Shown here one piece after another: positions 1-64,000 of a DNA stretch of 64,000 bases. Under the pieces are notes generated by a model. It did not search any database. It was not told the DNA's origin and saw nothing but the letters and a program-made list of their open reading frames with translations. The position numbers and the translations under genes are program-made. This DNA comes from Streptomyces phaeolivaceus (GTDB taxonomy: Bacteria; Actinomycetota; Actinomycetes; Streptomycetales; Streptomycetaceae), in contig NZ_CP045096.1 of NCBI RefSeq assembly GCF_009184865.1, positions 372,001 to 436,000 on the forward strand, in the 5' to 3' direction. The first letter of the stretch is position 1; each line of letters opens with the position of its first letter.

Positions 1-727
1 GGGCGTCGTCGTGGGCGGTGGTCGCGCCCTCGGGGCCGGCGTCGCCGGCGATCGCGTAGAACGGGACGAAGGCGATGCCCAGTTCACCGCAGAGGCGCGG
101 CACCTCGTCGGCGGCGGGTTCGGGTACCCCCAGGGCGAACCGGTTCTGGACGCAGACGACCGGCGCGATCGCTCGGGCCTCGGCGAGGTGCCGGGGCTCG
201 ACGCCCGAGATCCCGAGGTGGCGGACGAGCCCGGCCTCCCGAAGCTCGGCCAGCGCGCCGAAGTGCTCGGCGATGGAGTCCTGCCGCATCCGGCGCAGAT
301 TGACGACGTCGAGGTGGTCGCGGCCCAGCTGCCGCAGGTTCTCCTCGACCTGGCCGCGCAGCTGGTCGGGGCGGGCGGCCGTGCCCCACTCCCCCGAGTA
401 CTCGCGGTGCGGTCCGACCTTGGCGACGAGGACCAGGCCGTCCGGGTAGGGCCCGCCGAGCGCGCTGTTGATCAGTTCGTTGGCGGAGCGCAGGGAGGAG
501 AAGTAGAAGGCGGCCGTGTCGATGTGGTTGACGCCCAGCTCGATCGCGCGCCGCAGCACCGCGATCGCCCCCTCGCGGCCCCTCGGTGTGCCGAGATGGA
601 AGGCGGCGCTGCCCGTCAGCCGCATCGCGCCGAAGCCGACACGGTTGACGGGCAGATCACCCAGTGTCCAGGTACCCGCCGCGCTCGCGGTGGTCACGGC
701 GTTCACGGCGGTCGTCTCCGAGTTCAC
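1..727 (-). CDS. aldo/keto reductase (3' end cut by window edge)
   Basis: NAD(P)H-dependent aldo/keto reductase of TIM-barrel fold; the first 242 residues are visible and the C-terminus lies outside the window. Visible family marks are the N-terminal GFGAMRLTG strand, DTAAFYF with the conserved Asp and Tyr of the active site, VAKVGPH with the catalytic-type Lys, LDVVNLRRM, and the HLGISGVE and VVCVQNRF barrel strands. The GTG start at 727 is the first in frame that keeps the whole barrel; a second GTG lies 7 codons later, and no strong ribosome site helps choose. The substrate cannot be told. The upstream neighbour on the same strand is the chitinase at 795-1682, 67 bp away. Confidence 0.85.
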   Translation of the reverse strand, partial: MNSETTAVNAVTTASAAGTWTLGDLPVNRVGFGAMRLTGSAAFHLGTPRGREGAIAVLRRAIELGVNHIDTAAFYFSSLRSANELINSALGGPYPDGLVLVAKVGPHREYSGEWGTAARPDQLRGQVEENLRQLGRDHLDVVNLRRMRQDSIAEHFGALAELREAGLVRHLGISGVEPRHLAEARAIAPVVCVQNRFALGVPEPAADEVPRLCGELGIAFVPFYAIAGDAGPEGATTAHDDA

Positions 728-794
728 CGCCGCAGTCTCGCACGCGCCGGGCGCGGCACCCTCCGGAAGCTACGGAGGGATGGACGAGTTCGCG

Positions 795-1682
795 TCAGCA
801 GTAGAGGTTGCCGCCCGCCGAGGTGCCGAGTATCTGGACGAACCGCTGGTAGGCGCTCACCCGGCTCTGCACCTGTGCCGGGTTCTTGCCGTCGCACTCC
901 AGCGAGCCGTTGATGCTGCGGATCGTGTGTCCGAATCCGGCGCTGTTGACCATCGCGTTGTGGCCGGTCATGGTGCCGGGACCCTTCTGGGTGTTCCAGT
1001 ACCACAAGGCGGTCTTCCAGGCGACGGCCGCGTCGTTCTGCACCAGCCAGGGGTTGCCCAGCAGGTTCAGGCCGAGCGCGTCACCGGCCGCCTTGTAGTT
1101 GAAGTTCCAGCTGAGCTGGATGGGGCCGCGCCCGTAGTAGGCCGCCTGTCCGGCCGGGCAGCCGTAGGACTGGCTCCAGTCGCAGTAGGTGGGGTAGTTG
1201 GCGGTGTTCTGCTCGACGATGTGGACGAGCCCGCCGGTCTCGTGGTTGACGTTGGCGAGGAAGGCGGCGGCCTCCTGCTTCTTGATCGTGTCACTGCCGG
1301 TGGTGGCGAACGCCGGGTAGGCGCTCATGGCCGCCCGCAGCCCGCTGTACGTGTAGAACGAGTTCCGGCTCGGGAACATCTGGTTGAACTGCGCCTCGCT
1401 CACCACGAACCCGGAGGGGTTGGTGGGGCCGTTCTCGCAGGCGTACGGCTCCCAGTACCAGGTGCTGATGGTGGGGTCGTAGCCCGGGTTGTCGTGCTCG
1501 GCGATGTACGCCTTGCCGTCGGTGTAGCGCACGATGTTGCCGGTGACGTAGGACCTTCCGGCCACCCAGTTCGGATAGCTCGAACAGGGGGCGGCGGACG
1601 CGCTCTGGGCGGGCAGCAGCAGAGGGGTGGAACCGCCGATGACCAGCGCGGTCAGTACGGCGGCGATACGGCGCCTCGACAC
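795..1682 (-). CDS. secreted GH19 chitinase with CBM5/12 domain
   Basis: Endochitinase that hydrolyses beta-1,4-N-acetylglucosamine polymers outside the cell. The 295-residue protein has a Sec signal peptide (VSRRR then a hydrophobic core, cleavage near residue 30 after ASA), a small aromatic CBM5/12 chitin-binding module at about 31-80, then a GH19 catalytic domain at about 92-295. The general acid Glu148 sits in NHETGG, the likely second Glu is 157, and YYGRGPIQLSWNFNY at 182-196 is a family signature. The GTG start at 1682 is chosen because GAAGGAG lies just upstream and the signal peptide begins there; an upstream in-frame extension to 1823 lacks signal character. Two chitin-type direct repeats lie about 150-180 bp upstream. 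Streptomyces GH19 enzymes of this build are typical antifungal chitinases. Confidence 0.95.
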   Translation of the reverse strand: MSRRRIAAVLTALVIGGSTPLLLPAQSASAAPCSSYPNWVAGRSYVTGNIVRYTDGKAYIAEHDNPGYDPTISTWYWEPYACENGPTNPSGFVVSEAQFNQMFPSRNSFYTYSGLRAAMSAYPAFATTGSDTIKKQEAAAFLANVNHETGGLVHIVEQNTANYPTYCDWSQSYGCPAGQAAYYGRGPIQLSWNFNYKAAGDALGLNLLGNPWLVQNDAAVAWKTALWYWNTQKGPGTMTGHNAMVNSAGFGHTIRSINGSLECDGKNPAQVQSRVSAYQRFVQILGTSAGGNLYC

Positions 1683-1830
1683 GGGACCAACTCCTTCGTG
1701 GAGCACGGCCGCACCCGGGCAAGGGCCCGAAGGGCATGACTGGACTGAACCTCGCGCGCACGCGCCGGCGGAGCCGGCCACGGCGTGGGGGCGGCCATGG
1801 TGGGGGGTGGTGGGCACACTCAACCGCGTT

Positions 1831-1861
1831 GGTATGTACCAGTCAAGGGTGTAGACCAGTC
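1831..1861 (-). promoter_or_regulatory. direct repeats of the chitinase promoter (DasR-like)
   Basis: Read on the minus strand there are two 14-bp copies, GACTGGTCTACACC (1848-1861) and GACTGGTACATACC (1831-1844), repeating every 17 bp. They match the paired direct repeats known from Streptomyces chitinase promoters, and the first also matches the core ACTGGTCTA-N-ACC of DasR operators. That is consistent with induction by chitin oligomers or relief of DasR repression by amino-sugar phosphates. The rest of 1683-2130 shows no gene. Confidence 0.7.
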
Positions 1862-2068
1862 AACCCGTATGACACCAGGTCAGGTCCGTCGCGGGCCGAT
1901 CACGGGGCCGAGCGGCCCGGTGGGGGGTGGAGCGAACCGTCGCTCGTGGAGCCGCCGGGGTGCGGCCCCTGCGGCTCCTATGCAAGCGCAGCGGGCTGAC
2001 CGGTTCCGGCCCACGACCTCACAGCAGGCCGACGTGGCGCAGGTCACACCCCGTCCCGCCCGTGGAGA

Positions 2069-2100
2069 AGATGTGATCCTCCGGCCCCAAAGATGTGATC
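2069..2100 (+). promoter_or_regulatory. direct repeat AGATGTGATC x2 upstream of the acyl-CoA dehydrogenase-like gene
   Basis: AGATGTGATC occurs at 2069-2078 and again at 2091-2100, exactly 22 bp apart (two helical turns), ending 30 bp before the ATG at 2131. Such spacing fits a regulator bound to one DNA face. The regulator is unknown. Confidence 0.35.
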
Positions 2101-2130
2101 TTCGGGGTCCGGGCCGGGGAGAATCACCCC

Positions 2131-3174
2131 ATGACCACGTCACCACACCCTCTCGTCGTCCAGGCGCGCAGACTCGCCACCGAGGTGCTGGCACCTCAGG
2201 CGGAGCGCGTCGACCAGGAGGGGGTGCCCGCGAGCAGCATCGAGGCGATCAAACGGTCGGGGCTGCTCGGGGTGAGCGCGCCGGTGGCGTACGGCGGGTC
2301 GGGCGCGCCCAACTCGGTGGCCCGGGAGACCGCCGAGATCCTGGCGGGGGCCTGCTGCTCCACCTGGTTCGTGCAGACCCAGCACTACACCCCCGTACTG
2401 ACCCTGATGAAGAGCGAACTACCGGCCCGCGAAGGCCTGTTGGGGAAGCTGGCCTCGGGCGAGCTGCTGTCCGGGGTGGCGTACGCGCATCTGCGCCGGT
2501 ATCCGCGGGTGCCGGTGCGGGCGGTGCCGAAGCGGGGCGGGTGGCGGTTCCACGGGACGGTTCCCTGGTACACCGGGTGGGGGCTCAACGACGTGATGCT
2601 GCTGGCCGGGGTGACGGACGCGGACGAGGTGGTGTTCGCGTTCACCGAGGCCAAACAGCAGTCGGGGCTGAAGGCCTCCGCGCCCATGCGGCTCGCGGCG
2701 CTCACCGCCGCCCGTACGGTCTCGCTGCAGCTCGACGGGCTGTGGATCCCGGACGACGCGGTGGCCCTGCACGCGCCGTACGAGTCCTGGGCCGCGAGCG
2801 ACCGCCCCAAGCCCACGAACGCCTCACCGGCGGTGTTCGGGGTCGCCGAGTCGGCCCTCGCCCTGCTGGACCAGGACGACCCCACGACCAAGGGGCTGCG
2901 GCTGCGGCTGGACAAGGTCCGGCGCCAGGCGTACGCCCTCGCCGACCATCCCGCGCCCCACGAGCACATGGCGGAGCGGCTGGCCCTCAAGACGAAGGCG
3001 TTCGACCTGATGCGCACGGCGACGACGGCCGCGGTCGTCGCGGGCGGCGGCCGGGCCCTCGGCCTGGACGACCGTGCCCAACGCCTGGCCCGCGAGGCCC
3101 TGTTCCTCCTGGTCCAGGGTCAGACCGCGGAGGTCCGCCGGGCCCACCTCGCCGCGTTGTCGGCCGCGTACTAG
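2131..3174 (+). CDS. acyl-CoA dehydrogenase family protein
   Basis: Flavoprotein of the acyl-CoA dehydrogenase fold, 347 residues, somewhat shorter than the usual 380-400. The N-terminal helical domain reads GLLGVSAPVAYGGSG, the form typical of the DszC/SfnB/hydroxylase side of the family; the middle beta domain (about 120-215) is present, and the helical C-terminal region runs to TAEVRRAHLAALSAAY. ATG 2131 has GGGGAGAA nine bases upstream. It may be an FMN-dependent oxygenase rather than a true dehydrogenase, because its relatives at 5.4-8.7 kb work on sulfur compounds; this is inference. The next gene starts 24 bp downstream on the same strand, so the two may be co-transcribed. Confidence 0.75.
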   Translation: MTTSPHPLVVQARRLATEVLAPQAERVDQEGVPASSIEAIKRSGLLGVSAPVAYGGSGAPNSVARETAEILAGACCSTWFVQTQHYTPVLTLMKSELPAREGLLGKLASGELLSGVAYAHLRRYPRVPVRAVPKRGGWRFHGTVPWYTGWGLNDVMLLAGVTDADEVVFAFTEAKQQSGLKASAPMRLAALTAARTVSLQLDGLWIPDDAVALHAPYESWAASDRPKPTNASPAVFGVAESALALLDQDDPTTKGLRLRLDKVRRQAYALADHPAPHEHMAERLALKTKAFDLMRTATTAAVVAGGGRALGLDDRAQRLAREALFLLVQGQTAEVRRAHLAALSAAY

Positions 3175-3198
3175 GGGCCCCTGACGCAGAATGGTGGA

Positions 3199-3909
3199 AT
3201 GGATCACCACTTCGTCGGTATACCGGAGTTGACGGGCGTCCCCCGGGTCGCGGTCGTCATCGATGTCATGCGGGCCTTCACCGTGGCCGCCTGGGCGTTC
3301 TCGCGTGGGGTGGAGAAGATCGTGCTGGCCTCGACGCAGTCGGAGGCCCTCGCCCTCAAGGAGAGCCACCCGGGTTGGCTGGCGCTCAAGGACGGGGCGC
3401 CGGCGCCGGGGTTCGACGCGGTGAACTCGCCCGGACAGCTCAGGTCGCGTGATCTCGGCGGTCGCACGCTGGTGCAGAAGACGACGGCGGGCACCGTGGG
3501 CGCGCTGGCCGTCGCCGACGCGCCGCTCGTCCTGTGCGCGAGCTTCGTGGTGGCCGGGCCGACCGCGCGGTTCCTGCGGGCCGAGGGCGCCGGTCCGGTG
3601 ACGTTCGTCGTCACCGGCGAGGACGGCCGGGCCGACGAGGACCTGGCCTGCGCCGAGTACATCGGCCGGTGCGTGGACGAGGGCGAGGACGAGGGCGGGG
3701 TCGAGGCCGCCCCGTACGTCCGCCGCGCGAGGATGTCCGGCGCCGCGGCCGACCTCTCCGCCGAGCTGCGCGGCGGCTGTCACCCGGACGACGTCGAACT
3801 GTGCCTGGAACTCGACAGGTTCCCCTTCGCGATGGTGGCCCGCCAGGAGGAGTCGCTCACCGTGCTCCGGCCCGTCGAGGTGCCGGAGCCGGGCCACCGA
3901 CGTCCCTGA
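3199..3909 (+). CDS. 2-phosphosulfolactate phosphatase (ComB) family protein
   Basis: Member of the Mg-dependent ComB phosphatase family, 236 residues, full length. Family marks are [15 protein letters not shown] near the N-terminus, the NSPGQL segment, [11 protein letters not shown] near residue 100, and [15 protein letters not shown]. In methanogens ComB makes sulfolactate for coenzyme M; bacterial members, including Streptomyces copies, have no proven substrate. A sulfonate link beside the ssuD/sfn operon is tempting but unproven. ATG 3199 follows GGTGGA. It converges with ssuD, 4 bp between stops. Confidence 0.8.
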
Positions 3910-3913
3910 GTCC

Positions 3914-5056
3914 CTAACTCGCGAACGGCACCTGTGCCGTCGCGGCGGTCGGCCTGGCGAAGGGGTGCTGCCACAGGCCCTGCGCGGCGAGGCGGGGGAG
4001 GACGCCCTCGCCGAACCAGTACGCCTCCTCCAGGTGCGGGTAGCCGGAGAGCACGAACTCGTCGATGCCGAGGGCGTGGTACTCCTTGATCCGCTCGGCG
4101 ACCTCGTCGTGGCTGCCGACCAGTGCGGTGCCCGCGCCGCCGCGCACCAGGCCGATCCCGGCCCAGAGGTTGGGGTGGATCTCCAGGCTGTCGCGGCTGC
4201 CGCCGTGCAGGGCCAGCATCCGCTGCTGGCCCTCCGACTCGCTGCGGGCGAGTCCGGCCTGCACGGACCGTACGGTCTCCGGGTCGAAGCCGTCGAGCAG
4301 CCGGTCGGCCTCCGCCCAGGCCTGCTCGGCGGTGTCGCGGGTGATGACGTGCAGCCGGATGCCGAAGCGCAGGGTGCGGCCCTCCTTCGCCGCCAGCCCC
4401 CTGATCCAGGCGATCTTCTCGGCGACCTTGGCCGGCGGCTCGCCCCAGGTGAGGTACACGTCGACGTGCCGGGCGGCGATCTCCCCGGCGATGGGCGAGG
4501 AGCCGCCGAAGTACACCTCGGGCACCGGGTCGGGCAGCCGGGCCAGCCGCGCGTCCTCGACCCGGAGGTGTTCGCCCTTCAGGTCGATGGTCCCGCCGTC
4601 CCACAACCCCTTGACAACCTCCAGGAATTCACCGGTACGACGATACCGGTCGTCCTTGTCGAGGAAGTCGCCGTAGGCCCGCTGCTCATGGCTCTCGCCG
4701 CCGGTGACGACGTTGAGGAGGAGCCGTCCGCCGGTCTGCCGCTGGAAGGTGGAGGCCATCTGGGCGGCGAGTGTGGGCGAGACGAAGCCGGGGCGGAAGG
4801 CGACCAGGAACTTCAGCCGTTCGGTGTTCTGGCTGACCATCGCGGTGGTCAGCCAGGCGTCCTCGCACCAGGCACCGGTGGGGGTGAGCGCGCCGACGAA
4901 GCCGAGGTCCTCGGCGGCGCGGGCGATCTGGCTCAGATAGGCGACCGTCGGGGGCCGGTCCCGGCCGGACGCGGTGGCGGGGGTGCCGTGGCCGCCGCCG
5001 ACGACATGCCGGCTGTCACCGTTGGTGGGCAGGAACCAGTGGAAGGTGAGGGACAC
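3914..5056 (-). CDS. ssuD: FMNH2-dependent alkanesulfonate monooxygenase
   Basis: Luciferase-like flavin-dependent monooxygenase of 380 residues that splits alkanesulfonates into aldehyde and sulfite, using FMNH2 from a separate reductase. The sequence shows the SsuD pattern: LTFHWFLPTNGDSR at the start, GALTPTGAWCEDAW, LKFLVAFRPGFVSPTLAAQMA, LLLNVVTGGESHEQRAYGDFLDKDDRYRRTGEFLEV in overlapping segments, and YFGGSSPIAGEIAARHVDVYLTWGEPP. The GTG start at 5056 has AGGAGA upstream. It is the last gene of the minus-strand sulfur operon but is cut off from sfnB by a 255-bp MITE-like element, so it may now rely on read-through or on a promoter in that element. The FMN reductase at 6636-7373 is the likely flavin donor. 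Confidence 0.93.
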   Translation of the reverse strand: MSLTFHWFLPTNGDSRHVVGGGHGTPATASGRDRPPTVAYLSQIARAAEDLGFVGALTPTGAWCEDAWLTTAMVSQNTERLKFLVAFRPGFVSPTLAAQMASTFQRQTGGRLLLNVVTGGESHEQRAYGDFLDKDDRYRRTGEFLEVVKGLWDGGTIDLKGEHLRVEDARLARLPDPVPEVYFGGSSPIAGEIAARHVDVYLTWGEPPAKVAEKIAWIRGLAAKEGRTLRFGIRLHVITRDTAEQAWAEADRLLDGFDPETVRSVQAGLARSESEGQQRMLALHGGSRDSLEIHPNLWAGIGLVRGGAGTALVGSHDEVAERIKEYHALGIDEFVLSGYPHLEEAYWFGEGVLPRLAAQGLWQHPFARPTAATAQVPFAS

Positions 5057-5105
5057 GTGGGGGTCTCCTGTCGAAGGGGTGGCCTGCGGAGGCGAAGGGT
5101 CGGCC

Positions 5106-5360
5106 AGGGCCTGTCGTTTGGATCACGCCGGCTTCGGGCCACGGTGCCTGGTGACCGCCGGTGAGCGGGGCTTGGTGCGTGCGGCCGCGAGGCGGAGGAG
5201 GGCGTCGACGCGATGGGGGTACCTCCCGCTCGCGCGAAGTCGGGAGTGGGGGAGTCGGCGACCGACGACAACGCGGCTGGGGGTCCCGCCACGCCCTTGA
5301 GGCAGTGAGGGAGTGCGTGCCACGCCCCGCAGCCCAGGCGTGATCCAAACGGCAGGCCCT
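5106..5360. mobile_element. MITE-like element with 24-bp terminal inverted repeats
   Basis: A non-coding 255-bp block bounded by near-perfect inverted repeats: 5106-5129 (AGGGCCTGTCGTTTGGATCA...) and 5337-5360, with one mismatch in 24. Inside, around 5214-5254, is a GGGGGTACCTCCCGCT...AGTGGGGGAG motif of the kind scattered through Streptomyces genomes. There is no transposase, so it is probably a non-autonomous element moved in trans. It lies exactly between sfnB and ssuD, and its right end supplies part of the sfnB stop codon. No clear target duplication is visible. Confidence 0.75.
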
Positions 5361-6639
5361 AGAGGAGGCCGTGGCGGGGTGGCCGGGTGCCGTTCAGTAC
5401 GTGGCGGCCGATGTGCTGGATCTTCCAGCGGGCCGGGTCGTGCAGGGTGTGGGTGCGGGCGTCGCGCCAATGCCGGTGCAGATTGAGGGAGTCGAGGGCG
5501 GAGCGGGTGCCGGAGACCTCGAAGAGGGCGCCCGCGATCTCGACTGCGGCCGGGGCCGCGTGGGCCTTCGCGGCGGCCACGGCGATGGAGGCCTCGGCGG
5601 CGGAGTCGTCGGTGAGATCGGCGCGCGCCGAGTCGACGGCCCGTGCCGCCTCCCGCAGCAGCGCCCTCGACGCCCTTGCCAGGACGGCGAGTTCACCGAA
5701 GCGCTGGATGAGGAGAGGGTCCTCGGCCGCCGTCTCGACCTCGGCCTCGAACCAGGGCCGGCTCTTGGTCCGTACGAACCGCACGGCCTCCGCCAGCGCG
5801 CCGTCGGCGATCCCGACGTCGATGGCCGTGTGCAGCAACTGGGCGATCGCGCCGTGGAGTTGCGGGCCCCGGAAGGTGAGGTGGTGCGGGAGGACCCGGT
5901 CCGCCGGGACGGGGACCTCCGCCAGCCGGACCGTGCCGCTGGCGGTGGTGCGCTGGCCGAGGCCGTCCCAGTCGTCGACGACCGTGACACCCGGGGTGTC
6001 CGCGGGCACGTAGGCGACGTGCAGATTGTCGTCGTCGGCCCGCGCCAGCACCGGGATCCAGTGGGCGAACAGGGCGCCCGTGGCGTAGTGCTTGACGCCG
6101 TTGAGGACGTACGAGCCGTCGGCCCGCCGGGTGAGCCGGGTACGGATGTCCTGGAGGTGCTTGGTGCCCGCCTCGGACTGGGCGTTGCCGAAGCGGCGCC
6201 CGGCGAGGAGCTCTCCGAAGAAGAACTCCCGCTGTTCCGGGGTGCCCTGACGACGGATCACATTGACGTAGGCGAAGTGGCTCTGCGGGATCTGGGCGAG
6301 GCTCGCGTCGGCGGAGGCGAGCAGCCGGAAGACCTCCGCCAGGGTCTCCTGGCTCACGTCCGCTCCGCCGTGCTCGGCGGGCACGGTGACCGCGAGCAGC
6401 CCGGAGGCGGAGAGCCGCTCCAACTCGGCGCGCGGCAGCCGCCGTTCGGCGTCCCGCGCGGAGGCACCGGCCCGGAACTCCTCGGCGAGCGCGGCGGCGA
6501 CGGTCAGCGCCTCGACGTCGTCGGCGATGACCTTGGCGGCCGGAGCGCCGGGCCGGGGACCGGCAGGGGCTTCGACGGCGGTGTCGGTGGAAGTGTCCGT
6601 GGACGTGTCCGTGGACGTGTCCGTGGAGGTGTCGGTCAT
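5359..6639 (-). CDS. SfnB-family sulfur acquisition oxidoreductase (acyl-CoA dehydrogenase fold)
   Basis: Flavoprotein of 426 residues of the SfnB/DszC branch of the acyl-CoA dehydrogenase superfamily, found in bacterial sulfur-starvation clusters. Marks include LLAVTVPAEHGGADVS, SLAQIPQSHFAYVN, RFGNAQSEAGTKHLQDI, the beta domain with SYVLNGVKHYATGA, VVDDWDGLGQRTTASGTV, and the C-terminal LNLHRHWRDARTHTLHDP. The N-terminus carries four to five TDTS repeats from a 12-bp DNA repeat, absent from the conserved domain. The ATG overlaps the FMN reductase stop (ATGA), so translation is coupled. The TAG stop at 5359-5361 sits on the edge of the MITE-like element. Its exact reaction in dimethyl sulfone or methanesulfonate use is not settled for the family. 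Confidence 0.88.
   Translation of the reverse strand: MTDTSTDTSTDTSTDTSTDTAVEAPAGPRPGAPAAKVIADDVEALTVAAALAEEFRAGASARDAERRLPRAELERLSASGLLAVTVPAEHGGADVSQETLAEVFRLLASADASLAQIPQSHFAYVNVIRRQGTPEQREFFFGELLAGRRFGNAQSEAGTKHLQDIRTRLTRRADGSYVLNGVKHYATGALFAHWIPVLARADDDNLHVAYVPADTPGVTVVDDWDGLGQRTTASGTVRLAEVPVPADRVLPHHLTFRGPQLHGAIAQLLHTAIDVGIADGALAEAVRFVRTKSRPWFEAEVETAAEDPLLIQRFGELAVLARASRALLREAARAVDSARADLTDDSAAEASIAVAAAKAHAAPAAVEIAGALFEVSGTRSALDSLNLHRHWRDARTHTLHDPARWKIQHIGRHVLNGTRPPRHGLL
6581..6636. repeat. 12-bp tandem repeat encoding TDTS units
   Basis: Four adjacent 12-bp units (consensus on the plus strand GTGTCCGTGGAC) plus a partial fifth, covering codons 2-20 of the SfnB-like gene. The unit length is a multiple of three, so copy number can change without a frameshift; a slippage-prone N-terminal tail. 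Confidence 0.8.
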
Positions 6640-7373
6640 CGGGCCAGCTCGCGGCGGCCAGTTCGGGCACGGGGCCTGGGGTCTGTCGTCACGTTCCCGT
6701 CGTCGCCCGAAGGGCGGTCCTGCGGCGTCTGGTGCGTGCTCTCGGCGTGCCGGGCGGAAGGCCTCGTACTGGATGTACTTGGGCTTTCGCCCGGTGCGGC
6801 GAGAGTGCGTGCCAGGCGTCGCGTGGCAGACGGGAATGTGACGACAGACCCCAGCGCGGTCAGGAACTGGTCGACGACCTGGCCGAGGGCCTCGGCGGTG
6901 GCCGGGGCGACCGTGACCTTGCCGTCCTCCCCCACGGTGATGTCCTTGTCGAGGGTGAACCAGCCGGGGACGATGTGCCGGGCGCCCATGGAGCTGAGCA
7001 CCGGCCGCAGGGCGTAGTCGATGGCGAGGACATGGGCGGTGGAGCCGCCGGTGGCCAGGGGCAGCACGGTCTTGCCGGTGAGGGCGTACTGCGGGAGCAG
7101 ATCCAGCAGGGCCTTGAGGACGCCGGAGTACGCGGCCTTGTAGACGGGGGTGGCGATGACGATGCCGTCGGCCCGTTCGACGAGTTCGGTGGCCTCGACG
7201 ATGGCCGGGTGCTTGAAGTCCGCGCCGAGCAGGGCCTCGGCGGGGATGGTGCGGATGTCGAGCGGGACGACCTCATGGCCCTGGGCGATCAGCCGGGCGT
7301 CCAGGTGGCGTACGAGCTTCGCGGTGCGGGAGGAGACGGAGGGGCTGCCGGAGACGGACAGGACGGTGGCCAT
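6636..7373 (-). CDS. NAD(P)H-dependent FMN reductase (SsuE/MsuE type), C-terminus enlarged by an element
   Basis: Flavodoxin-fold reductase that supplies FMNH2 to the monooxygenases of the operon. The first 175 residues are a normal reductase: VLSVSGSPSVSSRTAKL phosphate-binding loop, DFKHPAIVEATELVERADGIVIATPVYKAAYSG, LLPQYALTGKTVLPLATGGS, and MGARHIVPGWFTLD. The protein is 245 residues against about 180-190 for the family; the excess of 59 codons (about residues 175-233) is a MITE-like insertion of exactly 177 bp that keeps the frame. The native tail RPRARTGRRELAR follows and ends in the ATGA overlap with the next gene. ATG 7373 has AAGAGGA upstream. Whether the tail disturbs folding is unknown. 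Confidence 0.9.
   Translation of the reverse strand: MATVLSVSGSPSVSSRTAKLVRHLDARLIAQGHEVVPLDIRTIPAEALLGADFKHPAIVEATELVERADGIVIATPVYKAAYSGVLKALLDLLPQYALTGKTVLPLATGGSTAHVLAIDYALRPVLSSMGARHIVPGWFTLDKDITVGEDGKVTVAPATAEALGQVVDQFLTALGSVVTFPSATRRLARTLAAPGESPSTSSTRPSARHAESTHQTPQDRPSGDDGNVTTDPRPRARTGRRELAR
6677..6853. mobile_element. 177-bp MITE-like element inserted in the FMN reductase gene
   Basis: Terminal inverted repeats of 25 bp: TGGGGTCTGTCGTCACGTTC... at 6677-6701 and its complement at 6829-6853, with one mismatch. The element has no gene of its own and resembles repeats known to recur in Streptomyces genomes. Its length is 59 codons exactly and it has no stop in the reductase frame, so the host gene stays open. 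No convincing target duplication is seen. Confidence 0.8.
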
Positions 7374-7392
7374 GGGTCCTCTTTCTGGGAAC

Positions 7393-7422
7393 CCGGGGTG
7401 CCCGTGCGGACGGGCACCCCGG
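7393..7422 (-). terminator. hairpin between the DszC-like and FMN reductase genes
   Basis: Perfect 13-bp stem (CCGGGGTGCCCGT) with a 4-base loop in the 59-bp gap, and no T-run after it on the minus strand. Inside an operon it more likely acts as a partial terminator or an mRNA-stability element that changes the dose of downstream genes. Confidence 0.5.
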
Positions 7423-7432
7423 AAGGGAGCGG

Positions 7433-8650
7433 TCAGGAGTACCAGGTGGGTTCGGGCAGTTCGCCTTCGAGCACCCAGCGGCCGACCTCGCGGCGCTTGT
7501 AGGCGACGGGGTCGTGGAGGGTGTGGGTGCGGATGTTGCGCCAGAAGCGGTCGAGTCCCTCGGCGGTGGCCGTCGACCGGGCGCCGGTCACCTCGAAGAC
7601 ACTGTTCGCGATCTCCAGGGCCACCTCGGTGGCGCGTGCCTTGACGGCGGCCACCCGTACCTCGAAGTCGCCGCGCGTGCGCTCCGTGACGGCGTCGGGG
7701 TCGTCGTGCAGCCGCTGTCCCTCGGCGGCGACGGTGTCGGCGAGGGCCTCGACCGCCCAGAGCTTGGCGGTCAGATCGCCGTAGACGTCGATGACGTACG
7801 GCTCGTCGACCGCGCGCTCATGGCCGCCGTGCAGCCAGGGACGGGACTTGGTACGGGTGTAGGTCGCCGCCGTCTCCAGCGCTCCGGCCGCGATGCCGAG
7901 GTAGAAGTTGACGAACACGAGCTGGATGGTGGGGACGTTGAGGGTGTTGTAGACGCGGGGCCGGAACTCCTTGTCGACATGACCGGCGGCCGAGGACCAG
8001 GGGGTGCGGACGCCGTCGAGGGTGACGCCGCCGCTCTCGGTGAGCCGCTGGCCGATGTTGTCCCAGTCGTCGTGGAAGGTCAGTCCCTCGCTGTCGGAGG
8101 GGACGATCGCGAAGATGTGGTTGTCGGTGCCCTCCAGGACGCCTTCGAGGACGGTGACGTCGGAGACCTTGCTGCCGGTGGAGAAGGACTTGCGGCCGGT
8201 GAAGACGAGATCGTCGCCGTCCTCGGTGACCACCACGTCCTTGTCGCGCGGGTTGACGGCGCCGCCGAAGAACCAGCGGCCCCGGGCGGCCTCGGCCTCG
8301 ACGTGCTCCCACTGCTCGCGGGTGCCGACCAGACGGGCGGCCCAGTTCCAGAGGTAGTGGTAGCCGAGGAGCTGGCCGATGGAGCCGTCGGCCTTGGCGA
8401 CCTCGCGGACGACACGGTAGGCGGTGGGCCAGTCCTGGCCCGCGCCGCCGTGCTCGGTGGGGCCGAGCAGGGTGACCAGGCCGGAGTCCTTGAGGAGCCG
8501 GACCTCGGCGTACGGGGTGGCGCCGGCGCGGTCGCGCTCGGCGGCGTCGGTGGCGAGGACGGCGGCGACCTCACCGGCGCGGGCGATCCACTCGTCGGCG
8601 GTCTTCGGGGCGGGGCCGGTCTTCCAGTCGGTGGGGGTGACGGTGCTCAT
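7433..8650 (-). CDS. DszC/SfnB-like FMNH2-dependent monooxygenase
   Basis: Acyl-CoA-dehydrogenase-fold flavoprotein of 405 residues, closest in pattern to DszC-type sulfur-compound monooxygenases. Visible marks: LLKDSGLVTLLGPTEHGGAG, ADGSIGQLLGYHYLWNW, RWFFGGAVNPRDKDV, the beta domain with LVFTGRKSFSTGSKVSDV, LTFHDDWDNIGQRLTESGGV, and C-terminal LDRFWRNIRTHTLHDPVAYK. ATG 8650 is preceded by GAGGAGG. It follows sfnG by 14 bp and precedes the reductase by 59 bp, all in one transcript. Likely role: oxidation of an organosulfur compound during sulfur limitation; dibenzothiophene itself is not implied. Confidence 0.88.
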   Translation of the reverse strand: MSTVTPTDWKTGPAPKTADEWIARAGEVAAVLATDAAERDRAGATPYAEVRLLKDSGLVTLLGPTEHGGAGQDWPTAYRVVREVAKADGSIGQLLGYHYLWNWAARLVGTREQWEHVEAEAARGRWFFGGAVNPRDKDVVVTEDGDDLVFTGRKSFSTGSKVSDVTVLEGVLEGTDNHIFAIVPSDSEGLTFHDDWDNIGQRLTESGGVTLDGVRTPWSSAAGHVDKEFRPRVYNTLNVPTIQLVFVNFYLGIAAGALETAATYTRTKSRPWLHGGHERAVDEPYVIDVYGDLTAKLWAVEALADTVAAEGQRLHDDPDAVTERTRGDFEVRVAAVKARATEVALEIANSVFEVTGARSTATAEGLDRFWRNIRTHTLHDPVAYKRREVGRWVLEGELPEPTWYS

Positions 8651-8664
8651 GTCGACGGGCCTCC

Positions 8665-9783
8665 TCAGACCTGGGCGGGGACGGACGGGGCGGACTCGGG
8701 GAGCCGGGCCTCCAGTTCACGGACCAGCGGCAGCACCCGCCTGCCGAAGTACTCGACCTCCTCGTGGTAGTGCAGGAAGCCGAGGAGGAAGAGATCGACG
8801 CCGAGCCTCTTGTAGGCGACGATCCGCTCGGCGATCTGCTCGGGGGTGCCGATCAGGCCCGTACGGAAGCCGTCGTTGTACTGGATCAGGTCCTCGAACG
8901 AGGAGTCCTGCCACATGCCCTTGCCGTCGGCGGCCGACTGCCCGGCCTGCTTGACGGCGGCGCCGAAGCCCTCGACGGCCTCCCGGTCGGCGTTGGCGAC
9001 GATCTCCCGCAGGGTGTCGCGGGCCTCGGCCTCGGTGTCGCGGGCGATGAGGAAGCCGTTGAGGCCGAACTTCGGTGCGTGGCCGCCTACTTCGGCGGCG
9101 GCCTTGCGGACGTCGGTGATCTGCTCGGTGACCCCGTCGAAGTCCTTGCCGTTGGAGAAGTACCAGTCGGAGACCCGGCCGGCCATGGCGCGGGCGGCGG
9201 TGGAGTTGCCGCCCTGGAAGATCTCCGGGTGCGGGCGCTCGGGGGTGTTGAGGGGCTTGGGCTTGAGGGAGAAGTCACGCAACCGGTAGAAGTCACCGGC
9301 GAGTTCGGTGTGGTCCTCGGTCCAGATCCGACGCAGGGCGCGGATGAACTCCTCCGAGCGGCGGTAGCGCTCGTCATGCTCCAGCCAGGGTTCGCCGAGG
9401 GCGGTGAACTCGCCCTTGAACCAGCCGGACACGACGTTGACGGCGAAGCGGCCGTTCGAGAGGTGGTCGGCGGTGGCGCCGAACTTGGCGAGGACACCGG
9501 GGTGCCACAGGCCGGGGTGGACGGCGGCGATGACCTTCAGCCGCTCGGTGGCGAGCAGCAGGGCGAGGCTGAAGCTCGTCGACTCGTGCTGGTACTCGGC
9601 GCCGTAGCTGGCCATGTAGCGGACCTGGCTGAGGGCGTACTCGAAGCCGTTGTTCTCGGCGAGGACGGCGAGTTCGCGGTTGTACTCGTAGCCCCAGTCG
9701 GTGCGCTGCTCGATCTTGCTGGTGACGAGGCCGCCACTGACGTTGGGGACCCAATAGGCGAATTTCAGGGGCGCGGCAGACAT
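8665..9783 (-). CDS. sfnG: dimethyl sulfone monooxygenase
   Basis: Luciferase-like FMNH2-dependent monooxygenase of 372 residues; SfnG turns dimethyl sulfone into methanesulfinate for sulfur supply. The sequence has LKFAYWVPNVSGGLV, DWGYEYNRELAVLAE, FEYALSQVRYMASYGAEYQHES, VIAAVHPGLWHPGVLAKFGA, RFAVNVVSGWFKGEFTALGE, HPEIFQGGNSTAARAMAGRVSDWYF (overlapping segments) and VDLFLLGFLHYHEEVEYFG, a close SfnG pattern. ATG 9783 is chosen over longer in-frame forms because AGGAG sits 7 bases upstream and homology starts there. It is the first enzyme gene of the operon, 133 bp after the leader peptide at 9917-10000. Confidence 0.93.
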   Translation of the reverse strand: MSAAPLKFAYWVPNVSGGLVTSKIEQRTDWGYEYNRELAVLAENNGFEYALSQVRYMASYGAEYQHESTSFSLALLLATERLKVIAAVHPGLWHPGVLAKFGATADHLSNGRFAVNVVSGWFKGEFTALGEPWLEHDERYRRSEEFIRALRRIWTEDHTELAGDFYRLRDFSLKPKPLNTPERPHPEIFQGGNSTAARAMAGRVSDWYFSNGKDFDGVTEQITDVRKAAAEVGGHAPKFGLNGFLIARDTEAEARDTLREIVANADREAVEGFGAAVKQAGQSAADGKGMWQDSSFEDLIQYNDGFRTGLIGTPEQIAERIVAYKRLGVDLFLLGFLHYHEEVEYFGRRVLPLVRELEARLPESAPSVPAQV

Positions 9784-9916
9784 GCGGAACTCCTGTTGCG
9801 GAATGTTCTCGGGCACGCCGAATTCAGCAGGCACCGCACGGGCATACGGGCACAGCGAATTCAGGCGGAAGGCCGGGAAAAGCGGAAAGCGCGGCGGATC
9901 GGTTCTCGGAGGTTGA

Positions 9917-10000
9917 TCAGGCCGCGGCGCGACAGGAGGCGCTGGAGACGCGCGCGAGGTCGACATGGCGTCGTCGCGTGAGGTCCAGTCGCATCTTCAT
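9917..10000 (-). CDS. Cys-containing leader peptide of the sulfur operon (27 aa)
   Basis: A short gene with ATG at 10000-9998, CGAGGAC as ribosome site and TGA at 9919-9917. Its core LTRRRHVDLARVSSASC matches the family of actinobacterial leader peptides (R-R-H-V/I-D-L-x-R-x-x-S/G-A-x-C) found before sulfur and cysteine genes. Ribosome stalling at the late Cys codon when charged tRNA-Cys is short is thought to relieve attenuation of the downstream genes. The peptide lies 133 bp before sfnG. I see no classic terminator with a T-run in between, so attenuation could be Rho-based or translational. The function is inferred from the family and position. Confidence 0.8.
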   Translation of the reverse strand: MKMRLDLTRRRHVDLARVSSASCRAAA

Positions 10001-10137
10001 GTCCTCGATCGTGACAGCCGTCGCCGACGACCGTCAAGGAGAACCCGACCGGTCTCGTATCGCGGACCATTGAATTTCACGAAGGTGTGACAGGGAAACC
10101 CTTGAACGGCCCGGAAATCGCCACACATTCTGCTGTC

Positions 10138-11055
10138 GTGCGAACGGAACAGCTGGAATACATCACGGCGGTGACCAGGCTCGGTTCGCTGCGCCGGGCG
10201 GCCGACGAACTACGGCTCTCGCAGCCCGCGTTGAGCGAGACCGTACGGAATCTGGAACGCGAGCTGGGGGTCGATCTGCTGGAGCGCAAGCGGTCCGGCG
10301 CGACGATGAGCGCCTCGGGCCGGGAGTTGCTGCCGCACATCATCGGGGTGCTGGACGCGGTGGACCGGCTGCGGGCCGCGGCGGGCGAGCAGCACCGCAT
10401 CAGCCGGATGGTCCGGCTCGGCACGGTCAACGCGGCGACCGTGCCGCTGCTCATCCCGGTGATCCGGGATTTCCGTGCCGATCACCCCCTCACCCAGGTC
10501 GAGGTGGTCGGCGCCCAGCAGACCGACATCCACCGGGGTCTGCTGGAGGGCTCCTTCGACCTCGGGCTCGTCAACCATCTCGACGGTGACGACGTGCCCG
10601 CCGAGTTCGAGGCGACGGAGCTGCTGCGGGGCCGGCCGGTGGTGGTGCTCCGCCCGGACAGTCCACTGGCGTCCCGGGCGGCGGTGTCCGTGGACGATCT
10701 GCTCGACGTGCCGCTGATCGGCATGCGCTCGGGGTACGTCATGCACCGCTACGTCCACCGGCTCCTCGACGGGCGCGACCCGGCGTTCGCGTACTCCACG
10801 GACGGGGCCGAGATGGGCAAGCTGCTGGTGGCGGAGGGGCTCGGGGCGACGGTCCTGCCGGACTTCAGCGTGGTCGGCGACCCGCTGGAGCGGCGGGGCG
10901 CCCTGGTCCACCGGCCGATCGCCGGTGACACCACCCGGGTGCTGCTGATGCTCCAGCGCCGCAGGGCTGATTCGGTACCGCAGGCCGCCCGCGATCTGCA
11001 CGAGGCGTTCGTGGCGACGGCACGCGCCCTGACCGGCGGACTCCCCCACGGATGA
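10138..11055 (+). CDS. LysR-family transcriptional regulator
   Basis: LysR regulator of 305 residues, divergent from the sulfur operon and probably its controller. The N-terminal winged HTH (about 1-60) reads QLEYITAVTRLGSLRRAADELRLSQPALSETVRNLERELG; the effector-binding domain follows, with VRLGTVNAATVPLLIPVIRDF and LLVAEGLGATVLPDFSVVGDP. The GTG at 10138 is chosen because LysR proteins begin just before the HTH; it has no ribosome site, so the message may be leaderless. An alternative GTG at 10087 would add 17 residues. An effector such as sulfate, APS or O-acetylserine would fit a CysB-like role but cannot be read from sequence. Confidence 0.85.
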   Translation: MRTEQLEYITAVTRLGSLRRAADELRLSQPALSETVRNLERELGVDLLERKRSGATMSASGRELLPHIIGVLDAVDRLRAAAGEQHRISRMVRLGTVNAATVPLLIPVIRDFRADHPLTQVEVVGAQQTDIHRGLLEGSFDLGLVNHLDGDDVPAEFEATELLRGRPVVVLRPDSPLASRAAVSVDDLLDVPLIGMRSGYVMHRYVHRLLDGRDPAFAYSTDGAEMGKLLVAEGLGATVLPDFSVVGDPLERRGALVHRPIAGDTTRVLLMLQRRRADSVPQAARDLHEAFVATARALTGGLPHG

Positions 11056-11144
11056 AAAGCGCGCGGGCCGCATCCGAAGTGGTCCGCCCGGTGGAAGTGA
11101 AGGGTGGAAGTGACGAGTGGGGGGCCTGTTACGGAGGTGTGCCC

Positions 11145-12506
11145 ATGAATGTCTCAGTCGTCCTGTTCACCGCCGACCTGCGGCTGCACGACCATCCGCC
11201 GCTGCGCGCGGCCCTGGACGGCTCCCGGCTGGTCGTCCCACTGTTCGTGCGTGATCCGGCGGTGGACCGGGCCGGTTTCGCCGTGCCCAACCGGCTGGCG
11301 TTCCTCGCCGACTGTCTGCGGGACCTGGACGCGGGACTGCGCGAGCGCGGCGGACGGCTGGTGGTGCGGTCGGGCGACGTGGTGCAGCAGGTCGTGAAGG
11401 TGGCGGCCGAGGCGGACGCCGACGAGGTGCACCTGGCGGCGGACGTCAGCGCGCACGCGCACCGGCGGGAGGAGCGGCTGCGCCGGGAGCTGGAGGGACA
11501 GGGGCTGCGGCTGCATGTGCACGACACCGTGACCACGGCGGTCCCGCCGGGTGCCCTGACCCCTGCCGGGTCCGACCACTTCGCCGTGTTCACGCCCTAC
11601 TTCCGGCACTGGTCCCGGCAGCGCCCGCGCGACGCGGTGGACGCGCCCCGGGCCGTCCGGGTCCCGGACGGTGTCGGCTCCGAGCGGCTGCCGTCCCGTA
11701 CCGGCATCGCGGACCTGTCCCCCGGCCTGGCGACCGGCGGTGAGACGGAGGGCCGACGGCGGCTCACGGCCTGGCTGCGGTCCGGGGTCGCCGCGTACGA
11801 GGAGGGGCACGACGATCTGGCGGGCGACGCGACCTCCCGCCTCTCGCCGCATCTGCACTTCGGCACCCTCTCCCCCGTCGAGCTGGTCCACCGGGCGCGC
11901 CGGGCCGGCGGTCCGGGCGCGGAGGCGTTCGTACGGCAGCTCGCGTGGCGGGACTTCAACCGTCAGCTGCTGGCCGCGCGGCCGGCGGTGGCGTCCGTGG
12001 ACTACCGCGCCAGACACGACCGTTGGCGGTCCGCGCCGGAGGAGGCCGAGGCGTGGCGGGAGGGCCGCACCGGCTATCCGGTGGTGGACGCGGCGATGCG
12101 CCAGCTGCGCCACGAGGGCTGGATGCACAACCGCGGCCGGCTGCTGACCGCGAGTTTCCTCACCAAGACGCTGTACGTCGACTGGCGTGTCGGCGCCCGG
12201 CACTTCCTGGACCTCCTCGTCGACGGCGACGTGGCCAACAACCAGCTCAACTGGCAGTGGGTGGCCGGTACCGGCACCGACACCCGCCCCAACCGGGTCC
12301 TCAACCCGGTCACCCAGGCGAAGCGGTACGACCCGGACGGCGCGTACGTACGGCGCTGGGTGCCGGAGTTGGCGGATGTCACGGGTCCGGCGGTGCACGA
12401 ACCGTGGCGGCTGGCGGGGCCGGAGCGCGCGGCGCTCGGCTATCCGGAACCGATCGTCGAACTGGCGGAGGGCCGCGAGCGGTTCCTGCGGGCGCGCAAG
12501 CCCTAG
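11145..12506 (+). CDS. phr: deoxyribodipyrimidine photo-lyase (CPD photolyase)
   Basis: Light-driven flavoenzyme of 453 residues that splits cyclobutane pyrimidine dimers. The N-terminal antenna alpha/beta domain starts SVVLFTADLRLHDHPPL; the C-terminal FAD domain holds LSPHLHFGTLSP, FVRQLAWRDFNRQLL, GYPVVDAAMRQLRHEGWMHNR, DVANNQLNWQWVAGTGTDTRP and the R-x-LNPVTQAKRYDPDG segment, all standard class I photolyase signatures. ATG 11145 has GGAGG 8 bases upstream. The gene converges with the B12-binding MerR regulator and the two share bases of their stop codons; the neighbouring regulator and sigma factor suggest light induction. Confidence 0.95.
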   Translation: MNVSVVLFTADLRLHDHPPLRAALDGSRLVVPLFVRDPAVDRAGFAVPNRLAFLADCLRDLDAGLRERGGRLVVRSGDVVQQVVKVAAEADADEVHLAADVSAHAHRREERLRRELEGQGLRLHVHDTVTTAVPPGALTPAGSDHFAVFTPYFRHWSRQRPRDAVDAPRAVRVPDGVGSERLPSRTGIADLSPGLATGGETEGRRRLTAWLRSGVAAYEEGHDDLAGDATSRLSPHLHFGTLSPVELVHRARRAGGPGAEAFVRQLAWRDFNRQLLAARPAVASVDYRARHDRWRSAPEEAEAWREGRTGYPVVDAAMRQLRHEGWMHNRGRLLTASFLTKTLYVDWRVGARHFLDLLVDGDVANNQLNWQWVAGTGTDTRPNRVLNPVTQAKRYDPDGAYVRRWVPELADVTGPAVHEPWRLAGPERAALGYPEPIVELAEGRERFLRARKP

Positions 12507-13609
12507 TCCGCCCGGACCAACCCGTCCGACGGGATCACCCGGTCCGCCTGGGCTCCCCGGTCCGCCGGGTCCACCCGGTCCACCCGGTCCACCCGGTCCA
12601 CCCGGTCCACCCGGTCCACCCGTCCGTAGCGGCCGGAGAGCACCTCCACCGCCTCGGCCAGCAGGGTCGGGCGGACCATGCCCGACGCGGGGCGGCCGTG
12701 CCAGCCGGGGCCGCCGAGGACGACGAGGGCCTGGCGGCGGGCGCCCTTGACGCCCCAGCGCATGGCGGCGACATGGCGGGCCAGCGGCAGGCTCGCGGTG
12801 GAGCGGGCCTGGGCCCAGAGGACCACGGCCGCCGGGCCGAGCCGTTCGACCGCCGCGGTGAGGGCCTCGGCGGGGACGGCGGCGCCGAACATCCTTGTGG
12901 GCAGGCCGAGTTCACCGAGGGCGGCGTTGAGGGCCTCCAGCGGAAGGGTGTGCTGCTCCCCGGGCACACAGGCGAGGACGACCGGGCCCGGGGTGGTGGT
13001 GTCGTGGCGGGGTGCGGGCGGCCGGGTGTGGCGGCGCAGGGCGGTGGAGACATGCCAGGACAGCAGATGCTCGACCTCGACGTAACGGTCCCCGGACGAC
13101 GCCCACTTGCGGCCCACCGCGTGCAGCGTCGGCACCATCACCTCCTGCCAGGCCACGGTGAGCCCGTGCCGTTCGACGGCCCCGGCCAACCGGTCCTCCA
13201 GCGCCGGGGAGTCCAGGCGTACGGCGGCGCGGGACAGGCCCCGGCACTCCGTACGGATGTCTCCCGGGGGCGGCGGACGGACGTCTCCCGGGGACGGCGG
13301 GCCGGGCGCACGCGGCCCCCGCGCCGCGCGGTCCCCGTCCGTGGCGCGCGCTCCCCCGGCGCCCTCCTTCGCCGCGCGTGCCGCCTCCGCCGGTGGCAGC
13401 CCGGCGGACGTCAGCCGGCACATCGTCTCGACCATCGCCACGTCCCGAGGGGTCCAGCGGCGATGCCGGCCGTCGGCGCGGAGCGCGGGTCCGATGCCGT
13501 AGCGGCGGTCCCAGGAGCGCAGGGTCGTGGGCGACACGCCCAGCCGGCGGGCCAGGGCCCCGCTGGTGAGCCCCGGATCGGCGGGGTTTTCCTCCCCGTA
13601 CGTACCCAT
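12503..13609 (-). CDS. MerR-family regulator with cobalamin-binding domain (LitR/CarH-like)
   Basis: 368-residue regulator: MerR winged HTH at about 14-80 (LTSGALARRLGVSPTTLRSWDRR), a Pro/Gly-rich linker at about 85-120, then a B12-binding domain. The cobalamin marks are WASSGDRYVEVEH (Trp-x9-Glu-His) and PGEQHTLPLE, whose His is the expected lower axial ligand. In LitR/CarH proteins adenosylcobalamin makes the repressor tetramer that light breaks apart, turning on photolyase, carotenoid and ECF sigma genes. The C-terminus has six VDR-like repeats from a 9-bp DNA repeat. ATG 13609 is at the start of the domain pattern. Divergent ECF sigma and convergent phr support the light-response role, which is inferred. 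Confidence 0.88.
   Translation of the reverse strand: MGTYGEENPADPGLTSGALARRLGVSPTTLRSWDRRYGIGPALRADGRHRRWTPRDVAMVETMCRLTSAGLPPAEAARAAKEGAGGARATDGDRAARGPRAPGPPSPGDVRPPPPGDIRTECRGLSRAAVRLDSPALEDRLAGAVERHGLTVAWQEVMVPTLHAVGRKWASSGDRYVEVEHLLSWHVSTALRRHTRPPAPRHDTTTPGPVVLACVPGEQHTLPLEALNAALGELGLPTRMFGAAVPAEALTAAVERLGPAAVVLWAQARSTASLPLARHVAAMRWGVKGARRQALVVLGGPGWHGRPASGMVRPTLLAEAVEVLSGRYGRVDRVDRVDRVDRVDRVDPADRGAQADRVIPSDGLVRAD
12568..12621. repeat. 9-bp tandem repeat, six units, in the MerR regulator gene
   Basis: GGTCCACCC repeated six times without interruption, encoding VDR units at the C-terminus of the B12-binding regulator. Being a multiple of three, unit loss or gain keeps the frame; likely strand-slippage product outside the functional domain. 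Confidence 0.85.
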
Positions 13610-13710
13610 GACGGCGACTATACGATGCAGAAGCGATGCGAGTGGAAGCACGGCCTCGCGGGCTCGCACGATGACGGCATGCGCACCGCCCTCCGTGAGG
13701 AGCCGCCCTC

Positions 13711-14295
13711 ATGAGCCCTGTGTGTCCGAGCGCGCCCGCGGGTGCCGTGTCCGCCGACGAGGAGCTGGCGCGCGGCCTGCCGGCGGGTGACGACGACTCA
13801 CTGGCCGCCGCCTATCACCGCTGGTCTGCGCTGGTGCACGCGCTCGCGCGGCGCAGCCTCGGCGACACGGGCGAGGCGGAGGACGTCACCCAGCAGGTGT
13901 TCCTGGGGGTGTGGCGCGGGCGGCACGGCTACCGGCCGGAGCGCGGCGCGATGGGGGCCTGGATCGTCGGGATCGCCCGGCGACGGATCGCCGACGCCGT
14001 GTCCGCGCGGAGCCGCCGGGCGGAGCTGGTGGTCTCGGCGGGCGCCGCGCTCGCCCTCGCCGACCGTCCCGGCCACGGCGACCCCGAGGCCGCTCTCGAC
14101 CGGGTGCTGATCCTCGCCGAGTTGGCCCGACTTCCGGCGCCCCAGCGGCAGGTCCTCCATCTGGCGTTCTACGAGGACCTCACACAGACCCAGATCGCGG
14201 AGCGCACCGGTCTGCCCCTGGGCACGGTCAAGAGCCACACCCGGCGGGCGCTGCACCTGCTGCAGGGCCGCCTGGGCGGGACCCGCACCAGGTGA
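13711..14295 (+). CDS. ECF-family RNA polymerase sigma factor
   Basis: Sigma-70 family factor of 194 residues with region 2 at about 25-90 (YHRWSALVHALARRSLGDTGEAEDVTQQVFLGVW) and region 4 at about 130-190 (LARLPAPQRQVLHLAFYEDLTQTQIAERTGLPLGTVKSHTRRAL in overlapping parts). It is divergent from the B12-binding MerR gene, 101 bp apart, the arrangement of litR and litS in Streptomyces light-induced loci. If so, it would transcribe photolyase and related genes in light. No anti-sigma gene is next to it. ATG 13711 follows GTGAGGAGCC. Confidence 0.9.
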   Translation: MSPVCPSAPAGAVSADEELARGLPAGDDDSLAAAYHRWSALVHALARRSLGDTGEAEDVTQQVFLGVWRGRHGYRPERGAMGAWIVGIARRRIADAVSARSRRAELVVSAGAALALADRPGHGDPEAALDRVLILAELARLPAPQRQVLHLAFYEDLTQTQIAERTGLPLGTVKSHTRRALHLLQGRLGGTRTR

Positions 14296-14395
14296 CCCGG
14301 CCCGTTCGTGCGGTCATTCGACGCACAAACGTCTCATCCGACCCACCGCATCCGAGGGGCCCGGGACGACGGAAGAAGCAGACGGAACGGGGGCC

Positions 14396-14430
14396 CGCCT
14401 CCGAGGAGCGGTCGGCGCTCCTCGGAGGCG
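14396..14430 (+). terminator. hairpin after the ECF sigma gene
   Basis: Perfect 15-bp stem (CGCCTCCGAGGAGCG) with a 5-base loop about 100 bp after the sigma stop. There is no T-run, as is common in Streptomyces. The bases after it, 14461-14520, are A-rich and probably hold the promoter of the SPW protein. Confidence 0.65.
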
Positions 14431-14564
14431 GACGGCGCCTCACGGTCCTCGCACCCCCACCCCCTACACATAAAGGGAAAATAAGCGCAGAATGAACGTA
14501 CGCGGCGCTTACCGCAAACCCCACCAGACGCGGTCAGGCCTGCAGAGTTCAAAGGAGTCGACTC

Positions 14565-15020
14565 ATGGCCAACGTCTCACACAGGAGTGACATCTCCAGC
14601 CACCCCGACGCACCCGAAATGCAGGCCCGGTTCGCCCGCATGCTCGGCGGTCGCGATGTGGCGCTCGTGGACGGACCGGTGTTCCTGCTCGGTCTGTACT
14701 GCGCCGTGTCCCCGTGGATTCTCCACTACACGTCGAGCCAGCCCGCGCTGGCGCCCCACAACCTGATCTTGGGCATCGCGATCGGCCTGCTGGCCCTCGG
14801 CTTCACCGCCGCACCGGAGAGGATGTACGGCCTGAGCTGGGCCATGTGCGCGCTGGGTGTCTGGATGATCGTCTCGGCGTGGATCGTGGGCGACAGCCCG
14901 GACGCCGGTGTCGTGGTCAACAACATCGTCATCGGCTGCCTGGCACTGCTGCTGGGGCTGATGTGCGCCGGCGCCGCGGCCAAGGGCACCACGCGCGGGG
15001 GCCGCACACCACAGGTGTGA
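14565..15020 (+). CDS. SPW-repeat integral membrane protein
   Basis: 151-residue membrane protein with four predicted helices, in two halves that each hold an SPW-like motif (AVSPWILHY near residue 45 and MIVSAWIVGD near residue 108). The family is widespread in actinobacteria and of unknown function. A Ser/Asp/His-rich N-terminal tail of about 35 residues precedes the first helix. ATG 14565 has AAAGGAG upstream. It stands alone, flanked by hairpins on both sides. Confidence 0.85.
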   Translation: MANVSHRSDISSHPDAPEMQARFARMLGGRDVALVDGPVFLLGLYCAVSPWILHYTSSQPALAPHNLILGIAIGLLALGFTAAPERMYGLSWAMCALGVWMIVSAWIVGDSPDAGVVVNNIVIGCLALLLGLMCAGAAAKGTTRGGRTPQV

Positions 15021-15044
15021 ACAGAAACGCCCGCGAGGGGTAAT

Positions 15045-15076
15045 GACGGCCGATCCGCTCCGGCGGACCGGCCGTC
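15045..15076 (+). terminator. terminator hairpin after the SPW gene
   Basis: Inverted repeat with outer arms GACGGCCG/CGGCCGTC and an inner ATCCG/CGGAC pairing, 25 bp past the SPW stop. A GCCTGC hexamer run follows at about 15111-15134. Confidence 0.6.
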
Positions 15077-15139
15077 GCCGTTCGCCCACCCCTGCGCCTT
15101 GCCCCCACGCCTGCGCCTGCGCCTGCGCCTGCGCCACCG

Positions 15140-15480
15140 TCAGCCCGTGCGCGGCACCTCCCAGGGCTCCTGCGGCAGCACCCGGCCGGTCTCCAGCAGC
15201 GACTTGAGGTTGGACAGCACCGCGGGCCAGCCGAACGACACCGCGGAGAGCGCGCTCTCGTCCTCCAGGTCCTCATGGGTCACGGTGAGCCGCACGATGT
15301 CGCCGTGCGGCTCGACGGCGAAGGTGACCCGCGAGTACGTCTCCTCCCTGCCCTCGTTCTCGGGCGAGGCCCAGGTGGTGACCAGCCGGGTCGGGGGCTC
15401 GCTCGCCACGACCGTGCCGACGACGTCCTCGACGCCGGAGCCGTCGGTGCGGACATGGGCCCAGCGCGAGCCCTGGCCGG
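15140..15480 (-). pseudogene. N-terminally truncated SRPBCC (AHSA1-like) protein
   Basis: The minus-strand frame encodes the C-terminal two thirds of an AHSA1/SRPBCC ligand-binding domain: GSRWAHVRTDGSG, VVGTVVASEPPTRLVTTWASPENEG, TFAVEPHGDIVRLTVTHEDLE and FGWPAVLSNLKSLLETG. Upstream of about 15480 the frame stays open to 15682 but loses all family likeness (the expected first 40-60 residues with the PxxxWxxL helix are missing). Here the coding signal (very G/C-rich third positions) passes to the opposite strand. This looks like a rearrangement that removed the N-terminus. A divergent complete protein starting near 15682 is possible but less likely. Confidence 0.55.
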
Positions 15481-15655
15481 CGGCGTCCGCAAGGCACGTC
15501 TGCTGGACGAGCGGGCGCCGGTGGACACCGTCCGGGTCGCGACCGACGGACGCACCGTCATGGACATCGCGGCGGAGGTGCCGACCGTCACGGGATGGCT
15601 GCCGGACCGACGGGCCGACAGGCCGCCGCCGGTCCGACCGACCGGCGGCTTGTGA
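15481..15655 (+). other. possible C-terminal remnant of an unidentified gene
   Basis: The plus-strand frame ending at TGA 15655 reads GVRKARLLDERAPVDTVRVA and then a segment with DGRTVMDIAAEVPTVTGW before a Pro/Arg tail. Third positions are about 88% G or C, higher than in the overlapping minus frame, and the residue mix looks like a real protein. It begins where the SRPBCC likeness stops. No ribosome site or start is present, so it would be a broken fragment. I do not recognise the family. Confidence 0.3.
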
Positions 15656-15742
15656 GGAACCCGCAACGGAGGCGGACTGCACTCGCGTTCGAAGGGCACT
15701 CGCAGGGTTGCGTGGATCCCGACGACAAGGGGCGGAGTTCAG

Positions 15743-16006
15743 ATGGACATCGACGGCATCATCAGTGCCATCGTCATCGGCATTGTCATAGGCGTGCTCG
15801 GCCGACTCGTCGTGCCGGGCCGACAGCGCATCGGCATCCTGCTGACAATCGTCGTCGGCATCGTCGCCGCGCTGATCGGCACGGCGATCGCGGCGGGTGT
15901 CGGCGTGGCGAACACCGATGGCGTCGACTGGGCGGAGTGGCTCATCCAGATCGCCCTGGCGGCCCTGGGCATCGCGGCACTGGACCGCACACGGGCACGG
16001 CGCTGA
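15743..16006 (+). CDS. GlsB/YeaQ/YmgE-family stress membrane protein
   Basis: Small membrane protein of 87 residues with three hydrophobic segments: IISAIVIGIVIGVLGRLVVPG, ILLTIVVGIVAALIGTAIAA (both close to the family pattern) and WLIQIALAALGIAAL, ending in a basic tail. The family, sometimes called transglycosylase-associated, responds to stress in other bacteria; its activity is unknown. ATG 15743 has GGCGGAG upstream. It stands alone. Confidence 0.85.
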   Translation: MDIDGIISAIVIGIVIGVLGRLVVPGRQRIGILLTIVVGIVAALIGTAIAAGVGVANTDGVDWAEWLIQIALAALGIAALDRTRARR

Positions 16007-16123
16007 GGCGGCGCGGGGCGGACAGCGGCGGCCGAGGCCCGGAATTCCGTTGCGGGTGAGCGTGCCCGGCGGCTAGCGTCGCCGGGCTTCGCCCTTCCGT
16101 CGCCGACCAGCCCCGGAGTCCTC

Positions 16124-17038
16124 TTGCCCCCGCGCGTCACCAGCGTCACCCGTATCACCCCGCTCACCGACACCGCCGCCGCCCCGTCGAGCCCTCGCCC
16201 GGCCTGGCTGGCGTCCGGGGCGGAGGGCGTCCCTCTCGGCTCCGCGTTCCTGCGGCTGTTCGGCGGGGAGGGGCAACGGCATCTGGCGGAGCTGGAGGTG
16301 TCCGTGCACCCGGCCGAGCGGCGGCGGGGCGTCGGCACCGCGCTGCTGGACGCGGCCGTGGGCGCGGCGCGCGCGGACCGCCGCCGCGCGGTCGTCGCCC
16401 AGGCCCCCGAGGGCTCCCCCGGCGACGCGTTCCTCGCGGCACACGGCTTCCGCCGCGTACTGCCCCTGACGTACGCCCGGCTGGAACTCGCCGGAGCGGA
16501 CCCCGGCCACTTCACCCGGATCCTCGAACAGCCGTGCCCCGGCTACCACTTGATCGACTGGACGGGCGTCGTACCGCCCGAGCTGGCGGAAAACTACGCG
16601 GCGTCGCGCCGGGCGATGGACGACATGCCGATGGGCGACACCGACTACGGGACGGTGGTCTGGGACGTCGAGCGGGTCGTCGCCGCCGCCGAGGCGATCG
16701 CGAAACGCGGCGACTCGCTGCACACCGTGGCCGCCGTGCACACGGCGAGCGGCACGATCGTCGGCTTCTCGGAACTCGTCCTGCCGGGCGACGGCAGAGG
16801 CAGCGACAAGAGCAAGAGCGAGGGGCAGCACTACGGCACAGCCGTGCTGCCCGAGCATCGGGGTCACGCCCTGGGCCTCTGGATGAAGGCGAAGGCCATC
16901 CTCCACGCCCACCACCTGGACCCGAGGCTCGCCCTGCTCACCGACACCGCGGCGGACAACGCCCCCATGCGCCAGGTCAACGACGTGCTCGGCTACCGGC
17001 CCACACACACGGCGATCGAGTACCAGCTCGACCTGTGA
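16124..17038 (+). CDS. GNAT-family N-acetyltransferase (two GNAT domains)
   Basis: 304-residue protein with two acetyltransferase domains. The first has VSVHPAERRRGVGTALLDAAV (acetyl-CoA loop) at about 65-85; the second has YGTAVLPEHRGHALGLWMKAK at about 235-255 and a C-terminal DTAADNAPMRQVNDVLGYRP segment, which is the usual form of actinobacterial double-GNAT proteins. TTG 16124 is chosen because GGAG lies 8 bases before it. The substrate is unknown; relatives include mycothiol-synthase-like enzymes. A hairpin separates it from the convergent GNAT gene. Confidence 0.85.
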   Translation: MPPRVTSVTRITPLTDTAAAPSSPRPAWLASGAEGVPLGSAFLRLFGGEGQRHLAELEVSVHPAERRRGVGTALLDAAVGAARADRRRAVVAQAPEGSPGDAFLAAHGFRRVLPLTYARLELAGADPGHFTRILEQPCPGYHLIDWTGVVPPELAENYAASRRAMDDMPMGDTDYGTVVWDVERVVAAAEAIAKRGDSLHTVAAVHTASGTIVGFSELVLPGDGRGSDKSKSEGQHYGTAVLPEHRGHALGLWMKAKAILHAHHLDPRLALLTDTAADNAPMRQVNDVLGYRPTHTAIEYQLDL

Positions 17039-17063
17039 CGGACCCCGCGTGATCGGGGGACCC

Positions 17064-17101
17064 AGGGTCCTTCTCCCACGGGGATCCATCAGAAGGACCC
17101 T
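17064..17101. terminator. bidirectional terminator between two GNAT genes
   Basis: Perfect 11-bp inverted repeat AGGGTCCTTCT / AGAAGGACCCT with a 16-base loop, lying between convergent stops at 17038 and 17100; its right arm overlaps the stop of the minus-strand gene. Confidence 0.75.
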
Positions 17102-17882
17102 AGGGGGCGACCACGTACTCGTACGGCGTGGTCGTCGTGAGTGGTTCGAAGCCCAGGCGGGCCAGGATCGGGCGGCTGGTGGCCAGCGCGTCGACCTGGA
17201 CGTAGCGGTAGCCGCGGTCGGCGGCGACGCGGGCTCGGTGGGCGACCAGCGCGCGGTAGACACCTCGGCCGCGCCAGCCCTCTACGGTGCCGCCGCCCCA
17301 CAGACCGGCGAAGCGCGTGCCGGGGAGCAGTTCCATCCGGGCGGCGCTCACCGGTTCGTCGCCGGCGAGGGCGACGACGGCCACGACCGACTCGGTGTCC
17401 CCGGTGAGCTGGGCCAGCAGTTGGTGGCGCATCCGGGTGCTGTCCGTGCCGAAGGCCTTCTCGTGGACGTCGGCCACCAGGTCCACGCCCTCACGGTCGG
17501 TGACGGGCAGGAGCCTTACGCCCTCCGGGGGCTCGATGTCGAGGGTCAGATCGGCGACCTCCGCGATCATGAGCGTCTCCTCGGGAGCGGCCGTGAACCC
17601 GGCGTCGCGCAGGCGTTGTCCCAGGTCGACGGGGAGATCGTGGCCGTACAGCTTCCATTCGAAGTCGCGTCCGAGGCTTGAGAAGTACCGGATCTGCTCG
17701 GTGATCGCCGCGTCGGCGCCCGCCTCGTCCAGGTCGGACCAGACGACGCCGCTCCAGCCGTTCTCGAATCCGATCTGGCGCACCACCCCACCGACGCGCT
17801 CGATCCGGGCCCCGGGCCCGTCGGGGCGCGCGCCCTCCCGCATGTCCCGGTCGAACAGTGCCAGCACAGCAGCGTGATCCAT
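17100..17882 (-). CDS. GNAT-family N-acetyltransferase
   Basis: 260-residue acetyltransferase. The acetyl-CoA-binding motif is in the C-terminal half: LWGGGTVEGWRGRGVYRALVAHRARVAADRGYRYVQVDA in overlapping segments (V-x-x-x-x-R-G-R-G-V/I-Y), followed by SRPILARLGFEPLTTTTPYEY. The N-terminal half reads like a degenerate second domain. ATG 17882 has GGAG eight bases upstream; longer in-frame forms lack homology. Its substrate is unknown. Confidence 0.85.
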   Translation of the reverse strand: MDHAAVLALFDRDMREGARPDGPGARIERVGGVVRQIGFENGWSGVVWSDLDEAGADAAITEQIRYFSSLGRDFEWKLYGHDLPVDLGQRLRDAGFTAAPEETLMIAEVADLTLDIEPPEGVRLLPVTDREGVDLVADVHEKAFGTDSTRMRHQLLAQLTGDTESVVAVVALAGDEPVSAARMELLPGTRFAGLWGGGTVEGWRGRGVYRALVAHRARVAADRGYRYVQVDALATSRPILARLGFEPLTTTTPYEYVVAP

Positions 17883-18098
17883 ACGGCTCACTCCATCATC
17901 AGTCGTTCGCCCTGGCAACGGAATTCGCCCGCCAATCACGCGCCGGGGCGATCCCGCCCACGCCCGCGCCGGCTCGCCGGGGCCCTCGGCGGCGCCGCAA
18001 GGGTGTCGCTCGTGGAAAGGCCGGGGATTCGGACACACGACGTAAGGTGCACGTCGCGGAACGCGGTCGAACGGTCCCCGAGGAGGGTGCGGACGAAC

Positions 18099-18602
18099 AT
18101 GGTGAACGACTCCGAACTGGTGTACCTACGACGTTGTGTGGAGCTGGCGACCGAGGCGCTGGAGTCCGGCGACGAGCCGTTCGGTTCGGTCCTGGTCGGC
18201 GGGGACGGCACGGTGCTGGCCGAGGACCACAACCGGGTGGCGGGCGGTGACCGCACCCGGCACCCGGAGTTCGAGCTGGCCCGCTGGTCGGCGGCCCGGC
18301 TCACGCCCGAGGAGCGCGCGGCGGCGACCGTGTACACCTCCGGCGAGCACTGTCCGATGTGCGCGGCGGCCCACGCCTGGGTGGGTCTGGGCCGTATCGT
18401 GTACGTCGCCTCCTCCGAGCAACTCGCCCTCTGGCTCGGCGAGTTGGGAGTCCCCGCGCCACCGGTGCGGACGCTGCCGGTACGGGAGATCGCGCCCGGG
18501 GTGACGGTCGAGGGGCCGGTGCCGGAGCTGGTCGGGGAGGTACGGGCACTGCACCGGCGCTTCCACGCCGAAACCGTCGGCGGCGTCGCCGACGATGACT
18601 GA
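18099..18602 (+). CDS. nucleoside deaminase (CDA/tRNA-adenosine deaminase fold)
   Basis: 167-residue zinc deaminase: EPFGSVLVGGDGTVLAEDHN, the zinc/active-site HPE (in place of the common HAE) in TRHPEFELARW, and the PMC zinc motif in YTSGEHCPMCAAAHAWVGLGRIVY. This form acts on free bases or nucleosides such as guanine or cytosine; the exact substrate is open. ATG 18099 follows AGGAGGG. Its stop overlaps the next gene start by 8 bp, so the two are translated together. Confidence 0.85.
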   Translation: MVNDSELVYLRRCVELATEALESGDEPFGSVLVGGDGTVLAEDHNRVAGGDRTRHPEFELARWSAARLTPEERAAATVYTSGEHCPMCAAAHAWVGLGRIVYVASSEQLALWLGELGVPAPPVRTLPVREIAPGVTVEGPVPELVGEVRALHRRFHAETVGGVADDD

Positions 18603-19812
18603 GACGGTCGTGACGGGGCAGGCGGTCCGGGTTCCGTCGTCGTCGTTGTCCGGAGACCTTTCACCGATGTCCGAAGACGTGGTGCAGCAGACCCGCCCCG
18701 CCCCCGCGGCCCCGCCCGACGGGCGGCGGCCACGGCCGGGGCGGGCCTCGCGGGACCCGTACTTCGACAACGCGAAGTATCTGACCATCGTCCTGGTGGC
18801 CTGCGGGCACGCCTGGGAGCCGCTGACGTACGGCAGCCGGGCGGCGACGGCCGCGTATCTGACCGTGTACGCGTTCCACATGCCGGCCTTCGCCCTGATC
18901 TCCGGGTACTTCTCGCGGAGCTTCGACATGGCGCCGGGCCGGCTGAAGCGGCTGATGACGGGCGTGGTCCTGCCGTATGTCGTGTTCGAGACGGCGTACA
19001 CACTGTTCTACCGGTGGGCGCAGGACGATCCGGGGTATCCGCTGAGTCTGCTGGATCCCTGGTACGTGATGTGGTTCCTGGTCGCGCTGTTCATCTGGCG
19101 GCTGACGACCCCGCTGTGGCTGATGTTGCGCCACCCGCTGCCGGTCGCGCTGGGGCTCGCGACGCTGGCGGCGGTCTCACCGGATCTCGGTGGCGATGTC
19201 TCCATCCAGCGGGTGCTGGGCTTCCTGCCGTTCTTCGTACTGGGGCTGACCCTGCGGGCCGGGCACTTCGAGCGGCTGCGCACCCGCCGGGCACGGCTGT
19301 GGCTGCTCCCGGTCGGGCTGGGGGCGCTCGGGGCGGCGTACTGGGTGGCGCCGTGGTTCGACGCGGGCTGGTTCTACCACCGGGGCAGTGTCACCGGCCA
19401 GGGCGTCTCCCGCTGGTGGGGGCTGCTGACCACGCCCGCCCTGTTCTGTCTGGCGGTGCTGCTGACGGCCTGCTTCCTGGCCTGGGTGCCGCGCCGGCGG
19501 CTGTGGTTCACGGCGCTGGGCGCGGGCACGATGTACGGCTATCTGCTGCACGGCTTCGTGATCAAGTGGGCCCGGTTCCGGGACTGGTACGCCGTCGAGT
19601 GGCTGCACACCCCGCTCGGGGAACTGGCGGTCACGGCCGTCGCCGTCGGCGGCATCACCCTGCTGTGCACCTCCCCCGTACGGGCCGCGCTGCGCTGTGT
19701 CGTCGAGCCACGCATGGAGTGGGCGTTCCGGAAGAGCGGCACGGCCCCGGCGGCCGGGACGGCGGGTGCCGCCCCTTCCGCCGGCTCCGCTAGCCGAGTT
19801 CCAGAGTCGTGA
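18595..19812 (+). CDS. membrane acyltransferase (acyltransferase 3 / OpgC-like family)
   Basis: 405-residue integral membrane protein with about ten hydrophobic helices. The first helix region FDNAKYLTIVLVACGHAWEPL carries the conserved His of acyltransferase-3 proteins; AFHMPAFALISGYFSRSF follows, and YGYLLHGFVIKWARF is near the C-terminus. Such enzymes put acyl groups on exported sugars or lipids. The first ATG at 18595 overlaps the deaminase stop; an inner ATG at 18667 is possible since the first 50 residues are low-complexity. The 3' end overlaps a convergent gene by 23 bp. Confidence 0.85.
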   Translation: MTETVVTGQAVRVPSSSLSGDLSPMSEDVVQQTRPAPAAPPDGRRPRPGRASRDPYFDNAKYLTIVLVACGHAWEPLTYGSRAATAAYLTVYAFHMPAFALISGYFSRSFDMAPGRLKRLMTGVVLPYVVFETAYTLFYRWAQDDPGYPLSLLDPWYVMWFLVALFIWRLTTPLWLMLRHPLPVALGLATLAAVSPDLGGDVSIQRVLGFLPFFVLGLTLRAGHFERLRTRRARLWLLPVGLGALGAAYWVAPWFDAGWFYHRGSVTGQGVSRWWGLLTTPALFCLAVLLTACFLAWVPRRRLWFTALGAGTMYGYLLHGFVIKWARFRDWYAVEWLHTPLGELAVTAVAVGGITLLCTSPVRAALRCVVEPRMEWAFRKSGTAPAAGTAGAAPSAGSASRVPES

Positions 19813-20653
19813 TCCCGAAGACGCGCTCCGCCGCGTGCGGCCGGATCGGGCCGGTGTACATCCGGGCCGTCTCGAAGGAGGGCGTCAGCCCGTACTCCTC
19901 GACCAGTGCCGCGGCGGCCGTGTTCGGTTCCGGTACGTCGATGGCCAGCGGCCGGCCCGCGGCCTCGGCGGCCAGCCCGGCGAGGAGCGCGCGGGCGTCG
20001 GCGGCGGTGTCGGCGAACAGGGGCCCGATCCGCAGGGCGTCCCGTCCGGGGCGGATCACTCCGTAGCCGGTGAGCCGCCCGTCGACGATCCGCGCGAGGG
20101 CCCGGTGCCCGTCCGTGGTGAGCCAGCGCTCCAGGAAACGGGGGCGGTCGGCGGGGTGGCAGGCGCTGTCGTACGCCGCGAGGTCCTGCGCCGCCCGGGG
20201 CCCGGCGCCCTCGACCGGCCGGACACCGTCGGGGACCGGCACAGCGGGCGCCACGCCCGAGTACCGGAAGGTGCGGTGGGCGGGCTCGAAACCGGACTGC
20301 CGGTAGTTGTCCTGCTGCGCGACCACCCCGTCGAGGCCGACCGTACGGGCGCCGGCGTGCGCGAGCGCGGTCTTCCAGGTGGCGAGGCCGTGGCCCTGAC
20401 CACGCAGCTCCGGGCGGACCAGATAGAAGCCGAGGAAGGCGTAGTCGTCGCCGTGGTTCACGACGGAGACGGACGAGACCGGTTCGCCGTCGAGGCGGCC
20501 GATGAAGAAGCCCTCGGGGTCCTGGGCGAAGAAGCACGCCGGGTCCGAGAGCCCCGGGTTCCAGCCCTCGTCCCCCGCCCATCGGGCGACCACCGCCCAG
20601 TCGTCGGGCGTGGCCCGGGTGACGACGAGGTCCTGAGGCCCCGGAGAGGTCAT
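19790..20653 (-). CDS. GNAT-family N-acetyltransferase with C-terminal second domain
   Basis: 287-residue acetyltransferase: VTRATPDDWAVVARWAGDEGWNPG, then LGFYLVRPELRGQGHGLATWKTAL (the V-RPE-LRGQGHG acetyl-CoA loop at about 80-95), GLDGVVAQQDNYRQSGFEPAHRT, and a C-terminal GNAT-like half with TAAAALVEEYGLTPSFETARMY. This is the DUF1248-type layout seen in many Streptomyces. ATG 20653. The substrate is unknown. Confidence 0.85.
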   Translation of the reverse strand: MTSPGPQDLVVTRATPDDWAVVARWAGDEGWNPGLSDPACFFAQDPEGFFIGRLDGEPVSSVSVVNHGDDYAFLGFYLVRPELRGQGHGLATWKTALAHAGARTVGLDGVVAQQDNYRQSGFEPAHRTFRYSGVAPAVPVPDGVRPVEGAGPRAAQDLAAYDSACHPADRPRFLERWLTTDGHRALARIVDGRLTGYGVIRPGRDALRIGPLFADTAADARALLAGLAAEAAGRPLAIDVPEPNTAAAALVEEYGLTPSFETARMYTGPIRPHAAERVFGITTLELG

Positions 20654-20988
20654 CTCTGCGCTCCTTCGCTGAGGTCGCGAGTGCGGGCCGACATGCGACC
20701 GCGGGCACGGTGGTCGGCCGCACCCCGCGGCATCCTCTCCGAGGCCCGGACCCGCCCGCGACGCCGGAACCGGCCGGACCCGGGCGGGGCGCCGGGCGAT
20801 GGGCCCGGCCGACAGCCCGGTTCACTCGGACGAGCGACACGGCCACGGGCTGTGTACGGCGTCGGCGCGGCGCAGGTTACGGCAGTTCCGGCCGGTCCGC
20901 CCGCCCGCAGGCGTGGCCGCGAGGGGCCGCCTATGGTGATCCGGGGGTCGTCCCCGGCCGCCCCGGCCGGGCGTCCCTGGAGGCACGC
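20654..20988. other. divergent promoter region without a gene
   Basis: 335 bp between the divergent GNAT and secreted peptidase genes. I see no credible gene or strong hairpin. A TATGGT at 20932-20937 could be a -10 element for the peptidase gene; nothing else stands out. Confidence 0.4.
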
Positions 20989-22662
20989 ATGCGGTCCACG
21001 CACAGCCGGCGCCCGCTCGCCGGAGCCGCGGTCACGGTGCTGGCCCTGCTGGCGGCCGGGCTGCCGGCCACGGCGGCGGGCGCCGACGACGACAAGGACG
21101 ACAAGCGGTCCGACCCGAGCCGCTTCCACCACCAGAAGATCAAGTGGTCGAAGTGCGAGGGCATGGAGATGCCCGAGGATCTGCGCTGCGGCAAGGTCAC
21201 CGTGCCGCTCGACTACTCCCGGCCCGGGGCGGGCACCCTCGATCTGGCGGTGGCCCGTATCCGGGGCACCGGCGACCCGCGTGGCTCGCTGCTGCTGAAC
21301 TTCGGCGGCCCCGGCGGCCCTGGTGTCCCCGAACTCGCCTACAGCGGCGAGGACTTCATGGACCTCACCAAGGGCTACGACCTGGTCTCCTTCGATCCGC
21401 GCGGTGTGGGGCGCTCCTCCCCCGTCAGCTGCGGCGACGGCACCGACACGGCCCTGGAGGCGACCGACGACGGGGACGACGCGAACGACCCGCGGACCGC
21501 GCTGAGGCAGCTGCGGCGGGCCGCCGCGGCCTGCGAGAAGAACTCCGGGCCCGTGCTGCCGCACATCGGCACCCGTAACGCCGCCCGCGACCTGGACGTG
21601 CTGCGCGCCGCCCTCGGCGACAAGAAGCTCAACTACCTCGGCTTCTCCTACGGCACCCGGCTCGGCGCGGTGTACGCGGCGCAGTTCCCCGACAAGGTGG
21701 GCCGGATGGTCCTCGACGGGGTGGACACCCTGACCGAGCCGCTGACCGAACAGGGTCTGGTCGGTGCCGCGGGCCAGCAGACCGCGCTCGAGGACTACCT
21801 CGACGCGTGCACCGAGGAGCTGACCTGCCCGTTCGGGCAGGACTCGCGGTCGGCCCGGGAGCAGGTCGTGGCGCTGGTCGAGTCGCTGGACGAGTACCCC
21901 GTGCCGTCCGACTTCGGGCAGGACTTCACGGGCCAGCACCTGGTGGGCGCCATCGGCCACGCCCTCTACAGCGAACAGATGTGGCCCCTGCTCACCCAGG
22001 CGCTCAACATGCTCGTGCACGACGGCGACACCCGGGGCGTCATGGCGCTCACGGGCGGCGGCTTCGCCCCGACGATCACTCCGTACCGCGTGTCCGGCCC
22101 GATCCGTACGTCAGCCCCGTACCGCTCGCTCGTGCCCGCCCGTCCGCACGAGCCCCCGGAGCCCACTCCGTCCGGCACGCCGACCCCGCACGCCGGACTG
22201 GTCGACGCCGAGAAGATACCGCCGGACAACTATCCCGCCGCGCTCATGGCGATCAACTGCGCCGACGACCCCGACCGGCCCACCGCCGCCAGGATCACCG
22301 ACGACCTGGAGGAGCTGCGGGCGGCCTACGAGGACGCCTCCCCCGTGTTCGGGCCGTACCGGCTCACCCAGGTGCTGATGTGCTACGGCCGCCCCGCGGG
22401 CACCGACTTCGTCCGCGAGGAGGTCCGGGACCTCGACACCCCGAAGGTCCTGCTGGTGGGCACCCGGGGCGACCCGGCCACCCCGTACCGCTGGACCGTG
22501 GAGACGGCGAAGCGGCTCGGCTCCTCGGCGGTCGTCCTCGACAACAAGGGCACGGGGCACACCGGGTACGGGTCGTCGAAGTGCGTGCACACGAAGGTCG
22601 ACGACTTCCTGCTGTTCGGGACGCTGCCGGACGACGGAAGTTCCTGCGGGGCCGACGATTGA
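20989..22662 (+). CDS. secreted alpha/beta-hydrolase, tripeptidyl aminopeptidase family
   Basis: 557-residue secreted serine exopeptidase of the Streptomyces Tap type. It has a signal peptide (MRSTHSRRP, hydrophobic core, cleavage near residue 30), the oxyanion segment LLLNFGGPGGPG, YDLVSFDPRGVGRSSPV, nucleophile Ser220 in LGFSYGTRLG, Asp in LVGTRGDPATP, and His in NKGTGHTGYG; the C-terminal TAP-like domain is intact. ATG 20989 has GGAGG 5 bases upstream. Relatives remove tripeptides from the N-termini of secreted proteins and peptides. Confidence 0.92.
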   Translation: MRSTHSRRPLAGAAVTVLALLAAGLPATAAGADDDKDDKRSDPSRFHHQKIKWSKCEGMEMPEDLRCGKVTVPLDYSRPGAGTLDLAVARIRGTGDPRGSLLLNFGGPGGPGVPELAYSGEDFMDLTKGYDLVSFDPRGVGRSSPVSCGDGTDTALEATDDGDDANDPRTALRQLRRAAAACEKNSGPVLPHIGTRNAARDLDVLRAALGDKKLNYLGFSYGTRLGAVYAAQFPDKVGRMVLDGVDTLTEPLTEQGLVGAAGQQTALEDYLDACTEELTCPFGQDSRSAREQVVALVESLDEYPVPSDFGQDFTGQHLVGAIGHALYSEQMWPLLTQALNMLVHDGDTRGVMALTGGGFAPTITPYRVSGPIRTSAPYRSLVPARPHEPPEPTPSGTPTPHAGLVDAEKIPPDNYPAALMAINCADDPDRPTAARITDDLEELRAAYEDASPVFGPYRLTQVLMCYGRPAGTDFVREEVRDLDTPKVLLVGTRGDPATPYRWTVETAKRLGSSAVVLDNKGTGHTGYGSSKCVHTKVDDFLLFGTLPDDGSSCGADD

Positions 22663-22786
22663 GCATCGGGCGTGTAACACGGGCGCATCCGGTACAACCC
22701 GGTACGCATCCCGCTCGTCACATTGGGCAGGCGTCACCTTTGTGCATGCCGTACCCGTAAGTGACCAAAGCTGGGGGATTCCACCG

Positions 22787-23317
22787 ATGCGTATCCGTTC
22801 CTTCCTCACCGTCTCGACCGCGGCGACCGCCGGTGCCGCGCTGCTCCTCGCCGCCGCCCCGCAGGGGCTGGCCGCCCAGCCCGCCGCGAAGACCCCGGTC
22901 TGCAAGGCGAAGGTCCTCAAGCTGGGCGCCAAGCAGGCGAAGGACACGCGGGTGGTGCACATCAGCGTCAAGAACACCGGCACCCGCACCTGCACGATCG
23001 ACCGCCTGCCCGTGGTCACCTTCGGCGACCTCGACGGGGCGGCCCTGCCGGTGCCCTCGGGCGAGAGCGGACCGTACAAGGTCGGCGCGGGCCGGACCGT
23101 GTACGCGGCGGTCCGGACGATCGCCGACCTCAAGGACCCGGAGGCCCGGCGCGTGGGCACGATCACCGTGTCCGCCAACCCCAACCTCAACGGCCGTACG
23201 TTCACCGCGAAGCAGCTCGGTTCGAGCAAGAAGGTCAAGGTCTGGGAGCCGGTGACGACCTGGTGGAAGCCGTCCAAGGCCGCCGCCGACAAGGCGCTGA
23301 AGAAGGAAGTCGGCTGA
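22787..23317 (+). CDS. secreted DUF4232-like protein
   Basis: 176-residue exported protein: signal peptide MRIRSFLTVSTAATAGAALL with cleavage after about residue 30, then a beta-sandwich domain with Cys pair (PVCKAKV and TRTCTIDRLPVVTF) and VKNTGTRTC, as in DUF4232 proteins of actinobacteria. Its role is unknown. The C-terminal 40 residues are Lys-rich. The upstream 124 bp hold a CCGGTAC direct repeat at about 22690-22710. A strong hairpin follows the gene. Confidence 0.75.
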   Translation: MRIRSFLTVSTAATAGAALLLAAAPQGLAAQPAAKTPVCKAKVLKLGAKQAKDTRVVHISVKNTGTRTCTIDRLPVVTFGDLDGAALPVPSGESGPYKVGAGRTVYAAVRTIADLKDPEARRVGTITVSANPNLNGRTFTAKQLGSSKKVKVWEPVTTWWKPSKAAADKALKKEVG

Positions 23318-23336
23318 TCTTCGCGGAGATCACACG

Positions 23337-23378
23337 GAATCGCGCACCGGATTACCCCAAATGCCCGGTGCGCGATTC
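23337..23378 (+). terminator. terminator hairpin before the baeRF gene
   Basis: Perfect 14-bp stem GAATCGCGCACCGG/CCGGTGCGCGATTC with a 14-base loop, 20 bp after the DUF4232 stop and 18 bp before the next ATG. It ends the upstream transcript, but it is so close to the next start that it would also lie in any leader made from further upstream. Confidence 0.75.
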
Positions 23379-23395
23379 GGTCCTATCGTGAAGTC

Positions 23396-24505
23396 ATGGA
23401 GCATGCCCTCAGTCCCGCGACCCTGACCGAACTGCGCCGCCCGCGGCCCTATCCGGCGGTGTCGGTGCTGACGCCGACCCACCGCCGGGAGCCCGAGAAC
23501 TCCCAGGATCCGGTCCGGCTGCGCAATGTGGTGGCCGAGGCGAAGAGGCGGCTGGTGCAGGATCCCGCCGTCACCCGGGAGCGGCGCGCCGATGTCGTCG
23601 GACAGCTGGACCTGGCGCTCGCCGAGGTGGATCTGACGCACGCCGAGGACGGTCTGGTGATCTTCGCGGCGCCGGGCGAGCACCAGGTCTGGTCGCTGGC
23701 CCGTCCGGTGCCGGAGCGGGTGGTGCTCTCGGACACCTTCCTCACCCGGAACCTGGTGGCCGCGCGCGCCGCCGAGCGGCCGTTCTGGGTGCTCTCGGTC
23801 TCCCCCGACCGGGCCACCCTGTGGAACGGCGGCACCGACCGCGTCACCGAGGCGCGTACCGGCGGATTCCCACTGACCAGGGACCGCGACAACTTCGACG
23901 CCGAGCGGCAGGAGCGGATCGGCGATCTGCCGTCGGCCTTCCGCGACGAGGACACCCGGCACTTCCTGCGGGACGCCGACGCCGCGCTGGCCCGGGTGCT
24001 GCGGACCCAGCACCGGCCGCTGTACGTCACCGGGGAGACGGCGGCGCTGTCCCTGCTCGACGAGATCGGCACGGTCACCAAGGCCGCCATCCATCTCCCG
24101 CACGGCGGGCTCGCGCACGGCACCCCGGACGCGGTGTGGCAGGCGGTCCGGCCGCTGGTGGCCGCCGAGGACCGCAGGAACGTCGACACGGTGGCCCGGC
24201 GGCTCGAATCGGCCCGCGGCCACAAGGCGTTCGCGGCCAGTGTCGACGAGATCTGGCAGAACGCGCGGCAGGGCCGTATCCAGCTGCTGGCCGTGGAGGA
24301 GAACTACCGGACGACCGTCCGCGCACACGGTGACGGGACCGGCGGTGGTCATCTCGTGCCGGCCGCGAGCGATGATCTCGACGTCCGCGAGGACATCGTG
24401 GACGAGATCGTCGAGCGGTGCCTGGACACCGGCGCCGAGGTCCGCTTCGTCCCCGACGGCACGCTGGGCGACGCCCGGGGCATCGCGGGGGTCCTGCGCT
24501 ACTGA
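23396..24505 (+). CDS. baeRF3-type (bacterial eRF1-like) protein
   Basis: 369-residue protein of the bacterial archaeo-eukaryotic release factor family, long misnamed chemotaxis protein in Streptomyces. It starts LTELRRPRPYPAVSVLTPTHRREPENSQDP (overlapping pieces), has the eRF1-like middle domain with FWVLSVSPDRATLWNGG and RPLYVTGETAALSLLDEI, and ends with the L7Ae-like third domain (RIQLLAVEENY ... DIVDEIVERCLDTGAEVRFVPDGTL ... IAGVLRY). A role in ribosome rescue or hibernation has been proposed for the family, not shown here. ATG 23396 lacks an obvious ribosome site. Confidence 0.8.
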   Translation: MEHALSPATLTELRRPRPYPAVSVLTPTHRREPENSQDPVRLRNVVAEAKRRLVQDPAVTRERRADVVGQLDLALAEVDLTHAEDGLVIFAAPGEHQVWSLARPVPERVVLSDTFLTRNLVAARAAERPFWVLSVSPDRATLWNGGTDRVTEARTGGFPLTRDRDNFDAERQERIGDLPSAFRDEDTRHFLRDADAALARVLRTQHRPLYVTGETAALSLLDEIGTVTKAAIHLPHGGLAHGTPDAVWQAVRPLVAAEDRRNVDTVARRLESARGHKAFAASVDEIWQNARQGRIQLLAVEENYRTTVRAHGDGTGGGHLVPAASDDLDVREDIVDEIVERCLDTGAEVRFVPDGTLGDARGIAGVLRY

Positions 24506-24506
24506 C

Positions 24507-24920
24507 TCAGACGTTCCCGAGCAGGGACGTCAGGCCCCGGTCGAGCGCCGGACCCACCTCTTCCCTCCCGGCCGCGACGACGGCGTAGCTGCGCACCAGG
24601 AACCGCTGGAGCGCCGCCTTCTCGAACCGGAGCAGTGCCATGCCGTACGGGGAGTGCAGTTCGACCACCGTGCGGAACCGGCCGCAGGGCCAGATGTGGA
24701 CGTCACCGACGCCGGAGGGTGCCCGCACCCCCTCCTCCAGCAGCCCCCGGGAGAAGGTCCAGGTCACCATGTCACCGTTCAGCGAGATGTCGGCCGGGAA
24801 GTCGAGGTGCACGGCCAGCGGATCGTCGGAGGAATAGCGCAGGCTCGCGGGCACCGGGACCTCCCGGTCCTCGGCGGTGACGAGGAGAGCGCGGGCGGGC
24901 TGTTCCAGCGTGACGGTCAT
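24507..24920 (-). CDS. SsgA-family sporulation/cell division regulator (SALP)
   Basis: 137-residue SsgA-like protein, a family found only in sporulating actinomycetes that positions division and cell-wall machinery. Marks: the beta-rich LRYSSDDPLAVHLDFP, VTWTFSRGLLEEGV, GVGDVHIWPC and the C-terminal LRFEKAALQRFLVRSYAVV. ATG 24920 follows GGAGACC. It is not one of SsgA/SsgB that I can single out, so no symbol is given. Its start faces the phosphatase region, and the stop is 1 bp from the baeRF stop. Confidence 0.9.
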   Translation of the reverse strand: MTVTLEQPARALLVTAEDREVPVPASLRYSSDDPLAVHLDFPADISLNGDMVTWTFSRGLLEEGVRAPSGVGDVHIWPCGRFRTVVELHSPYGMALLRFEKAALQRFLVRSYAVVAAGREEVGPALDRGLTSLLGNV

Positions 24921-24989
24921 GAACGGTCTCCGTTTCGGTGAAGCTCTTCCGAGGGCTTTCGCACGACGCGGCTCCTTGGATTCACCTCT

Positions 24990-25003
24990 GTGACCCATGT
25001 CAC
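24990..25003. promoter_or_regulatory. Crp-like palindrome between ssg-like and phosphatase genes
   Basis: GTGACCCATGTCAC is a perfect GTGAC-N4-GTCAC inverted repeat and fits the Streptomyces Crp consensus GTG-N6-GNCAC. It lies 70 bp before the ssg-like start and about 310 bp before the phosphatase. Developmental context supports Crp, but a BldD-type or other regulator could also bind. Confidence 0.4.
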
Positions 25004-25191
25004 CCGATGGGATCCACCCATGCCGCTCCATGCAATCGCGCGGGCTCGCACATATGCCCCTCGAACAGGGGAATGAAAGACAGGTGAATGCGGTCCACGG
25101 TCCGTCAAGTCACGTACGATCCCTACGACTTGGGCCCTCGGCCCGCGTATCGACTTGCGGTGGAGAACCCCGACCGCAAGGACGGTGGCAT

Positions 25192-25314
25192 ATGCCGGAT
25201 GCACCCCCGTATCGCGTCTTGCCAAATCCCTTACAGCGCGTCGCGGGCTGTGCGACAGTCGTAATCGGCCCTTACGTCAGCGTTGGTCGTACCGACCCCC
25301 ATCGGAGTACGTGA
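25192..25314 (+). CDS. small coupled ORF with a TTA codon upstream of the phosphatase (40 aa)
   Basis: ATG 25192 has AAGGA nine bases upstream; the frame encodes 40 residues (MPDAPPYRVLPNPLQRVAGC at the start) and ends in a TGA whose last base is the A of the phosphatase ATG (TGATG). Codon 14 (25231-25233) is TTA, rare in Streptomyces and dependent on the bldA tRNA. Third positions are less G/C-biased than in normal genes, so it may be a regulatory upstream frame rather than a protein gene. No family is recognised. Confidence 0.35.
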   Translation: MPDAPPYRVLPNPLQRVAGCATVVIGPYVSVGRTDPHRST

Positions 25315-26744
25315 TGCCGTCCCATCTCTCTGCGGATCGTCCCGCCGCTCAGCCGCCCCGGCGCGGCACGGTCGACGCGCTCATCTCGCAGACGCGGCGG
25401 CTGCGGGGCGACGTCGACGCCGTACGGCGGGACGCGCCGGCCGACCCGGCGGACCCCGAGATCCGCTGGCAGCGCGCGCTGTACGACCTGGCACTGCATC
25501 AACTGAGCGATCTGGACGACCACTTGGCCCAGCTGCGGGACGGCCCGGAACCGCCGCCCGCCCCCTCGGCCCCGGCAGGCCTCCCCGTCGCACCGCCCCC
25601 GGCACCCCGGCGCGCCTCCCTGCTCAGCCGGGTCGGCAGCGCCGAGTGGAACCTGCTGACGGACGAGGCCAGTTGGTCCGGGGAGCTGTACCAGATCCTC
25701 GGCCGCGACCCCGCCGCCCCGCCGCTCACCCTCGACGAACTGCCGTCGCTGGTGCTCGACGAGGACCGGCCGAGGCTGACGGCGATGGTCACGGACTGTC
25801 TGATCGACGCCAAGCGCATCGACGGGGAGTTCCGGATCCTGCTCCCCGACGGCGGGGTGCGCACCGTGCACATCATGGGCGAGCCCGTGCTCGACGACGA
25901 CGGCGGTACGGCCTCCATGTGGGCCGTCCTGCGCGACGTCAGCGAACTGCGGCGCAGCCAGCGGGCGGAGAGCGAGACCCGTGACTCGCTGCACCGCCAG
26001 CGGCATGTCGCGCAGACCGAGCACCGGCTCGCGGTCGAGCTGCAGGAAGCCGTGCTGCCGCCGTGGCGCGGCTCCCTGCGGCTCCCGCGACAGGGGCCGG
26101 CTCGACTGGACCTCGCGGCCCACTATCTGCCCTGCTCGACGAGCGCGCTGATCGGCGGCGACTGGTACGACGCCCTCGAACTCCCGGGCGGAGAGAGCCT
26201 GTTGAGCGTCGGCGACCTCACCGGGCACGGGGTGACCGTCACCTCGGGCATGGCGATGCTGATCGGCGCGCTGCGCGGCATGGCGATGGCGGGCACCGAA
26301 CCGGCCCGGCTGATGGCCTGCCTCAACCAGCTGCTGGACGCCACCGTGCAACCGGCCCTCGGCAGCGCCGTCTGCTGCCGCTACCGGCCGGCGACCCGCA
26401 CCCTGGTGTGGGCGCAGGCGGGACACCCCGCCCCGCTGCTGTTCCGCGACGGGACGGGGCGCGCGCTGACACCACCGGACGGTGTCCTGCTCGGAGCGAC
26501 CTCGGGTGCCGTCTACGGGCAGGCCGAAGTGACGCTCGAACAGGGCGATCTACTGCTCCTGCACACCGATGGACTGGTCCCCCGGCGAGGAGGAGAGGCA
26601 GCCGTGCAGCGGCTGTTGGACCTGGCGCCACGGTTCGGTGAGGCGCGTACGGCCCAGGAGTGTGTACGGACGGTGGTGGAGACGTTCGGCGAGACCGAGC
26701 GCGCCGACGACGCCTGTGTGCTCGTCGCCAGGGTCAGTTCCTGA
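25314..26744 (+). CDS. PAS-domain SpoIIE/RsbU-type serine phosphatase
   Basis: 476-residue PP2C-type phosphatase that would dephosphorylate an anti-anti-sigma factor. A Pro/Ala-rich N-terminus with a helical segment (about 20-75) leads to a PAS domain at about 105-210 (WNLLTDEASWSGELYQILGRDP), a coiled segment, then the SpoIIE domain at about 240-475. Metal/active-site marks are IGGDWYDALEL, VGDLTGHGV, AGHPAPLLF, LLLHTDGLV and ERADDACVLVARV. ATG 25314 has GGAG 7 bases upstream and is coupled by TGATG to a short upstream frame. No kinase domain and no partner STAS gene is nearby. Confidence 0.9.
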   Translation: MPSHLSADRPAAQPPRRGTVDALISQTRRLRGDVDAVRRDAPADPADPEIRWQRALYDLALHQLSDLDDHLAQLRDGPEPPPAPSAPAGLPVAPPPAPRRASLLSRVGSAEWNLLTDEASWSGELYQILGRDPAAPPLTLDELPSLVLDEDRPRLTAMVTDCLIDAKRIDGEFRILLPDGGVRTVHIMGEPVLDDDGGTASMWAVLRDVSELRRSQRAESETRDSLHRQRHVAQTEHRLAVELQEAVLPPWRGSLRLPRQGPARLDLAAHYLPCSTSALIGGDWYDALELPGGESLLSVGDLTGHGVTVTSGMAMLIGALRGMAMAGTEPARLMACLNQLLDATVQPALGSAVCCRYRPATRTLVWAQAGHPAPLLFRDGTGRALTPPDGVLLGATSGAVYGQAEVTLEQGDLLLLHTDGLVPRRGGEAAVQRLLDLAPRFGEARTAQECVRTVVETFGETERADDACVLVARVSS

Positions 26745-26753
26745 CCGCCGGGG

Positions 26754-28250
26754 TCAGGCCGGGGTCTTCGGCAGCCGGGGCTTCGGCTGGGGCTTGGGCA
26801 GGGAGAGCTTGATCTCCTCTCGCAGATCCTGGATCTTCGGATAGCCGGCGTACTGACCGGTGAGCCGGTACATCTCCCGCAGCCGGTCCCACGTGCGGTG
26901 GGAGGAGTTGGAGCCCATGGCGCCCAGCGCCATACGGGCGAAGCTCGCCGCCTGCTCCGGGTCGTCGGCGATGAAGGAGGCCGAGGCCATCGACAGATAG
27001 TCGAAGATCCGCGACCTCTCCTGCTTCTCGGTCCTCAGGTCCAACGCCTTCTCCGCATAGTGCCGGGCATGCTGGGCCGCGGCCGGTTCATGCTCGGCGA
27101 GGGTGCGGTAGGCCAGGGCCTGCATGCCGTACAGATCCGCCTCGTTGAACATCTGCATCCAGCTGGGCGGCGGCACATCGGCCCGGTCGGAGACGAACAG
27201 GTCCTCCGCCTGGCCCAGGGTGCGGCGCATGGCCTGGCCCTTGCCCATGGAGGCCTGTGCCCAGGCCTCGACGGTGTGGAGCATGGCCTTGGTGCGCGGC
27301 AGCACCTGCTCGCCCGAGCCGGACTGCGCCAGCTTCATCAGGTCGAGCGCCTCGTCCGGCCTGCCGAGGTGCACCATTTGTCGGGCCGCCCGGGAGAGGG
27401 CCTCGCCGGCGCGCGGCCGGTCACCGCCCTCCCTGGCGGCATGGGCGGCGATGATGAAGTACTTCTGGGCGGTGGGTTCGAGGCCGATGTCGTGCGACAT
27501 CCAGCCGGCGAGGACGGCGAGGTTGGCGGCGACGCCCCACAGGCGCCGCTGGATACGGTCGGGGTGACGGTAGGAGAGCATGCCTCCCACCTCGTTGAGC
27601 TGTCCCACGACAGCCTTGCGTTGCAGCCCGCCGCCGCGGGCCGCGTCCCAGGCCCGGAACACCTCGACCGAGCGCTCCAGTTCCTCGATCTCCTGCGATC
27701 CGATGGGGGCGGCCTCGTAGCGGTCGAACCCAGCGGGGTCGGCGTGCAGGGGATCGTCGAGATGGGGAGCGTCGGCCGCGAGGGCCGGGTCGGTGTGCAA
27801 CCAGTCGTGCATGGCACTGCTGAGTGCGGAGCCCGCGGTGAGCGCGACGCCCGCACCCACCAAGCCGCGTCGGTTGAGCATGAGGTCCATTCCCGTGAAT
27901 TCGGTGAGGACCGCAGCAGTCCGTTCGGGCGCCCACGGCACGCCGTCGGGATGTTCCACACTCCCGCCGCCCTGCCGTTTCCCCGTACGCCCGTGCCGGA
28001 CCAGACCGAGGTCCTCGATGGTCACGACACGGCCGAGACGCTCGGTGAACAGCGCAGCCAGCACCCGCGGCACGGGATCGCGCGGGATCTCTCCCATGTC
28101 GATCCACCGCCGCACCCGTGAGGTGTCGGTCGCCAGCTGCGGATGGCCCATGGCCGCCGCCTGCCGGTTGACCAGCCTCGCGAGCTCGCCCTTCGACCAG
28201 CCGGCCAGGCCGAACAGGTCTGCGAGTCGGGTGTTGGGTTGTCCGCTCAC
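26754..28250 (-). CDS. NsdA-like TPR regulatory protein
   Basis: 498-residue protein of the Streptomyces-specific family of NsdA, a negative regulator of sporulation and antibiotic production. The N-terminus holds a HTH-like region (LADLFGLAGWSKGELARLVNR ... VRRWIDMGEIP), a linker with LMLNRRGLVGAGVALTAGSA, and a long TPR-like helical C-terminus (about 200-470) including AEKALDLRTEKQERSRIFDYL. GTG 28250 is chosen because homology begins at SGQPNTRLADLF with GGGGG upstream. Several paralogues exist per genome, so I do not assign nsdA itself. It is divergent from the kinase-like gene, 236 bp apart. Confidence 0.8.
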   Translation of the reverse strand: MSGQPNTRLADLFGLAGWSKGELARLVNRQAAAMGHPQLATDTSRVRRWIDMGEIPRDPVPRVLAALFTERLGRVVTIEDLGLVRHGRTGKRQGGGSVEHPDGVPWAPERTAAVLTEFTGMDLMLNRRGLVGAGVALTAGSALSSAMHDWLHTDPALAADAPHLDDPLHADPAGFDRYEAAPIGSQEIEELERSVEVFRAWDAARGGGLQRKAVVGQLNEVGGMLSYRHPDRIQRRLWGVAANLAVLAGWMSHDIGLEPTAQKYFIIAAHAAREGGDRPRAGEALSRAARQMVHLGRPDEALDLMKLAQSGSGEQVLPRTKAMLHTVEAWAQASMGKGQAMRRTLGQAEDLFVSDRADVPPPSWMQMFNEADLYGMQALAYRTLAEHEPAAAQHARHYAEKALDLRTEKQERSRIFDYLSMASASFIADDPEQAASFARMALGAMGSNSSHRTWDRLREMYRLTGQYAGYPKIQDLREEIKLSLPKPQPKPRLPKTPA

Positions 28251-28280
28251 GTCAAGCCCCCAGGTTCTCGGCTGAGTTGA

Positions 28281-28341
28281 ATGTAGCCCGCTGTCAGTTG
28301 CACGGGGACTATTCGCCAGGCTTCGCCAGGGTGCGCTACAT
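28281..28341. promoter_or_regulatory. divergent promoter region with ATGTAGC/GCTACAT inverted repeat
   Basis: ATGTAGC at 28281-28287 and its complement GCTACAT at 28335-28341 flank a TTCGCCAGG direct repeat (about 28309-28330). The whole lies between divergent start codons at 28250 and 28487. It may be an operator; no known consensus matches. Confidence 0.3.
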
Positions 28342-28486
28342 GGTGTGCCACGGCCCATCCGGTGTCAGGTAGGAAAGCGCCACCCCGACCCGGTCGCCCC
28401 CGACGGGCACTCCCCAGGGTGTCCCCGGACGGCCGGGGCGGGTGGCGCGTGACCTCGTCGGCACACGAAGGGATCTGTCTTCCCCC

Positions 28487-29629
28487 ATGTACGCAGCATC
28501 GTCCTCCGTGTCCGCTCCTCCCCGATCGCTGCACCCCCGCCAGCCGGGCGGCGGCGGCCCCTACCTCGACCCCACGCGTACGGCGGCCCCGATGCTCGGC
28601 GCCGGCCGGGCGCGGCGTGCGCCCGGGCTCGGCACCCAACCGCTCAGCGGGAGACTCGACTTGTCCGGCCCCCAGGGCGCGCAGCTGCGCACGGCGATCG
28701 CCTCGGTGCATCGCATCTGCCCGGAGTTCACTCCGGTCCAGGTGCTGCGCCGCAGCGGACGCTCGGTGCTGCTCGTCGGCACCACAGGGCGAAGTACGGC
28801 CGTAGCCAAGTGTTTACTGGATCATTCCTCCATCTGGGAGGACCGGCTCCGGCACGAAATAGCCGCTTACCGCTCGTTCGTCCGGCACCGCCCACCCGTG
28901 CGGGCGCCGAGGCTGATCGCGGCGGACCCGGACAACTGCACCCTGGTCATCGAGCGGATGCCGGGCCGGGTGGCCGCCCTGCAGCGGCATCCGGTGGAGG
29001 CGCCGCCGCGCGCCGACATCCGGGCGGCGCTCGGCGCGATCTGCCGGCTGAACGCGTGGCGGCCACCGGCGGGCACGTTCGACGCCCCGCTGGACTACGC
29101 GGAGCGGATCTCCCGCTTCCATGAGCTGGGCCTGCTCACCGACCGGGACCTGGGCGATCTGCAGAAGCTGCTGCACGGCATCGCGCACGCCTCGGGCCGT
29201 CAGGGCATGGGCCAGTTCTGCCACGGCGACGCCCTCCTGTCGAACATCCTTCTCTCACCGGCCGGTCCAGTGCTGGTGGACTGGGAGCACGCGGGCTGGT
29301 ATCTGCCGGGGTACGACCTGGCGACGCTGTGGGCGGTGCTCGGGGACGCCCCCGTGGCGCGGCGGCAGATCAGCCAGCTGGCGCAGTCGGCGGGTCCGGC
29401 CTCACGGGACGCGTTCCTGGTGAACCTGATGCTGGTCCTGACCCGGGAGATCCGTACCTACGAGACGGCCGTGCAGCGTTCGATGCACGACACGACCCCG
29501 GCGGCACCGGGCCCGCACCACCCGGCTGCTGCGCCGTCCGGCGAGGAACAGCGGCTGCTGCTCAGGCGGCTGCACGACGACTGCCAATTGGCCCGCAAGG
29601 CCGTACGGGCGGCGGTCGGCACTCGCTGA
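28487..29629 (+). CDS. aminoglycoside phosphotransferase/choline kinase-family protein
   Basis: 380-residue protein-kinase-like phosphotransferase. After a low-complexity N-terminus (about 1-55) come the N-lobe with [11 protein letters not shown] (Lys), [15 protein letters not shown] hinge, the catalytic loop [13 protein letters not shown] (His-Gly-Asp ... Asn) and the metal motif [21 protein letters not shown]. The substrate is unknown; nothing indicates a resistance gene. ATG 28487 has GAAGGGA upstream. Its divergence from an NsdA-like regulator is a conserved-looking pair but of unknown meaning. Confidence 0.85.
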
Positions 29630-29636
29630 GGGGAAA

Positions 29637-29683
29637 CGAAGGTCCGCGGCGCACCCTGGACAGGGTCACGCCGCGGACTTTCG
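29637..29683 (+). terminator. terminator hairpin after the phosphotransferase gene
   Basis: Arms CGAAGGTCCGCGGCG and CGCCGCGGACTTTCG pair over 15 positions with one mismatch, starting 8 bp after the stop. Beyond it, 29687-29735 holds two imperfect GTCATGTCGGCGTCC direct repeats. Confidence 0.8.
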
Positions 29684-29866
29684 TCATGTCGGCGTCCCAC
29701 CGGCGTCCTGCCGGGGTCATGTCGGCGTCCTGGCGGAGCGTGGCGATCAATCACGGGGGACGCGGCCTTCCCCGGGCATGATTGACGGATCGTCGGCCGA
29801 CCGATAGCAGTGGTGCTGTTCGGTCCCGCACGCCCCGCCAACGCCCCACCGTTCCAGGAGGCCGCC

Positions 29867-31843
29867 TTGCGAGGATCCCCCACCGACCGCAGGCACACCC
29901 CGTACCCCAGACACTTCCGAAGAGCGGCGTCCGCAGCGGCGCCCGCCGTCCTGCTGCTGCCCCTGCTGGGCGCGGCCCCGCCCGCCGAGGGGTCGGCCGT
30001 CTCCTCGGCCCGGCTGCAGTCCGCCTTCGCCTCGGCCGCCGCCGAGTACGGCGTCCCGCGCAGTGTGCTGCTCGGGGTCTCCTATCTGCAGTCCCGCTGG
30101 GACGCCCACGGCGGCGCGCCGAGCGTCACCGGCGGCTACGGCCCCATGCATCTCACCGACGCGCGCACGGCCCTGGCCGAGGCCCCGCACCACAGCGAGG
30201 GCGCGGAGGACCCGCGCGGCGACGACTCCCGGCCGCCGCTCAGACCCGAGGCGAAACTGCCCGAGACCGGTGAACTCCCGGCCCGGCTGAGGACGTTGAC
30301 GAGGGCGGCGGAGCTGACCGGTCTGCCCGAGGAGGCTCTCCGCACGGACACGGAGGCCAATGTCGCGGGCGGTGCCGCGCTGCTCGCCGCCGCGCAGCGC
30401 GAGCTGGGCGCCCGGCCGAGTGCCGATCCGGCGGACTGGTACGGGGCGGTGGCGCGTTTCTCGGGCGCCGACGACCGGGCCACGGCCTCGGCGTACGCGA
30501 ACGATGTGTTCGCGGTGATCCGTGACGGTGCCGGGCGCGTCACGGACGCCGGCCAGCGGGTGACGCTCGCCGCCGAGCCGGGGCTGCGCACCGACACCGG
30601 GCAGTTGTCCCGGGCCGGGCTGCGCGCGTCCGCCGCGGCCGGCGCGGAGTGCCCGACGACGGTGTCCTGCGAGTGGATCCCTGCGCCGTACGAGGAGTTC
30701 GGCGACAACGACTACGGCAACCACGACCTGGCCGACCGGCCGAACGCGCAACCTGTCCGGTACATCGTCGTCCATGACACCGAGGGCTACTGGGACACCA
30801 CCCTCGAACTGGTCCAGGACCCGACGTATGTGTCGTGGCAGTACTCGCTGCGTTCCACGGACGGGCACATCGCCCAGCACATCAAGGCCAAGGACGTGGC
30901 CTGGCACGCCGGCAACTGGTATGTCAACGCGGGGTCGATCGGTCTGGAGCACGAGGGTTTCCTCGCCTCGCCGGACGCCTGGTACACGGAGGCGATGTAC
31001 CGGGCGTCGGCGCGGCTGGTGAGGTACCTCTCCGACAAGCACGGCATCCCGCTGGACCGGCAGCACATCCTCGGCCATGACACCGTGCCCGGCCCGACGA
31101 CGGCGACGATTCCGGGGATGCACACCGACCCGGGCCCGTACTGGGACTGGCGGCACTACTTCGAGCTGCTGGGCCATCCGCTCGGCGCGACCTCCGGCAG
31201 CGACAGCACCATGGTCACGATCCTCCCGGACTACGCCGACAACCGGCCCGCGTTCACCGGCTGCGGGTCCGGCGGCGCGACCTGCGCGGTGCACGGCTCC
31301 AGCGCGGTGCGGCTGTACAGCAGGCCGGACGCGACCTCGCCGCTGATCAAGGACATCGGGCTGCGGCCGGACGGCAGTGCCTCGACGATCGGGGTGAACG
31401 ACCTCGGTTCCCGGGTCTCCACCGGGCAGCAGTACGCGGTCGCCGAGCGGCAGGGCGACTGGACGGCGATCTGGTACCTGGGACAGAAGGCGTGGTTCCG
31501 GAACCCGGCGGACAAGCCGACGGCGGTCGGCGCGGCCGGGCTGGTGGTGACGCCCCGGGAGGGCCTGGCGGACATCCCGGTGTACGGGCGTGCCTACCCG
31601 GAGGCGTCGGCGTACCCGGCGGGGGTGCCCGCGCAGGCGGTGTCCCCGTGGCCGTACAAGCTCCTCAAGGACCAGAAGTACGTCACCGGGGGTCAGGTGC
31701 CCGGCGAGTACTACTACGCGGTCACCTTCGACACGAGCGGACACCGGTTCGTGGTCGGCAAGGACCTCTACTACGAGATCCAGTTCGGTCACCGGGTGGC
31801 GTTCGTACGGGCGGCGGATGTGCGGGTGCTGCCCGCGGCGTGA
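29867..31843 (+). CDS. secreted N-acetylmuramoyl-L-alanine amidase (PGRP/amidase_2)
   Basis: 658-residue exported cell-wall hydrolase. It has a signal peptide (RHFRRAAS then hydrophobic core, cleavage near 41-44), a lytic-transglycosylase-like helical segment at about 48-220 (YGVPRSVLLGVSYLQSRWD), and a zinc amidase domain at about 295-440 with His303 in YIVVHDTEGYW, QYSLRSTDGHIAQHI, WHAGNWYVNAGSIGLEHEG, and His419/Asp421 in GMHTDPGPYWDW. A C-terminal SH3-like region (about 470-655) probably binds the wall. TTG 29867 is chosen because AGGAGG is 6 bases upstream and it leads into the signal peptide; the ATG-like upstream codon at 29810 has none. Confidence 0.92.
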   Translation: MRGSPTDRRHTPYPRHFRRAASAAAPAVLLLPLLGAAPPAEGSAVSSARLQSAFASAAAEYGVPRSVLLGVSYLQSRWDAHGGAPSVTGGYGPMHLTDARTALAEAPHHSEGAEDPRGDDSRPPLRPEAKLPETGELPARLRTLTRAAELTGLPEEALRTDTEANVAGGAALLAAAQRELGARPSADPADWYGAVARFSGADDRATASAYANDVFAVIRDGAGRVTDAGQRVTLAAEPGLRTDTGQLSRAGLRASAAAGAECPTTVSCEWIPAPYEEFGDNDYGNHDLADRPNAQPVRYIVVHDTEGYWDTTLELVQDPTYVSWQYSLRSTDGHIAQHIKAKDVAWHAGNWYVNAGSIGLEHEGFLASPDAWYTEAMYRASARLVRYLSDKHGIPLDRQHILGHDTVPGPTTATIPGMHTDPGPYWDWRHYFELLGHPLGATSGSDSTMVTILPDYADNRPAFTGCGSGGATCAVHGSSAVRLYSRPDATSPLIKDIGLRPDGSASTIGVNDLGSRVSTGQQYAVAERQGDWTAIWYLGQKAWFRNPADKPTAVGAAGLVVTPREGLADIPVYGRAYPEASAYPAGVPAQAVSPWPYKLLKDQKYVTGGQVPGEYYYAVTFDTSGHRFVVGKDLYYEIQFGHRVAFVRAADVRVLPAA

Positions 31844-31860
31844 GCGTGCGGAGCCGAGGA

Positions 31861-31886
31861 AGGGCCGGGTGCGCGCACCCGGCCCT
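31861..31886 (+). terminator. terminator with T-run after the amidase gene
   Basis: Perfect 12-bp stem AGGGCCGGGTGC/GCACCCGGCCCT with 2-base loop followed by TTTTC; a classical intrinsic terminator, and a bidirectional one since the next gene converges. Confidence 0.85.
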
Positions 31887-31911
31887 TTTCCGTGCTCGTC
31901 CTCCGCGGTGC

Positions 31912-32409
31912 TCAGCCCTGCTGGAACAGCTCCGCCGGGAGCGGCTTGAGAAGCGCGTACAGGTCGTCGGTGATGGGGCGGTCCCAGGCGGCGATGGTCA
32001 CCAGGACGTTGTCGCTGCGGTCGAACTGGACGCAGGCGATCCGGGACTCGGAGAGTTTGAGACGGCGGACGATCAGGAGGTTGTCGCCCTGCATCACCGG
32101 CATGTCCTCGACGCCGACGACGGTGATGTCCTCCTCGTTCTCCAGCGCGATCAGCAACTGGGCCACCTCGAAGGGGACCTCGCCGTCGGAGACCTCGCGC
32201 GCCGGGGAACCCTCGGGAAGATTGCCGATGATCATCGCGGGGCCACGGCCGCCGTAGAGGTCGTAGCGCAGGAAGACGCCCTGGCAGCTGCCGTCGGGGG
32301 CGGGCAGCAGGCCGGCACCGAGATTGCCCGGCCAGTCGCCCGGATCCATGGCCAGTACGTCGAAGTCGGGGCCGGCGGGAGTGGCGCTGCGGCGGCGGAG
32401 GAAGGACAT
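31912..32409 (-). CDS. conserved actinobacterial protein of unknown function
   Basis: 165-residue soluble protein with an acidic, beta-rich look: MDPGDWPGNLGAGLLPAPDG, FLRYDLYGGRGPAMIIGNLPEG, and SRIACVQFDRSDNVLVTIAAW near the C-terminus. No signal peptide, no membrane helix, no catalytic motif. Normal Streptomyces codon use indicates a real gene. ATG 32409 follows GGAGGAAGGA. I do not recognise its function. Confidence 0.75.
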   Translation of the reverse strand: MSFLRRRSATPAGPDFDVLAMDPGDWPGNLGAGLLPAPDGSCQGVFLRYDLYGGRGPAMIIGNLPEGSPAREVSDGEVPFEVAQLLIALENEEDITVVGVEDMPVMQGDNLLIVRRLKLSESRIACVQFDRSDNVLVTIAAWDRPITDDLYALLKPLPAELFQQG

Positions 32410-32513
32410 GCCGCAATGGTACGGCGTGCCGTGCGGCGGTGGGGCCGAGGGAGCGTCGGGGGCCAGAACCCAAGATCTTCATCAGCCTTCCAGGGCGTTC
32501 CGCGGGGTGGGGG

Positions 32514-33116
32514 TCAGCTTGCCGTCCTCTTGTGCCGGGCGTGGTGGCGGGCGACGCGGGCGCGGTTGCCGCAGGAGGGCCGGCACCATTCCTGGCGGGG
32601 GTGTTCCTTGAGGAAGTAGCGCACACAGCGGGGGGCATGGCAGGCGCGCAGCCGCTGTCGTTCGGGGCTCGCGAGGAAGGCGAGGGCGGCGCGGGCGAGG
32701 GTGGCGGTGAGGGGGTCCTCGCCGGTGGCGGACCGGTGGTGCACGACGGGTTCGGCGTCGGGGCCCCAGGTCAGGACCGGGACGGTCGGGGTGCGGGCGG
32801 CGGCCTCGTTGAGGCGGGCCAGGGCCTCGGGGACGGGCAGCAGCCGGGCGGCGTCGGCCGGGCTGGGCGCGTCGGGGCTGACGGAGCGGGCGAACAGGGC
32901 CCGGACTGCGGCGCGGAGATCGCGTACGGCGGTGAGCGCGGCCTCGTCGACGGCCGGGTCGGCGGTGCCCGGCAGGAGGTCCGTGTGTGCCCGGACCCAG
33001 GTGGCGAGCCCCGGGGCATCGGTGAGGTCGTCGGTGACACCGCCGGCGCCGTCGTGGCGGACGGTCAGGGCGAGGTCCAGGGCGAGCCGTGCGTCCGCGC
33101 TGATCGAGTACTCCAT
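32514..33116 (-). CDS. ABATE/CGNR zinc-finger transcription regulator-like protein
   Basis: 200-residue protein with an N-terminal ABATE (stress-induced regulator) domain (LALDLALTVRHDG ... LRAAVRALFARSV) and a C-terminal CGNR zinc finger at about 155-195: RACHAPRCVRYFLKEHPRQEWC and SCGNRARVARHHAR (Cys-x4-Cys ... Cys-x3-Cys). Such proteins are presumed DNA-binding. ATG 33116 is taken since homology starts with the ABATE helix; an upstream open frame to 33296 is non-conserved. Confidence 0.85.
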   Translation of the reverse strand: MEYSISADARLALDLALTVRHDGAGGVTDDLTDAPGLATWVRAHTDLLPGTADPAVDEAALTAVRDLRAAVRALFARSVSPDAPSPADAARLLPVPEALARLNEAAARTPTVPVLTWGPDAEPVVHHRSATGEDPLTATLARAALAFLASPERQRLRACHAPRCVRYFLKEHPRQEWCRPSCGNRARVARHHARHKRTAS

Positions 33117-33202
33117 GGCGCTAATGATAGGGGAGGCTCCATCCATTAATTCGAGGTGGGCGCAATTCACGCGGGAATTCCGGGAACCGCGTTTCCTGCG
33201 GG

Positions 33203-33216
33203 AATTGTGGACAATT
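33203..33216. promoter_or_regulatory. AATTGT-GG-ACAATT palindrome in an AT-rich divergent promoter
   Basis: A 6-bp-arm palindrome inside an unusually A/T-rich stretch (33140-33260) that also repeats GCGGGAATT. It lies between divergent starts at 33116 and 33295 and is a plausible operator for the CGNR regulator or another factor. Confidence 0.35.
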
Positions 33217-34219
33217 GCGGGTGAATTTTGGCACGGTGAGGCGAAGCGGCCCGTAATTCGAACGCGTGGCCGATTCATTCTTGGGGGTTCAGCCATGCCA
33301 CCCGTGCGCCTCGCACCGGACGTCGCCGCCTTCTACGCCACGCAGAGCACCTTCACGGACCGGGGCGAACTCGCCCCGCGCTACGCCGATCTGCCCCGCG
33401 ATCCGGCCCGACTCGCCCGTGTGGCGCGGGATCTGACGATCCATCGGCTCGAAGGGGTGACGTTCGGCCATGCCATCCCCCGGGAGCGTCTGCACGACGA
33501 CGCCGAGACCCGCTACCTCGACGACATCCTGCGGATCGTCGTCGGGCGGAACGACGCGCCGTTGTCGTACCGCCGCGAGCCCGGGGACCGGTTCGTCGGG
33601 GTGTGCCGCGACTTCTCGCTGCTGCACTGCTCGCTGCTGCGCCACCTGGGCGTGCCCGCGCGGCTGCGGTCGGGCTTCGCCACCTATTTCGGCGGGAACG
33701 GCTTCCACTGCGATCACGTGGTCACCGAGTACTGGGATCCGGCGCGTGGCTGGCTGCTGGCCGACGCGCAGCTGATGGACCCGTTGGTCGTCGACACCTG
33801 GAAGGTCGACTTCGACCCGATGGACGTGCCGCGCAACCGCTTCCTCGTCGCGGGCACGGCATGGCGGGCCGTCCGGGCGGGCGAGGTGGACCCCCGCTCG
33901 TTCGGGCTGCATCCGCCGCAGGAGGGACCGATCAACGGGGAGTGGTTCGTGGCCGGGAACCTCCGGCTCGATCTCGCGGACCTCAACAAGGTCGAGACGC
34001 TGCTGTGGGACATCTGGGGCACCGAGACCGAGCCCGGCCATGATCTCACCGACCCGGTCCGCGAGTTGTACGACGAGGTCGCGCGGGTGGCGGGCGACGA
34101 GGTGGACTTCGGCGCGGCGCGGGAGCTGTTCACGGGGCACGAGGGGCTGCGGACACCGCGAACCGTCCTGTCGCTGGCGCCGTACAACGGCCCGCGCGAG
34201 GTCACCCTCCGCCGACCCG

Positions 34220-34254
34220 CCGCGTGGTGGGCTGCCCGGCCGCCCACCACGCGG
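34220..34254. terminator. bidirectional terminator after the transglutaminase gene
   Basis: Perfect 13-bp stem CCGCGTGGTGGGC/GCCCACCACGCGG with 9-base loop between the transglutaminase domain end and the DUF397 stop (34267). Its position marks the true end of both genes. Confidence 0.75.
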
Positions 34255-34266
34255 CAGTACGACCGC

Positions 34267-34512
34267 TCAGGTCAGATCGAACTCGCCCTCACGGGCGCCC
34301 GACACGAAGGCGCCCCATTCGGCGGGGGTGAAGATCAGCGAGGGGCTCTCGGGGCTGCCGCTGTTGCGCATGGCGATGAAACCCTCGACAAAGGCGATCT
34401 GGACATCTCCCCGCCCCTGGCTGCTCGACCGCCAGTCCGCGTTGCTCAGGTCCAGTTCCGCCGGCTTGTGCCAGCCGTCGAGGGATCGCTGCTGCATGGT
34501 GGTCTCGGCCAC
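34267..34512 (-). CDS. DUF397 domain protein
   Basis: 81-residue Streptomyces DUF397 protein: W-x-K-(S/P) start in LDGWHKPAELDLSNADWRSSS, VQIAFVEGFIAMRNSGSPESPSLIFTP in overlapping pieces, and EWGAFVSGAREGEFD. Family members usually sit beside an XRE-type HTH regulator and modulate it or act as toxin-like partners; here no such partner is adjacent, so it is an orphan copy. GTG 34512 is chosen because GGGAGGAG lies 9 bases before it; an ATG at 34497 is the alternative. Confidence 0.85.
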   Translation of the reverse strand: MAETTMQQRSLDGWHKPAELDLSNADWRSSSQGRGDVQIAFVEGFIAMRNSGSPESPSLIFTPAEWGAFVSGAREGEFDLT

Positions 34513-34594
34513 GTCCGTGCTCCTCCCGGTTCGTCGTCCGCCCGCCAGACTAGCGATCGACCCCCACCGCCGACAGGCCACGTGAGGGGGAGGT

Positions 34595-35757
<1,163 letters not shown>

Positions 35758-35761
<4 letters not shown>

Positions 35762-36807
35762 CGGGGATCCCCTTCGAGTACGGCGACCAGGTTCTGCTGC
35801 AGACAGGGCCCGGAGGTGGCGTGTGCGAGCGCCCGGTCGGACTCGCCCCGGTGGATACGGGCGGCGGCCTCGCCGATGCGGATGAGCCCGGCGGCCATGA
35901 TCGGGTTGGCGGCCAGCGCCCCGCCCGACGGATTGACGCGCACCCTGTCGTCGAGCCCGAGCACCTCGCGCAGGATCACCTCCTGGGAGCTGAACGGCGC
36001 GTGCAACTCGGCGGTGTCCACGGGCCGTTCGTACGCTCCGGCCCGCTGGGCGGCGAGGCGGGTGGACGGCGAGTCGGTCAGATCCCGGACGCCGATGCCG
36101 TGCGCCTCGATACGGTGGTCGATGCCCCGGATCCAGGCGGGCCGTTCACACAGCCCCCGGGCCCGCTCCCCCGCCGCGAGGACCACGGCGGCGGCCCCGT
36201 CGCCGATGGGCGGACAGTCCCCGGTGCGCAGCGGCCGTACCAGGTAGTCGCCCTGCGGCACCGAACCCCGCAGCTGGGCATGGGAGTTCGCTTCGGCGTC
36301 CGCGCGGCTGCGGGCCCCGACCGCCGCCAGTGCCGGTTCGTCCGTGGTCCCCGCGTCGATGAGGGCCTGGGCCTGGAGGGCGGCGAGGGCGACGGAGTCG
36401 GGCCACAGCGGGGCGACGTAGTACGGGTCCAACTGCCGGGTGAGGACGTCCCGTACGGAGCCCGGCGATGACTTGCCGTAGGAGTAGACGAGGGCGGTGT
36501 CGGCGTCCCCCGTCCGGAGTTTCACCCATGCCTCGTACAGCGCCCACGCCCCGTCCATCTCGACGTGGGACTCGGAGATCGGCGGCCAGGCGCCCACGCC
36601 GTCGAGGGCGAGGGTGAAGGAGAAGGCGCGGCCGGCGAGATAGTCGCTGGAGCCGGAGCAGGTGAAGCCGATGTCGGCGGTCTTCAACCCCGTCCGTTCC
36701 AGGACCTGGTGGAGCACCGGCATGAGCATCTCCACCTCGGAGACGGCGTCGCTGGTGCGGCGGTGGTCGGTCTGGGCGAAGGCGACGACGGCGATCTCCC
36801 GGTTCAC
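35758..36807 (-). CDS. thiolase-fold lipid-transfer protein (Ltp-like)
   Basis: 349-residue thiolase-fold protein: IAVVAFAQTDHRRTSDAVSE, DIGFTCSGSSDYLAGRAFSF, GDGAAAVVLAAGERARG, ELHAPFSSQEVI and VNPSGGALAANPIMAAGLIR. No nucleophile Cys at the thiolase position (SHVEMDGAWALYEA). GTG 36807 overlaps the stop of the OB-fold gene (GTGA), and its own stop overlaps the next ATG, so all three are translationally coupled. In mycobacteria such Ltp proteins work with DUF35 partners as sterol side-chain aldolases; the same partnership is likely here but the substrate is unknown. Confidence 0.85.
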
Positions 36808-37745
36808 AGCAGCTCCTTGAACGTGTCGTGCTCGGCGTCCGGCTCGCCGGTGGGCCGGTAGTGATCGGGATAGCGGGCGCCCTCCGTCCACACGGGTTCG
36901 ACGCGCAGACCGATCCGCACCTGGTCGTAGGGGATGCCCGCGATCCGGCCGTGCAGGGCGAGATCGGCGCCGTCGAGGGCGATGTGGCCGTAGACGTAGG
37001 GGACTTCGATGTCGAGATTCTTCGCCTTGATGTTGACGATGCAGAACGTGGTCAGCGTGCCGCCCGGCCCGACCTCCACCTGCCCGGCCGTGGCGACCCC
37101 GCAGGTCGGGCAGGCTCCCCTCGGCGGGACGTACACCTTGCGGCAGGACGGGCAGCGTTCGCCGACGTTGCGGCGTTCGGCGAGGGCGTTGATGTAGCCG
37201 GTCTGGGCACGGCCGGGCGCGTAGGTGTAGTCGAGGCGGGCGGGAGCGACGATCCCGGTGACGGGTTCGGCGAACTCGCCGCCGTGGCCCGCCGGTTCCT
37301 CCGGTTCGCCGTCGTACGGCTCGAAGCAGGCGATGTCCGTGATGGCCCCGGACCGCTCCTCGGCCCAACGGAGGCGCACCCGCATTCCGGTGCGTACGGC
37401 GTCGGGACCGGGCACGTCGAGCGCGTGCAGCAGCGCCGTGTCGGCACCGTCGAGCCTCACCAGCACCCAGGCGAAGGGTGTACCGAGAGGCTGCCCACGC
37501 CGGGGCTCATGGTTCCAGGCCCAGGTACTGACGGTCCCGGTGGACGCGACCTCGACGAGATCACGGATCTCCTCGGCGGTGACGGGGTCGTACTCGACGG
37601 GCGGCACCACCACCCTGCCGTCCCCGGCCCGCACCCCGAGCACGACCCGTTCCCGCAGCCCGGTGAGAAAGGCACTCTGCACGGGCCCCAGGGAACGGGT
37701 GAAGGGGAACTCGACGGTGAGGGGTGCTTTGAGGATTGCGGACAT
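36804..37745 (-). CDS. OB-fold/zinc-ribbon (DUF35) protein, two OB-fold halves
   Basis: 313-residue acyl-CoA-associated protein. The C-terminal half has the rubredoxin-like zinc ribbon ERCPSCRKVYVPPRGACPTCG (two CxxC) followed by an OB-fold with TTFCIVNIKAKNLDIEVPYV; the N-terminal half (about 50-170) is a second OB-like domain with PPVEYDPVT and FAWVLVRLDGADTALLHAL. DUF35 proteins bind thiolase-fold lipid-transfer partners and complete their active complex. ATG 37745 has GAAGGAGG upstream. It is the first gene of the coupled unit. Confidence 0.88.
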   Translation of the reverse strand: MSAILKAPLTVEFPFTRSLGPVQSAFLTGLRERVVLGVRAGDGRVVVPPVEYDPVTAEEIRDLVEVASTGTVSTWAWNHEPRRGQPLGTPFAWVLVRLDGADTALLHALDVPGPDAVRTGMRVRLRWAEERSGAITDIACFEPYDGEPEEPAGHGGEFAEPVTGIVAPARLDYTYAPGRAQTGYINALAERRNVGERCPSCRKVYVPPRGACPTCGVATAGQVEVGPGGTLTTFCIVNIKAKNLDIEVPYVYGHIALDGADLALHGRIAGIPYDQVRIGLRVEPVWTEGARYPDHYRPTGEPDAEHDTFKELL

Positions 37746-37791
37746 CAGGGCTTGCCTCCTTCGAAAGGGGGGCGACAGGCGCGCCCCCCAA

Positions 37792-37818
37792 GGGGCGCGG
37801 GGAACTGCGCGACCAGCC
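37792..37818. repeat. 27-bp dispersed Streptomyces repeat, copy 1
   Basis: GGGGCGCGGGGAACTGCGCG... in the gap upstream of the OB-fold gene. An exact inverted copy is at 49293-49319. The same motif is common between genes in Streptomyces genomes; function unknown. Confidence 0.8.
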
Positions 37819-37859
37819 ACGGACGGCCCGCAGCCGACGAACGAACTGCCTCAGAACGC

Positions 37860-38660
37860 CTACGCCCGCTTGTAGACAGGGGTCCGTTTCTCGGCAAAAG
37901 CCCTGGCCCCCTCCTTCGCGTCGGCCGTGTCGAAGACCGGCCACCCCCGCTTCAACTCGGCGGCCAGCCCCTCCGCTTCGGTCATCTCGGCCGTCTCGTA
38001 CACGGACGCCTTCACCGCCTCCACCGCCAACGGCCCACACGCGTTGATCCGTTCGGCGATCTCCAGCGCCTTGTCCAAGGCGGTCCCGTCGGCCACGACA
38101 TGCCCGATCAGCCCGATCCCCGCGGCCTCGCGCGCGGAGTACGGGCGCCCGGTGAGCAGCATCTCCAGCGCGTGGGTGCGCGGGATCTGCCGCTGGAGGC
38201 GGACCGTGGAGCCGCCGATCGGGAAGAGCCCGCGCTTGACCTCGAACAGACCGAACGTCGCCGACTCCCCCGCGACACGGATGTCCGTGCCCTGGAGGAT
38301 CTCCGTGCCCCCGGCGACACAGTGGCCCTCGACCGCCGCGATCACCGGTTTGCGCGGCCGGTGGTGGCGGAGCATCGCCTTCCAGTGCAGATCGGGGTCG
38401 GCCTTGAGCCGGTCCCGGTACTGCTGCCCCTCCATCCCCTTGCCCGCGAGCGCCTTGAGGTCCATCCCGGCGCAGAAGGCACCGCCCGCCCCGGTGAGGA
38501 CGATCGAGCGGACCGTGTCGTCCGCGTCGGCGTCGACCCAGCCGTCGTACAGACCGACGAGCATCGGCAGCGAGAGCGCGTTCTTGGCCTCGGGCCTGTT
38601 GAGCGTGAGCACCAGCGTGGCGCCTTCGCGCCGCACGGCGAGGTGTTCGGTGCCGCTCAT
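37860..38660 (-). CDS. enoyl-CoA hydratase/isomerase (crotonase family, EchA19-like)
   Basis: 266-residue crotonase: LVLTLNRPEAKNALSLPML, the oxyanion segment GAGGAFCAGMDLKALAGKG, VIAAVEGHCVAGGTEILQGTD, FGLFEVKRGLFPIGGSTVRL, and EMLLTGRPYSAREAAGIGLI. It would hydrate 2-enoyl-CoA esters in side-chain beta-oxidation. ATG 38660 has CGGAGGA upstream. It is divergent from a FadD19-like ligase, the same neighbour pair as echA19-fadD19 in mycobacterial sterol loci, and shares an operator with it. Confidence 0.9.
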   Translation of the reverse strand: MSGTEHLAVRREGATLVLTLNRPEAKNALSLPMLVGLYDGWVDADADDTVRSIVLTGAGGAFCAGMDLKALAGKGMEGQQYRDRLKADPDLHWKAMLRHHRPRKPVIAAVEGHCVAGGTEILQGTDIRVAGESATFGLFEVKRGLFPIGGSTVRLQRQIPRTHALEMLLTGRPYSAREAAGIGLIGHVVADGTALDKALEIAERINACGPLAVEAVKASVYETAEMTEAEGLAAELKRGWPVFDTADAKEGARAFAEKRTPVYKRA

Positions 38661-38726
38661 CCGGAGTCCTCCGTCCGCAGGAAACGAGAACAGGTTGCAG
38701 GAGTCGGGTCGGCACTTCAAGGGTTT

Positions 38727-38743
38727 TCTGACAGACAGTCAGA
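38727..38743. promoter_or_regulatory. TetR-type operator, copy 1 (TCTGAC-N5-GTCAGA)
   Basis: TCTGACAGACAGTCAGA, a perfect 6-bp-arm palindrome, lies between the divergent echA-like and fadD-like starts (66 and 84 bp away). A related site, TCTGATGCACCGTCAGA, precedes the nitronate monooxygenase operon at 49197-49213; both have GGTTTTCTGA on the left and TCAGATT on the right. Confidence 0.6.
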
Positions 38744-38827
38744 TTTCTGTGCGTGGACCCTTCACAGTTGTGCCGCCCTTTGCTCTGATGACCGGCAATC
38801 AGGGGCAGCGAGGTCAGGAGGAGCGCG

Positions 38828-40447
38828 GTGGAGTACAACCTTGCCGACCTGTTCGAGTCGGTCGTCGACGTGGTGCCCGACCGGGCGGCTCTCGTGTATC
38901 TCGACATCCCCGGGACGGGGGCCGAACGCCGGCTCACCTACGCCGAGTTGGACGCGGCGGCGAACCGGATCGGCCACCGTCTGCTGGACAGCGGGATCGA
39001 GCCCGGGGAGCACGTCGGCCTGCATCTCTACAACGGCGTCGAGTATCTGCAGACGGCGCTCGGCTGCCTCAAGGCGCGGATCGTACCGGTCAACGTCAAC
39101 TACCGTTACGTGGAAGAGGAGTTGGTCTACCTCTACCGGGACGCCGATCTGGCGGGGCTGGTCTTCGACACGGAGTTCACGGGGCGGGTGGCGGCGGCGC
39201 TGCCGCGGACGGAGAAGCTGCGGCATCTGGTGCGGGTGGGGACCCCCGCACCGGTCGCGCCCGCCCTCGATGTCGTCGACTTCGCCGAGGCGGTGGCGTC
39301 CGCGTCGCCCGAGCGCGGCTTCCCGGCCCGCTCGGGCGACGACCAGTTCATCATCTACACCGGCGGTACGACGGGCATGCCCAAGGGCGTGATGTGGCGT
39401 CAGGAGGATCTGTTCTTCTCAGGGTTGGGCGGGGGCGCTCCGACCGGGGAGCCGGTGAAGTCGCCGGAGGAGCTGGCCGAGCGGGTCGCGGCCGGGGGTG
39501 ACGGGATCACGTTCTTCCCCACGGCCCCGCTGATGCACGGCACGTCGACGCTGACCGCGTTCATCGGGTTCAACTTCGGCCAACGGGTGGTGATCCACCG
39601 CAAGTTCGTGCCCGTGGAGGCTCTGCGGACGATCGAGAAGGAGAAGGTCTCCAGTGTGTCGCTGGTCGGCGACGCGATGCTGCGTCCGCTGATCGACGCG
39701 TTGAACGGACCGATGAAGGACACGGACTGCTCGGCCCTGTTCAGTGTGTCGTCGTCCGGGGCGATCATGTCGGAGACGGTCCGGCAGCAGTTCCAGGCGC
39801 TGGTGCCGAACGCGATGCTGCTGAACAACTTCGGTTCGTCGGAGTCCGGCTTCAACGGCACGGCGACCGAGGACTCGGGCGCGGGCGACGGTTTCCGTAT
39901 CCGCGTCCACTCCCGTACCCGGGTGGTGGACCCGGCGACGTACGAGCCGGTCCCGGTCGGTGTCCCCGGCCGGGTGGCCCAGCGCGGCCATGTGCCCCTC
40001 GGCTACTACAACGACCCGAGGAAGACCGCCGAGACCTTCTTCGAGCGGGACGGCGAGCGCTGGGTGCTCCTGGGCGACATGGCGACGGTCGACGAGGAGG
40101 GGGTCGTCACGGTCCTCGGGCGGGGCTCGCAGTGCATCAACACCGGGGGCGAGAAGGTGTATCCGGAGGAGGTCGAGCAGGCCCTCAAGGCGCACCCCGA
40201 CGTCTACGACGCCCTGGTGGCCGGGGTGCCGGACGCCCGCTGGGGCAACCATGTCGCCGCCGTGGTGCAGCTGCGCGAGGGCGCGGCCCCGCCGTCCCTG
40301 GAGGACATCCAGACCCACTGCCGTACCCGTCTCGCCGGCTACAAGATCCCCCGTCAGCTGGTGCTCACCGATTCCGTGCAGCGCTCCCCCAGCGGCAAGG
40401 CGGACTACCGGTGGGCGCGGTCGGTGGCGGTGGCCGCGGACCGGTGA
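38828..40447 (+). CDS. acyl-CoA synthetase, FadD19/FadD17-like
   Basis: 539-residue AMP-forming CoA ligase. It starts NLADLFESVVDVVPDRAALV; P-loop IIYTGGTTGMPKGVMWR; LLNNFGSSESGFNGTA; adenylate-binding GDMATVDEEGVVTVLGRGSQ; hinge and C-terminal QCINTGGEKVYPEEVEQAL and the late Lys in RSPSGKADYRWARS. This pattern (VMWRQED, GSSESGFNGT, KADYRWA) is that of the FadD19 group, which activates sterol side-chain acids. GTG 38828 follows AGGAGG. It is divergent from the EchA-like gene and convergent with the hydrolase remnant. Confidence 0.9.
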   Translation: MEYNLADLFESVVDVVPDRAALVYLDIPGTGAERRLTYAELDAAANRIGHRLLDSGIEPGEHVGLHLYNGVEYLQTALGCLKARIVPVNVNYRYVEEELVYLYRDADLAGLVFDTEFTGRVAAALPRTEKLRHLVRVGTPAPVAPALDVVDFAEAVASASPERGFPARSGDDQFIIYTGGTTGMPKGVMWRQEDLFFSGLGGGAPTGEPVKSPEELAERVAAGGDGITFFPTAPLMHGTSTLTAFIGFNFGQRVVIHRKFVPVEALRTIEKEKVSSVSLVGDAMLRPLIDALNGPMKDTDCSALFSVSSSGAIMSETVRQQFQALVPNAMLLNNFGSSESGFNGTATEDSGAGDGFRIRVHSRTRVVDPATYEPVPVGVPGRVAQRGHVPLGYYNDPRKTAETFFERDGERWVLLGDMATVDEEGVVTVLGRGSQCINTGGEKVYPEEVEQALKAHPDVYDALVAGVPDARWGNHVAAVVQLREGAAPPSLEDIQTHCRTRLAGYKIPRQLVLTDSVQRSPSGKADYRWARSVAVAADR

Positions 40448-40459
40448 GCCGCCGTCCGC

Positions 40460-41301
40460 TCAGCGGCGGCCGGTGAGGAAGTCCCCGACACACCGTACGA
40501 ACCACTCCGGGTCGTCGAGCCACGGGTAGTGCCCGCCGTCGGGCTGGACCGCGTACCGCGCGCCGGGGAACAGTTCGGCCGCGCGGCGGGCGAGGGCGGG
40601 TGCCGGGCCGGTGTCGAGGGCGCCGGCGTGGACGAGGACCGGGGCCCGGAGCGCGGCGAGCGCCGCCCGGGTCGCGGGCGGGTCGTAGGCACCGGCGGAG
40701 CCGTGGACGCCGGCCGCCTCGTCGTTGGTCTGCTCCTCCTCGGCGGCCATGTGGGCGCGCGCCGCGTCGTCCCAACGGCCGTAGAAGAACGGCATCATCG
40801 CGTCGTCGAAGGGTCCCCGCCCGGTCCAAGCCGCCTCGAACGCCGGGTACGCCTCGGCGAACCACGGCTCGCCCTCGCGCAGCCGGGCGGCTCCGAGTCG
40901 GTCCTCGACGGTCACCGGCAGCCCCAACGCCCAGGGAGTGGCGGTGATCAGCGCCAGCCGGGCCACCCGCTCCGGGTACCGCGCCGCGTAGAGCGTGGCC
41001 AGATTGCCCCCGGCCGAGTGGCCGAGCACATCCACGCTCCCGAGGCCCAGATGCCGACGCAACGCCTCCACGTCCCCGACCTGCCGGTCGCACCGGTACG
41101 TCGCCGGGTCGGCCGGCACCGCCGAGTCCCCCGTCCCCCTGAGATCCAACAGCACCAGCCGCCGCCGAGCCGCCAGCCCACCCAGGTCCCCAGATAGGCG
41201 GAGGCCCGCATGGCGCCGCCCGGCAGGACGATCAACGGCTCCCCCTCGCCCCGCAGGTGGTAGGCGAGTTCGGTTCCGTCGGGTGCGGTGAAGGCAGGCA
41301 T
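40460..41301 (-). pseudogene. alpha/beta hydrolase (proline-iminopeptidase-like) with a -1 frameshift
   Basis: Reading from ATG 41301 gives MPAFTAPDGTELAYHLRGEG and PLIVLPGGAMRASAYLG, then likeness shifts to another frame at about 41190-41195, continuing as DLGGLAARRLVLLDLRGTGD, nucleophile Ser in VLGHSAGGNLATLYAARYPERV, and C-terminal PVLVHAGALDTGP and QPDGGHYPWLDDPEWF with the Asp and His. Adding one G to the GGGG run (CCCC on the plus strand) restores a single protein of about 280 residues. A short product could start inside at 41155 but would lack the first strands. Either a recent mutation or a sequencing slip; 13 bp separates it from the FadD gene. Confidence 0.8.
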
Positions 41302-41314
41302 GGTGTCGATCTTC

Positions 41315-42829
41315 TCAGCCTTCGGTGAGGCGGTCCTCGGTGAAGCGGTCCCGCAGTTCCCGTTTGAGGATCTTTCCGCTGGCGTTGCGGGGGAGTTCGT
41401 CGACGAAGAAGACCTTCTTCGGGGCCTTGAAGTGGGGGAGTTTCTCGCGGGCGTGGGCGATGAGGTCGGCCTCCGAGGTGTCGCCGCGGCGTACGACGAT
41501 CGCGGTGACGGCCTCGATCCAGTGGTTGTCGGGGAGGCCGATGACGGCGACCTCGGCGACCTGGTCGTGGGTGTAGAGGGCGTCCTCGACCTGGCGGGAG
41601 GCGATGAGGACACCGCCGGAGTTGATGACGTCCTTGACGCGGTCGACGACGGTGAAGAAGCCGTGGGCGTCGCGTACGGCGAGGTCGCCGGAGTGGAACC
41701 AGCCGTCACGGAAGGCCGCGGCGGTCTCCTCCGGCTTCTCCCAGTAGCCCTCGCAGAGCTGTTTCGACTGGTAGACGATCTCGCCGGGGGTGCCGTCGGG
41801 CACCTCCTCGCCGTCCTCGTCGACGACCTTGGCCTCGACGAACATCACGGGGCGTCCACAGGAGTCCATGCGGCCCTTGTGCTCGTGGGGGCCGAGGACC
41901 ATGGCCAGCGGGCCGATCTCGCTCTGGCCGAAGCAGTTGTGGAAGGCGAGCTCGGGCAGCCGCTCCTTGAGGCGTTCGAGGACGGGCACCGGCATGATCG
42001 ACGCGCCGTAGTAGGCCTTGCGCAGGCCGCTGAGGTCGCGGGTGGCGAAGTCGGGGCGGTTGGACAGGGCGATCCACACCGTGGGCGGGGCGAAGAGGCT
42101 GTCGGCGCGGCCCTCCTCGACGAGGTCGAGGATCCGGTCGCCGTCGGGTGCGTCGAGGATCGTGTTCGTGGCGCCGACCGCGAGATACGGCACCAGGAAG
42201 ACATGCATCTGCGCGGAGTGGTAGAGCGGCAGCGAGTGCACGGGCAGGTCGCCCGCCTGGAGGTCGAGGGCGGCGATCGCGCTGAGGTACTCGTGGACGA
42301 GTGCGCGGTGCGTCATCATCGCGCCCTTGGGGAGCGCGGTGGTGCCGGAGGTGTAGAGGAGTTGGACGAGGTCCTCGGCTCTGGGCTCCTCGCCGTCGTA
42401 CGGCTCGGTGGTGGCCAGGCGGGCGAGGAGCGAGTCGTCCGCGTCCCGCAGCGGCAGGGTGCGGGTGCCCTCGGGGAGGTTCCCGGCCAGGTCCGGGTCG
42501 GTGAGGACGAGGGTGCTGCCGGACTGGTCGAGGAGGTAGGTCAGGTCGTCGCCGGTCAGGTGCTGGTTGACCGGGACATGGACCAGACCGGCTCGGGCTG
42601 CGGCCAGAAAGGCGATGAGGTAGGCGTCCGAGTTGTGGCCGTAGGCGGCGACCCGGTCGCCCGGTTCGAGTCCGGTGTCGCGCAGGGCGCGGGCCGCGCG
42701 GGAGACCGCGTCGTCCAGCTCGGCGTAGGTCCAGGACCGTTCGCCGTACTGGATCGCGACCCGCGCGGGAATCCGCCCGGCGGTGCGCCGCAGCGTCCCG
42801 TCGACCGTCACACTGCGGCCAGCCGTCAT
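41315..42829 (-). CDS. long-chain-fatty-acid/other acyl-CoA ligase (FadD family)
   Basis: 504-residue AMP-forming ligase: LVQLLYTSGTTALPKGAMMTH P-loop, YHSAQMHVFLVPYLAVGATN, NCFGQSEIGPLAMVL, WFHSGDLAVRDAHGFFTVVDRVKDVINSGG (in overlapping pieces) and the C-terminal Lys in LPRNASGKILKRELR. All catalytic motifs are intact. ATG 42829 has AAGGAGC upstream; an upstream open frame is non-conserved. The acid it activates is unknown; the locus suggests a side-chain or aromatic acid. Confidence 0.9.
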   Translation of the reverse strand: MTAGRSVTVDGTLRRTAGRIPARVAIQYGERSWTYAELDDAVSRAARALRDTGLEPGDRVAAYGHNSDAYLIAFLAAARAGLVHVPVNQHLTGDDLTYLLDQSGSTLVLTDPDLAGNLPEGTRTLPLRDADDSLLARLATTEPYDGEEPRAEDLVQLLYTSGTTALPKGAMMTHRALVHEYLSAIAALDLQAGDLPVHSLPLYHSAQMHVFLVPYLAVGATNTILDAPDGDRILDLVEEGRADSLFAPPTVWIALSNRPDFATRDLSGLRKAYYGASIMPVPVLERLKERLPELAFHNCFGQSEIGPLAMVLGPHEHKGRMDSCGRPVMFVEAKVVDEDGEEVPDGTPGEIVYQSKQLCEGYWEKPEETAAAFRDGWFHSGDLAVRDAHGFFTVVDRVKDVINSGGVLIASRQVEDALYTHDQVAEVAVIGLPDNHWIEAVTAIVVRRGDTSEADLIAHAREKLPHFKAPKKVFFVDELPRNASGKILKRELRDRFTEDRLTEG

Positions 42830-43058
42830 GTCCCGTGCTCCTTCGTCCAGGTTCCGCTGCGATCCTCGTTCGGGCGCGCCAGCGAGGTCAAGCGCACCGC
42901 TCGCCCGACCGGGATCCGGCACACATGGCGGGAAGTCGCTCAACTTCGACCGTCGACCGGCGAGTCACCTTGAGGGCGGATCCATCACCCGTATGGACTA
43001 CGCAGACATGTGTCGACACGCTCAACGTTCCTTTCCCTCAACGATGTTGGGAGCCTTC

Positions 43059-45479
43059 ATGCGCACCCGCCTGAGACAGTTGGTGGTCTCGGCCGTCGCC
43101 CTGCTCACCGCCTCGGCCGTACTGCCCTCCGCGACCGCCGCCGGCGACGAACGGCCCGATGGGCGGCGCACGTCCCACGGTGGTCTGTCCGCCGTGATCC
43201 GCTACACCGAGTACGGCGTTCCGCACATCGTCGCCAAGGACTACGCGAACCTCGGCTTCGGCACCGGCTGGGCGCAGGCCGCCGACCAGGTGTGTGTGCT
43301 CGCCGACGGGTTCGTGACCGTGAAGGGGGAGCGCTCCCGCTACTTCGGGCCCGACGCCGCCCCCGACTTCTCGCTCTCCTCCGCCTCCAGGAACCTCACC
43401 AGCGACCTGTACTTCCAGGGCGTCCGGGACGCGGGCACCGTGGAGCGGCTGATGGACCTGCCCGAACCGCTGGGGCCGAGCCGCGCGGTCGAGGACCTGA
43501 TGCGGGGCTGGGCGGCCGGCTACAACGCCTGGCTGAGGAAGAACCGGATCACCGACCCCGCCTGCGAGGGCGCCGCCTGGGTGCGGCCGGTCTCCACGGT
43601 CGACGTGTTCTCCCGGGCGTACGCCCTCGCCGTGCTCGGCGGCGAGGGACGGCTCGTGGACGCGATCACCACCGCGCGGCCACCCGCGTCCGGGGCGGCG
43701 TCGGGTACGGCCGCCGTGCCGGACGCGAAGGCCGCCGCCCGCGCCGCGAGCGAGCTGTTCGCCGCCGCCGACGCGGACATGGGCTCGAACGCCGTCGCCT
43801 TCGGCGGTGACACCACGGCGAACGGCCGCGGTCTGCTGCTGGGCAACCCGCACTACCCGTGGGCGGGCGGGCGCCGCTTCTGGCAGGCGCAGCAGACGAT
43901 CCCCGGTGAACTGAACGTCTCCGGCGGCTCCCTGCTGGGCTCACCGATCACACAGATCGGGTTCAACACGAAGGTCGCGTGGAGCCACACCGTGGCCACC
44001 GGCGTCCCCATGAACGTCCATCAGCTGACGCTGGACCCGGCCGACCCGACCACGTATCTCGTGGACGGAAAGCCGGAGCGGATGACCAAGCGGACCGTCA
44101 CCGTCGGGGTCAAGGACGGCACCCCGGTCACCCGTGTCCAGTGGTGGACGCGGTACGGCCCGGTCGTCACCTCGCTCGGCGCCGACCTGCCGCTGCCCTG
44201 GACGGCCGGCACCGCGTACGCCGTCAACGACCCCAACGCGGCGAACATCCGCTTCACCGACACCTCGCTGGGCTTCGCCAAGGCGCGTGGCACGGCGGAC
44301 GTCCTCCGGTCCCTCGCCCGGCACCAGGGCCTGCCGTGGGTGAACACCGTGGCCGCCGACTCCGCCGGGCACACCCTGTTCACGCAGTCGCAGACACTCC
44401 CCCGGATCACCGACGAACTGGCGGCCCGCTGCTCGACGCCGCTGGGCAGGGCCACGTATCCGGCGTCGGGTGTCGCGATCCTGGACGGCTCGCGCGCCGA
44501 CTGTGCGCTCGGCAGCGACGCCGACGCCGTGCGGCCGGGGATCTTCGGGCCCGCGAGAATGCCGACACTCAAGGACGCGCCGTATGCGGAGAACTCCAAC
44601 GACAGCGCCTGGCTGGCCAACGCGGACCGGCCGCTGACCGGGTACGAGCGGGTGTTCGGCACCATCGGCACCCAGCGGTCGCCGCGGACGCGGGGCGCGG
44701 TCGAGGACGTGGCGGCGATGGCCGACAAGGGCGGTCTGACCGTACGGGACCTCCAGCGGCAGCAGTTCGCCAACCGGGTGCCGGCGGCCGATCTGACCGT
44801 CGAGGACGTCACCGCCGCGTGCGCCGCGCTGCCGGGCGGCACCGCGACGGGCAGTGACGGCACGGTCGTCGACGTGTCCGAGGCGTGCGGTGTGTTCGAG
44901 GCGTGGGACCGGACGACGGACACCGGCAGCCGGGGCGCGCTGCTCTTCGACCGGTTCTGGCGGCGGCTGAACGCCGTGGTGCCGCGTGCCCAGTTCTGGA
45001 AGGTGCCCTTCTCGGCGGCGGACCCGGTCGGCACCCCGCACACGCTCAACACGGACGCGCCGGGCTTCGCCACCGCCCTCGCGGACACGGTGCGGGACCT
45101 GCGGGCGGCGGACGTGCCGCTGGACGCGAGGCTCGGCGACCACCAGTTCGTGGTACGCGCCGGGAAACGCATCCCGGTGTCCGGTGGGACGGAGTCGCTG
45201 GGCGTGTGGAACAAGATCGAGTCGCCGTGGAACGCGGCCGAGGGCGTCTACCCGGAGGTCTCGTCGGGTTCCAGCCACATTCAGGCGGTCGGCTGGGACG
45301 GCGGGCGCTGCCCGGTGGCCCGCACCCTGCTGACGTACTCGCAGTCCTCGAACCCCAATTCGCCGCACCACCTGGACCAGACGCGGCTGTTCTCGGCGGA
45401 GAAGTGGGTGACCTCCCGCTTCTGCGAGAAGGACATCCTGTCCTCGCCGAGGCTGAGGGTGGTCCGCGTCGGTCAGTGA
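43059..45479 (+). CDS. secreted penicillin acylase-family amidase (AHL/aculeacin acylase-like)
   Basis: 806-residue Ntn-hydrolase precursor that cuts acyl-amide bonds, as in Streptomyces AhlM/aculeacin acylase (acyl-homoserine lactones, lipopeptides, penicillins). Signal peptide at 1-28; alpha-chain from about 29 with IRYTEYGVPHIVAKDYANLGFGTGWAQAADQVC (overlapping parts); linker; nucleophile Ser243 after Gly242 in MGSNAVAFGGDTTANGRG, which starts the beta chain; NPHYPWAGGRRFWQ, FNTKVAWSHTVATG and YAENSNDSAWLAN follow. ATG 43059 has GGGAG upstream. It stands alone with its own terminator. Confidence 0.92.
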   Translation: MRTRLRQLVVSAVALLTASAVLPSATAAGDERPDGRRTSHGGLSAVIRYTEYGVPHIVAKDYANLGFGTGWAQAADQVCVLADGFVTVKGERSRYFGPDAAPDFSLSSASRNLTSDLYFQGVRDAGTVERLMDLPEPLGPSRAVEDLMRGWAAGYNAWLRKNRITDPACEGAAWVRPVSTVDVFSRAYALAVLGGEGRLVDAITTARPPASGAASGTAAVPDAKAAARAASELFAAADADMGSNAVAFGGDTTANGRGLLLGNPHYPWAGGRRFWQAQQTIPGELNVSGGSLLGSPITQIGFNTKVAWSHTVATGVPMNVHQLTLDPADPTTYLVDGKPERMTKRTVTVGVKDGTPVTRVQWWTRYGPVVTSLGADLPLPWTAGTAYAVNDPNAANIRFTDTSLGFAKARGTADVLRSLARHQGLPWVNTVAADSAGHTLFTQSQTLPRITDELAARCSTPLGRATYPASGVAILDGSRADCALGSDADAVRPGIFGPARMPTLKDAPYAENSNDSAWLANADRPLTGYERVFGTIGTQRSPRTRGAVEDVAAMADKGGLTVRDLQRQQFANRVPAADLTVEDVTAACAALPGGTATGSDGTVVDVSEACGVFEAWDRTTDTGSRGALLFDRFWRRLNAVVPRAQFWKVPFSAADPVGTPHTLNTDAPGFATALADTVRDLRAADVPLDARLGDHQFVVRAGKRIPVSGGTESLGVWNKIESPWNAAEGVYPEVSSGSSHIQAVGWDGGRCPVARTLLTYSQSSNPNSPHHLDQTRLFSAEKWVTSRFCEKDILSSPRLRVVRVGQ

Positions 45480-45513
45480 GCCTGTGGGTCAATGAGCCAT
45501 TGAGCGAAGGAAT

Positions 45514-45543
45514 ATGGTGCCGCCCCGCCCGGGGCGGCACCAT
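45514..45543 (+). terminator. terminator after the acylase gene
   Basis: Perfect 13-bp stem ATGGTGCCGCCCC/GGGGCGGCACCAT with 4-base loop followed by TCTTCTGT. Confidence 0.85.
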
Positions 45544-45607
45544 TCTTCTGTCAGCACCATGCCATTGGCATATAACCGATTGACCGTTCCCATGAGGAGG
45601 CCGCCCG

Positions 45608-46426
45608 GTGGCGCAGGACTCGTTACGTCCGGACACGGATTCGACGACCATGATCGACACGACGGTGCCGCACTCGGCCCGTATCTGGAACTACTGGCTG
45701 GGCGGCAAGGACAACTACCCCGTCGACCACGCGGCGGGCGACGCCTTCCGCGCGGTGTTCCCCGGCATCACCGACCTGGCCCGTGACTCCCGGGCCTTCC
45801 TGGGCCGCGCGGTCACCTTTCTCGCCGCCGAGGCGGGCATACGTCAGTTCCTCGACATCGGCACCGGTCTGCCGACGGCGGACAACACCCATGAGATCGC
45901 CCAGCGGGCGGCCCCGGAGGCACGGGTCGTCTATGTGGACAACGACCCGCTGGTCCTCACCCACGCGCGGGCGCTGCTGACCAGTACGCCCGAGGGGGCG
46001 ACCGACTACATCGACTCCGATCTGCACGACCCGGAGACCGTGCTGCGGGAGGCGGCCAGGACCCTGGACCTCTCGCGGCCGGTCGGGCTGACGATGATGC
46101 AGGTGAGCGGCCACATCGCGGACTACGCCGAGGCACGCGCCATCATCGGCACGCTGATGTCCGCGCTGCCGTCCGGGAGTTACCTCGCGTTCAACGACAG
46201 CGTCGACACCAACAAGGCCAACGTCGAGGCGACGCGCGGCTACAACGAGAGCGGCGCGGTCCCCTACTATCTGCGCGGCCCGGCCGAACTCGCCGGATTC
46301 TTCGACGGTCTGGAGCTGCTGGAGCCGGGCGTCGTGCCACTGAGCGACTGGCGGCCGGACCCGACGGCGCCCGGCGGGGGCACGGGCGACGTCATCGCGA
46401 TCGGCGGGGTGGCCCGTAAACGCTGA
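45608..46426 (+). CDS. SAM-dependent methyltransferase (DUF574 family)
   Basis: 272-residue S-adenosylmethionine-dependent methyltransferase of the actinomycete DUF574 type: SARIWNYWLGGKDNYPVDHAAGD, RAVTFLAAEAGIRQFLDIGTGLPTADNTHEIAQ (in pieces; glycine-rich SAM loop), VVYVDNDPLVLTHARALL, and YYLRGPAELAGFFDGLELLEPGVVPL. Streptomyces genomes carry many such copies of unknown substrate. GTG 45608 has GAGGAGG upstream. Confidence 0.92.
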   Translation: MAQDSLRPDTDSTTMIDTTVPHSARIWNYWLGGKDNYPVDHAAGDAFRAVFPGITDLARDSRAFLGRAVTFLAAEAGIRQFLDIGTGLPTADNTHEIAQRAAPEARVVYVDNDPLVLTHARALLTSTPEGATDYIDSDLHDPETVLREAARTLDLSRPVGLTMMQVSGHIADYAEARAIIGTLMSALPSGSYLAFNDSVDTNKANVEATRGYNESGAVPYYLRGPAELAGFFDGLELLEPGVVPLSDWRPDPTAPGGGTGDVIAIGGVARKR

Positions 46427-46487
46427 CGCCACGCCGACGCCACGCCGGGGCCGCACCGTGGCCACGCCGTAGCCACCCCGGGGTCCG

Positions 46488-48044
46488 TCAGACGGTCTTC
46501 TGCCGGCCCTCCCAGTACGGCTCCCGCAACCGCCGTTTGTAGAGCTTGCCGTTGGGGTCGCGGGGCATCGCCTCGGTGAAGTCGACGCTCTTCGGACGCT
46601 TGTACCCGGCCAGTCGGCGGGTGCAGTGGGCGAGTATCTCCTCGGCCAGGACCGGCCCCGGGGTGAAGCCGGGCGCCGGCTCGACCACGGCCTTGACCTC
46701 CTCGCCCCAGTCGTCGTGCGGGATGCCGAACGCGGCGGCGTCGGCGACGGCGGGGTGGGTGAGGAGGGCGGACTCGATCTCGGCGGGGTAGATGTTCACA
46801 CCGCCGGAGATGATCAGGTCGATCTTGCGGTCCCGGAGGAAGAGATAGCCCTCCTCGTCGATGAGGCCGAGGTCGCCGACGGTGAAGAAGTCACCGATGC
46901 GGTTCTTCCGCGTCTTGCCCTCGTCCTTGTGGTATGAGAAGCCGCCGGTGCTCATCTTCATGTAGACGGTGCCGAGTTCACCCGGCGGCAGCCGGTTGCC
47001 GCCGTCGTCGAAGACCGCGAGTTCGCTGATGGGCCAGGCCCTGCCGACCGTGCCGGGCTTCTTCAGCCAGTCCTCGGCGGTGGCGAAGGCGCCGCCGCCC
47101 TCACTGGCCGCGTAGTACTCCTCCACGCATTCGCCCCACCACTCGATCATGGCCCGCTTCACATGGTCCGGGCAGGGCGCGGCCCCGTGGATGGCGTGCC
47201 GCATGGACGACACGTCGTAGCGGTCGCGCACCTCCCCGGGCAGGGCGAGGAGCCGGTGGAACTGGGTGGGCACCATATGGGTGTGGGTGCAGCGGTGGGT
47301 GTCGATGGCGCGGAGCATCCCCTCCGGCGTCCACTTGTCCATCAGCACCAGCCGGTGCCCGATGTGCAGGGACGCGCCCGCGAACTGCAGCACGGCCGTG
47401 TGGTAGAGCGGCGAGCAGACCAGATGCACATTGTCGTCGAAGGGCCGGATGCCGAAGATGCCGAGGAAGCCGCCGAGATACGACTCCTCGGGGAGCTTGC
47501 CGGGCAGTGGGCGGCGGATGCCCCGGGGGCGGCCGGTGGTGCCCGAGGTGTAGTTCATGACCCAGCCGAGGGTGCGGTCGCCGGGCGCCGACTCGGGCTG
47601 TCCGTCGAGGAGTTCGGCGTACGGGCGGAATCCCTCGACCGTGCCTACGGCGTACCGGTGGTCGGCGGGCAGCTGGGCCTCGTCGGCGGCGGCACGTGCC
47701 GTGTCGGCGAACCGCTCGTGCGCGATGAGCACCTTGGCGCCGGAGTCGGAGACGATCCAGGCGATCTCGGGGCCGACGAGATGGTGGTTGACGGGGACGA
47801 GATAGAAACCGGCCTGGGAGGCGGCGAGACAGGCGACGAAGAACTCGACGCCGTTGGGCAGGACGGCCGCGAAGGCGTCGCCGCGTTCGAGTCCGGCCGC
47901 GCGCAGTCCGTGCACCAGCCGGTTGGTCTCGGCGTGCAGCCGCCCGGCGGTCCACTCCTCGCCGTCGGGGGCGATGAGCACCGGGCGGTCGGGGTCCGCG
48001 GTGGCCTGGGCCCAGAAGCCCTGCGGCGGTTGGGGTCGGCTCAC
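46488..48044 (-). CDS. acyl-CoA synthetase (FadD4-like)
   Basis: 518-residue AMP-forming ligase: LGWVMNYTSGTTGRPRGIRRPL P-loop, VHLVCSPLYHTAVLQFAGASL, EYYAASEGGGAFATAEDWL, GDLGLIDEEGYLFLRDRKIDLIISGGVNIYPAEIE (overlapping pieces) and C-terminal Lys in MPRDPNGKLYKRRLREPYW. GTG 48044 overlaps the nitronate monooxygenase stop (GTGA) and has GAAGGAGC upstream, so the two genes are one transcript under the second TetR-type operator. Confidence 0.9.
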   Translation of the reverse strand: MSRPQPPQGFWAQATADPDRPVLIAPDGEEWTAGRLHAETNRLVHGLRAAGLERGDAFAAVLPNGVEFFVACLAASQAGFYLVPVNHHLVGPEIAWIVSDSGAKVLIAHERFADTARAAADEAQLPADHRYAVGTVEGFRPYAELLDGQPESAPGDRTLGWVMNYTSGTTGRPRGIRRPLPGKLPEESYLGGFLGIFGIRPFDDNVHLVCSPLYHTAVLQFAGASLHIGHRLVLMDKWTPEGMLRAIDTHRCTHTHMVPTQFHRLLALPGEVRDRYDVSSMRHAIHGAAPCPDHVKRAMIEWWGECVEEYYAASEGGGAFATAEDWLKKPGTVGRAWPISELAVFDDGGNRLPPGELGTVYMKMSTGGFSYHKDEGKTRKNRIGDFFTVGDLGLIDEEGYLFLRDRKIDLIISGGVNIYPAEIESALLTHPAVADAAAFGIPHDDWGEEVKAVVEPAPGFTPGPVLAEEILAHCTRRLAGYKRPKSVDFTEAMPRDPNGKLYKRRLREPYWEGRQKTV

Positions 48045-49153
48045 AGCTCCGCGCTCCTTCCGGCGATCCGGTCGATGCGGTCCACGGCCTTCTCGAAGCC
48101 TCGGGTGAGGTCGTCGAAGACGGCCTGGACGCTGCGTTCGCTGTTCATCCGGCCGACGATCTGCCCGACCGGGGTGCCGAGCAGCGGCTCCACCTCGTAC
48201 TTCTGGATCCGGGACACCGCCTCGGCGACCAGCAGCCCCTGGAGGGGCATGGGGAGGGTGCCGGGTCCGGCCGGGTCGTCCCAGGCGTCGGTCCATTCGG
48301 TACGGAGCTGTCGTGCGGGTTTGCCGGTGAGGGCGCGGGAGCGGACGGTGTCGCCGGAACCGGCGGCGAGCAGCTTCTCGATCAGCCGGGGCGAGGGCAG
48401 TTCGGCCTCGGTGGTGGTCAGCCAGAGCGAGCCCAGCCAGACGCCCTGCGCGCCGAGGGCGAGGGCGGCGGCCACCTGCTGTCCGCTGCCGATGCCTCCG
48501 GCGGCGAGGACGGGCAACGGGTCGACGGCGTCCACGACTTCGGGGGTCAGCACCATGGAGGCGATGTCACCGGTGTGGCCGCCGGCCTCGTAGCCCTGGG
48601 CCACGACGATGTCGATGCCCGCCTCCGCGTGCTTGCGGGCGTGGCGGGCGCTGCCGGCAAGGGCGGCGACGAGGACGTCCTGTTCGTGGGCGCGGTCGAT
48701 GACGTCGGCGGGCGGGGAGCCGAGGGCGTTGGCCAGCAGCTTGATCGGGTAGTCGAAGGCGACGTCGAGCTGGTTGCGGGCGACCTGTTCCATCCAGCCG
48801 GTGATGCGCCAGCCGGAGGCCTCGCCCTCGGCGAGTTCGGGCACCCCGTACTTGGCGAGGGTGTCCGTGACGAACTGCCGGTGCGAGTCGGGGATCATCG
48901 CCTCGACGTCGGCCTCCGTGACGCCCTCGACCTTCTTGGCGGGCATGACGACGTCCAGGCCGTACGGCATGCCGTCGACGTGGGCCTCGATCCAGTCGAG
49001 GTCGCGTTTGAGGTCGTCGGGGGCGGTGTAGCGGACCGCGCCGAGCACGCCGAAGCCGCCGGCGCGGCTGATGGCGGCCGCTACCGCAGGGAACGGGGTG
49101 AAGCCGAAGACGGCGTACTGGACTCCGAGGTTGTTGCTCAGCTCCGTCTGCAT
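48041..49153 (-). CDS. nitronate monooxygenase family (NPD) flavoprotein
   Basis: 370-residue TIM-barrel FMN protein: LGVQYAVFGFTPFPAVAAAISRAGGFGVLGA, DIVVAQGYEAGGHTGDI, PVLAAGGIGSGQQVAAALALGAQGVWLGSLWL (pieces), and LPMPLQGLLVAEAVSRI. In sterol-degrading actinobacteria a relative (IpdC) acts on ring-degradation CoA-esters; the present long form with an acyl-CoA ligase partner may likewise act on CoA-esters rather than nitronates. ATG 49153 is the first start after GGAGGA, though the spacing (about 15) is long. A TetR-type palindrome lies 44 bp upstream. Confidence 0.88.
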   Translation of the reverse strand: MQTELSNNLGVQYAVFGFTPFPAVAAAISRAGGFGVLGAVRYTAPDDLKRDLDWIEAHVDGMPYGLDVVMPAKKVEGVTEADVEAMIPDSHRQFVTDTLAKYGVPELAEGEASGWRITGWMEQVARNQLDVAFDYPIKLLANALGSPPADVIDRAHEQDVLVAALAGSARHARKHAEAGIDIVVAQGYEAGGHTGDIASMVLTPEVVDAVDPLPVLAAGGIGSGQQVAAALALGAQGVWLGSLWLTTTEAELPSPRLIEKLLAAGSGDTVRSRALTGKPARQLRTEWTDAWDDPAGPGTLPMPLQGLLVAEAVSRIQKYEVEPLLGTPVGQIVGRMNSERSVQAVFDDLTRGFEKAVDRIDRIAGRSAEL

Positions 49154-49196
49154 GGTGCGCAGAATGCCGTAGTCCTCCGGAGGAGGGAAGGGGTTT

Positions 49197-49213
49197 TCTG
49201 ATGCACCGTCAGA
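49197..49213. promoter_or_regulatory. TetR-type operator, copy 2
   Basis: TCTGATGCACCGTCAGA upstream of the nitronate monooxygenase gene, sharing arms and flanks (GGTTTTCTGA ... TCAGATT) with the site at 38727-38743. This suggests one repressor controls both units; no tetR gene is in the window. Confidence 0.55.
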
Positions 49214-49292
49214 TTCGGCTGGGCCGGGGCTCGTTGTGGAGGCGCTTGAGGGGGTGCCACGAAAGGTTGTACGGCGAGCGCGGGTCTGTGCG

Positions 49293-49319
49293 GGCTGGTC
49301 GCGCAGTTCCCCGCGCCCC
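49293..49319. repeat. 27-bp dispersed Streptomyces repeat, copy 2 (inverted)
   Basis: Exact reverse complement of 37792-37818, between the nitronate monooxygenase start region and the oxidoreductase stop at 49327. Confidence 0.8.
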
Positions 49320-49326
49320 GGACTGC

Positions 49327-50958
49327 CTACGGCAGATCGTCCGCGCCGCCCGCCTCCAGCACCGCCATCGCCGCGTTGTGGCCCGGGACTCCGCTCACTC
49401 CGCCGCCGCGTACCGCGCCCGCGCCGCAGAGGAGGATGTTGGGGTGGGGGGTTTCGACGCCCCAGCGGCCGGTGTTCTCCTGGGTGTGGGGCCAGGTGAG
49501 GTCGCGGTGGAAGATGTTGCCGCCGGGGAGGCCGAGGTCGCGTTCGAGGTCGAGGGGGGTTCGGGCCTCGACGCAGGGGCGACCGTCGGCGTCGGTGGCC
49601 AGGCAGTCGGCGAGGGGCTCGGCGAGGTGGGCGTCCAGCTGGGCGAGGGTGGACTTGAGGAGTTCCTCGCGTACGGCGTCGTTGTCGGCCTCGAACAGCC
49701 GCGCGGGGGTGTGCAGGCCGAAGAGGGTGAGTGTCTGGTAGCCCTGGTCGACCAGGTCCGGGCCGAGGATGGTCGGGTCGGTGAGGGAGTGACAGTAGAT
49801 CTCGGAGGGCGGGGCCTCGGGGAGGGTGCCGGAGGCGGCCTGGGTGTAGGCGGTGGCCAGTTGGTCGTATCCCTCGGCGATGTGGAAGGTCCCGGCGAAG
49901 GCCTCGCGCGGGTCGACGGACTCGTCGCGGAGCCTGGGGAGCCGCTTGAGCAGCATGTTCACCTTGAGCTGGGCGCCCTCGGCGGGAGCGGGGGGTGCGT
50001 CGCCGGTCAGGGCGGCCAGTTCCCGGGGGGAGGCGTTGACGAGGACGTGGCGTGCGGTGACGGTGCCCTCGGCGTCGGCCGTCCGGTAGGTGATCTCGGC
50101 GGACCGTCCGTCGGTCTCGATCCGGCGGGCCTCGTGGCCGGTGGCGAGGACGGCGCCCGCGTCACGCGCGGCCCCGGCCAGTGCGTCGGTGAGCGCGCCC
50201 ATGCCGCCGACGGGCACGTCCCAGGCGCCGGTGCCGCCGCCGATCACGTGGTAGAGAAAGCAGCGGTTCTGGCGGAGGGAGGGGTCGTGGGCGTCCGCGA
50301 AGGTGCCGATGAGCGCGTCGGTGAGGACGATCCCGCGGACCAGGTCGTCGGTGAAGGACGACTCGACGGCCGTGCCGATCGGTTCCTCGAAGAGGGTGCG
50401 CCAGGCGTCCTCGTCGTCGACGCGGTCGCGCAGGGCTTCACGGGTGGGCAGGGGCTCGGTGAGGGTCGGGAACACCCGTTCGGCTACGTGGGCCGTCATC
50501 CCGTAGAAGCGCTGCCATGCCTCGTACTCGCGGTCCGCGCCCGTGAGCCGCGCGAACGCCTCGCGGGTGCGGCGCTCGCCGCCACCGACGAGCAGGCCGG
50601 TGGGGCGGCCGTCGCGTTCGACGGGGGTGTACGAGGAGATCGTGCGGCCACGGACGCGGAAGTCGAGGTCGAGGTCCCGCACGATCTTCCGGGGCAGCAG
50701 GCTGACCAGGTACGAGTACCGCGACAGCCGGGCGTCCACGCCGGTGAAGGGGCGCGTGGAGACGGCGGCGCCGCCGGTGTGGTCCAGCCGTTCCAGCACG
50801 AGCACGGAGCGCCCGGCGCGGGCGAGGTACGCGGCGGCGACCAGCCCGTTGTGGCCACCGCCGACGATCACGGCGTCGTACGAGCCGCGCGGCCGGGGTC
50901 CGGCCGGACGTCCGGGCTGGGCTGCGGGTACGGGGGTGGGTGCGGGGGTGGCAGGCAT
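49327..50958 (-). CDS. FAD-dependent oxidoreductase, phytoene desaturase/PYROXD2-like
   Basis: 543-residue flavoprotein: dinucleotide fold near the N-terminus (YDAVIVGGGHNGLVAAAYLARAG), LVLERLDHTGGAAVSTRPF, RYSYLVSLLPRKIVRDLDL, a substrate domain with CFLYHVIGGGTGAWDVPVGGMGAL (pieces), and C-terminal GGNIFHRDLTWPH and LCGAGAVRGGGVSGVPGHNAA, the usual end of this group. The group is related to carotenoid desaturases but most members have unknown substrates; no carotenoid genes are adjacent. ATG 50958 lacks a strong ribosome site; another start at 50973 is possible. Confidence 0.88.
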   Translation of the reverse strand: MPATPAPTPVPAAQPGRPAGPRPRGSYDAVIVGGGHNGLVAAAYLARAGRSVLVLERLDHTGGAAVSTRPFTGVDARLSRYSYLVSLLPRKIVRDLDLDFRVRGRTISSYTPVERDGRPTGLLVGGGERRTREAFARLTGADREYEAWQRFYGMTAHVAERVFPTLTEPLPTREALRDRVDDEDAWRTLFEEPIGTAVESSFTDDLVRGIVLTDALIGTFADAHDPSLRQNRCFLYHVIGGGTGAWDVPVGGMGALTDALAGAARDAGAVLATGHEARRIETDGRSAEITYRTADAEGTVTARHVLVNASPRELAALTGDAPPAPAEGAQLKVNMLLKRLPRLRDESVDPREAFAGTFHIAEGYDQLATAYTQAASGTLPEAPPSEIYCHSLTDPTILGPDLVDQGYQTLTLFGLHTPARLFEADNDAVREELLKSTLAQLDAHLAEPLADCLATDADGRPCVEARTPLDLERDLGLPGGNIFHRDLTWPHTQENTGRWGVETPHPNILLCGAGAVRGGGVSGVPGHNAAMAVLEAGGADDLP

Positions 50959-51066
50959 GGCTCTTGGTAACACGCGGCGATCGGGGTCGGCCAGGGGGGT
51001 GGGGCAGCTGGATCAACGGGGGGGGGCGGGCCCGGGGGTGCGAGGTCCGGGGCGGGCGCTTCGGGG

Positions 51067-53352
51067 TCAGTGGGGGTCCGGGGCCTGTTGTCGGCGTAAC
51101 GCCGCGACGCGGCGGTACAGGTCGACCGCTTCCTGCCCCCGGCCGAGTTGTTCGAGGCAGTGGGCCTCGTCGTTGCGGCTGGTGAGGGCGTCGGGGTGGG
51201 CGGGGCCGAGGACGTGTTCGCGGGCGTCGGCGACGCGGCGGTACTCGGTGAGGGCGTCGGCCCAGCGGCCGAGCCAGCCGAGGCCGACGGCGACCTCGCG
51301 GCGGCTGACGAGGGTGTCGGGGTGGTCCGGGCCGAGGACGCGCTCGCGCAGGGCGCACACGTCGCGGGACTCGGCGAGGGCCTCCTCCCAGCGGCCGAGG
51401 CGGCCGAGGTTGACGCCGAGGCCGTGGCGGGCGCGCAGGGTCTCGGTGTCGGCGGGCCCGTGGACGCGGGTGCGGTCGTCGACCAGGGCGCGGTAGAGGG
51501 TGAGCGCGTCGGTGCTGCGGCCGAGCCGGCCGAGGCTGATGCCGACCTCGTGGCGCGCGGCGAGCGTGTCGGGGTGGTCGGGGCCGAGGGCCTGGGCCCG
51601 GGTCTCGGCGACCTCACGGTAGGTCTCCAGGGCCTCGGGCCAGCGTCCCAACTGGCCGAGCGCGTAGCCGACCTCGTACCGGGTGACGAGGGTGTCGGGA
51701 TGGTTGGCGCCGAGCACGCGGGCGCGGGCGGCGGCGACCTCGCTCGCCATGCGGTACGAGTCCTCCAGCCTGCCGAGCCTGCTGAGGTTGAAGGCGAGGT
51801 TGTGGCGGCAGCGCAGCGTGTCCGGATGGTCCGGCCCGGCGAGGCGCTCCCGGGCGGCGAGCACCGACGTATAGGCCTGGTGGGCTTCGAAGTGGCGGCC
51901 CAACTGGCCCAGCACGTAAGCCATTTCCTGCCGGGAGGCGAGAGTGTCGGGGTGGTCGGGCCCGAGGACGTTCGCACGGGCGCGGGCGACGTGGGCGAAC
52001 TCCCGCAGCGCGTCGGCGGGGCGACCGGTACGGCTGAGGGTGAAGCCGACCTCGTAGCGGCTGGCGAGGGTGTCGGGGTGGTCCGGGCCGAGGGCGTGTT
52101 CGCGTTCGGCGGCGACCGCGCGGTGCACCTCCCCGGCCTCCGTCCAGCGGCCGAGGCGGCCCAGGCTGAGGCCCGCGTTGTGCCGCCCGGTCAGGGTGGT
52201 GATCAACTCCGGTGACGGGGTGGGCCGTTCGGTGCGTACGGACCGCTCGACGCGGCCGGTGGCGGGGCGGACGATCCACTCGCCGGTGAGCCCGGCGGAG
52301 GCGTCAGGCGGGGTGAGGCCGCCGCCCCGTTCGGTGCCGGTGGCCTTGTGGCCGGTGGTCATCCCCCGGGTCCAGTACGGCAACCGGGGTTCGCGCGACG
52401 GCGGTTGCCCGGGGCGTCGCCAGGGCCCGGAGGTGGCCTCGGGGACCTGGGGGCGCGAGACGGCGGTCGGCACATGGACGCGGTCCGGGGCCGTGGCGCC
52501 GGCCGCCCGCCCCTCCCCGACCCTGCGGCCCAACTCGCCGGCGTCGTGCGGTCGTTCGTCCGGCTCCTTGGCGAGCAGGTCCAGGATGACGCGGTCGAGG
52601 TACGCGGGGATCTCGGCGCGGTGGCTGCGCGGGGGCGTCGGCTCGGTGTCGCGGTGGCCCATCAGGACCGCCCAGGCGTCGTCGAGGTCGAACGGCGGTG
52701 CCCCGGTGACGATCTCGTAGAGCACACAGCCGAACGAGTAGAGGTCGCTGCGCTGGTCGACCTCGTCGCCGCTGATCTGTTCCGGCGACATGTAGTGCGG
52801 GGTGCCCATGGCGATGCCGGTGCCGGTGAGGCGGGAGGTGAAGGTGACGTCGCGGCCGAGGCGGGCGATGCCGAAGTCGCAGATCTTCACGGTGCCGTCG
52901 GTGAGCAGCATGATGTTGGCGGGCTTCAGATCGCGGTGCACGATGCCCTGCCGGTGGGTGTAGGCGAGGGCGGCGGCCACTTGGGCGGCGATCTCGACGA
53001 CCTCGGGGACGGCCAGCGGATGGTGCCTGTTGTCCTCCAGGAGCTGGCTGAGGTTGCGGCCCTCCAGCAACTCCATGACGAGGAACAGCACCCCGTCGGA
53101 CTCGCCGAAGTCGTGGACGACGGTCACCCCCCGGTGCTGGAGCGAGGCCGCGACGCGTGCCTCGCGCCGGAAGCGTTCCCGCAGGACCCGGGTGAAGGAC
53201 TGGTCGGGCTGGGTGTTGACGGGCTTGAGGCACTTGACCGCGACCAGTCGCCCCAGCGACTCGTCTCTGGCACGCCAGACCTCGCCCATCCCCCCGCGCC
53301 CGATCAGATCGAGCAGCCGGTAACGGCCCTGGATCAGCCTGGTGTCCCCCAT
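51067..53352 (-). CDS. soluble Ser/Thr protein kinase with C-terminal TPR array
   Basis: 761-residue eukaryotic-type kinase. Kinase domain at about 11-275: Gly loop LIGRGGMGEVWRA, Lys40 in VAVKCLK, VMELLEGRNL hinge, HRDLKPANIMLL catalytic loop, DFGIARLG metal loop, GTPHYMSPEQ. A Pro/Arg linker (about 290-390) leads to eight or so 42-residue TPR units with the motif LGPDHPDTLASRxE and G-R-L/W-x-EAL. There is no membrane helix or PASTA domain. The closest Streptomyces relatives are soluble TPR kinases of unknown target. ATG 53352 is chosen over TTG 53358; GGGGG is upstream. Confidence 0.92.
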   Translation of the reverse strand: MGDTRLIQGRYRLLDLIGRGGMGEVWRARDESLGRLVAVKCLKPVNTQPDQSFTRVLRERFRREARVAASLQHRGVTVVHDFGESDGVLFLVMELLEGRNLSQLLEDNRHHPLAVPEVVEIAAQVAAALAYTHRQGIVHRDLKPANIMLLTDGTVKICDFGIARLGRDVTFTSRLTGTGIAMGTPHYMSPEQISGDEVDQRSDLYSFGCVLYEIVTGAPPFDLDDAWAVLMGHRDTEPTPPRSHRAEIPAYLDRVILDLLAKEPDERPHDAGELGRRVGEGRAAGATAPDRVHVPTAVSRPQVPEATSGPWRRPGQPPSREPRLPYWTRGMTTGHKATGTERGGGLTPPDASAGLTGEWIVRPATGRVERSVRTERPTPSPELITTLTGRHNAGLSLGRLGRWTEAGEVHRAVAAEREHALGPDHPDTLASRYEVGFTLSRTGRPADALREFAHVARARANVLGPDHPDTLASRQEMAYVLGQLGRHFEAHQAYTSVLAARERLAGPDHPDTLRCRHNLAFNLSRLGRLEDSYRMASEVAAARARVLGANHPDTLVTRYEVGYALGQLGRWPEALETYREVAETRAQALGPDHPDTLAARHEVGISLGRLGRSTDALTLYRALVDDRTRVHGPADTETLRARHGLGVNLGRLGRWEEALAESRDVCALRERVLGPDHPDTLVSRREVAVGLGWLGRWADALTEYRRVADAREHVLGPAHPDALTSRNDEAHCLEQLGRGQEAVDLYRRVAALRRQQAPDPH

Positions 53353-53547
53353 CGCCAACGATCGCCCCCGTAGTCGGCCCCGCCCCCTGGCCCGTCCAGT
53401 ATGGCGGTCTATCTGCCGACTTTGTACGGTGCCGGGCGGGAGTCGGGGCCGAGCCGTGCCATGGCGCGGAGGATGTGTCGGGGCGGAGGTTGGCGGCGCA
53501 GCCGGGCGGGAACACAGCGCAGGAGGGTTCCGGTGCGCCGCAGGCGA

Positions 53548-53815
53548 CGGGTGACCACGGCCGGTGCGGGACCCGGTCTGCCGTACAACGCGTGGGCGTA
53601 CGGCGGCGGGGAAGGCGTGTCACAGGGCCTGGGGCACCCGCGGCACCGGCCACCAGATCGCCGAGGGCGACTGGGAAGTGCGCCGGAGCGTGGTGTTCCA
53701 CGGCCACCGCTGGTACGGCACCGGTTGCCGGACCGAGGCCGAGGACCCTGACGGCGGCGGGAAGACGGACGACCACGTCTGCCTGGCCGACGGGCCTGAT
53801 CAGGAGCCACCGCGA
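53548..53815 (+). other. possible frameshifted remnant in a 579-bp gap
   Basis: The stretch 53353-53931 has no sound gene. Within it a plus-strand frame reads GAGPGLPYNAWAYGGGEGVS to about 53620; another frame continues from about 53627 with GTGHQIAEGDWEVRRSVVFH and RWYGTGCRTEAEDP to 53815, with about 90% G/C third positions. The two may be halves of one broken gene. No start, ribosome site or family is recognised. Confidence 0.25.
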
Positions 53816-53931
53816 CGCCACGGGGCCCGCCGGCGGCCGGCCCCGGCCGCTTGGAGCAGCGCCTCCCCCTCCCGCCGCACAGTGTCAGGGAGTCCCACGG
53901 TGTCAGGGAGCCGAGGACCCTCGGCCGCCCG

Positions 53932-54891
53932 TCACACCTCGGCCGGCGTCCCGTCCGTCGACTCGCCGGAGGCGCCCCCATGGGCCGGAGCGGGTACCGA
54001 CCGCGGAGTCAGCAGCACCGATCGGCGGCCGTCGACACCGACGGGCACATCGCCGTCGATGGTGATCCGCCGCAGGACGCGCGGGTGTTCGTCGGAGTCG
54101 TCGACGCCGTAGTGCTGGGTGGCTCGGTTGTCCCAGATGGCGACGTCCCCGGTCCGCCACTGCCAGCGCACGGTGTTCTCCGGACGTTCGATGTGCGACT
54201 GCAGGATTCCGACGACGGCCTGCGAGTCCCGCGCGCCGAGGCCGCTGAGCCGCTGTACGAAGTTGCCGAGCACCAGCGTGCGTTCGCCTGTCTCGGGATG
54301 GACCCGCACCACCGGGTGTTCGGTCCGGAAGGTGACCGCCGCGAACACCGCGGCCTGCCGCTCGACGTCCCGCTCGGTCAGTTCGGGGCGCACGGCCGCG
54401 TAGTCGAAGTTGTTGGTGTGCACCCCGCGCAGGTTGTCGGCCAGGATGCGCAGCGGCTCGGGGAGTCCGGCGTACGCGGTGGCGGTGTTGGCCCACAGGG
54501 TGTTGCCGCCGTAGGGCGGGATCACCTCCGCGCGCAGGATGGAGAAGGCGGGGTAGGCGGGCACGAAGGTGACGTCCGTGTGCCACTGGTTGGCCCGGCC
54601 GCCGTGCTCCTTGTCGATGCTGAGGGTGTACCGGCCGTCCGCGGACGGAACGGTGGGGTGCGCGACGGGCTCGCCGAGGAGCCGGCCGAACTCCTCGTGG
54701 CTCTCGGGGTCGAGGTGCTGCTGATCGCGGAAGAAGACGACCTTGTGCTCCAGGAGGGCGGAACGGATCGCGGCCACGGTGGCTTCGTCCAGGCCGCCGC
54801 CGAGGCGCACGCCGGAGATCACGGCACCGATGCGGCCACCGACCTTCTCGACGGTCGGAGCGGAGGTCGTGCGGGGGGCGACGGAAGTCAT
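53932..54891 (-). CDS. TauD/TfdA-family 2-oxoglutarate dioxygenase
   Basis: 319-residue Fe(II)/2-oxoglutarate oxygenase, full length. Iron ligands are His104 and Asp106 in NQWHTDVTF and His260 in [15 protein letters not shown] (about 271-277) supplies the 2-oxoglutarate Arg. The active-site neighbourhood ([31 protein letters not shown]) is that of taurine, alkylsulfatase or other sulfonate/sulfate ester oxygenases, which release sulfite or sulfate for growth. ATG 54891 has AAAGGGAA upstream. It is divergent from the ROK regulator; substrate not provable from sequence. Confidence 0.88.
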
Positions 54892-54934
54892 GGGTTCCCT
54901 TTCGACGGGAGGCGGTCGGCACGCGGCCCCGAGC

Positions 54935-54975
54935 GGCGCAATAATTACTGTCTGCTTGAAATTAAATAAACACAG
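54935..54975. promoter_or_regulatory. AT-rich divergent promoter of the tauD-like and ROK genes
   Basis: The segment AATAATTACTGTCTGCTTG followed by an A-rich tract up to about 54975 is strikingly A/T-rich for this genome and lies 44-84 bp upstream of the dioxygenase ATG. It is a probable promoter/operator; no specific consensus was recognised. Confidence 0.4.
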
Positions 54976-55172
54976 ATCAACCCGCTGTGGGTCTCAGGGC
55001 ATGGCAGAAGCTTCCGTACATGTACGACGGCCGGTCAAGAGATGCCGGCCTCACTTCACAATGCCGCAACATCCCCGGCGAGCCCGCCGGACCATCGCGG
55101 AGCAGGTCGCCAAACCAGCCTCCGGCACGGCATGTTGGTCTCCGTCAGCCCCGCCAACCAGGAGGAACAGCC

Positions 55173-56405
55173 ATGTCGACCACCCTGCCCGCCGGTGAAC
55201 GCGCCTCCGGCGACGACCGGCGGACAGCGAACGCCGCGGTCGTCCTGCGGGCCGTGCTCGATCACGGCCCTGTCGCCCGTAACGGCATCGCCCGGCTGTC
55301 GGGGCTCAGCGCGTCGGCCGTCTCCCGGCAGTGCACCGATCTGCTCCGCCTCGGACTCGTGCGCGAAGTTCCCGAACTCGTCACCGCGAGCGGGGTGGGC
55401 AGGCCCCAGATCCCTGTGGATCTCGCCACGGGCGACGCGGGCGGACCACTGGTGGCGGGGGTGCACATCGGAGTGCCGGGGGCCTCTCTCGGACTGACCG
55501 ATCTACGGGGTGACGTCGTGGCCAGCGCCTACCTCGACCACAGCGGGATGCGCTCCACCGAGCTGGCCGACCACGTGGGCCGGGAGCTGGCCCGCTTCAT
55601 CGACGACCACAGGCCCGCCGGCCGACGACTGCTCGCCGTCGGAGCCGCGGTCGGCGGCCGGGTGGACCCGGAGAGTGGAACGATCCTGCGGCACGACGCC
55701 CTCGGCTGGCACCAGCGCCCTCTGGCATTCGAGCTGAGCCGCCACACCGGTCTGCCGACCTGGATCGACAACCACGCACACGCGCTCGCGCGGTCCGAGC
55801 TGCTCTTCGGCCACCCCGCCTCCCGGAACTCCCTCGTGCAACTCCTGGTGGGCAACGTGGTGGACGCCGCCTTCGCCGTCGCCGGGGTGGTGCACAGCGG
55901 CCCCCGGTCCGGCGCGAGCGATGTGGCGCACTTTCCCGTGCCCGGCAGCGACGTGGCCTGCCCGTGCGGGAGCACCGGCTGTCTGGAGGCGACCGTCTCC
56001 GAAGCCCGGCTCGTCCGCCGCGCGGTGGCGGACGGGATCATCCCGGAGCCGTCGGTCCTGCGGCTGCTGGGCGTGGCGGCGGACGGCGACCAGCGGGCGG
56101 ACGCGCTCCTGCGGGAACGGGCACGTGCGGTGGGCCGGGTGGCGGGGCTGCTCCTGGACCTCCTCAACCCGGATCTGATCGTGCTCACGGAACTGTCGTC
56201 CCTGCTCCATCCCGCCTATCTGGGGGAGGTCCGGGAGGCGGCGATCGCCCAGTCACGCGCCTGCGACGACCCGGAACGCGTCGTCGTCCCTCGGGCAGGA
56301 AAGGCCGCTCTCCTCCTGGCGGCCTCCACGGTCGCCCTCGGCCCGTTGTTCAGGGATCCGCTGCGGACTCTCGGCCCTACGGCCGCGACAATCGCTCCCA
56401 CCTGA
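55173..56405 (+). CDS. ROK-family transcriptional regulator
   Basis: 410-residue NagC/XylR-type repressor. N-terminal winged HTH at about 18-75 (AVVLRAVLDHGPVARNGIARLSGLSASAVSRQCTDLL in parts), then the ROK sugar-kinase-like domain with VGAAVGGRVDPESG and the zinc motif CPCGSTGCLEA at about 265-275. Some ROK active-site features look weak, so it is likely a regulator without kinase activity. ATG 55173 has AGGAGG upstream. Position between a TauD-like oxygenase and a leader-controlled ABC transporter suggests it regulates one or both. Confidence 0.88.
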   Translation: MSTTLPAGERASGDDRRTANAAVVLRAVLDHGPVARNGIARLSGLSASAVSRQCTDLLRLGLVREVPELVTASGVGRPQIPVDLATGDAGGPLVAGVHIGVPGASLGLTDLRGDVVASAYLDHSGMRSTELADHVGRELARFIDDHRPAGRRLLAVGAAVGGRVDPESGTILRHDALGWHQRPLAFELSRHTGLPTWIDNHAHALARSELLFGHPASRNSLVQLLVGNVVDAAFAVAGVVHSGPRSGASDVAHFPVPGSDVACPCGSTGCLEATVSEARLVRRAVADGIIPEPSVLRLLGVAADGDQRADALLRERARAVGRVAGLLLDLLNPDLIVLTELSSLLHPAYLGEVREAAIAQSRACDDPERVVVPRAGKAALLLAASTVALGPLFRDPLRTLGPTAATIAPT

Positions 56406-56477
56406 CGGACCGTCCGGGGACCACCTGGTGGACACGGCTGTTGACCGGTCCGGGAGAGCCCTGCCATTCTGCTGCGC

Positions 56478-56561
56478 ATGAACCCGGACCTGCGACTCGT
56501 GTCTCGTCGGCACATCGACTTGTGCCGACTCGCCGGCGCGATCTGTGCCGTCGGCCGCTGA
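56478..56561 (+). CDS. Cys-containing leader peptide of the ABC transporter operon (27 aa)
   Basis: Short frame from ATG 56478 to TGA 56561 with core RLVSRRHIDLCRLAGAIC, a textbook member of the actinobacterial leader peptides found before sulfur-assimilation genes; it shares RRH-(V/I)-DL-x-R-(V/L)-x-(S/G)-A-x-C with the peptide at 9917-10000. The two Cys codons would be the sensing step of a cysteine-responsive attenuator. It lies 178 bp before the substrate-binding protein gene; a GGCCTCACTGGCC hairpin (about 56684-56696) and an A/T-rich stretch follow. Function is inferred from family and location. Confidence 0.82.
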   Translation: MNPDLRLVSRRHIDLCRLAGAICAVGR

Positions 56562-56739
56562 CACTCCGCTGATCCGTTCCGGACGCCGCTCTTCACGAGC
56601 GCTGTCGCGTCTCCACGCGCCGGGTTCCGCCTCCCGCTGACATCGCCGCGCGTCCGAACGCTGTCGCCCGCTTCCCCAGCTCTGGCCTCACTGGCCTTCT
56701 ATTAATTGCTGCTGCGTCGAAAAGAATGGTCACGCCTCC

Positions 56740-58338
56740 ATGTCCTCCTCCGCACCTCGCTCTTCCGGCCCCCTGTCCCGGCGCGCCGCTCTGCGCACGA
56801 TCGGCACCGGCGCCCTGCTGGTCGGCGCAGGCGGCGCGCTCACCGGCTGCCGTTCCGCCGTCTCCGCGAACAGCGACTCCGAAGCCAAAGCGTCCGGCGC
56901 ACCCCGGCGCGGAGGCACTCTCACGCTCGCCACCAGCCTGGACTTCACCCCCGCCTTCCTGTTCACCCAGACCGCGCTGTCCTCCCAGAACCGGCTCATC
57001 TACAACACCCTCATCAGGTACGACGACCGCCTCGAACCCCAGCCGGAGCTGGCGACCTCCTGGGAGTACGCCTCCGACGGCCGGAGCATCACGCTCAGGC
57101 TCCGGGACGACGTGACGTACCACGACGGCCGGGCGTTCACGGCGGACGACGTCATCTTCGCTGTCCAGAACCTCCAGAAACCGGAACGGTCGGCCCAGCT
57201 CGCGGCCACCGCGAGAGCCGTGACGGGCTTCGAGAAGCGCGGCGACCACGAACTGGTACTGAAGCTCGCCCATCCCGTCAGCAACCTCTTCGACCTCTTC
57301 GAGTTCATGATCATCGCCGACCGGCACACCGTCGCCGAGGCGCTGGAGGGGACGAAACTCAACGGAACAGGCCCCTTCAGGTTCGTCAGGTGGCAGCCCG
57401 GGACCGGTCTCTCCCTCGCCCGCAACGACCGCTACTGGATCGCGGACCGCCCTTACCTGGACAAGGTCGAGTTCCGCGTCTACACCCAGTCCGACGCCCT
57501 CCTGGCCGCACTCCGCTCCGGACAGGCCCAGTTGACGTACCAGGTGCCCGGCAGGTCCCTCGCGACCTTCAAGGACGACGGGAACTTCACGGTCAAGGAG
57601 TACGACACCGGTCTGGGCGCTCTGTACATCGGCGCCACCGTCACCGAATCCCCCACCGACAGCAAGCCGTTCCGGCAGGCCATCGCGTGGGCAGTCGACC
57701 GTGAACGCATCGTCGCCCGAGCTCTGGGCGGCTACGGCCTGCCCTCGGCCGCGCCCTGGCCCAAGTCGTCGCCGGCCTTCACCGAGGCCGACCGCACGCA
57801 CTACACCCACGACCCGGCCAAGGCCCGTGAACTGCTCAGGTCCTCCGGCTTCTCGACCAAGGAGACACTGCCGCTCGCCCATTCGACGATCGGGCTGCAC
57901 GTCGTCGTCGCCGAGATGGTGCAGTACGACCTCAAACAGATCGGCATCAGGACACAGCTTCAGCCGACCGAACCGGTGGCGTTCCAGAAGATGCTGATCA
58001 GCGGGAAGATGCCGGCGCTGTGGGTCAACACTCACGCCTTCGCCCAGGTACAGCCGGCGACCCTCGCCGTGAGCGCGCCCCCCTTCAACGAGGCGGCGAA
58101 CACCTCGCACTTCCGCTCGGCCGCGTACACCGAGGCGGTCCAGGCCGCCTGGCGCGCGCCGGCCGAGGGGCGCCAGGCACGCGCGCTGTACCGGAGAGTC
58201 TCCGACGTGCTGCTCGACGAGGCGTTCGTGATCGAACTGGCCGTCCAGAACTCGGTGCAGGTCACCTCCGCCAAGCTGCACGGGCCGACACTCAACAAGT
58301 TCAACTACCTCAACCTCGACAACGCCCACCTGGACTGA
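56740..58338 (+). CDS. ABC transporter substrate-binding lipoprotein (oligopeptide/nickel family)
   Basis: 532-residue solute-binding lipoprotein of the SBP_bac_5 (DppA/OppA) family. A twin-Arg SRRAALR and lipobox LTGC with Cys37 lead to RRGGTLTLATSLDFTPAF, NTLIRYDDRLEPQPELATSW, VTYHDGRAFTADDVIFAVQNL, GTGPFRFVRWQPGTGL and FRQAIAWAVDRERIV. It defines what the importer takes up; the leader peptide and TauD-like neighbour point to a sulfur-containing compound. ATG 56740 has only a weak ribosome site. First structural gene of a four-gene operon. Confidence 0.92.
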   Translation: MSSSAPRSSGPLSRRAALRTIGTGALLVGAGGALTGCRSAVSANSDSEAKASGAPRRGGTLTLATSLDFTPAFLFTQTALSSQNRLIYNTLIRYDDRLEPQPELATSWEYASDGRSITLRLRDDVTYHDGRAFTADDVIFAVQNLQKPERSAQLAATARAVTGFEKRGDHELVLKLAHPVSNLFDLFEFMIIADRHTVAEALEGTKLNGTGPFRFVRWQPGTGLSLARNDRYWIADRPYLDKVEFRVYTQSDALLAALRSGQAQLTYQVPGRSLATFKDDGNFTVKEYDTGLGALYIGATVTESPTDSKPFRQAIAWAVDRERIVARALGGYGLPSAAPWPKSSPAFTEADRTHYTHDPAKARELLRSSGFSTKETLPLAHSTIGLHVVVAEMVQYDLKQIGIRTQLQPTEPVAFQKMLISGKMPALWVNTHAFAQVQPATLAVSAPPFNEAANTSHFRSAAYTEAVQAAWRAPAEGRQARALYRRVSDVLLDEAFVIELAVQNSVQVTSAKLHGPTLNKFNYLNLDNAHLD

Positions 58339-58339
58339 C

Positions 58340-59284
58340 GTGCGCACCCACCTCCTCAGGAAGATCCCGTCCGCGCTGCTGGTCCTGCTGGTCGCCTCCG
58401 TCCTGATCTTCTCGATGCTGCGGCTCGTCCCGGGGGACGCGGCCGTGACGCTGGCCGGGCCGGACGCCTCCCCCGAGTCGGTCGAGGCGATCCGCCGTCA
58501 GCTCGGGCTCGACCAGCCCCTGCCGGCGCAGTACCTGACCTGGATCAGCGACCTGGGACGCGGCGACCTGGGCCCGTCGTACACCGTCGGCGGGCAGGTG
58601 GCCGACCTGATCTCGGACGGGCTCGGGGCCACTGTCGAACTGACCCTGGGCGCCCTGTTCTTCACGGTCGTCCTCGGTCTGCTGGTCGGCGTGTCCGGGG
58701 CCGCCTCCACCCGCCGGCCGGTCCAGGCGGCGGTGCGGGCCTTCACCACCGGCGCGCTCGTCGTTCCGCCCTTCGTCACCGGCGTGGTGCTGGTACTGGT
58801 CTTCGCCGTCGGTCTCGGCATCCTGCCGTCCGGCGGCCGGGTCGGCCTTCTCGAAGCACCCGACCTGGCACTTCAGTACCTGCTGCTGCCGGCCTTCTGC
58901 CTGGCTCTGCCGAGCGCGGCCGTGCTGGGCCGTTACCTCAAGGACGGTCTCGAACGCGCGCTTGCCGAGGACTGCGTCCGCACCGCCGCCGCGGCCGGCG
59001 TCTCCCCTCGGCGGCTGCTGTGGCGGCACGCCCTGCCCGGCGCCCTGCCGCCCGTGGTCACCCTGCTCGGCATGCAGACCGGTCAGCTCCTGGGCGGCGC
59101 GGTCCTGGTGGAGTCGATCTTCGCCTGGCCCGGCCTGGGACAACTGGCCGAACAGGCTCTGCTCAAGCGGGACTACCCCGTCGTGCAGGACCTGCTGCTG
59201 CTTCTCGTCACGGTCTTCGTCCTCGTCCAATTGCTCACAGACCTGCTCTACGTCCTGCTCGACCCGCGCGTCCGGTGGGAGTGA
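58340..59284 (+). CDS. ABC transporter permease (DppB-like)
   Basis: 314-residue inner-membrane permease with six helices: LLVASVLIFSMLRLVPGDAAV at the N-terminus, the periplasmic loop with IRRQLGLDQPLPAQYLTWI, and the EAA loop ALAEDCVRTAAAAGVSPRRLLWRHALPG that contacts the ATPase. GTG 58340 starts 1 bp after the preceding stop (TGACGTG), so coupled. Confidence 0.92.
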   Translation: MRTHLLRKIPSALLVLLVASVLIFSMLRLVPGDAAVTLAGPDASPESVEAIRRQLGLDQPLPAQYLTWISDLGRGDLGPSYTVGGQVADLISDGLGATVELTLGALFFTVVLGLLVGVSGAASTRRPVQAAVRAFTTGALVVPPFVTGVVLVLVFAVGLGILPSGGRVGLLEAPDLALQYLLLPAFCLALPSAAVLGRYLKDGLERALAEDCVRTAAAAGVSPRRLLWRHALPGALPPVVTLLGMQTGQLLGGAVLVESIFAWPGLGQLAEQALLKRDYPVVQDLLLLLVTVFVLVQLLTDLLYVLLDPRVRWE

Positions 59285-59286
59285 CC

Positions 59287-60147
59287 ATGAACACCACAGC
59301 CCTCCTCCCCCGTCGCGCGCGCACCGCGGGCCGTCGGCCCCCCTACCTCGCCGCACTGACGACCCTTCGCGGACGCCTCGGACTGCTCCTGGTCGGCCTG
59401 GTGGTGCTGGCCGGTCTGTTCGCCCCGCTCCTCACCTCGACCGGTCCGACCGACCAGAGCAGTGACCCGCTCCTCTCCCTGGGCAGCCCCGGCCACCCGC
59501 TCGGCACCGACGACCTGGGCCGCGACCTGCTCAGCCGAGTGCTGTACGGCATCCGGACGGATCTGGAGGTGATCGCCGTCGCCGTCCCGCTGGGCATACT
59601 GGCCGGCTGCGCGCTCGCGCTGTCGGCCGCCGTCCACCCGGTCGCGGACACCGTGGTGCAACGGGTCTTCGACCTTCTGCTGGCCTTCCCCGGCCTGATC
59701 CTGGCGCTCGCCGTCACCGCCGTCCTCGGCCCCGGGCGGCTGCCGGTGATCGTCGTCATCGCATTGGCCGAAATACCGGTGTTCGGGCGGCAGTTGCGGG
59801 CCGGAATCCTGATCCAGCGGGAACGCGAGTACGTTCTCGCCGCGCGCCTGGGCGGCGCCCGGAAGGCGCGTCTGCTGCTACGGCACATCCTGCCCAACTG
59901 CCTGGACCCCCTGGTGGTGCAGATCTCCGTCTCCCTCACCGTCGCCGTCTTCATCGAGGGCGCGATGAGTTTCCTGGGCGTCGGCGTGGCCCCGCCCGAA
60001 CCCACCCTCGGTGGTGTGCTCAACCAGGCGATGCCCTATCTGGCCCAGTCGCCGTCCCTGTCCGTCGGCCCCCTGCTCGCCATCCTGCTGCTCGTCCTCG
60101 GACTCTCGCTGCTGTCCGAGGCCCTCAACCGGGAGATCCGCCGATGA
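59287..60147 (+). CDS. ABC transporter permease (DppC-like)
   Basis: 286-residue permease: HPLGTDDLGRDLLSRVLYGIR near the N-terminus, six helices, and EAA loop REYVLAARLGGARKARLLLRHILPN; SFLGVGVAPPEPTLGG is the DppC-family signature. ATG 59287 is 2 bp after the DppB-like stop; a GTG at 59281 is an alternative. Its end overlaps the ATPase ATG (ATGA). Confidence 0.92.
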   Translation: MNTTALLPRRARTAGRRPPYLAALTTLRGRLGLLLVGLVVLAGLFAPLLTSTGPTDQSSDPLLSLGSPGHPLGTDDLGRDLLSRVLYGIRTDLEVIAVAVPLGILAGCALALSAAVHPVADTVVQRVFDLLLAFPGLILALAVTAVLGPGRLPVIVVIALAEIPVFGRQLRAGILIQREREYVLAARLGGARKARLLLRHILPNCLDPLVVQISVSLTVAVFIEGAMSFLGVGVAPPEPTLGGVLNQAMPYLAQSPSLSVGPLLAILLLVLGLSLLSEALNREIRR

Positions 60148-61985
60148 CTCTGCTCGACGTACGGCGCCTGAGCGTCGACTTCACCTCGCCGGACGGCCGG
60201 ACCGTGCACGCGGTACGGGACGTCAGCTTCTCGCTGGCGCGCGGCGAGACACTGGCCGTGGTCGGTGAGTCGGGCTCGGGAAAATCCACCACCGCGCTGG
60301 CGCTGACGCGGATGCTGCCCGCCACGGGCCGGATCACCGCCGGTTCGGTGCGGCTGGACGGCCTCGACCTGGCGTCCGCGAGCAAGGAGGAGCTGCGGGC
60401 CGTCCGGGGTGCCCGGGTCGGGATGGTCTTCCAGGATCCGATGACCTCGCTCAACCCGGTCCTGTCGATCCGCACCCACCTCGACGAGGTGCTCCGCGCG
60501 CACGGTCACGGCAACCGCGCCGCGCGCCGGGCCCGCGCCGCCGACCTCCTCGGCCTGGTCGGCATCCCGGACCCGCGCCGCAGACTCGACGACCACCCGC
60601 ACCAGTTCTCCGGCGGCCAGCGCCAGCGCGTCCTGATCGCCATGGCCCTCGCCAACGAGCCGGACGTCCTGCTGGCCGACGAACCCACCACGGCCCTCGA
60701 CGCGACCGTCCAGGACCAGATCCTGAACCTGCTCGGCAGGCTCAACGAGGAGACCGGCACCGCGCTGCTTCTGATCACCCACAACATCGGTGTGGTCGCC
60801 CGCTCCTGCGCACGGACCCTGGTCATGTACGGCGGAACGGTCGCCGAGCACGGCTCCACCGCCGACGTCCTGACTCGCCCCCGGCATCCCTACACCGCCG
60901 GCCTGCTGGCTTCCGTGCCCCGGCTGTCCGCTCCGTCCGGCACCCGGCTCACCGGCATTCCGGGTGCGCCGCCGGACCTGTCGCTTCCGGTCACCGGATG
61001 CGCCTTCGCACCACGGTGCGGATCGGCGGACGCGCGGTGCGGAAGCGAGGCGCCGCCGCTCAAGGCCGATGCGGCCTGCTGGCACGCGGGGGAACTGCCG
61101 CCGCTCCCATCGGCCGGCCCGGCCGGCCGAGCGCCCGTCCCGACGGGCACACCGGTCCTCGAAGCATCCGGTCTGCGCAAGGAGTTCCGGGGACGCCGCC
61201 GCAGCCGGCTGCTCGCCGTCGACGACGTCTCGCTGAGGGTCCATGCCGGGGAGACGCTGGGCGTCGTCGGGGAGTCGGGCTCCGGCAAGTCCACTCTGGC
61301 CCGTCTCCTCGTCCACGCGCATCCGGCCGACGGCGGAACCGTCCGGCTGGGTGGCGAGGACGTGACCCGGCCTTCGGCCGCCGTGCTGCGGGAGCTGCGA
61401 CGCCGGGTGCAGATGGTCTTCCAGGATCCGTACGCCTCTCTCAACCCCCGGATGACGGTGGGCGACATCATCGGCGAACCCCTCCTGGCACACGGGCTGT
61501 ACCCGGACCGTACGAGGCGCGCGAAACGGGTCGCCGAACTCCTGGAACTCGTCGGTCTGGACCCGGCGACAGCCGACCGGTTCCCGCGCGCCTTCTCCGG
61601 CGGCCAGCGCCAGCGCATCGGCATCGCCCGGGCGCTGGCCCCCGAGCCGTCGGTGCTGCTGTGCGACGAGCCGGTCTCGGCGCTGGACGTGTCGGTGCAG
61701 GCGCAGATCGTCAACCTGCTGGCCGACCTCCAGCGCGACCTGGGACTCGCGATGGTCTTCATCGCGCACGACCTGGCGGTCGTCCGGCAGGTCAGCCACC
61801 GGATCGCGGTCATGCACCGGGGCCGGATCGTCGAGACCGGCCCCTCGGACGAGGTCTGCGAGAAACCCCGGCACCCGTACACGGCCGCTCTGCTGGCGGC
61901 CGTTCCCGACCCGATGCCCGGCCCCCGCTCACGGCACGCCCTGCGGTTCGGGGGCGTGCGGAGCAGAGTCTCCACGCTCGAATGA
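60144..61985 (+). CDS. fused double ABC ATPase (DppD-DppF-like)
   Basis: 613-residue protein with two ATPase domains in one chain. Domain 1: Walker A GESGSGKST at 41-49, signature FSGGQRQRV, Walker B VLLADEPTTALD, and the DppD-type C-terminal Cys-rich cap (CAFAPRCGSADARCGSEAPP) at about 290-310. Domain 2: Walker A GESGSGKST at about 376-384, FSGGQRQRIGIARAL, VLLCDEPVSALDVSVQ, and HPYTAALLAAVPDP. It powers the importer. Most Dpp systems use two separate subunits. Coupled by ATGA to the permease. Confidence 0.93.
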   Translation: MTLLDVRRLSVDFTSPDGRTVHAVRDVSFSLARGETLAVVGESGSGKSTTALALTRMLPATGRITAGSVRLDGLDLASASKEELRAVRGARVGMVFQDPMTSLNPVLSIRTHLDEVLRAHGHGNRAARRARAADLLGLVGIPDPRRRLDDHPHQFSGGQRQRVLIAMALANEPDVLLADEPTTALDATVQDQILNLLGRLNEETGTALLLITHNIGVVARSCARTLVMYGGTVAEHGSTADVLTRPRHPYTAGLLASVPRLSAPSGTRLTGIPGAPPDLSLPVTGCAFAPRCGSADARCGSEAPPLKADAACWHAGELPPLPSAGPAGRAPVPTGTPVLEASGLRKEFRGRRRSRLLAVDDVSLRVHAGETLGVVGESGSGKSTLARLLVHAHPADGGTVRLGGEDVTRPSAAVLRELRRRVQMVFQDPYASLNPRMTVGDIIGEPLLAHGLYPDRTRRAKRVAELLELVGLDPATADRFPRAFSGGQRQRIGIARALAPEPSVLLCDEPVSALDVSVQAQIVNLLADLQRDLGLAMVFIAHDLAVVRQVSHRIAVMHRGRIVETGPSDEVCEKPRHPYTAALLAAVPDPMPGPRSRHALRFGGVRSRVSTLE

Positions 61986-62003
61986 CCGGGGAGACCAGAC
62001 CGG

Positions 62004-63194
62004 CTAACGCCGTACCCGTGGCATCCCCAGGCCGATCCACGAGATGATCTCGCGCTGGATCTCGTTGTTGCCGCCGCCGAAGGTGAAGATGACGGCGGAG
62101 CGGTAGCCGCGTTCGAGTTCGCCGTGGAGGACCGCGCCCGCGGAGCCCTCCTTGAGGGCGCCGGCGGTGGCGACGATCTCCATCAGCCAGGCGTAGGCGT
62201 CGCGGCGGGCCTCGGAGCCGTAGACCTTGACGGCGGAGGCGTCCTGCGGGGTGAGGGTGCCGTCCTGGACGGAGCTGACCATGCGCCAGTTGAGGAGCTT
62301 GAGGGCGTCGAGCTTGGTGTGGGTCCGGGCGAGGCGGCGGCGGACCCAGGGCAGGTCGATGACGCGGCGGCCGTCGGCGAGTTTGGTCTCCATGGCCCAG
62401 CGCTGGACGTTGTGCAGGGAGCGGATGGCCATGGTGCCGTGGGCGGCGAGGGTGACGCGTTCGTGGTTGAGCTGGTTGGTGATCAGCCGCCAGCCCTGGT
62501 TCTCCTCGCCGACGCGGCGGGAGACGGGGACGCGGATGTTCTCGTAGTAGCTGGCGGTGGTGTCGTGCGAGGCGAGGGTGTTGATGAGGGTGCAGGAGTA
62601 GCCGGGTTCCGTGGTGGGGACGAGCAGCATGGTGATGCCCTTGTGGGGCGGGGCGTCGGGGTCGGTGCGGGTCGCCAGCCACACCCAGTCGGCGGTGTCG
62701 CCGTTGGTGGTCCAGATCTTCTGGCCGTTGACCGTGTAGTGGCCGGTGGCCTCGTCGCCGTCCCTGACCGCGCGGGTCTTCAGCGAGGCCAGGTCCGTGC
62801 CGGCGTCCGGCTCGCTGTAGCCGATGGCGAAGTCGATCTCGCCGGACAGGACGCGGGGCAGGAAGTACGCCTTCTGTTCCTCGGTGCCGTACCGCATGAT
62901 CGTCGGGCCGACGGTGTTGAGCGCCATCAGCGGCAGCGGTACACCGGCCTGGGCGGCCTCGTCGAAGAAGATGAACTGCTCGATGGCGGTCAGGCCGCGT
63001 CCGCCGTACTCCTCGGGCCAGCCCACGCCGAGCCAGCCGTCGGCGCCGAGGCGGCGGATGGTCTCGCGGTAGAACCGCTTCTGCGCCGCCGGGTCGGCGT
63101 GCCGAGTGTACGCGCCCTCCGGGACCAACTCGGCGAAGTAGGCGCGTAGTTCGGTGCGCAGTCGCTGCTGCTCGGGCGTGTATTCGAGGTGCAC
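62004..63194 (-). CDS. acyl-CoA dehydrogenase (FadE) under a KstR-like box
   Basis: 396-residue acyl-CoA dehydrogenase: EYTPEQQRLRTELRAYFAEL, WLGVGWPEEYGGRGL, PTIMRYGTEEQKAYFLPRVLSGEIDFAIGYSEPDAGTDLASL (pieces; flavin/substrate loop), YTVNGQKIWTTNGDTADWVWLATRT (pieces), and C-terminal FGGGNNEIQREIISWIGLGMPR. It lacks a simple straight-chain look and resembles the heteromeric sterol FadE (ChsE-type) group. GTG 63194 has GGAGG upstream. A perfect TnnAACnnGTTnnA box lies 44 bp upstream, which suggests KstR-type control. Confidence 0.9.
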   Translation of the reverse strand: MHLEYTPEQQRLRTELRAYFAELVPEGAYTRHADPAAQKRFYRETIRRLGADGWLGVGWPEEYGGRGLTAIEQFIFFDEAAQAGVPLPLMALNTVGPTIMRYGTEEQKAYFLPRVLSGEIDFAIGYSEPDAGTDLASLKTRAVRDGDEATGHYTVNGQKIWTTNGDTADWVWLATRTDPDAPPHKGITMLLVPTTEPGYSCTLINTLASHDTTASYYENIRVPVSRRVGEENQGWRLITNQLNHERVTLAAHGTMAIRSLHNVQRWAMETKLADGRRVIDLPWVRRRLARTHTKLDALKLLNWRMVSSVQDGTLTPQDASAVKVYGSEARRDAYAWLMEIVATAGALKEGSAGAVLHGELERGYRSAVIFTFGGGNNEIQREIISWIGLGMPRVRR

Positions 63195-63237
63195 GGCGCC
63201 TCCAGGCTCCCCAAGGCCGACCTGACGGCGCACACGC

Positions 63238-63251
63238 TAGAACGTGTTCCA
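63238..63251. promoter_or_regulatory. KstR-like operator (TAGAACGTGTTCCA)
   Basis: Exact match to TnnAACnnGTTnnA, the consensus of the TetR repressor KstR of sterol catabolism in mycobacteria and rhodococci, placed just upstream of the fadE-type gene. Confidence 0.6.
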
Positions 63252-63327
63252 GTAATTGGGAACAGGCGCGCGGGAACGGGCGCCCGGGAACAGCCGGATC
63301 GGCGCCCGCACCCCTCCCCCGGGGTGC

Positions 63328-63717
63328 TCAGCGGAGGGTGGCGAGGAAGTCCGCGCAGGCGCGGGCACACTCGCGGCACGCCTTGGCACCGTCCTCGGCG
63401 CCGGGTGAGGCGTCGAGGGCGCGCGCGCACTCCAGGGCCACGGTGCGGCACCACTCCACCTGGAGGCGGATACCGGCCTCGTCGAGGCCCGCCTCCTCGG
63501 AGAGCACCTTGCACGTGGCGTCGCACACCTCCGCGCACATGATGCCCTTGCGTCGCATCTGTTCCTGGCCCTCGGGCCCGTCCGGGTCGGCGAGGCTCGC
63601 CCGCAGCGCGCAGGCACGCGCACATTCGGTGCAGGCCTGCGCACAGGCGAAGCGGTCCTCCAAGAACCGGATGAGTTCCTGTTGGGACGTCGTGGTCGAT
63701 GTCGTGGTCGAGGTCAC
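63328..63717 (-). CDS. four-helix-bundle copper-binding protein (DUF326 type)
   Basis: 129-residue Cys-rich protein with paired Cys on helices: FACAQACTECARACALRAS, GIMCAEVCDATCKVLSEEAG, EWCRTVALECARAL and ACRECARACADFL, the spacing of ferredoxin-like four-helix copper-storage proteins. It probably sequesters Cu(I) in the cytoplasm. GTG 63717 gives the TSTTTSTTTSQQ start; GTG 63753 would add 12 residues, and neither has a clear ribosome site. Confidence 0.85.
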   Translation of the reverse strand: MTSTTTSTTTSQQELIRFLEDRFACAQACTECARACALRASLADPDGPEGQEQMRRKGIMCAEVCDATCKVLSEEAGLDEAGIRLQVEWCRTVALECARALDASPGAEDGAKACRECARACADFLATLR

Positions 63718-63800
63718 GACGGGCGGGTAGCCGGAGGGGGTCCGGCCAAACACGGAGGCCGGATCGATTCACTCGACCGTTTGGGGGTATTCATGCCTTA

Positions 63801-64000
63801 TGAACATGGAATGGACTGATATAGCCGCAGAACGCAGCGTACTGGGCGGTATCGCACCGTTCCTGGGCGGCGTCGTGCTGGTGGCCATGCTGGTCGGCGC
63901 CCTCTGGCTGGGCGCCCGCGTACGCGCCCGTGAGCCGCGCCGACCTCGCCCCGACGAGCAGCCCCGGATCCCCGAGGGCGGCCCGGTCCGCGAGGAGCGG
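63801..64000 (+). CDS. DUF6479-like small membrane protein (3' end cut by window edge)
   Basis: From ATG 63801 the frame gives a single membrane helix (GGIAPFLGGVVLVAMLVGAL) followed by WLGARVRAREPRRPRP and a DEQPRIPEGGPV motif, the form of Streptomyces DUF6479 proteins of unknown function. The visible part is 66 residues and the C-terminus lies beyond 64000. The upstream GGGGG at 63784 is a poor ribosome site. Confidence 0.75.

Follow-up and report, generated by a model that had tools for sequence, protein, structure and literature searches.

A short cysteine-containing open reading frame stands before an ABC transporter operon whose family names point to peptides or nickel, which raises the question of what the frame encodes and what it tells about the transporter. 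The window, i.e., the whole 64-kb stretch of DNA analysed, covers positions 372001-436000 of the 10.2-Mb genome of Streptomyces phaeolivaceus. From the sequence, we consider it likely that the frame is a Cys-responsive attenuator leader, which would make an operon for the uptake of organosulfates (most likely sulfate esters) respond to the sulfur state. A transporter that would be annotated as a dipeptide or nickel importer would thereby become a testable sulfate-ester importer of a major soil genus; organic forms make up more than 95% of the sulfur in soil (PMC4267179). The genes and leaders considered are as follows.

9917..10000 (-): the window's first Cys leader, ahead of the dimethylsulfone monooxygenase SfnG; its conserved codon is also UGU
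53932..54891 (-): AtsK-like 2-oxoglutarate-dependent sulfate-ester dioxygenase of the TauD/TfdA family (PF02668; best PDB match AtsK 1oih)
55173..56405 (+): ROK-family transcription regulator (PF00480); start by a simple gene caller, the longest ORF starting at 54987
56478..56561 (+): Cys leader peptide ORF, member of NF042934 by profile match and conservation
56740..58338 (+): substrate-binding protein (SBP) of the SBP_bac_5 family (PF00496)
58340..59284 (+): permease 1 of the DppB/OppB type, by family profiles
59287..60147 (+): permease 2 of the DppC/OppC type, by family profiles and gene caller
60144..61985 (+): fused ATPase pair of the DppD-DppF type, by family profiles

Identity and conservation of the leader

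The leader reads MNPDLRLVSRRHIDLCRLAGAICAVGR in 27 codons and has Cys only at positions 16 and 23. Its presence, as described in an earlier sequence-only reading, was confirmed, and so was its position before an oligopeptide-type ABC transporter, with the SBP_bac_5, two-permease and fused-ATPase operon directly downstream. In a profile search it scored 40.1 bits, against a cut-off of 27, for the NCBIfam family NF042934 ('putative leader peptide'), over positions 1-19 of the 19-residue profile. The leader at 9.9 kb scores 32.0 bits against the same cut-off, and the SfnG behind it 630.8 bits (cut-off 383). The same reading had called the two leaders nearly the same in design, which holds for the shared core RRH[VI]DLxR-N5-C and fails for the Cys of 'DLC', absent from the 9.9-kb copy. 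A pattern of the family core found exactly these two places in the window, compared to two matches in total over 200 simulated 64-kb order-3 Markov windows (about 0.01 per window). Despite the small size of the leader, the idea of a chance ORF thus deserves practically no weight against the curated family match, the rarity of chance matches and above all the conservation, which by itself had already ruled it out.

The family is already known, and the present ORF is an additional member with a new target. It shares with NF042934 (class cis_reg_atten) a score above the curated cut-off and the core of 19 residues that closes with the conserved Cys; NF042934 is a sequence family only, to which we add the SBP_bac_5 transporter with AtsK and ROK neighbours as a target. 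The further additions are a probable function of the transporter, a Rho-type reading and a rule on the UGU codon. Similar to the mycobacterial polycysteine leaderless attenuators Ms5788A (NF042933) and Ms4527A (NF042936), it is short, contains Cys and, with a leaderless start predicted here, precedes sulfur genes. It differs from them in having two separated Cys instead of a contiguous run, and scores only 24.0 and 18.3 bits, respectively, under their 45-bit cut-offs. The Cys leaders of M. smegmatis are reported to be cysteine-responsive attenuators (Canestrari 2020, as cited by others). The leaders of actinobacterial cys operons described by Seliverstov et al. 2005 (PMC1262725) likewise have Cys codons near the stop and no terminator, but these have consecutive Cys and stand before cys or cbs genes rather than before a transporter of the SBP_bac_5 type.

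Orthologs of the SBP at 1e-100 or better were found in 23 of 199 same-genus genomes, and two more draws with different cut-offs found them in 32 of 392 and 15 of 293 genomes; the sets overlap. Pooling yielded 39 distinct close loci (identity of at least 60%, our own included) and three distant ones (39-41%). The leader lies upstream of the SBP in 39/39 close and 0/3 distant loci, so the conservation in orthologous loci that the sequence-only reading had proposed as its check was observed throughout the close orthologs. Moreover, the peptide is under purifying selection, with a pN/pS of 0.45 (mean pN 0.077, pS 0.172) over 33 distinct sequences, counted from the 35 of 38 leaders that are 84 nt long. 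One distant locus (L086 of G186, SBP identity 39%) has a sulfatase and, by eye, a LacI-looking regulator, and lacks the Cys leader, which may mean carbon rather than sulfur control.

A separate search with the AtsK-like neighbour as query gave at least 80 named loci, among those listed 32 of Streptomyces or Streptacidiphilus (L195-L226). All 13 of these 32 with a close SBP have the leader (nine new, four counted before). Among the 19 without a close SBP, it is kept in one (L207) and absent on that strand in 18, three of which (L198, L210 and L218) end at a contig edge. L207 keeps the leader, an ATPase match and the sulfatase, and its SBP was not found. In this locus, from Streptomyces sulfonofaciens, the ROK gene and the first permease were not found either; perhaps a deletion left the leader beside the remaining genes. 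Another member of the leader family lies 130-400 bp before the AtsK-like gene itself in three Streptomyces loci devoid of the transporter (L196, L197 and L222); this again ties the AtsK-type gene set to sulfur. In the rest of the loci listed, the transporter occurs only in three from Kitasatospora (L241-L243), whose operons have the same gene set and no leader by the pattern used. There the AtsK, ROK, SBP, permease, ATPase and sulfatase genes all run in the same direction.

Neighbours and likely substrate of the transporter

Neighbours were counted in the 37 of 39 close loci with long flanks (G102 and G116 left out), using a simple codon-position gene caller. The AtsK-like gene, divergently oriented, is present in 35/37 and the ROK gene in 36/37, followed by the leader, SBP, permeases and fused ATPase. 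A sulfatase was found in at least 32 of the 37, a lower bound due to the limited flanks, and a formylglycine-generating enzyme (FGE) in 24. As the AtsK-like gene, sulfatases and FGE adjoin the operon in most close loci, the transporter is most likely, judged from gene content, an importer of organosulfates, specifically of sulfate esters. Together with the conservation of the leader, these sulfate-ester enzymes support the earlier assignment of the transporter to the sulfur response.

Sequence comparison against PDB entries ranked AtsK first for the TauD-family neighbour (372 bits), followed by 3swt (337), 3r1j (330) and Rv3406 (328); 3swt and 3r1j are mycobacterial-type structures named taurine dioxygenases by their depositors. 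It scores 171 bits against the taurine dioxygenase 1gqw and 223.4 against the NCBIfam taurine dioxygenase family, under the cut-off of 313. The likeness to the sulfate-ester dioxygenases AtsK and Rv3406 is one of sequence match only; Rv3406 has been reported to be a type II alkyl sulfatase that can scavenge sulfate (PMC3675115).

The transporter subunits themselves are less telling. The SBP reached none of the equivalog cut-offs (DppA, NikA, GsiB and others), the best being 121.3 bits for Opp4A against a cut-off of 650 and the scores for DppA, NikA and GsiB likewise falling far short, and the permeases reached no curated cut-off. The fused ATPase exceeds those of PRK11308 (556.3 against 408), NikE (412.2 against 332.6) and NikD (386.6 against 318.7), scores that sum two ATPase domains, and family naming would make it a component of nickel or dipeptide import. 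The family names, which suggest peptides, nickel or glutathione, and the NikD, NikE and dipeptide cut-offs passed by the ATPase favor an importer of sulfur peptides or other organosulfur (cystine peptides, glutathione or sulfonates) instead of sulfate esters. So do the stretches without a sulfatase in this genome, G180, G021 and G002, with an LLM monooxygenase taking the place of the sulfatase in G180. Weighed against the AtsK-like gene in 35 and the sulfatase in 32 of the 37 close loci, this alternative appears unlikely.

G313 is the fifth locus without a sulfatase within the stretch; its stretch is short, and L205, on a contig of equal length, shows a sulfatase upstream. At the locus of this genome, neither sulfatase nor FGE was found in the stretch examined, and only the AtsK-like gene adjoins; genome-wide, three Sulfatase-family and four FGE-family matches exceed the cut-offs, none of them at the leader-transporter locus. 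The substrate of the present transporter may therefore differ from that of its relatives.

The KPN_01854/KPN_01858-type clusters (TIGR04028/TIGR04027) also have a family-5 SBP beside a monooxygenase, but the SBP here scores only 54.9 bits for TIGR04028 and its neighbours are ROK and AtsK instead. Dibenzothiophene-grown (sulfate-starved) cultures of Rhodococcus qingshengii IGTS8 showed an 18- to 33-fold increase of a ROK regulator, and a TauD-family dioxygenase and a choline sulfatase encoded beside its gene were unique to them (PMC8557817); this set is comparable to the present locus by gene families. A published statement of a family-5 sulfate-ester importer was not found in the literature searched.

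Probable leaderless start, RNA behind the leader and proposed mode of control

The sites around the leader that bear on its regulation are given below.

54940..54970 (no strand): weak second palindrome copy in the divergent AtsK-ROK gap, score 4.2 compared to 30.2 for the downstream copy
56441..56446 (+): -35 box TTGACC of the leader promoter
56465..56470 (+): -10 box CATTCT, with 7 nt between it and the leader start codon; leaderless transcript predicted
56506..56529 (+): 9-bp inverted repeat within the leader, not kept in the same form by the orthologs
56544..56546 (+): conserved regulatory Cys codon (Cys23), UGU in 84/84 family leaders matched and in 39/39 orthologs
56562..56739 (+): untranslated gap richer in C than G (skew 0.248), intrinsic terminator absent; candidate Rho-loading region
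56701..56727 (+): palindrome-like site between leader and SBP, candidate ROK operator (downstream copy)

The pattern TTGAC-N16..21-CA[CT]NNT, with a start codon 5-9 nt further on, is present in 38/39 close orthologs, and the 39th (L105) has TTGACC and CAATCT boxes by eye. A generic sigma-70 scan found no site. In S. lividans, the mean distance from the -10 box to the transcription start is 6.3 nt (PMC8079986). Since the conserved promoter ends 5-9 nt before the start codon, the leader message is probably leaderless and read from its first base. In addition, beside the SfnG leader, a LysR-type gene (10087-11055, +; Pfam HTH_1 and LysR_substrate) has a GTG start a few nt past a CATTCT box; this geometry is that of the leader promoter at 56.4 kb, so the gene may also be leaderless.

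The RNA behind the leader is strongly enriched in C over G. Over the leader-SBP gap, which was measured to the start of the SBP match and may take in a few SBP codons, (C-G)/(C+G) averages 0.255 in 38 orthologs (0.169-0.339), values that are not independent owing to the relatedness of the loci. Control gaps gave 0.03 (SD 0.12, n=88) and 0.04 (SD 0.12, n=149), and 4.5% of the 88, a set that includes some leader gaps, reach the skew of this locus. The skew is positive behind 17/17 leaders of this genome. Class-wide, it is positive over the 100 nt past the leader in 81/84 cases (mean 0.213), compared to 0.009 over the 130 nt upstream (n=83). The gap sequence is not conserved, save the palindrome and, in many loci, a block before the SBP start. 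Rho was proposed for actinobacterial and mycobacterial cys leaders without terminators (Seliverstov 2005, PMC1262725), and the C-rich RNA here suggests Rho-dependent attenuation past the leader. The skew is not Rho-specific, and composition alone is no proof.

We propose that transcription would start at the leader start codon and that ribosomes would read the leaderless message. When Cys-tRNA is ample, the peptide would be finished and the ribosome would leave, exposing the C-rich RNA past the stop to Rho, so that transcription would end before the transporter genes. When Cys-tRNA is scarce, the ribosome would stall at the conserved UGU, four codons before the stop, Rho would be excluded and the operon made. 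As a second layer, ROK bound to the palindrome between the leader and the first gene would probably restrict expression to the presence of substrate. The imported sulfate esters would then be cut by the AtsK-like dioxygenase here, or by sulfatases in most relatives, releasing the sulfur.

The palindrome is of the type ATTnnTTCC...GGAAnnAAT. Its best match has 15-21 of 22 consensus letters in 38/38 ortholog gaps and at least 16 in 37 of them, whereas 0 of 1900 shuffled gaps reach 16. The next best non-overlapping copy lies in the AtsK-ROK gap in 12/12 orthologs scanned. From this arrangement, the leader-SBP palindrome is probably the ROK operator, and its presence in both gaps agrees with autoregulation. 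By eye, no second conserved promoter was seen between operator and SBP in the aligned orthologs; a roadblock is therefore possible.

Three other modes of control have to be weighed against the Rho-type reading. The palindromes in both gaps could also mean that the operon is really switched by the local ROK repressor, the leader being a vestige or a minor modulator; the peptide, promoter and UGU kept in 39/39 orthologs, under purifying selection, make this improbable. Classical attenuation by an intrinsic terminator/antiterminator pair is described, with such hairpins, for some Streptomyces leaders (trpL1 and leuL2; PMC8079986). Here it is very improbable, given no terminator-like site found in 56380-56760, no Rfam match in 53800-57000 and an unconserved gap. 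Translation attenuation would mean that the leader governs how open the ribosome-binding site of the SBP gene is, instead of acting on Rho; a 2026 paper gives this mode for the Cys leaders of M. smegmatis, and it keeps an appreciable though minor share of our expectation. By eye, 21 aligned orthologs showed no conserved pairing between the leader and the SBP start, and the gaps vary in length and sequence. The alifold energy of the 33 distinct 84-nt ortholog leaders is lower than in 97/100 column shuffles, yet the covariation term is near zero (0.33), and the low energy may thus come from the conserved coding sequence. For the present copy, the fold of the entire leader region is unremarkable (z -0.99; 29/200 shuffles as good).

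The UGU codon and other leaders of the family

The conserved Cys is encoded by UGU in 16/16 leaders of this genome that have one and in 68/68 class-wide leaders matched; 82 of these 84 are distinct over 54 nt. One of the 17 leaders studied in this genome (C2:8991391) lacks the conserved Cys and hence stands outside the 84, and the class-wide set was drawn from the top-scoring places rather than at random; it comprises 69, of which 68 matched the pattern (L193 did not). By comparison, the other Cys codons are UGC in 87/106 cases in the 68 class-wide leaders and in 8/9 in those of this genome, and UGU makes up 46/274 of the Cys codons in sampled genes of this genome and 42/624 in genes of the ortholog loci. 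Other conserved leader residues with degenerate codons show synonymous variation. UGU is followed by a pyrimidine in 81/84 leaders, but by G (UGUG) in 38/38 of this operon's orthologs.

Codon choice is reported to set the sensitivity of attenuators where isoacceptors differ (Elf and Ehrenberg 2005). The tRNA-Cys genes found in this genome, in two places, have the GCA anticodon only, and ARAGORN calls on 68 listed tRNA places (30 loci plus 38 in 33 stretches) gave no UGU-specific tRNA-Cys. Isoacceptor charging therefore fails to explain the fixed UGU, and the rule asks for wobble reading or a nucleotide-level signal. We tentatively suggest, as a possibility still short of an even chance, that NF042934 leaders are two-key arrest sensors, in which the RRHxDLxR nascent peptide and specifically the UGU codon, rather than cysteine as such, would together cause a pause that excludes Rho, a wobble or nucleotide signal being sensed. 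A synonymous swap of UGU to UGC should then break regulation. The rule bears on how actinobacteria sense cysteine without a terminator and with a single tRNA-Cys anticodon. It is not general to Cys leaders, since UGC dominates, with some UGU, in the alphaproteobacterial cysS leader (PMC8632094). No published statement of the rule, or of such leaders in Streptomyces, was found in the literature covered; Canestrari 2020 and D'Halluin 2023 could contain the rule. Starvation frameshifting at UGU was considered and rejected: frame 0 closes earlier than frames +1 and +2, which we take to be ordinary for G+C-rich DNA.

Across the whole genome, 27 NF042934 matches were listed at E<=10, of which 10 exceed the cut-off. 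The 17 studied leave out 10 at 15.8 bits or less and include seven under the cut-off. Of 118 genomes across the class, 89 carry a match at E<=0.001 and 78 one over the cut-off. The first genes behind the 17 leaders encode sulfite reductase, a ThiS/CysO-type protein (followed by a cysteine synthase over the cysKM cut-off), cysteine dioxygenase, a molybdopterin oxidoreductase, rhodanese, two ABC permeases, two LLM monooxygenases, two family-5 SBPs, a ROK regulator and SfnG. Less clearly sulfur-linked are a GST C-terminal protein, a DIOX_N protein, an alpha/beta hydrolase and a Peripla_BP_4 binding protein. The leader family could serve as a regulon marker by which genes with no other name are given a role in sulfur metabolism.

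The leader before cysteine dioxygenase (L058 4742-5281), VTDTSTRLWRRVHMDLVRYAGCVCRPSC, lies near 7896379-7896432, and near-identical peptides occur in L168, L171 and L172. As the enzyme consumes cysteine, this place misfits simple derepression by starvation.

A second family-5 SBP transporter with its own leader (179256-179309) was found at 173000-188000 of the genome (L059). Its operon ends with an LLM monooxygenase and is most like the KPN_01854/KPN_01858 clusters, with 355.5 bits for the SBP (TIGR04028, cut-off 468.5) and 98 for the LLM protein (cut-off 412.9). Nearby, an opposite-strand leader (178836-178886) precedes a sulfite-oxidase-like molybdopterin protein. At 8988500-9001000 (L056), three leader-like ORFs (8991391, 8992624 and 8996707) lie within 5.4 kb, two of them below the family cut-off and one without the conserved Cys.
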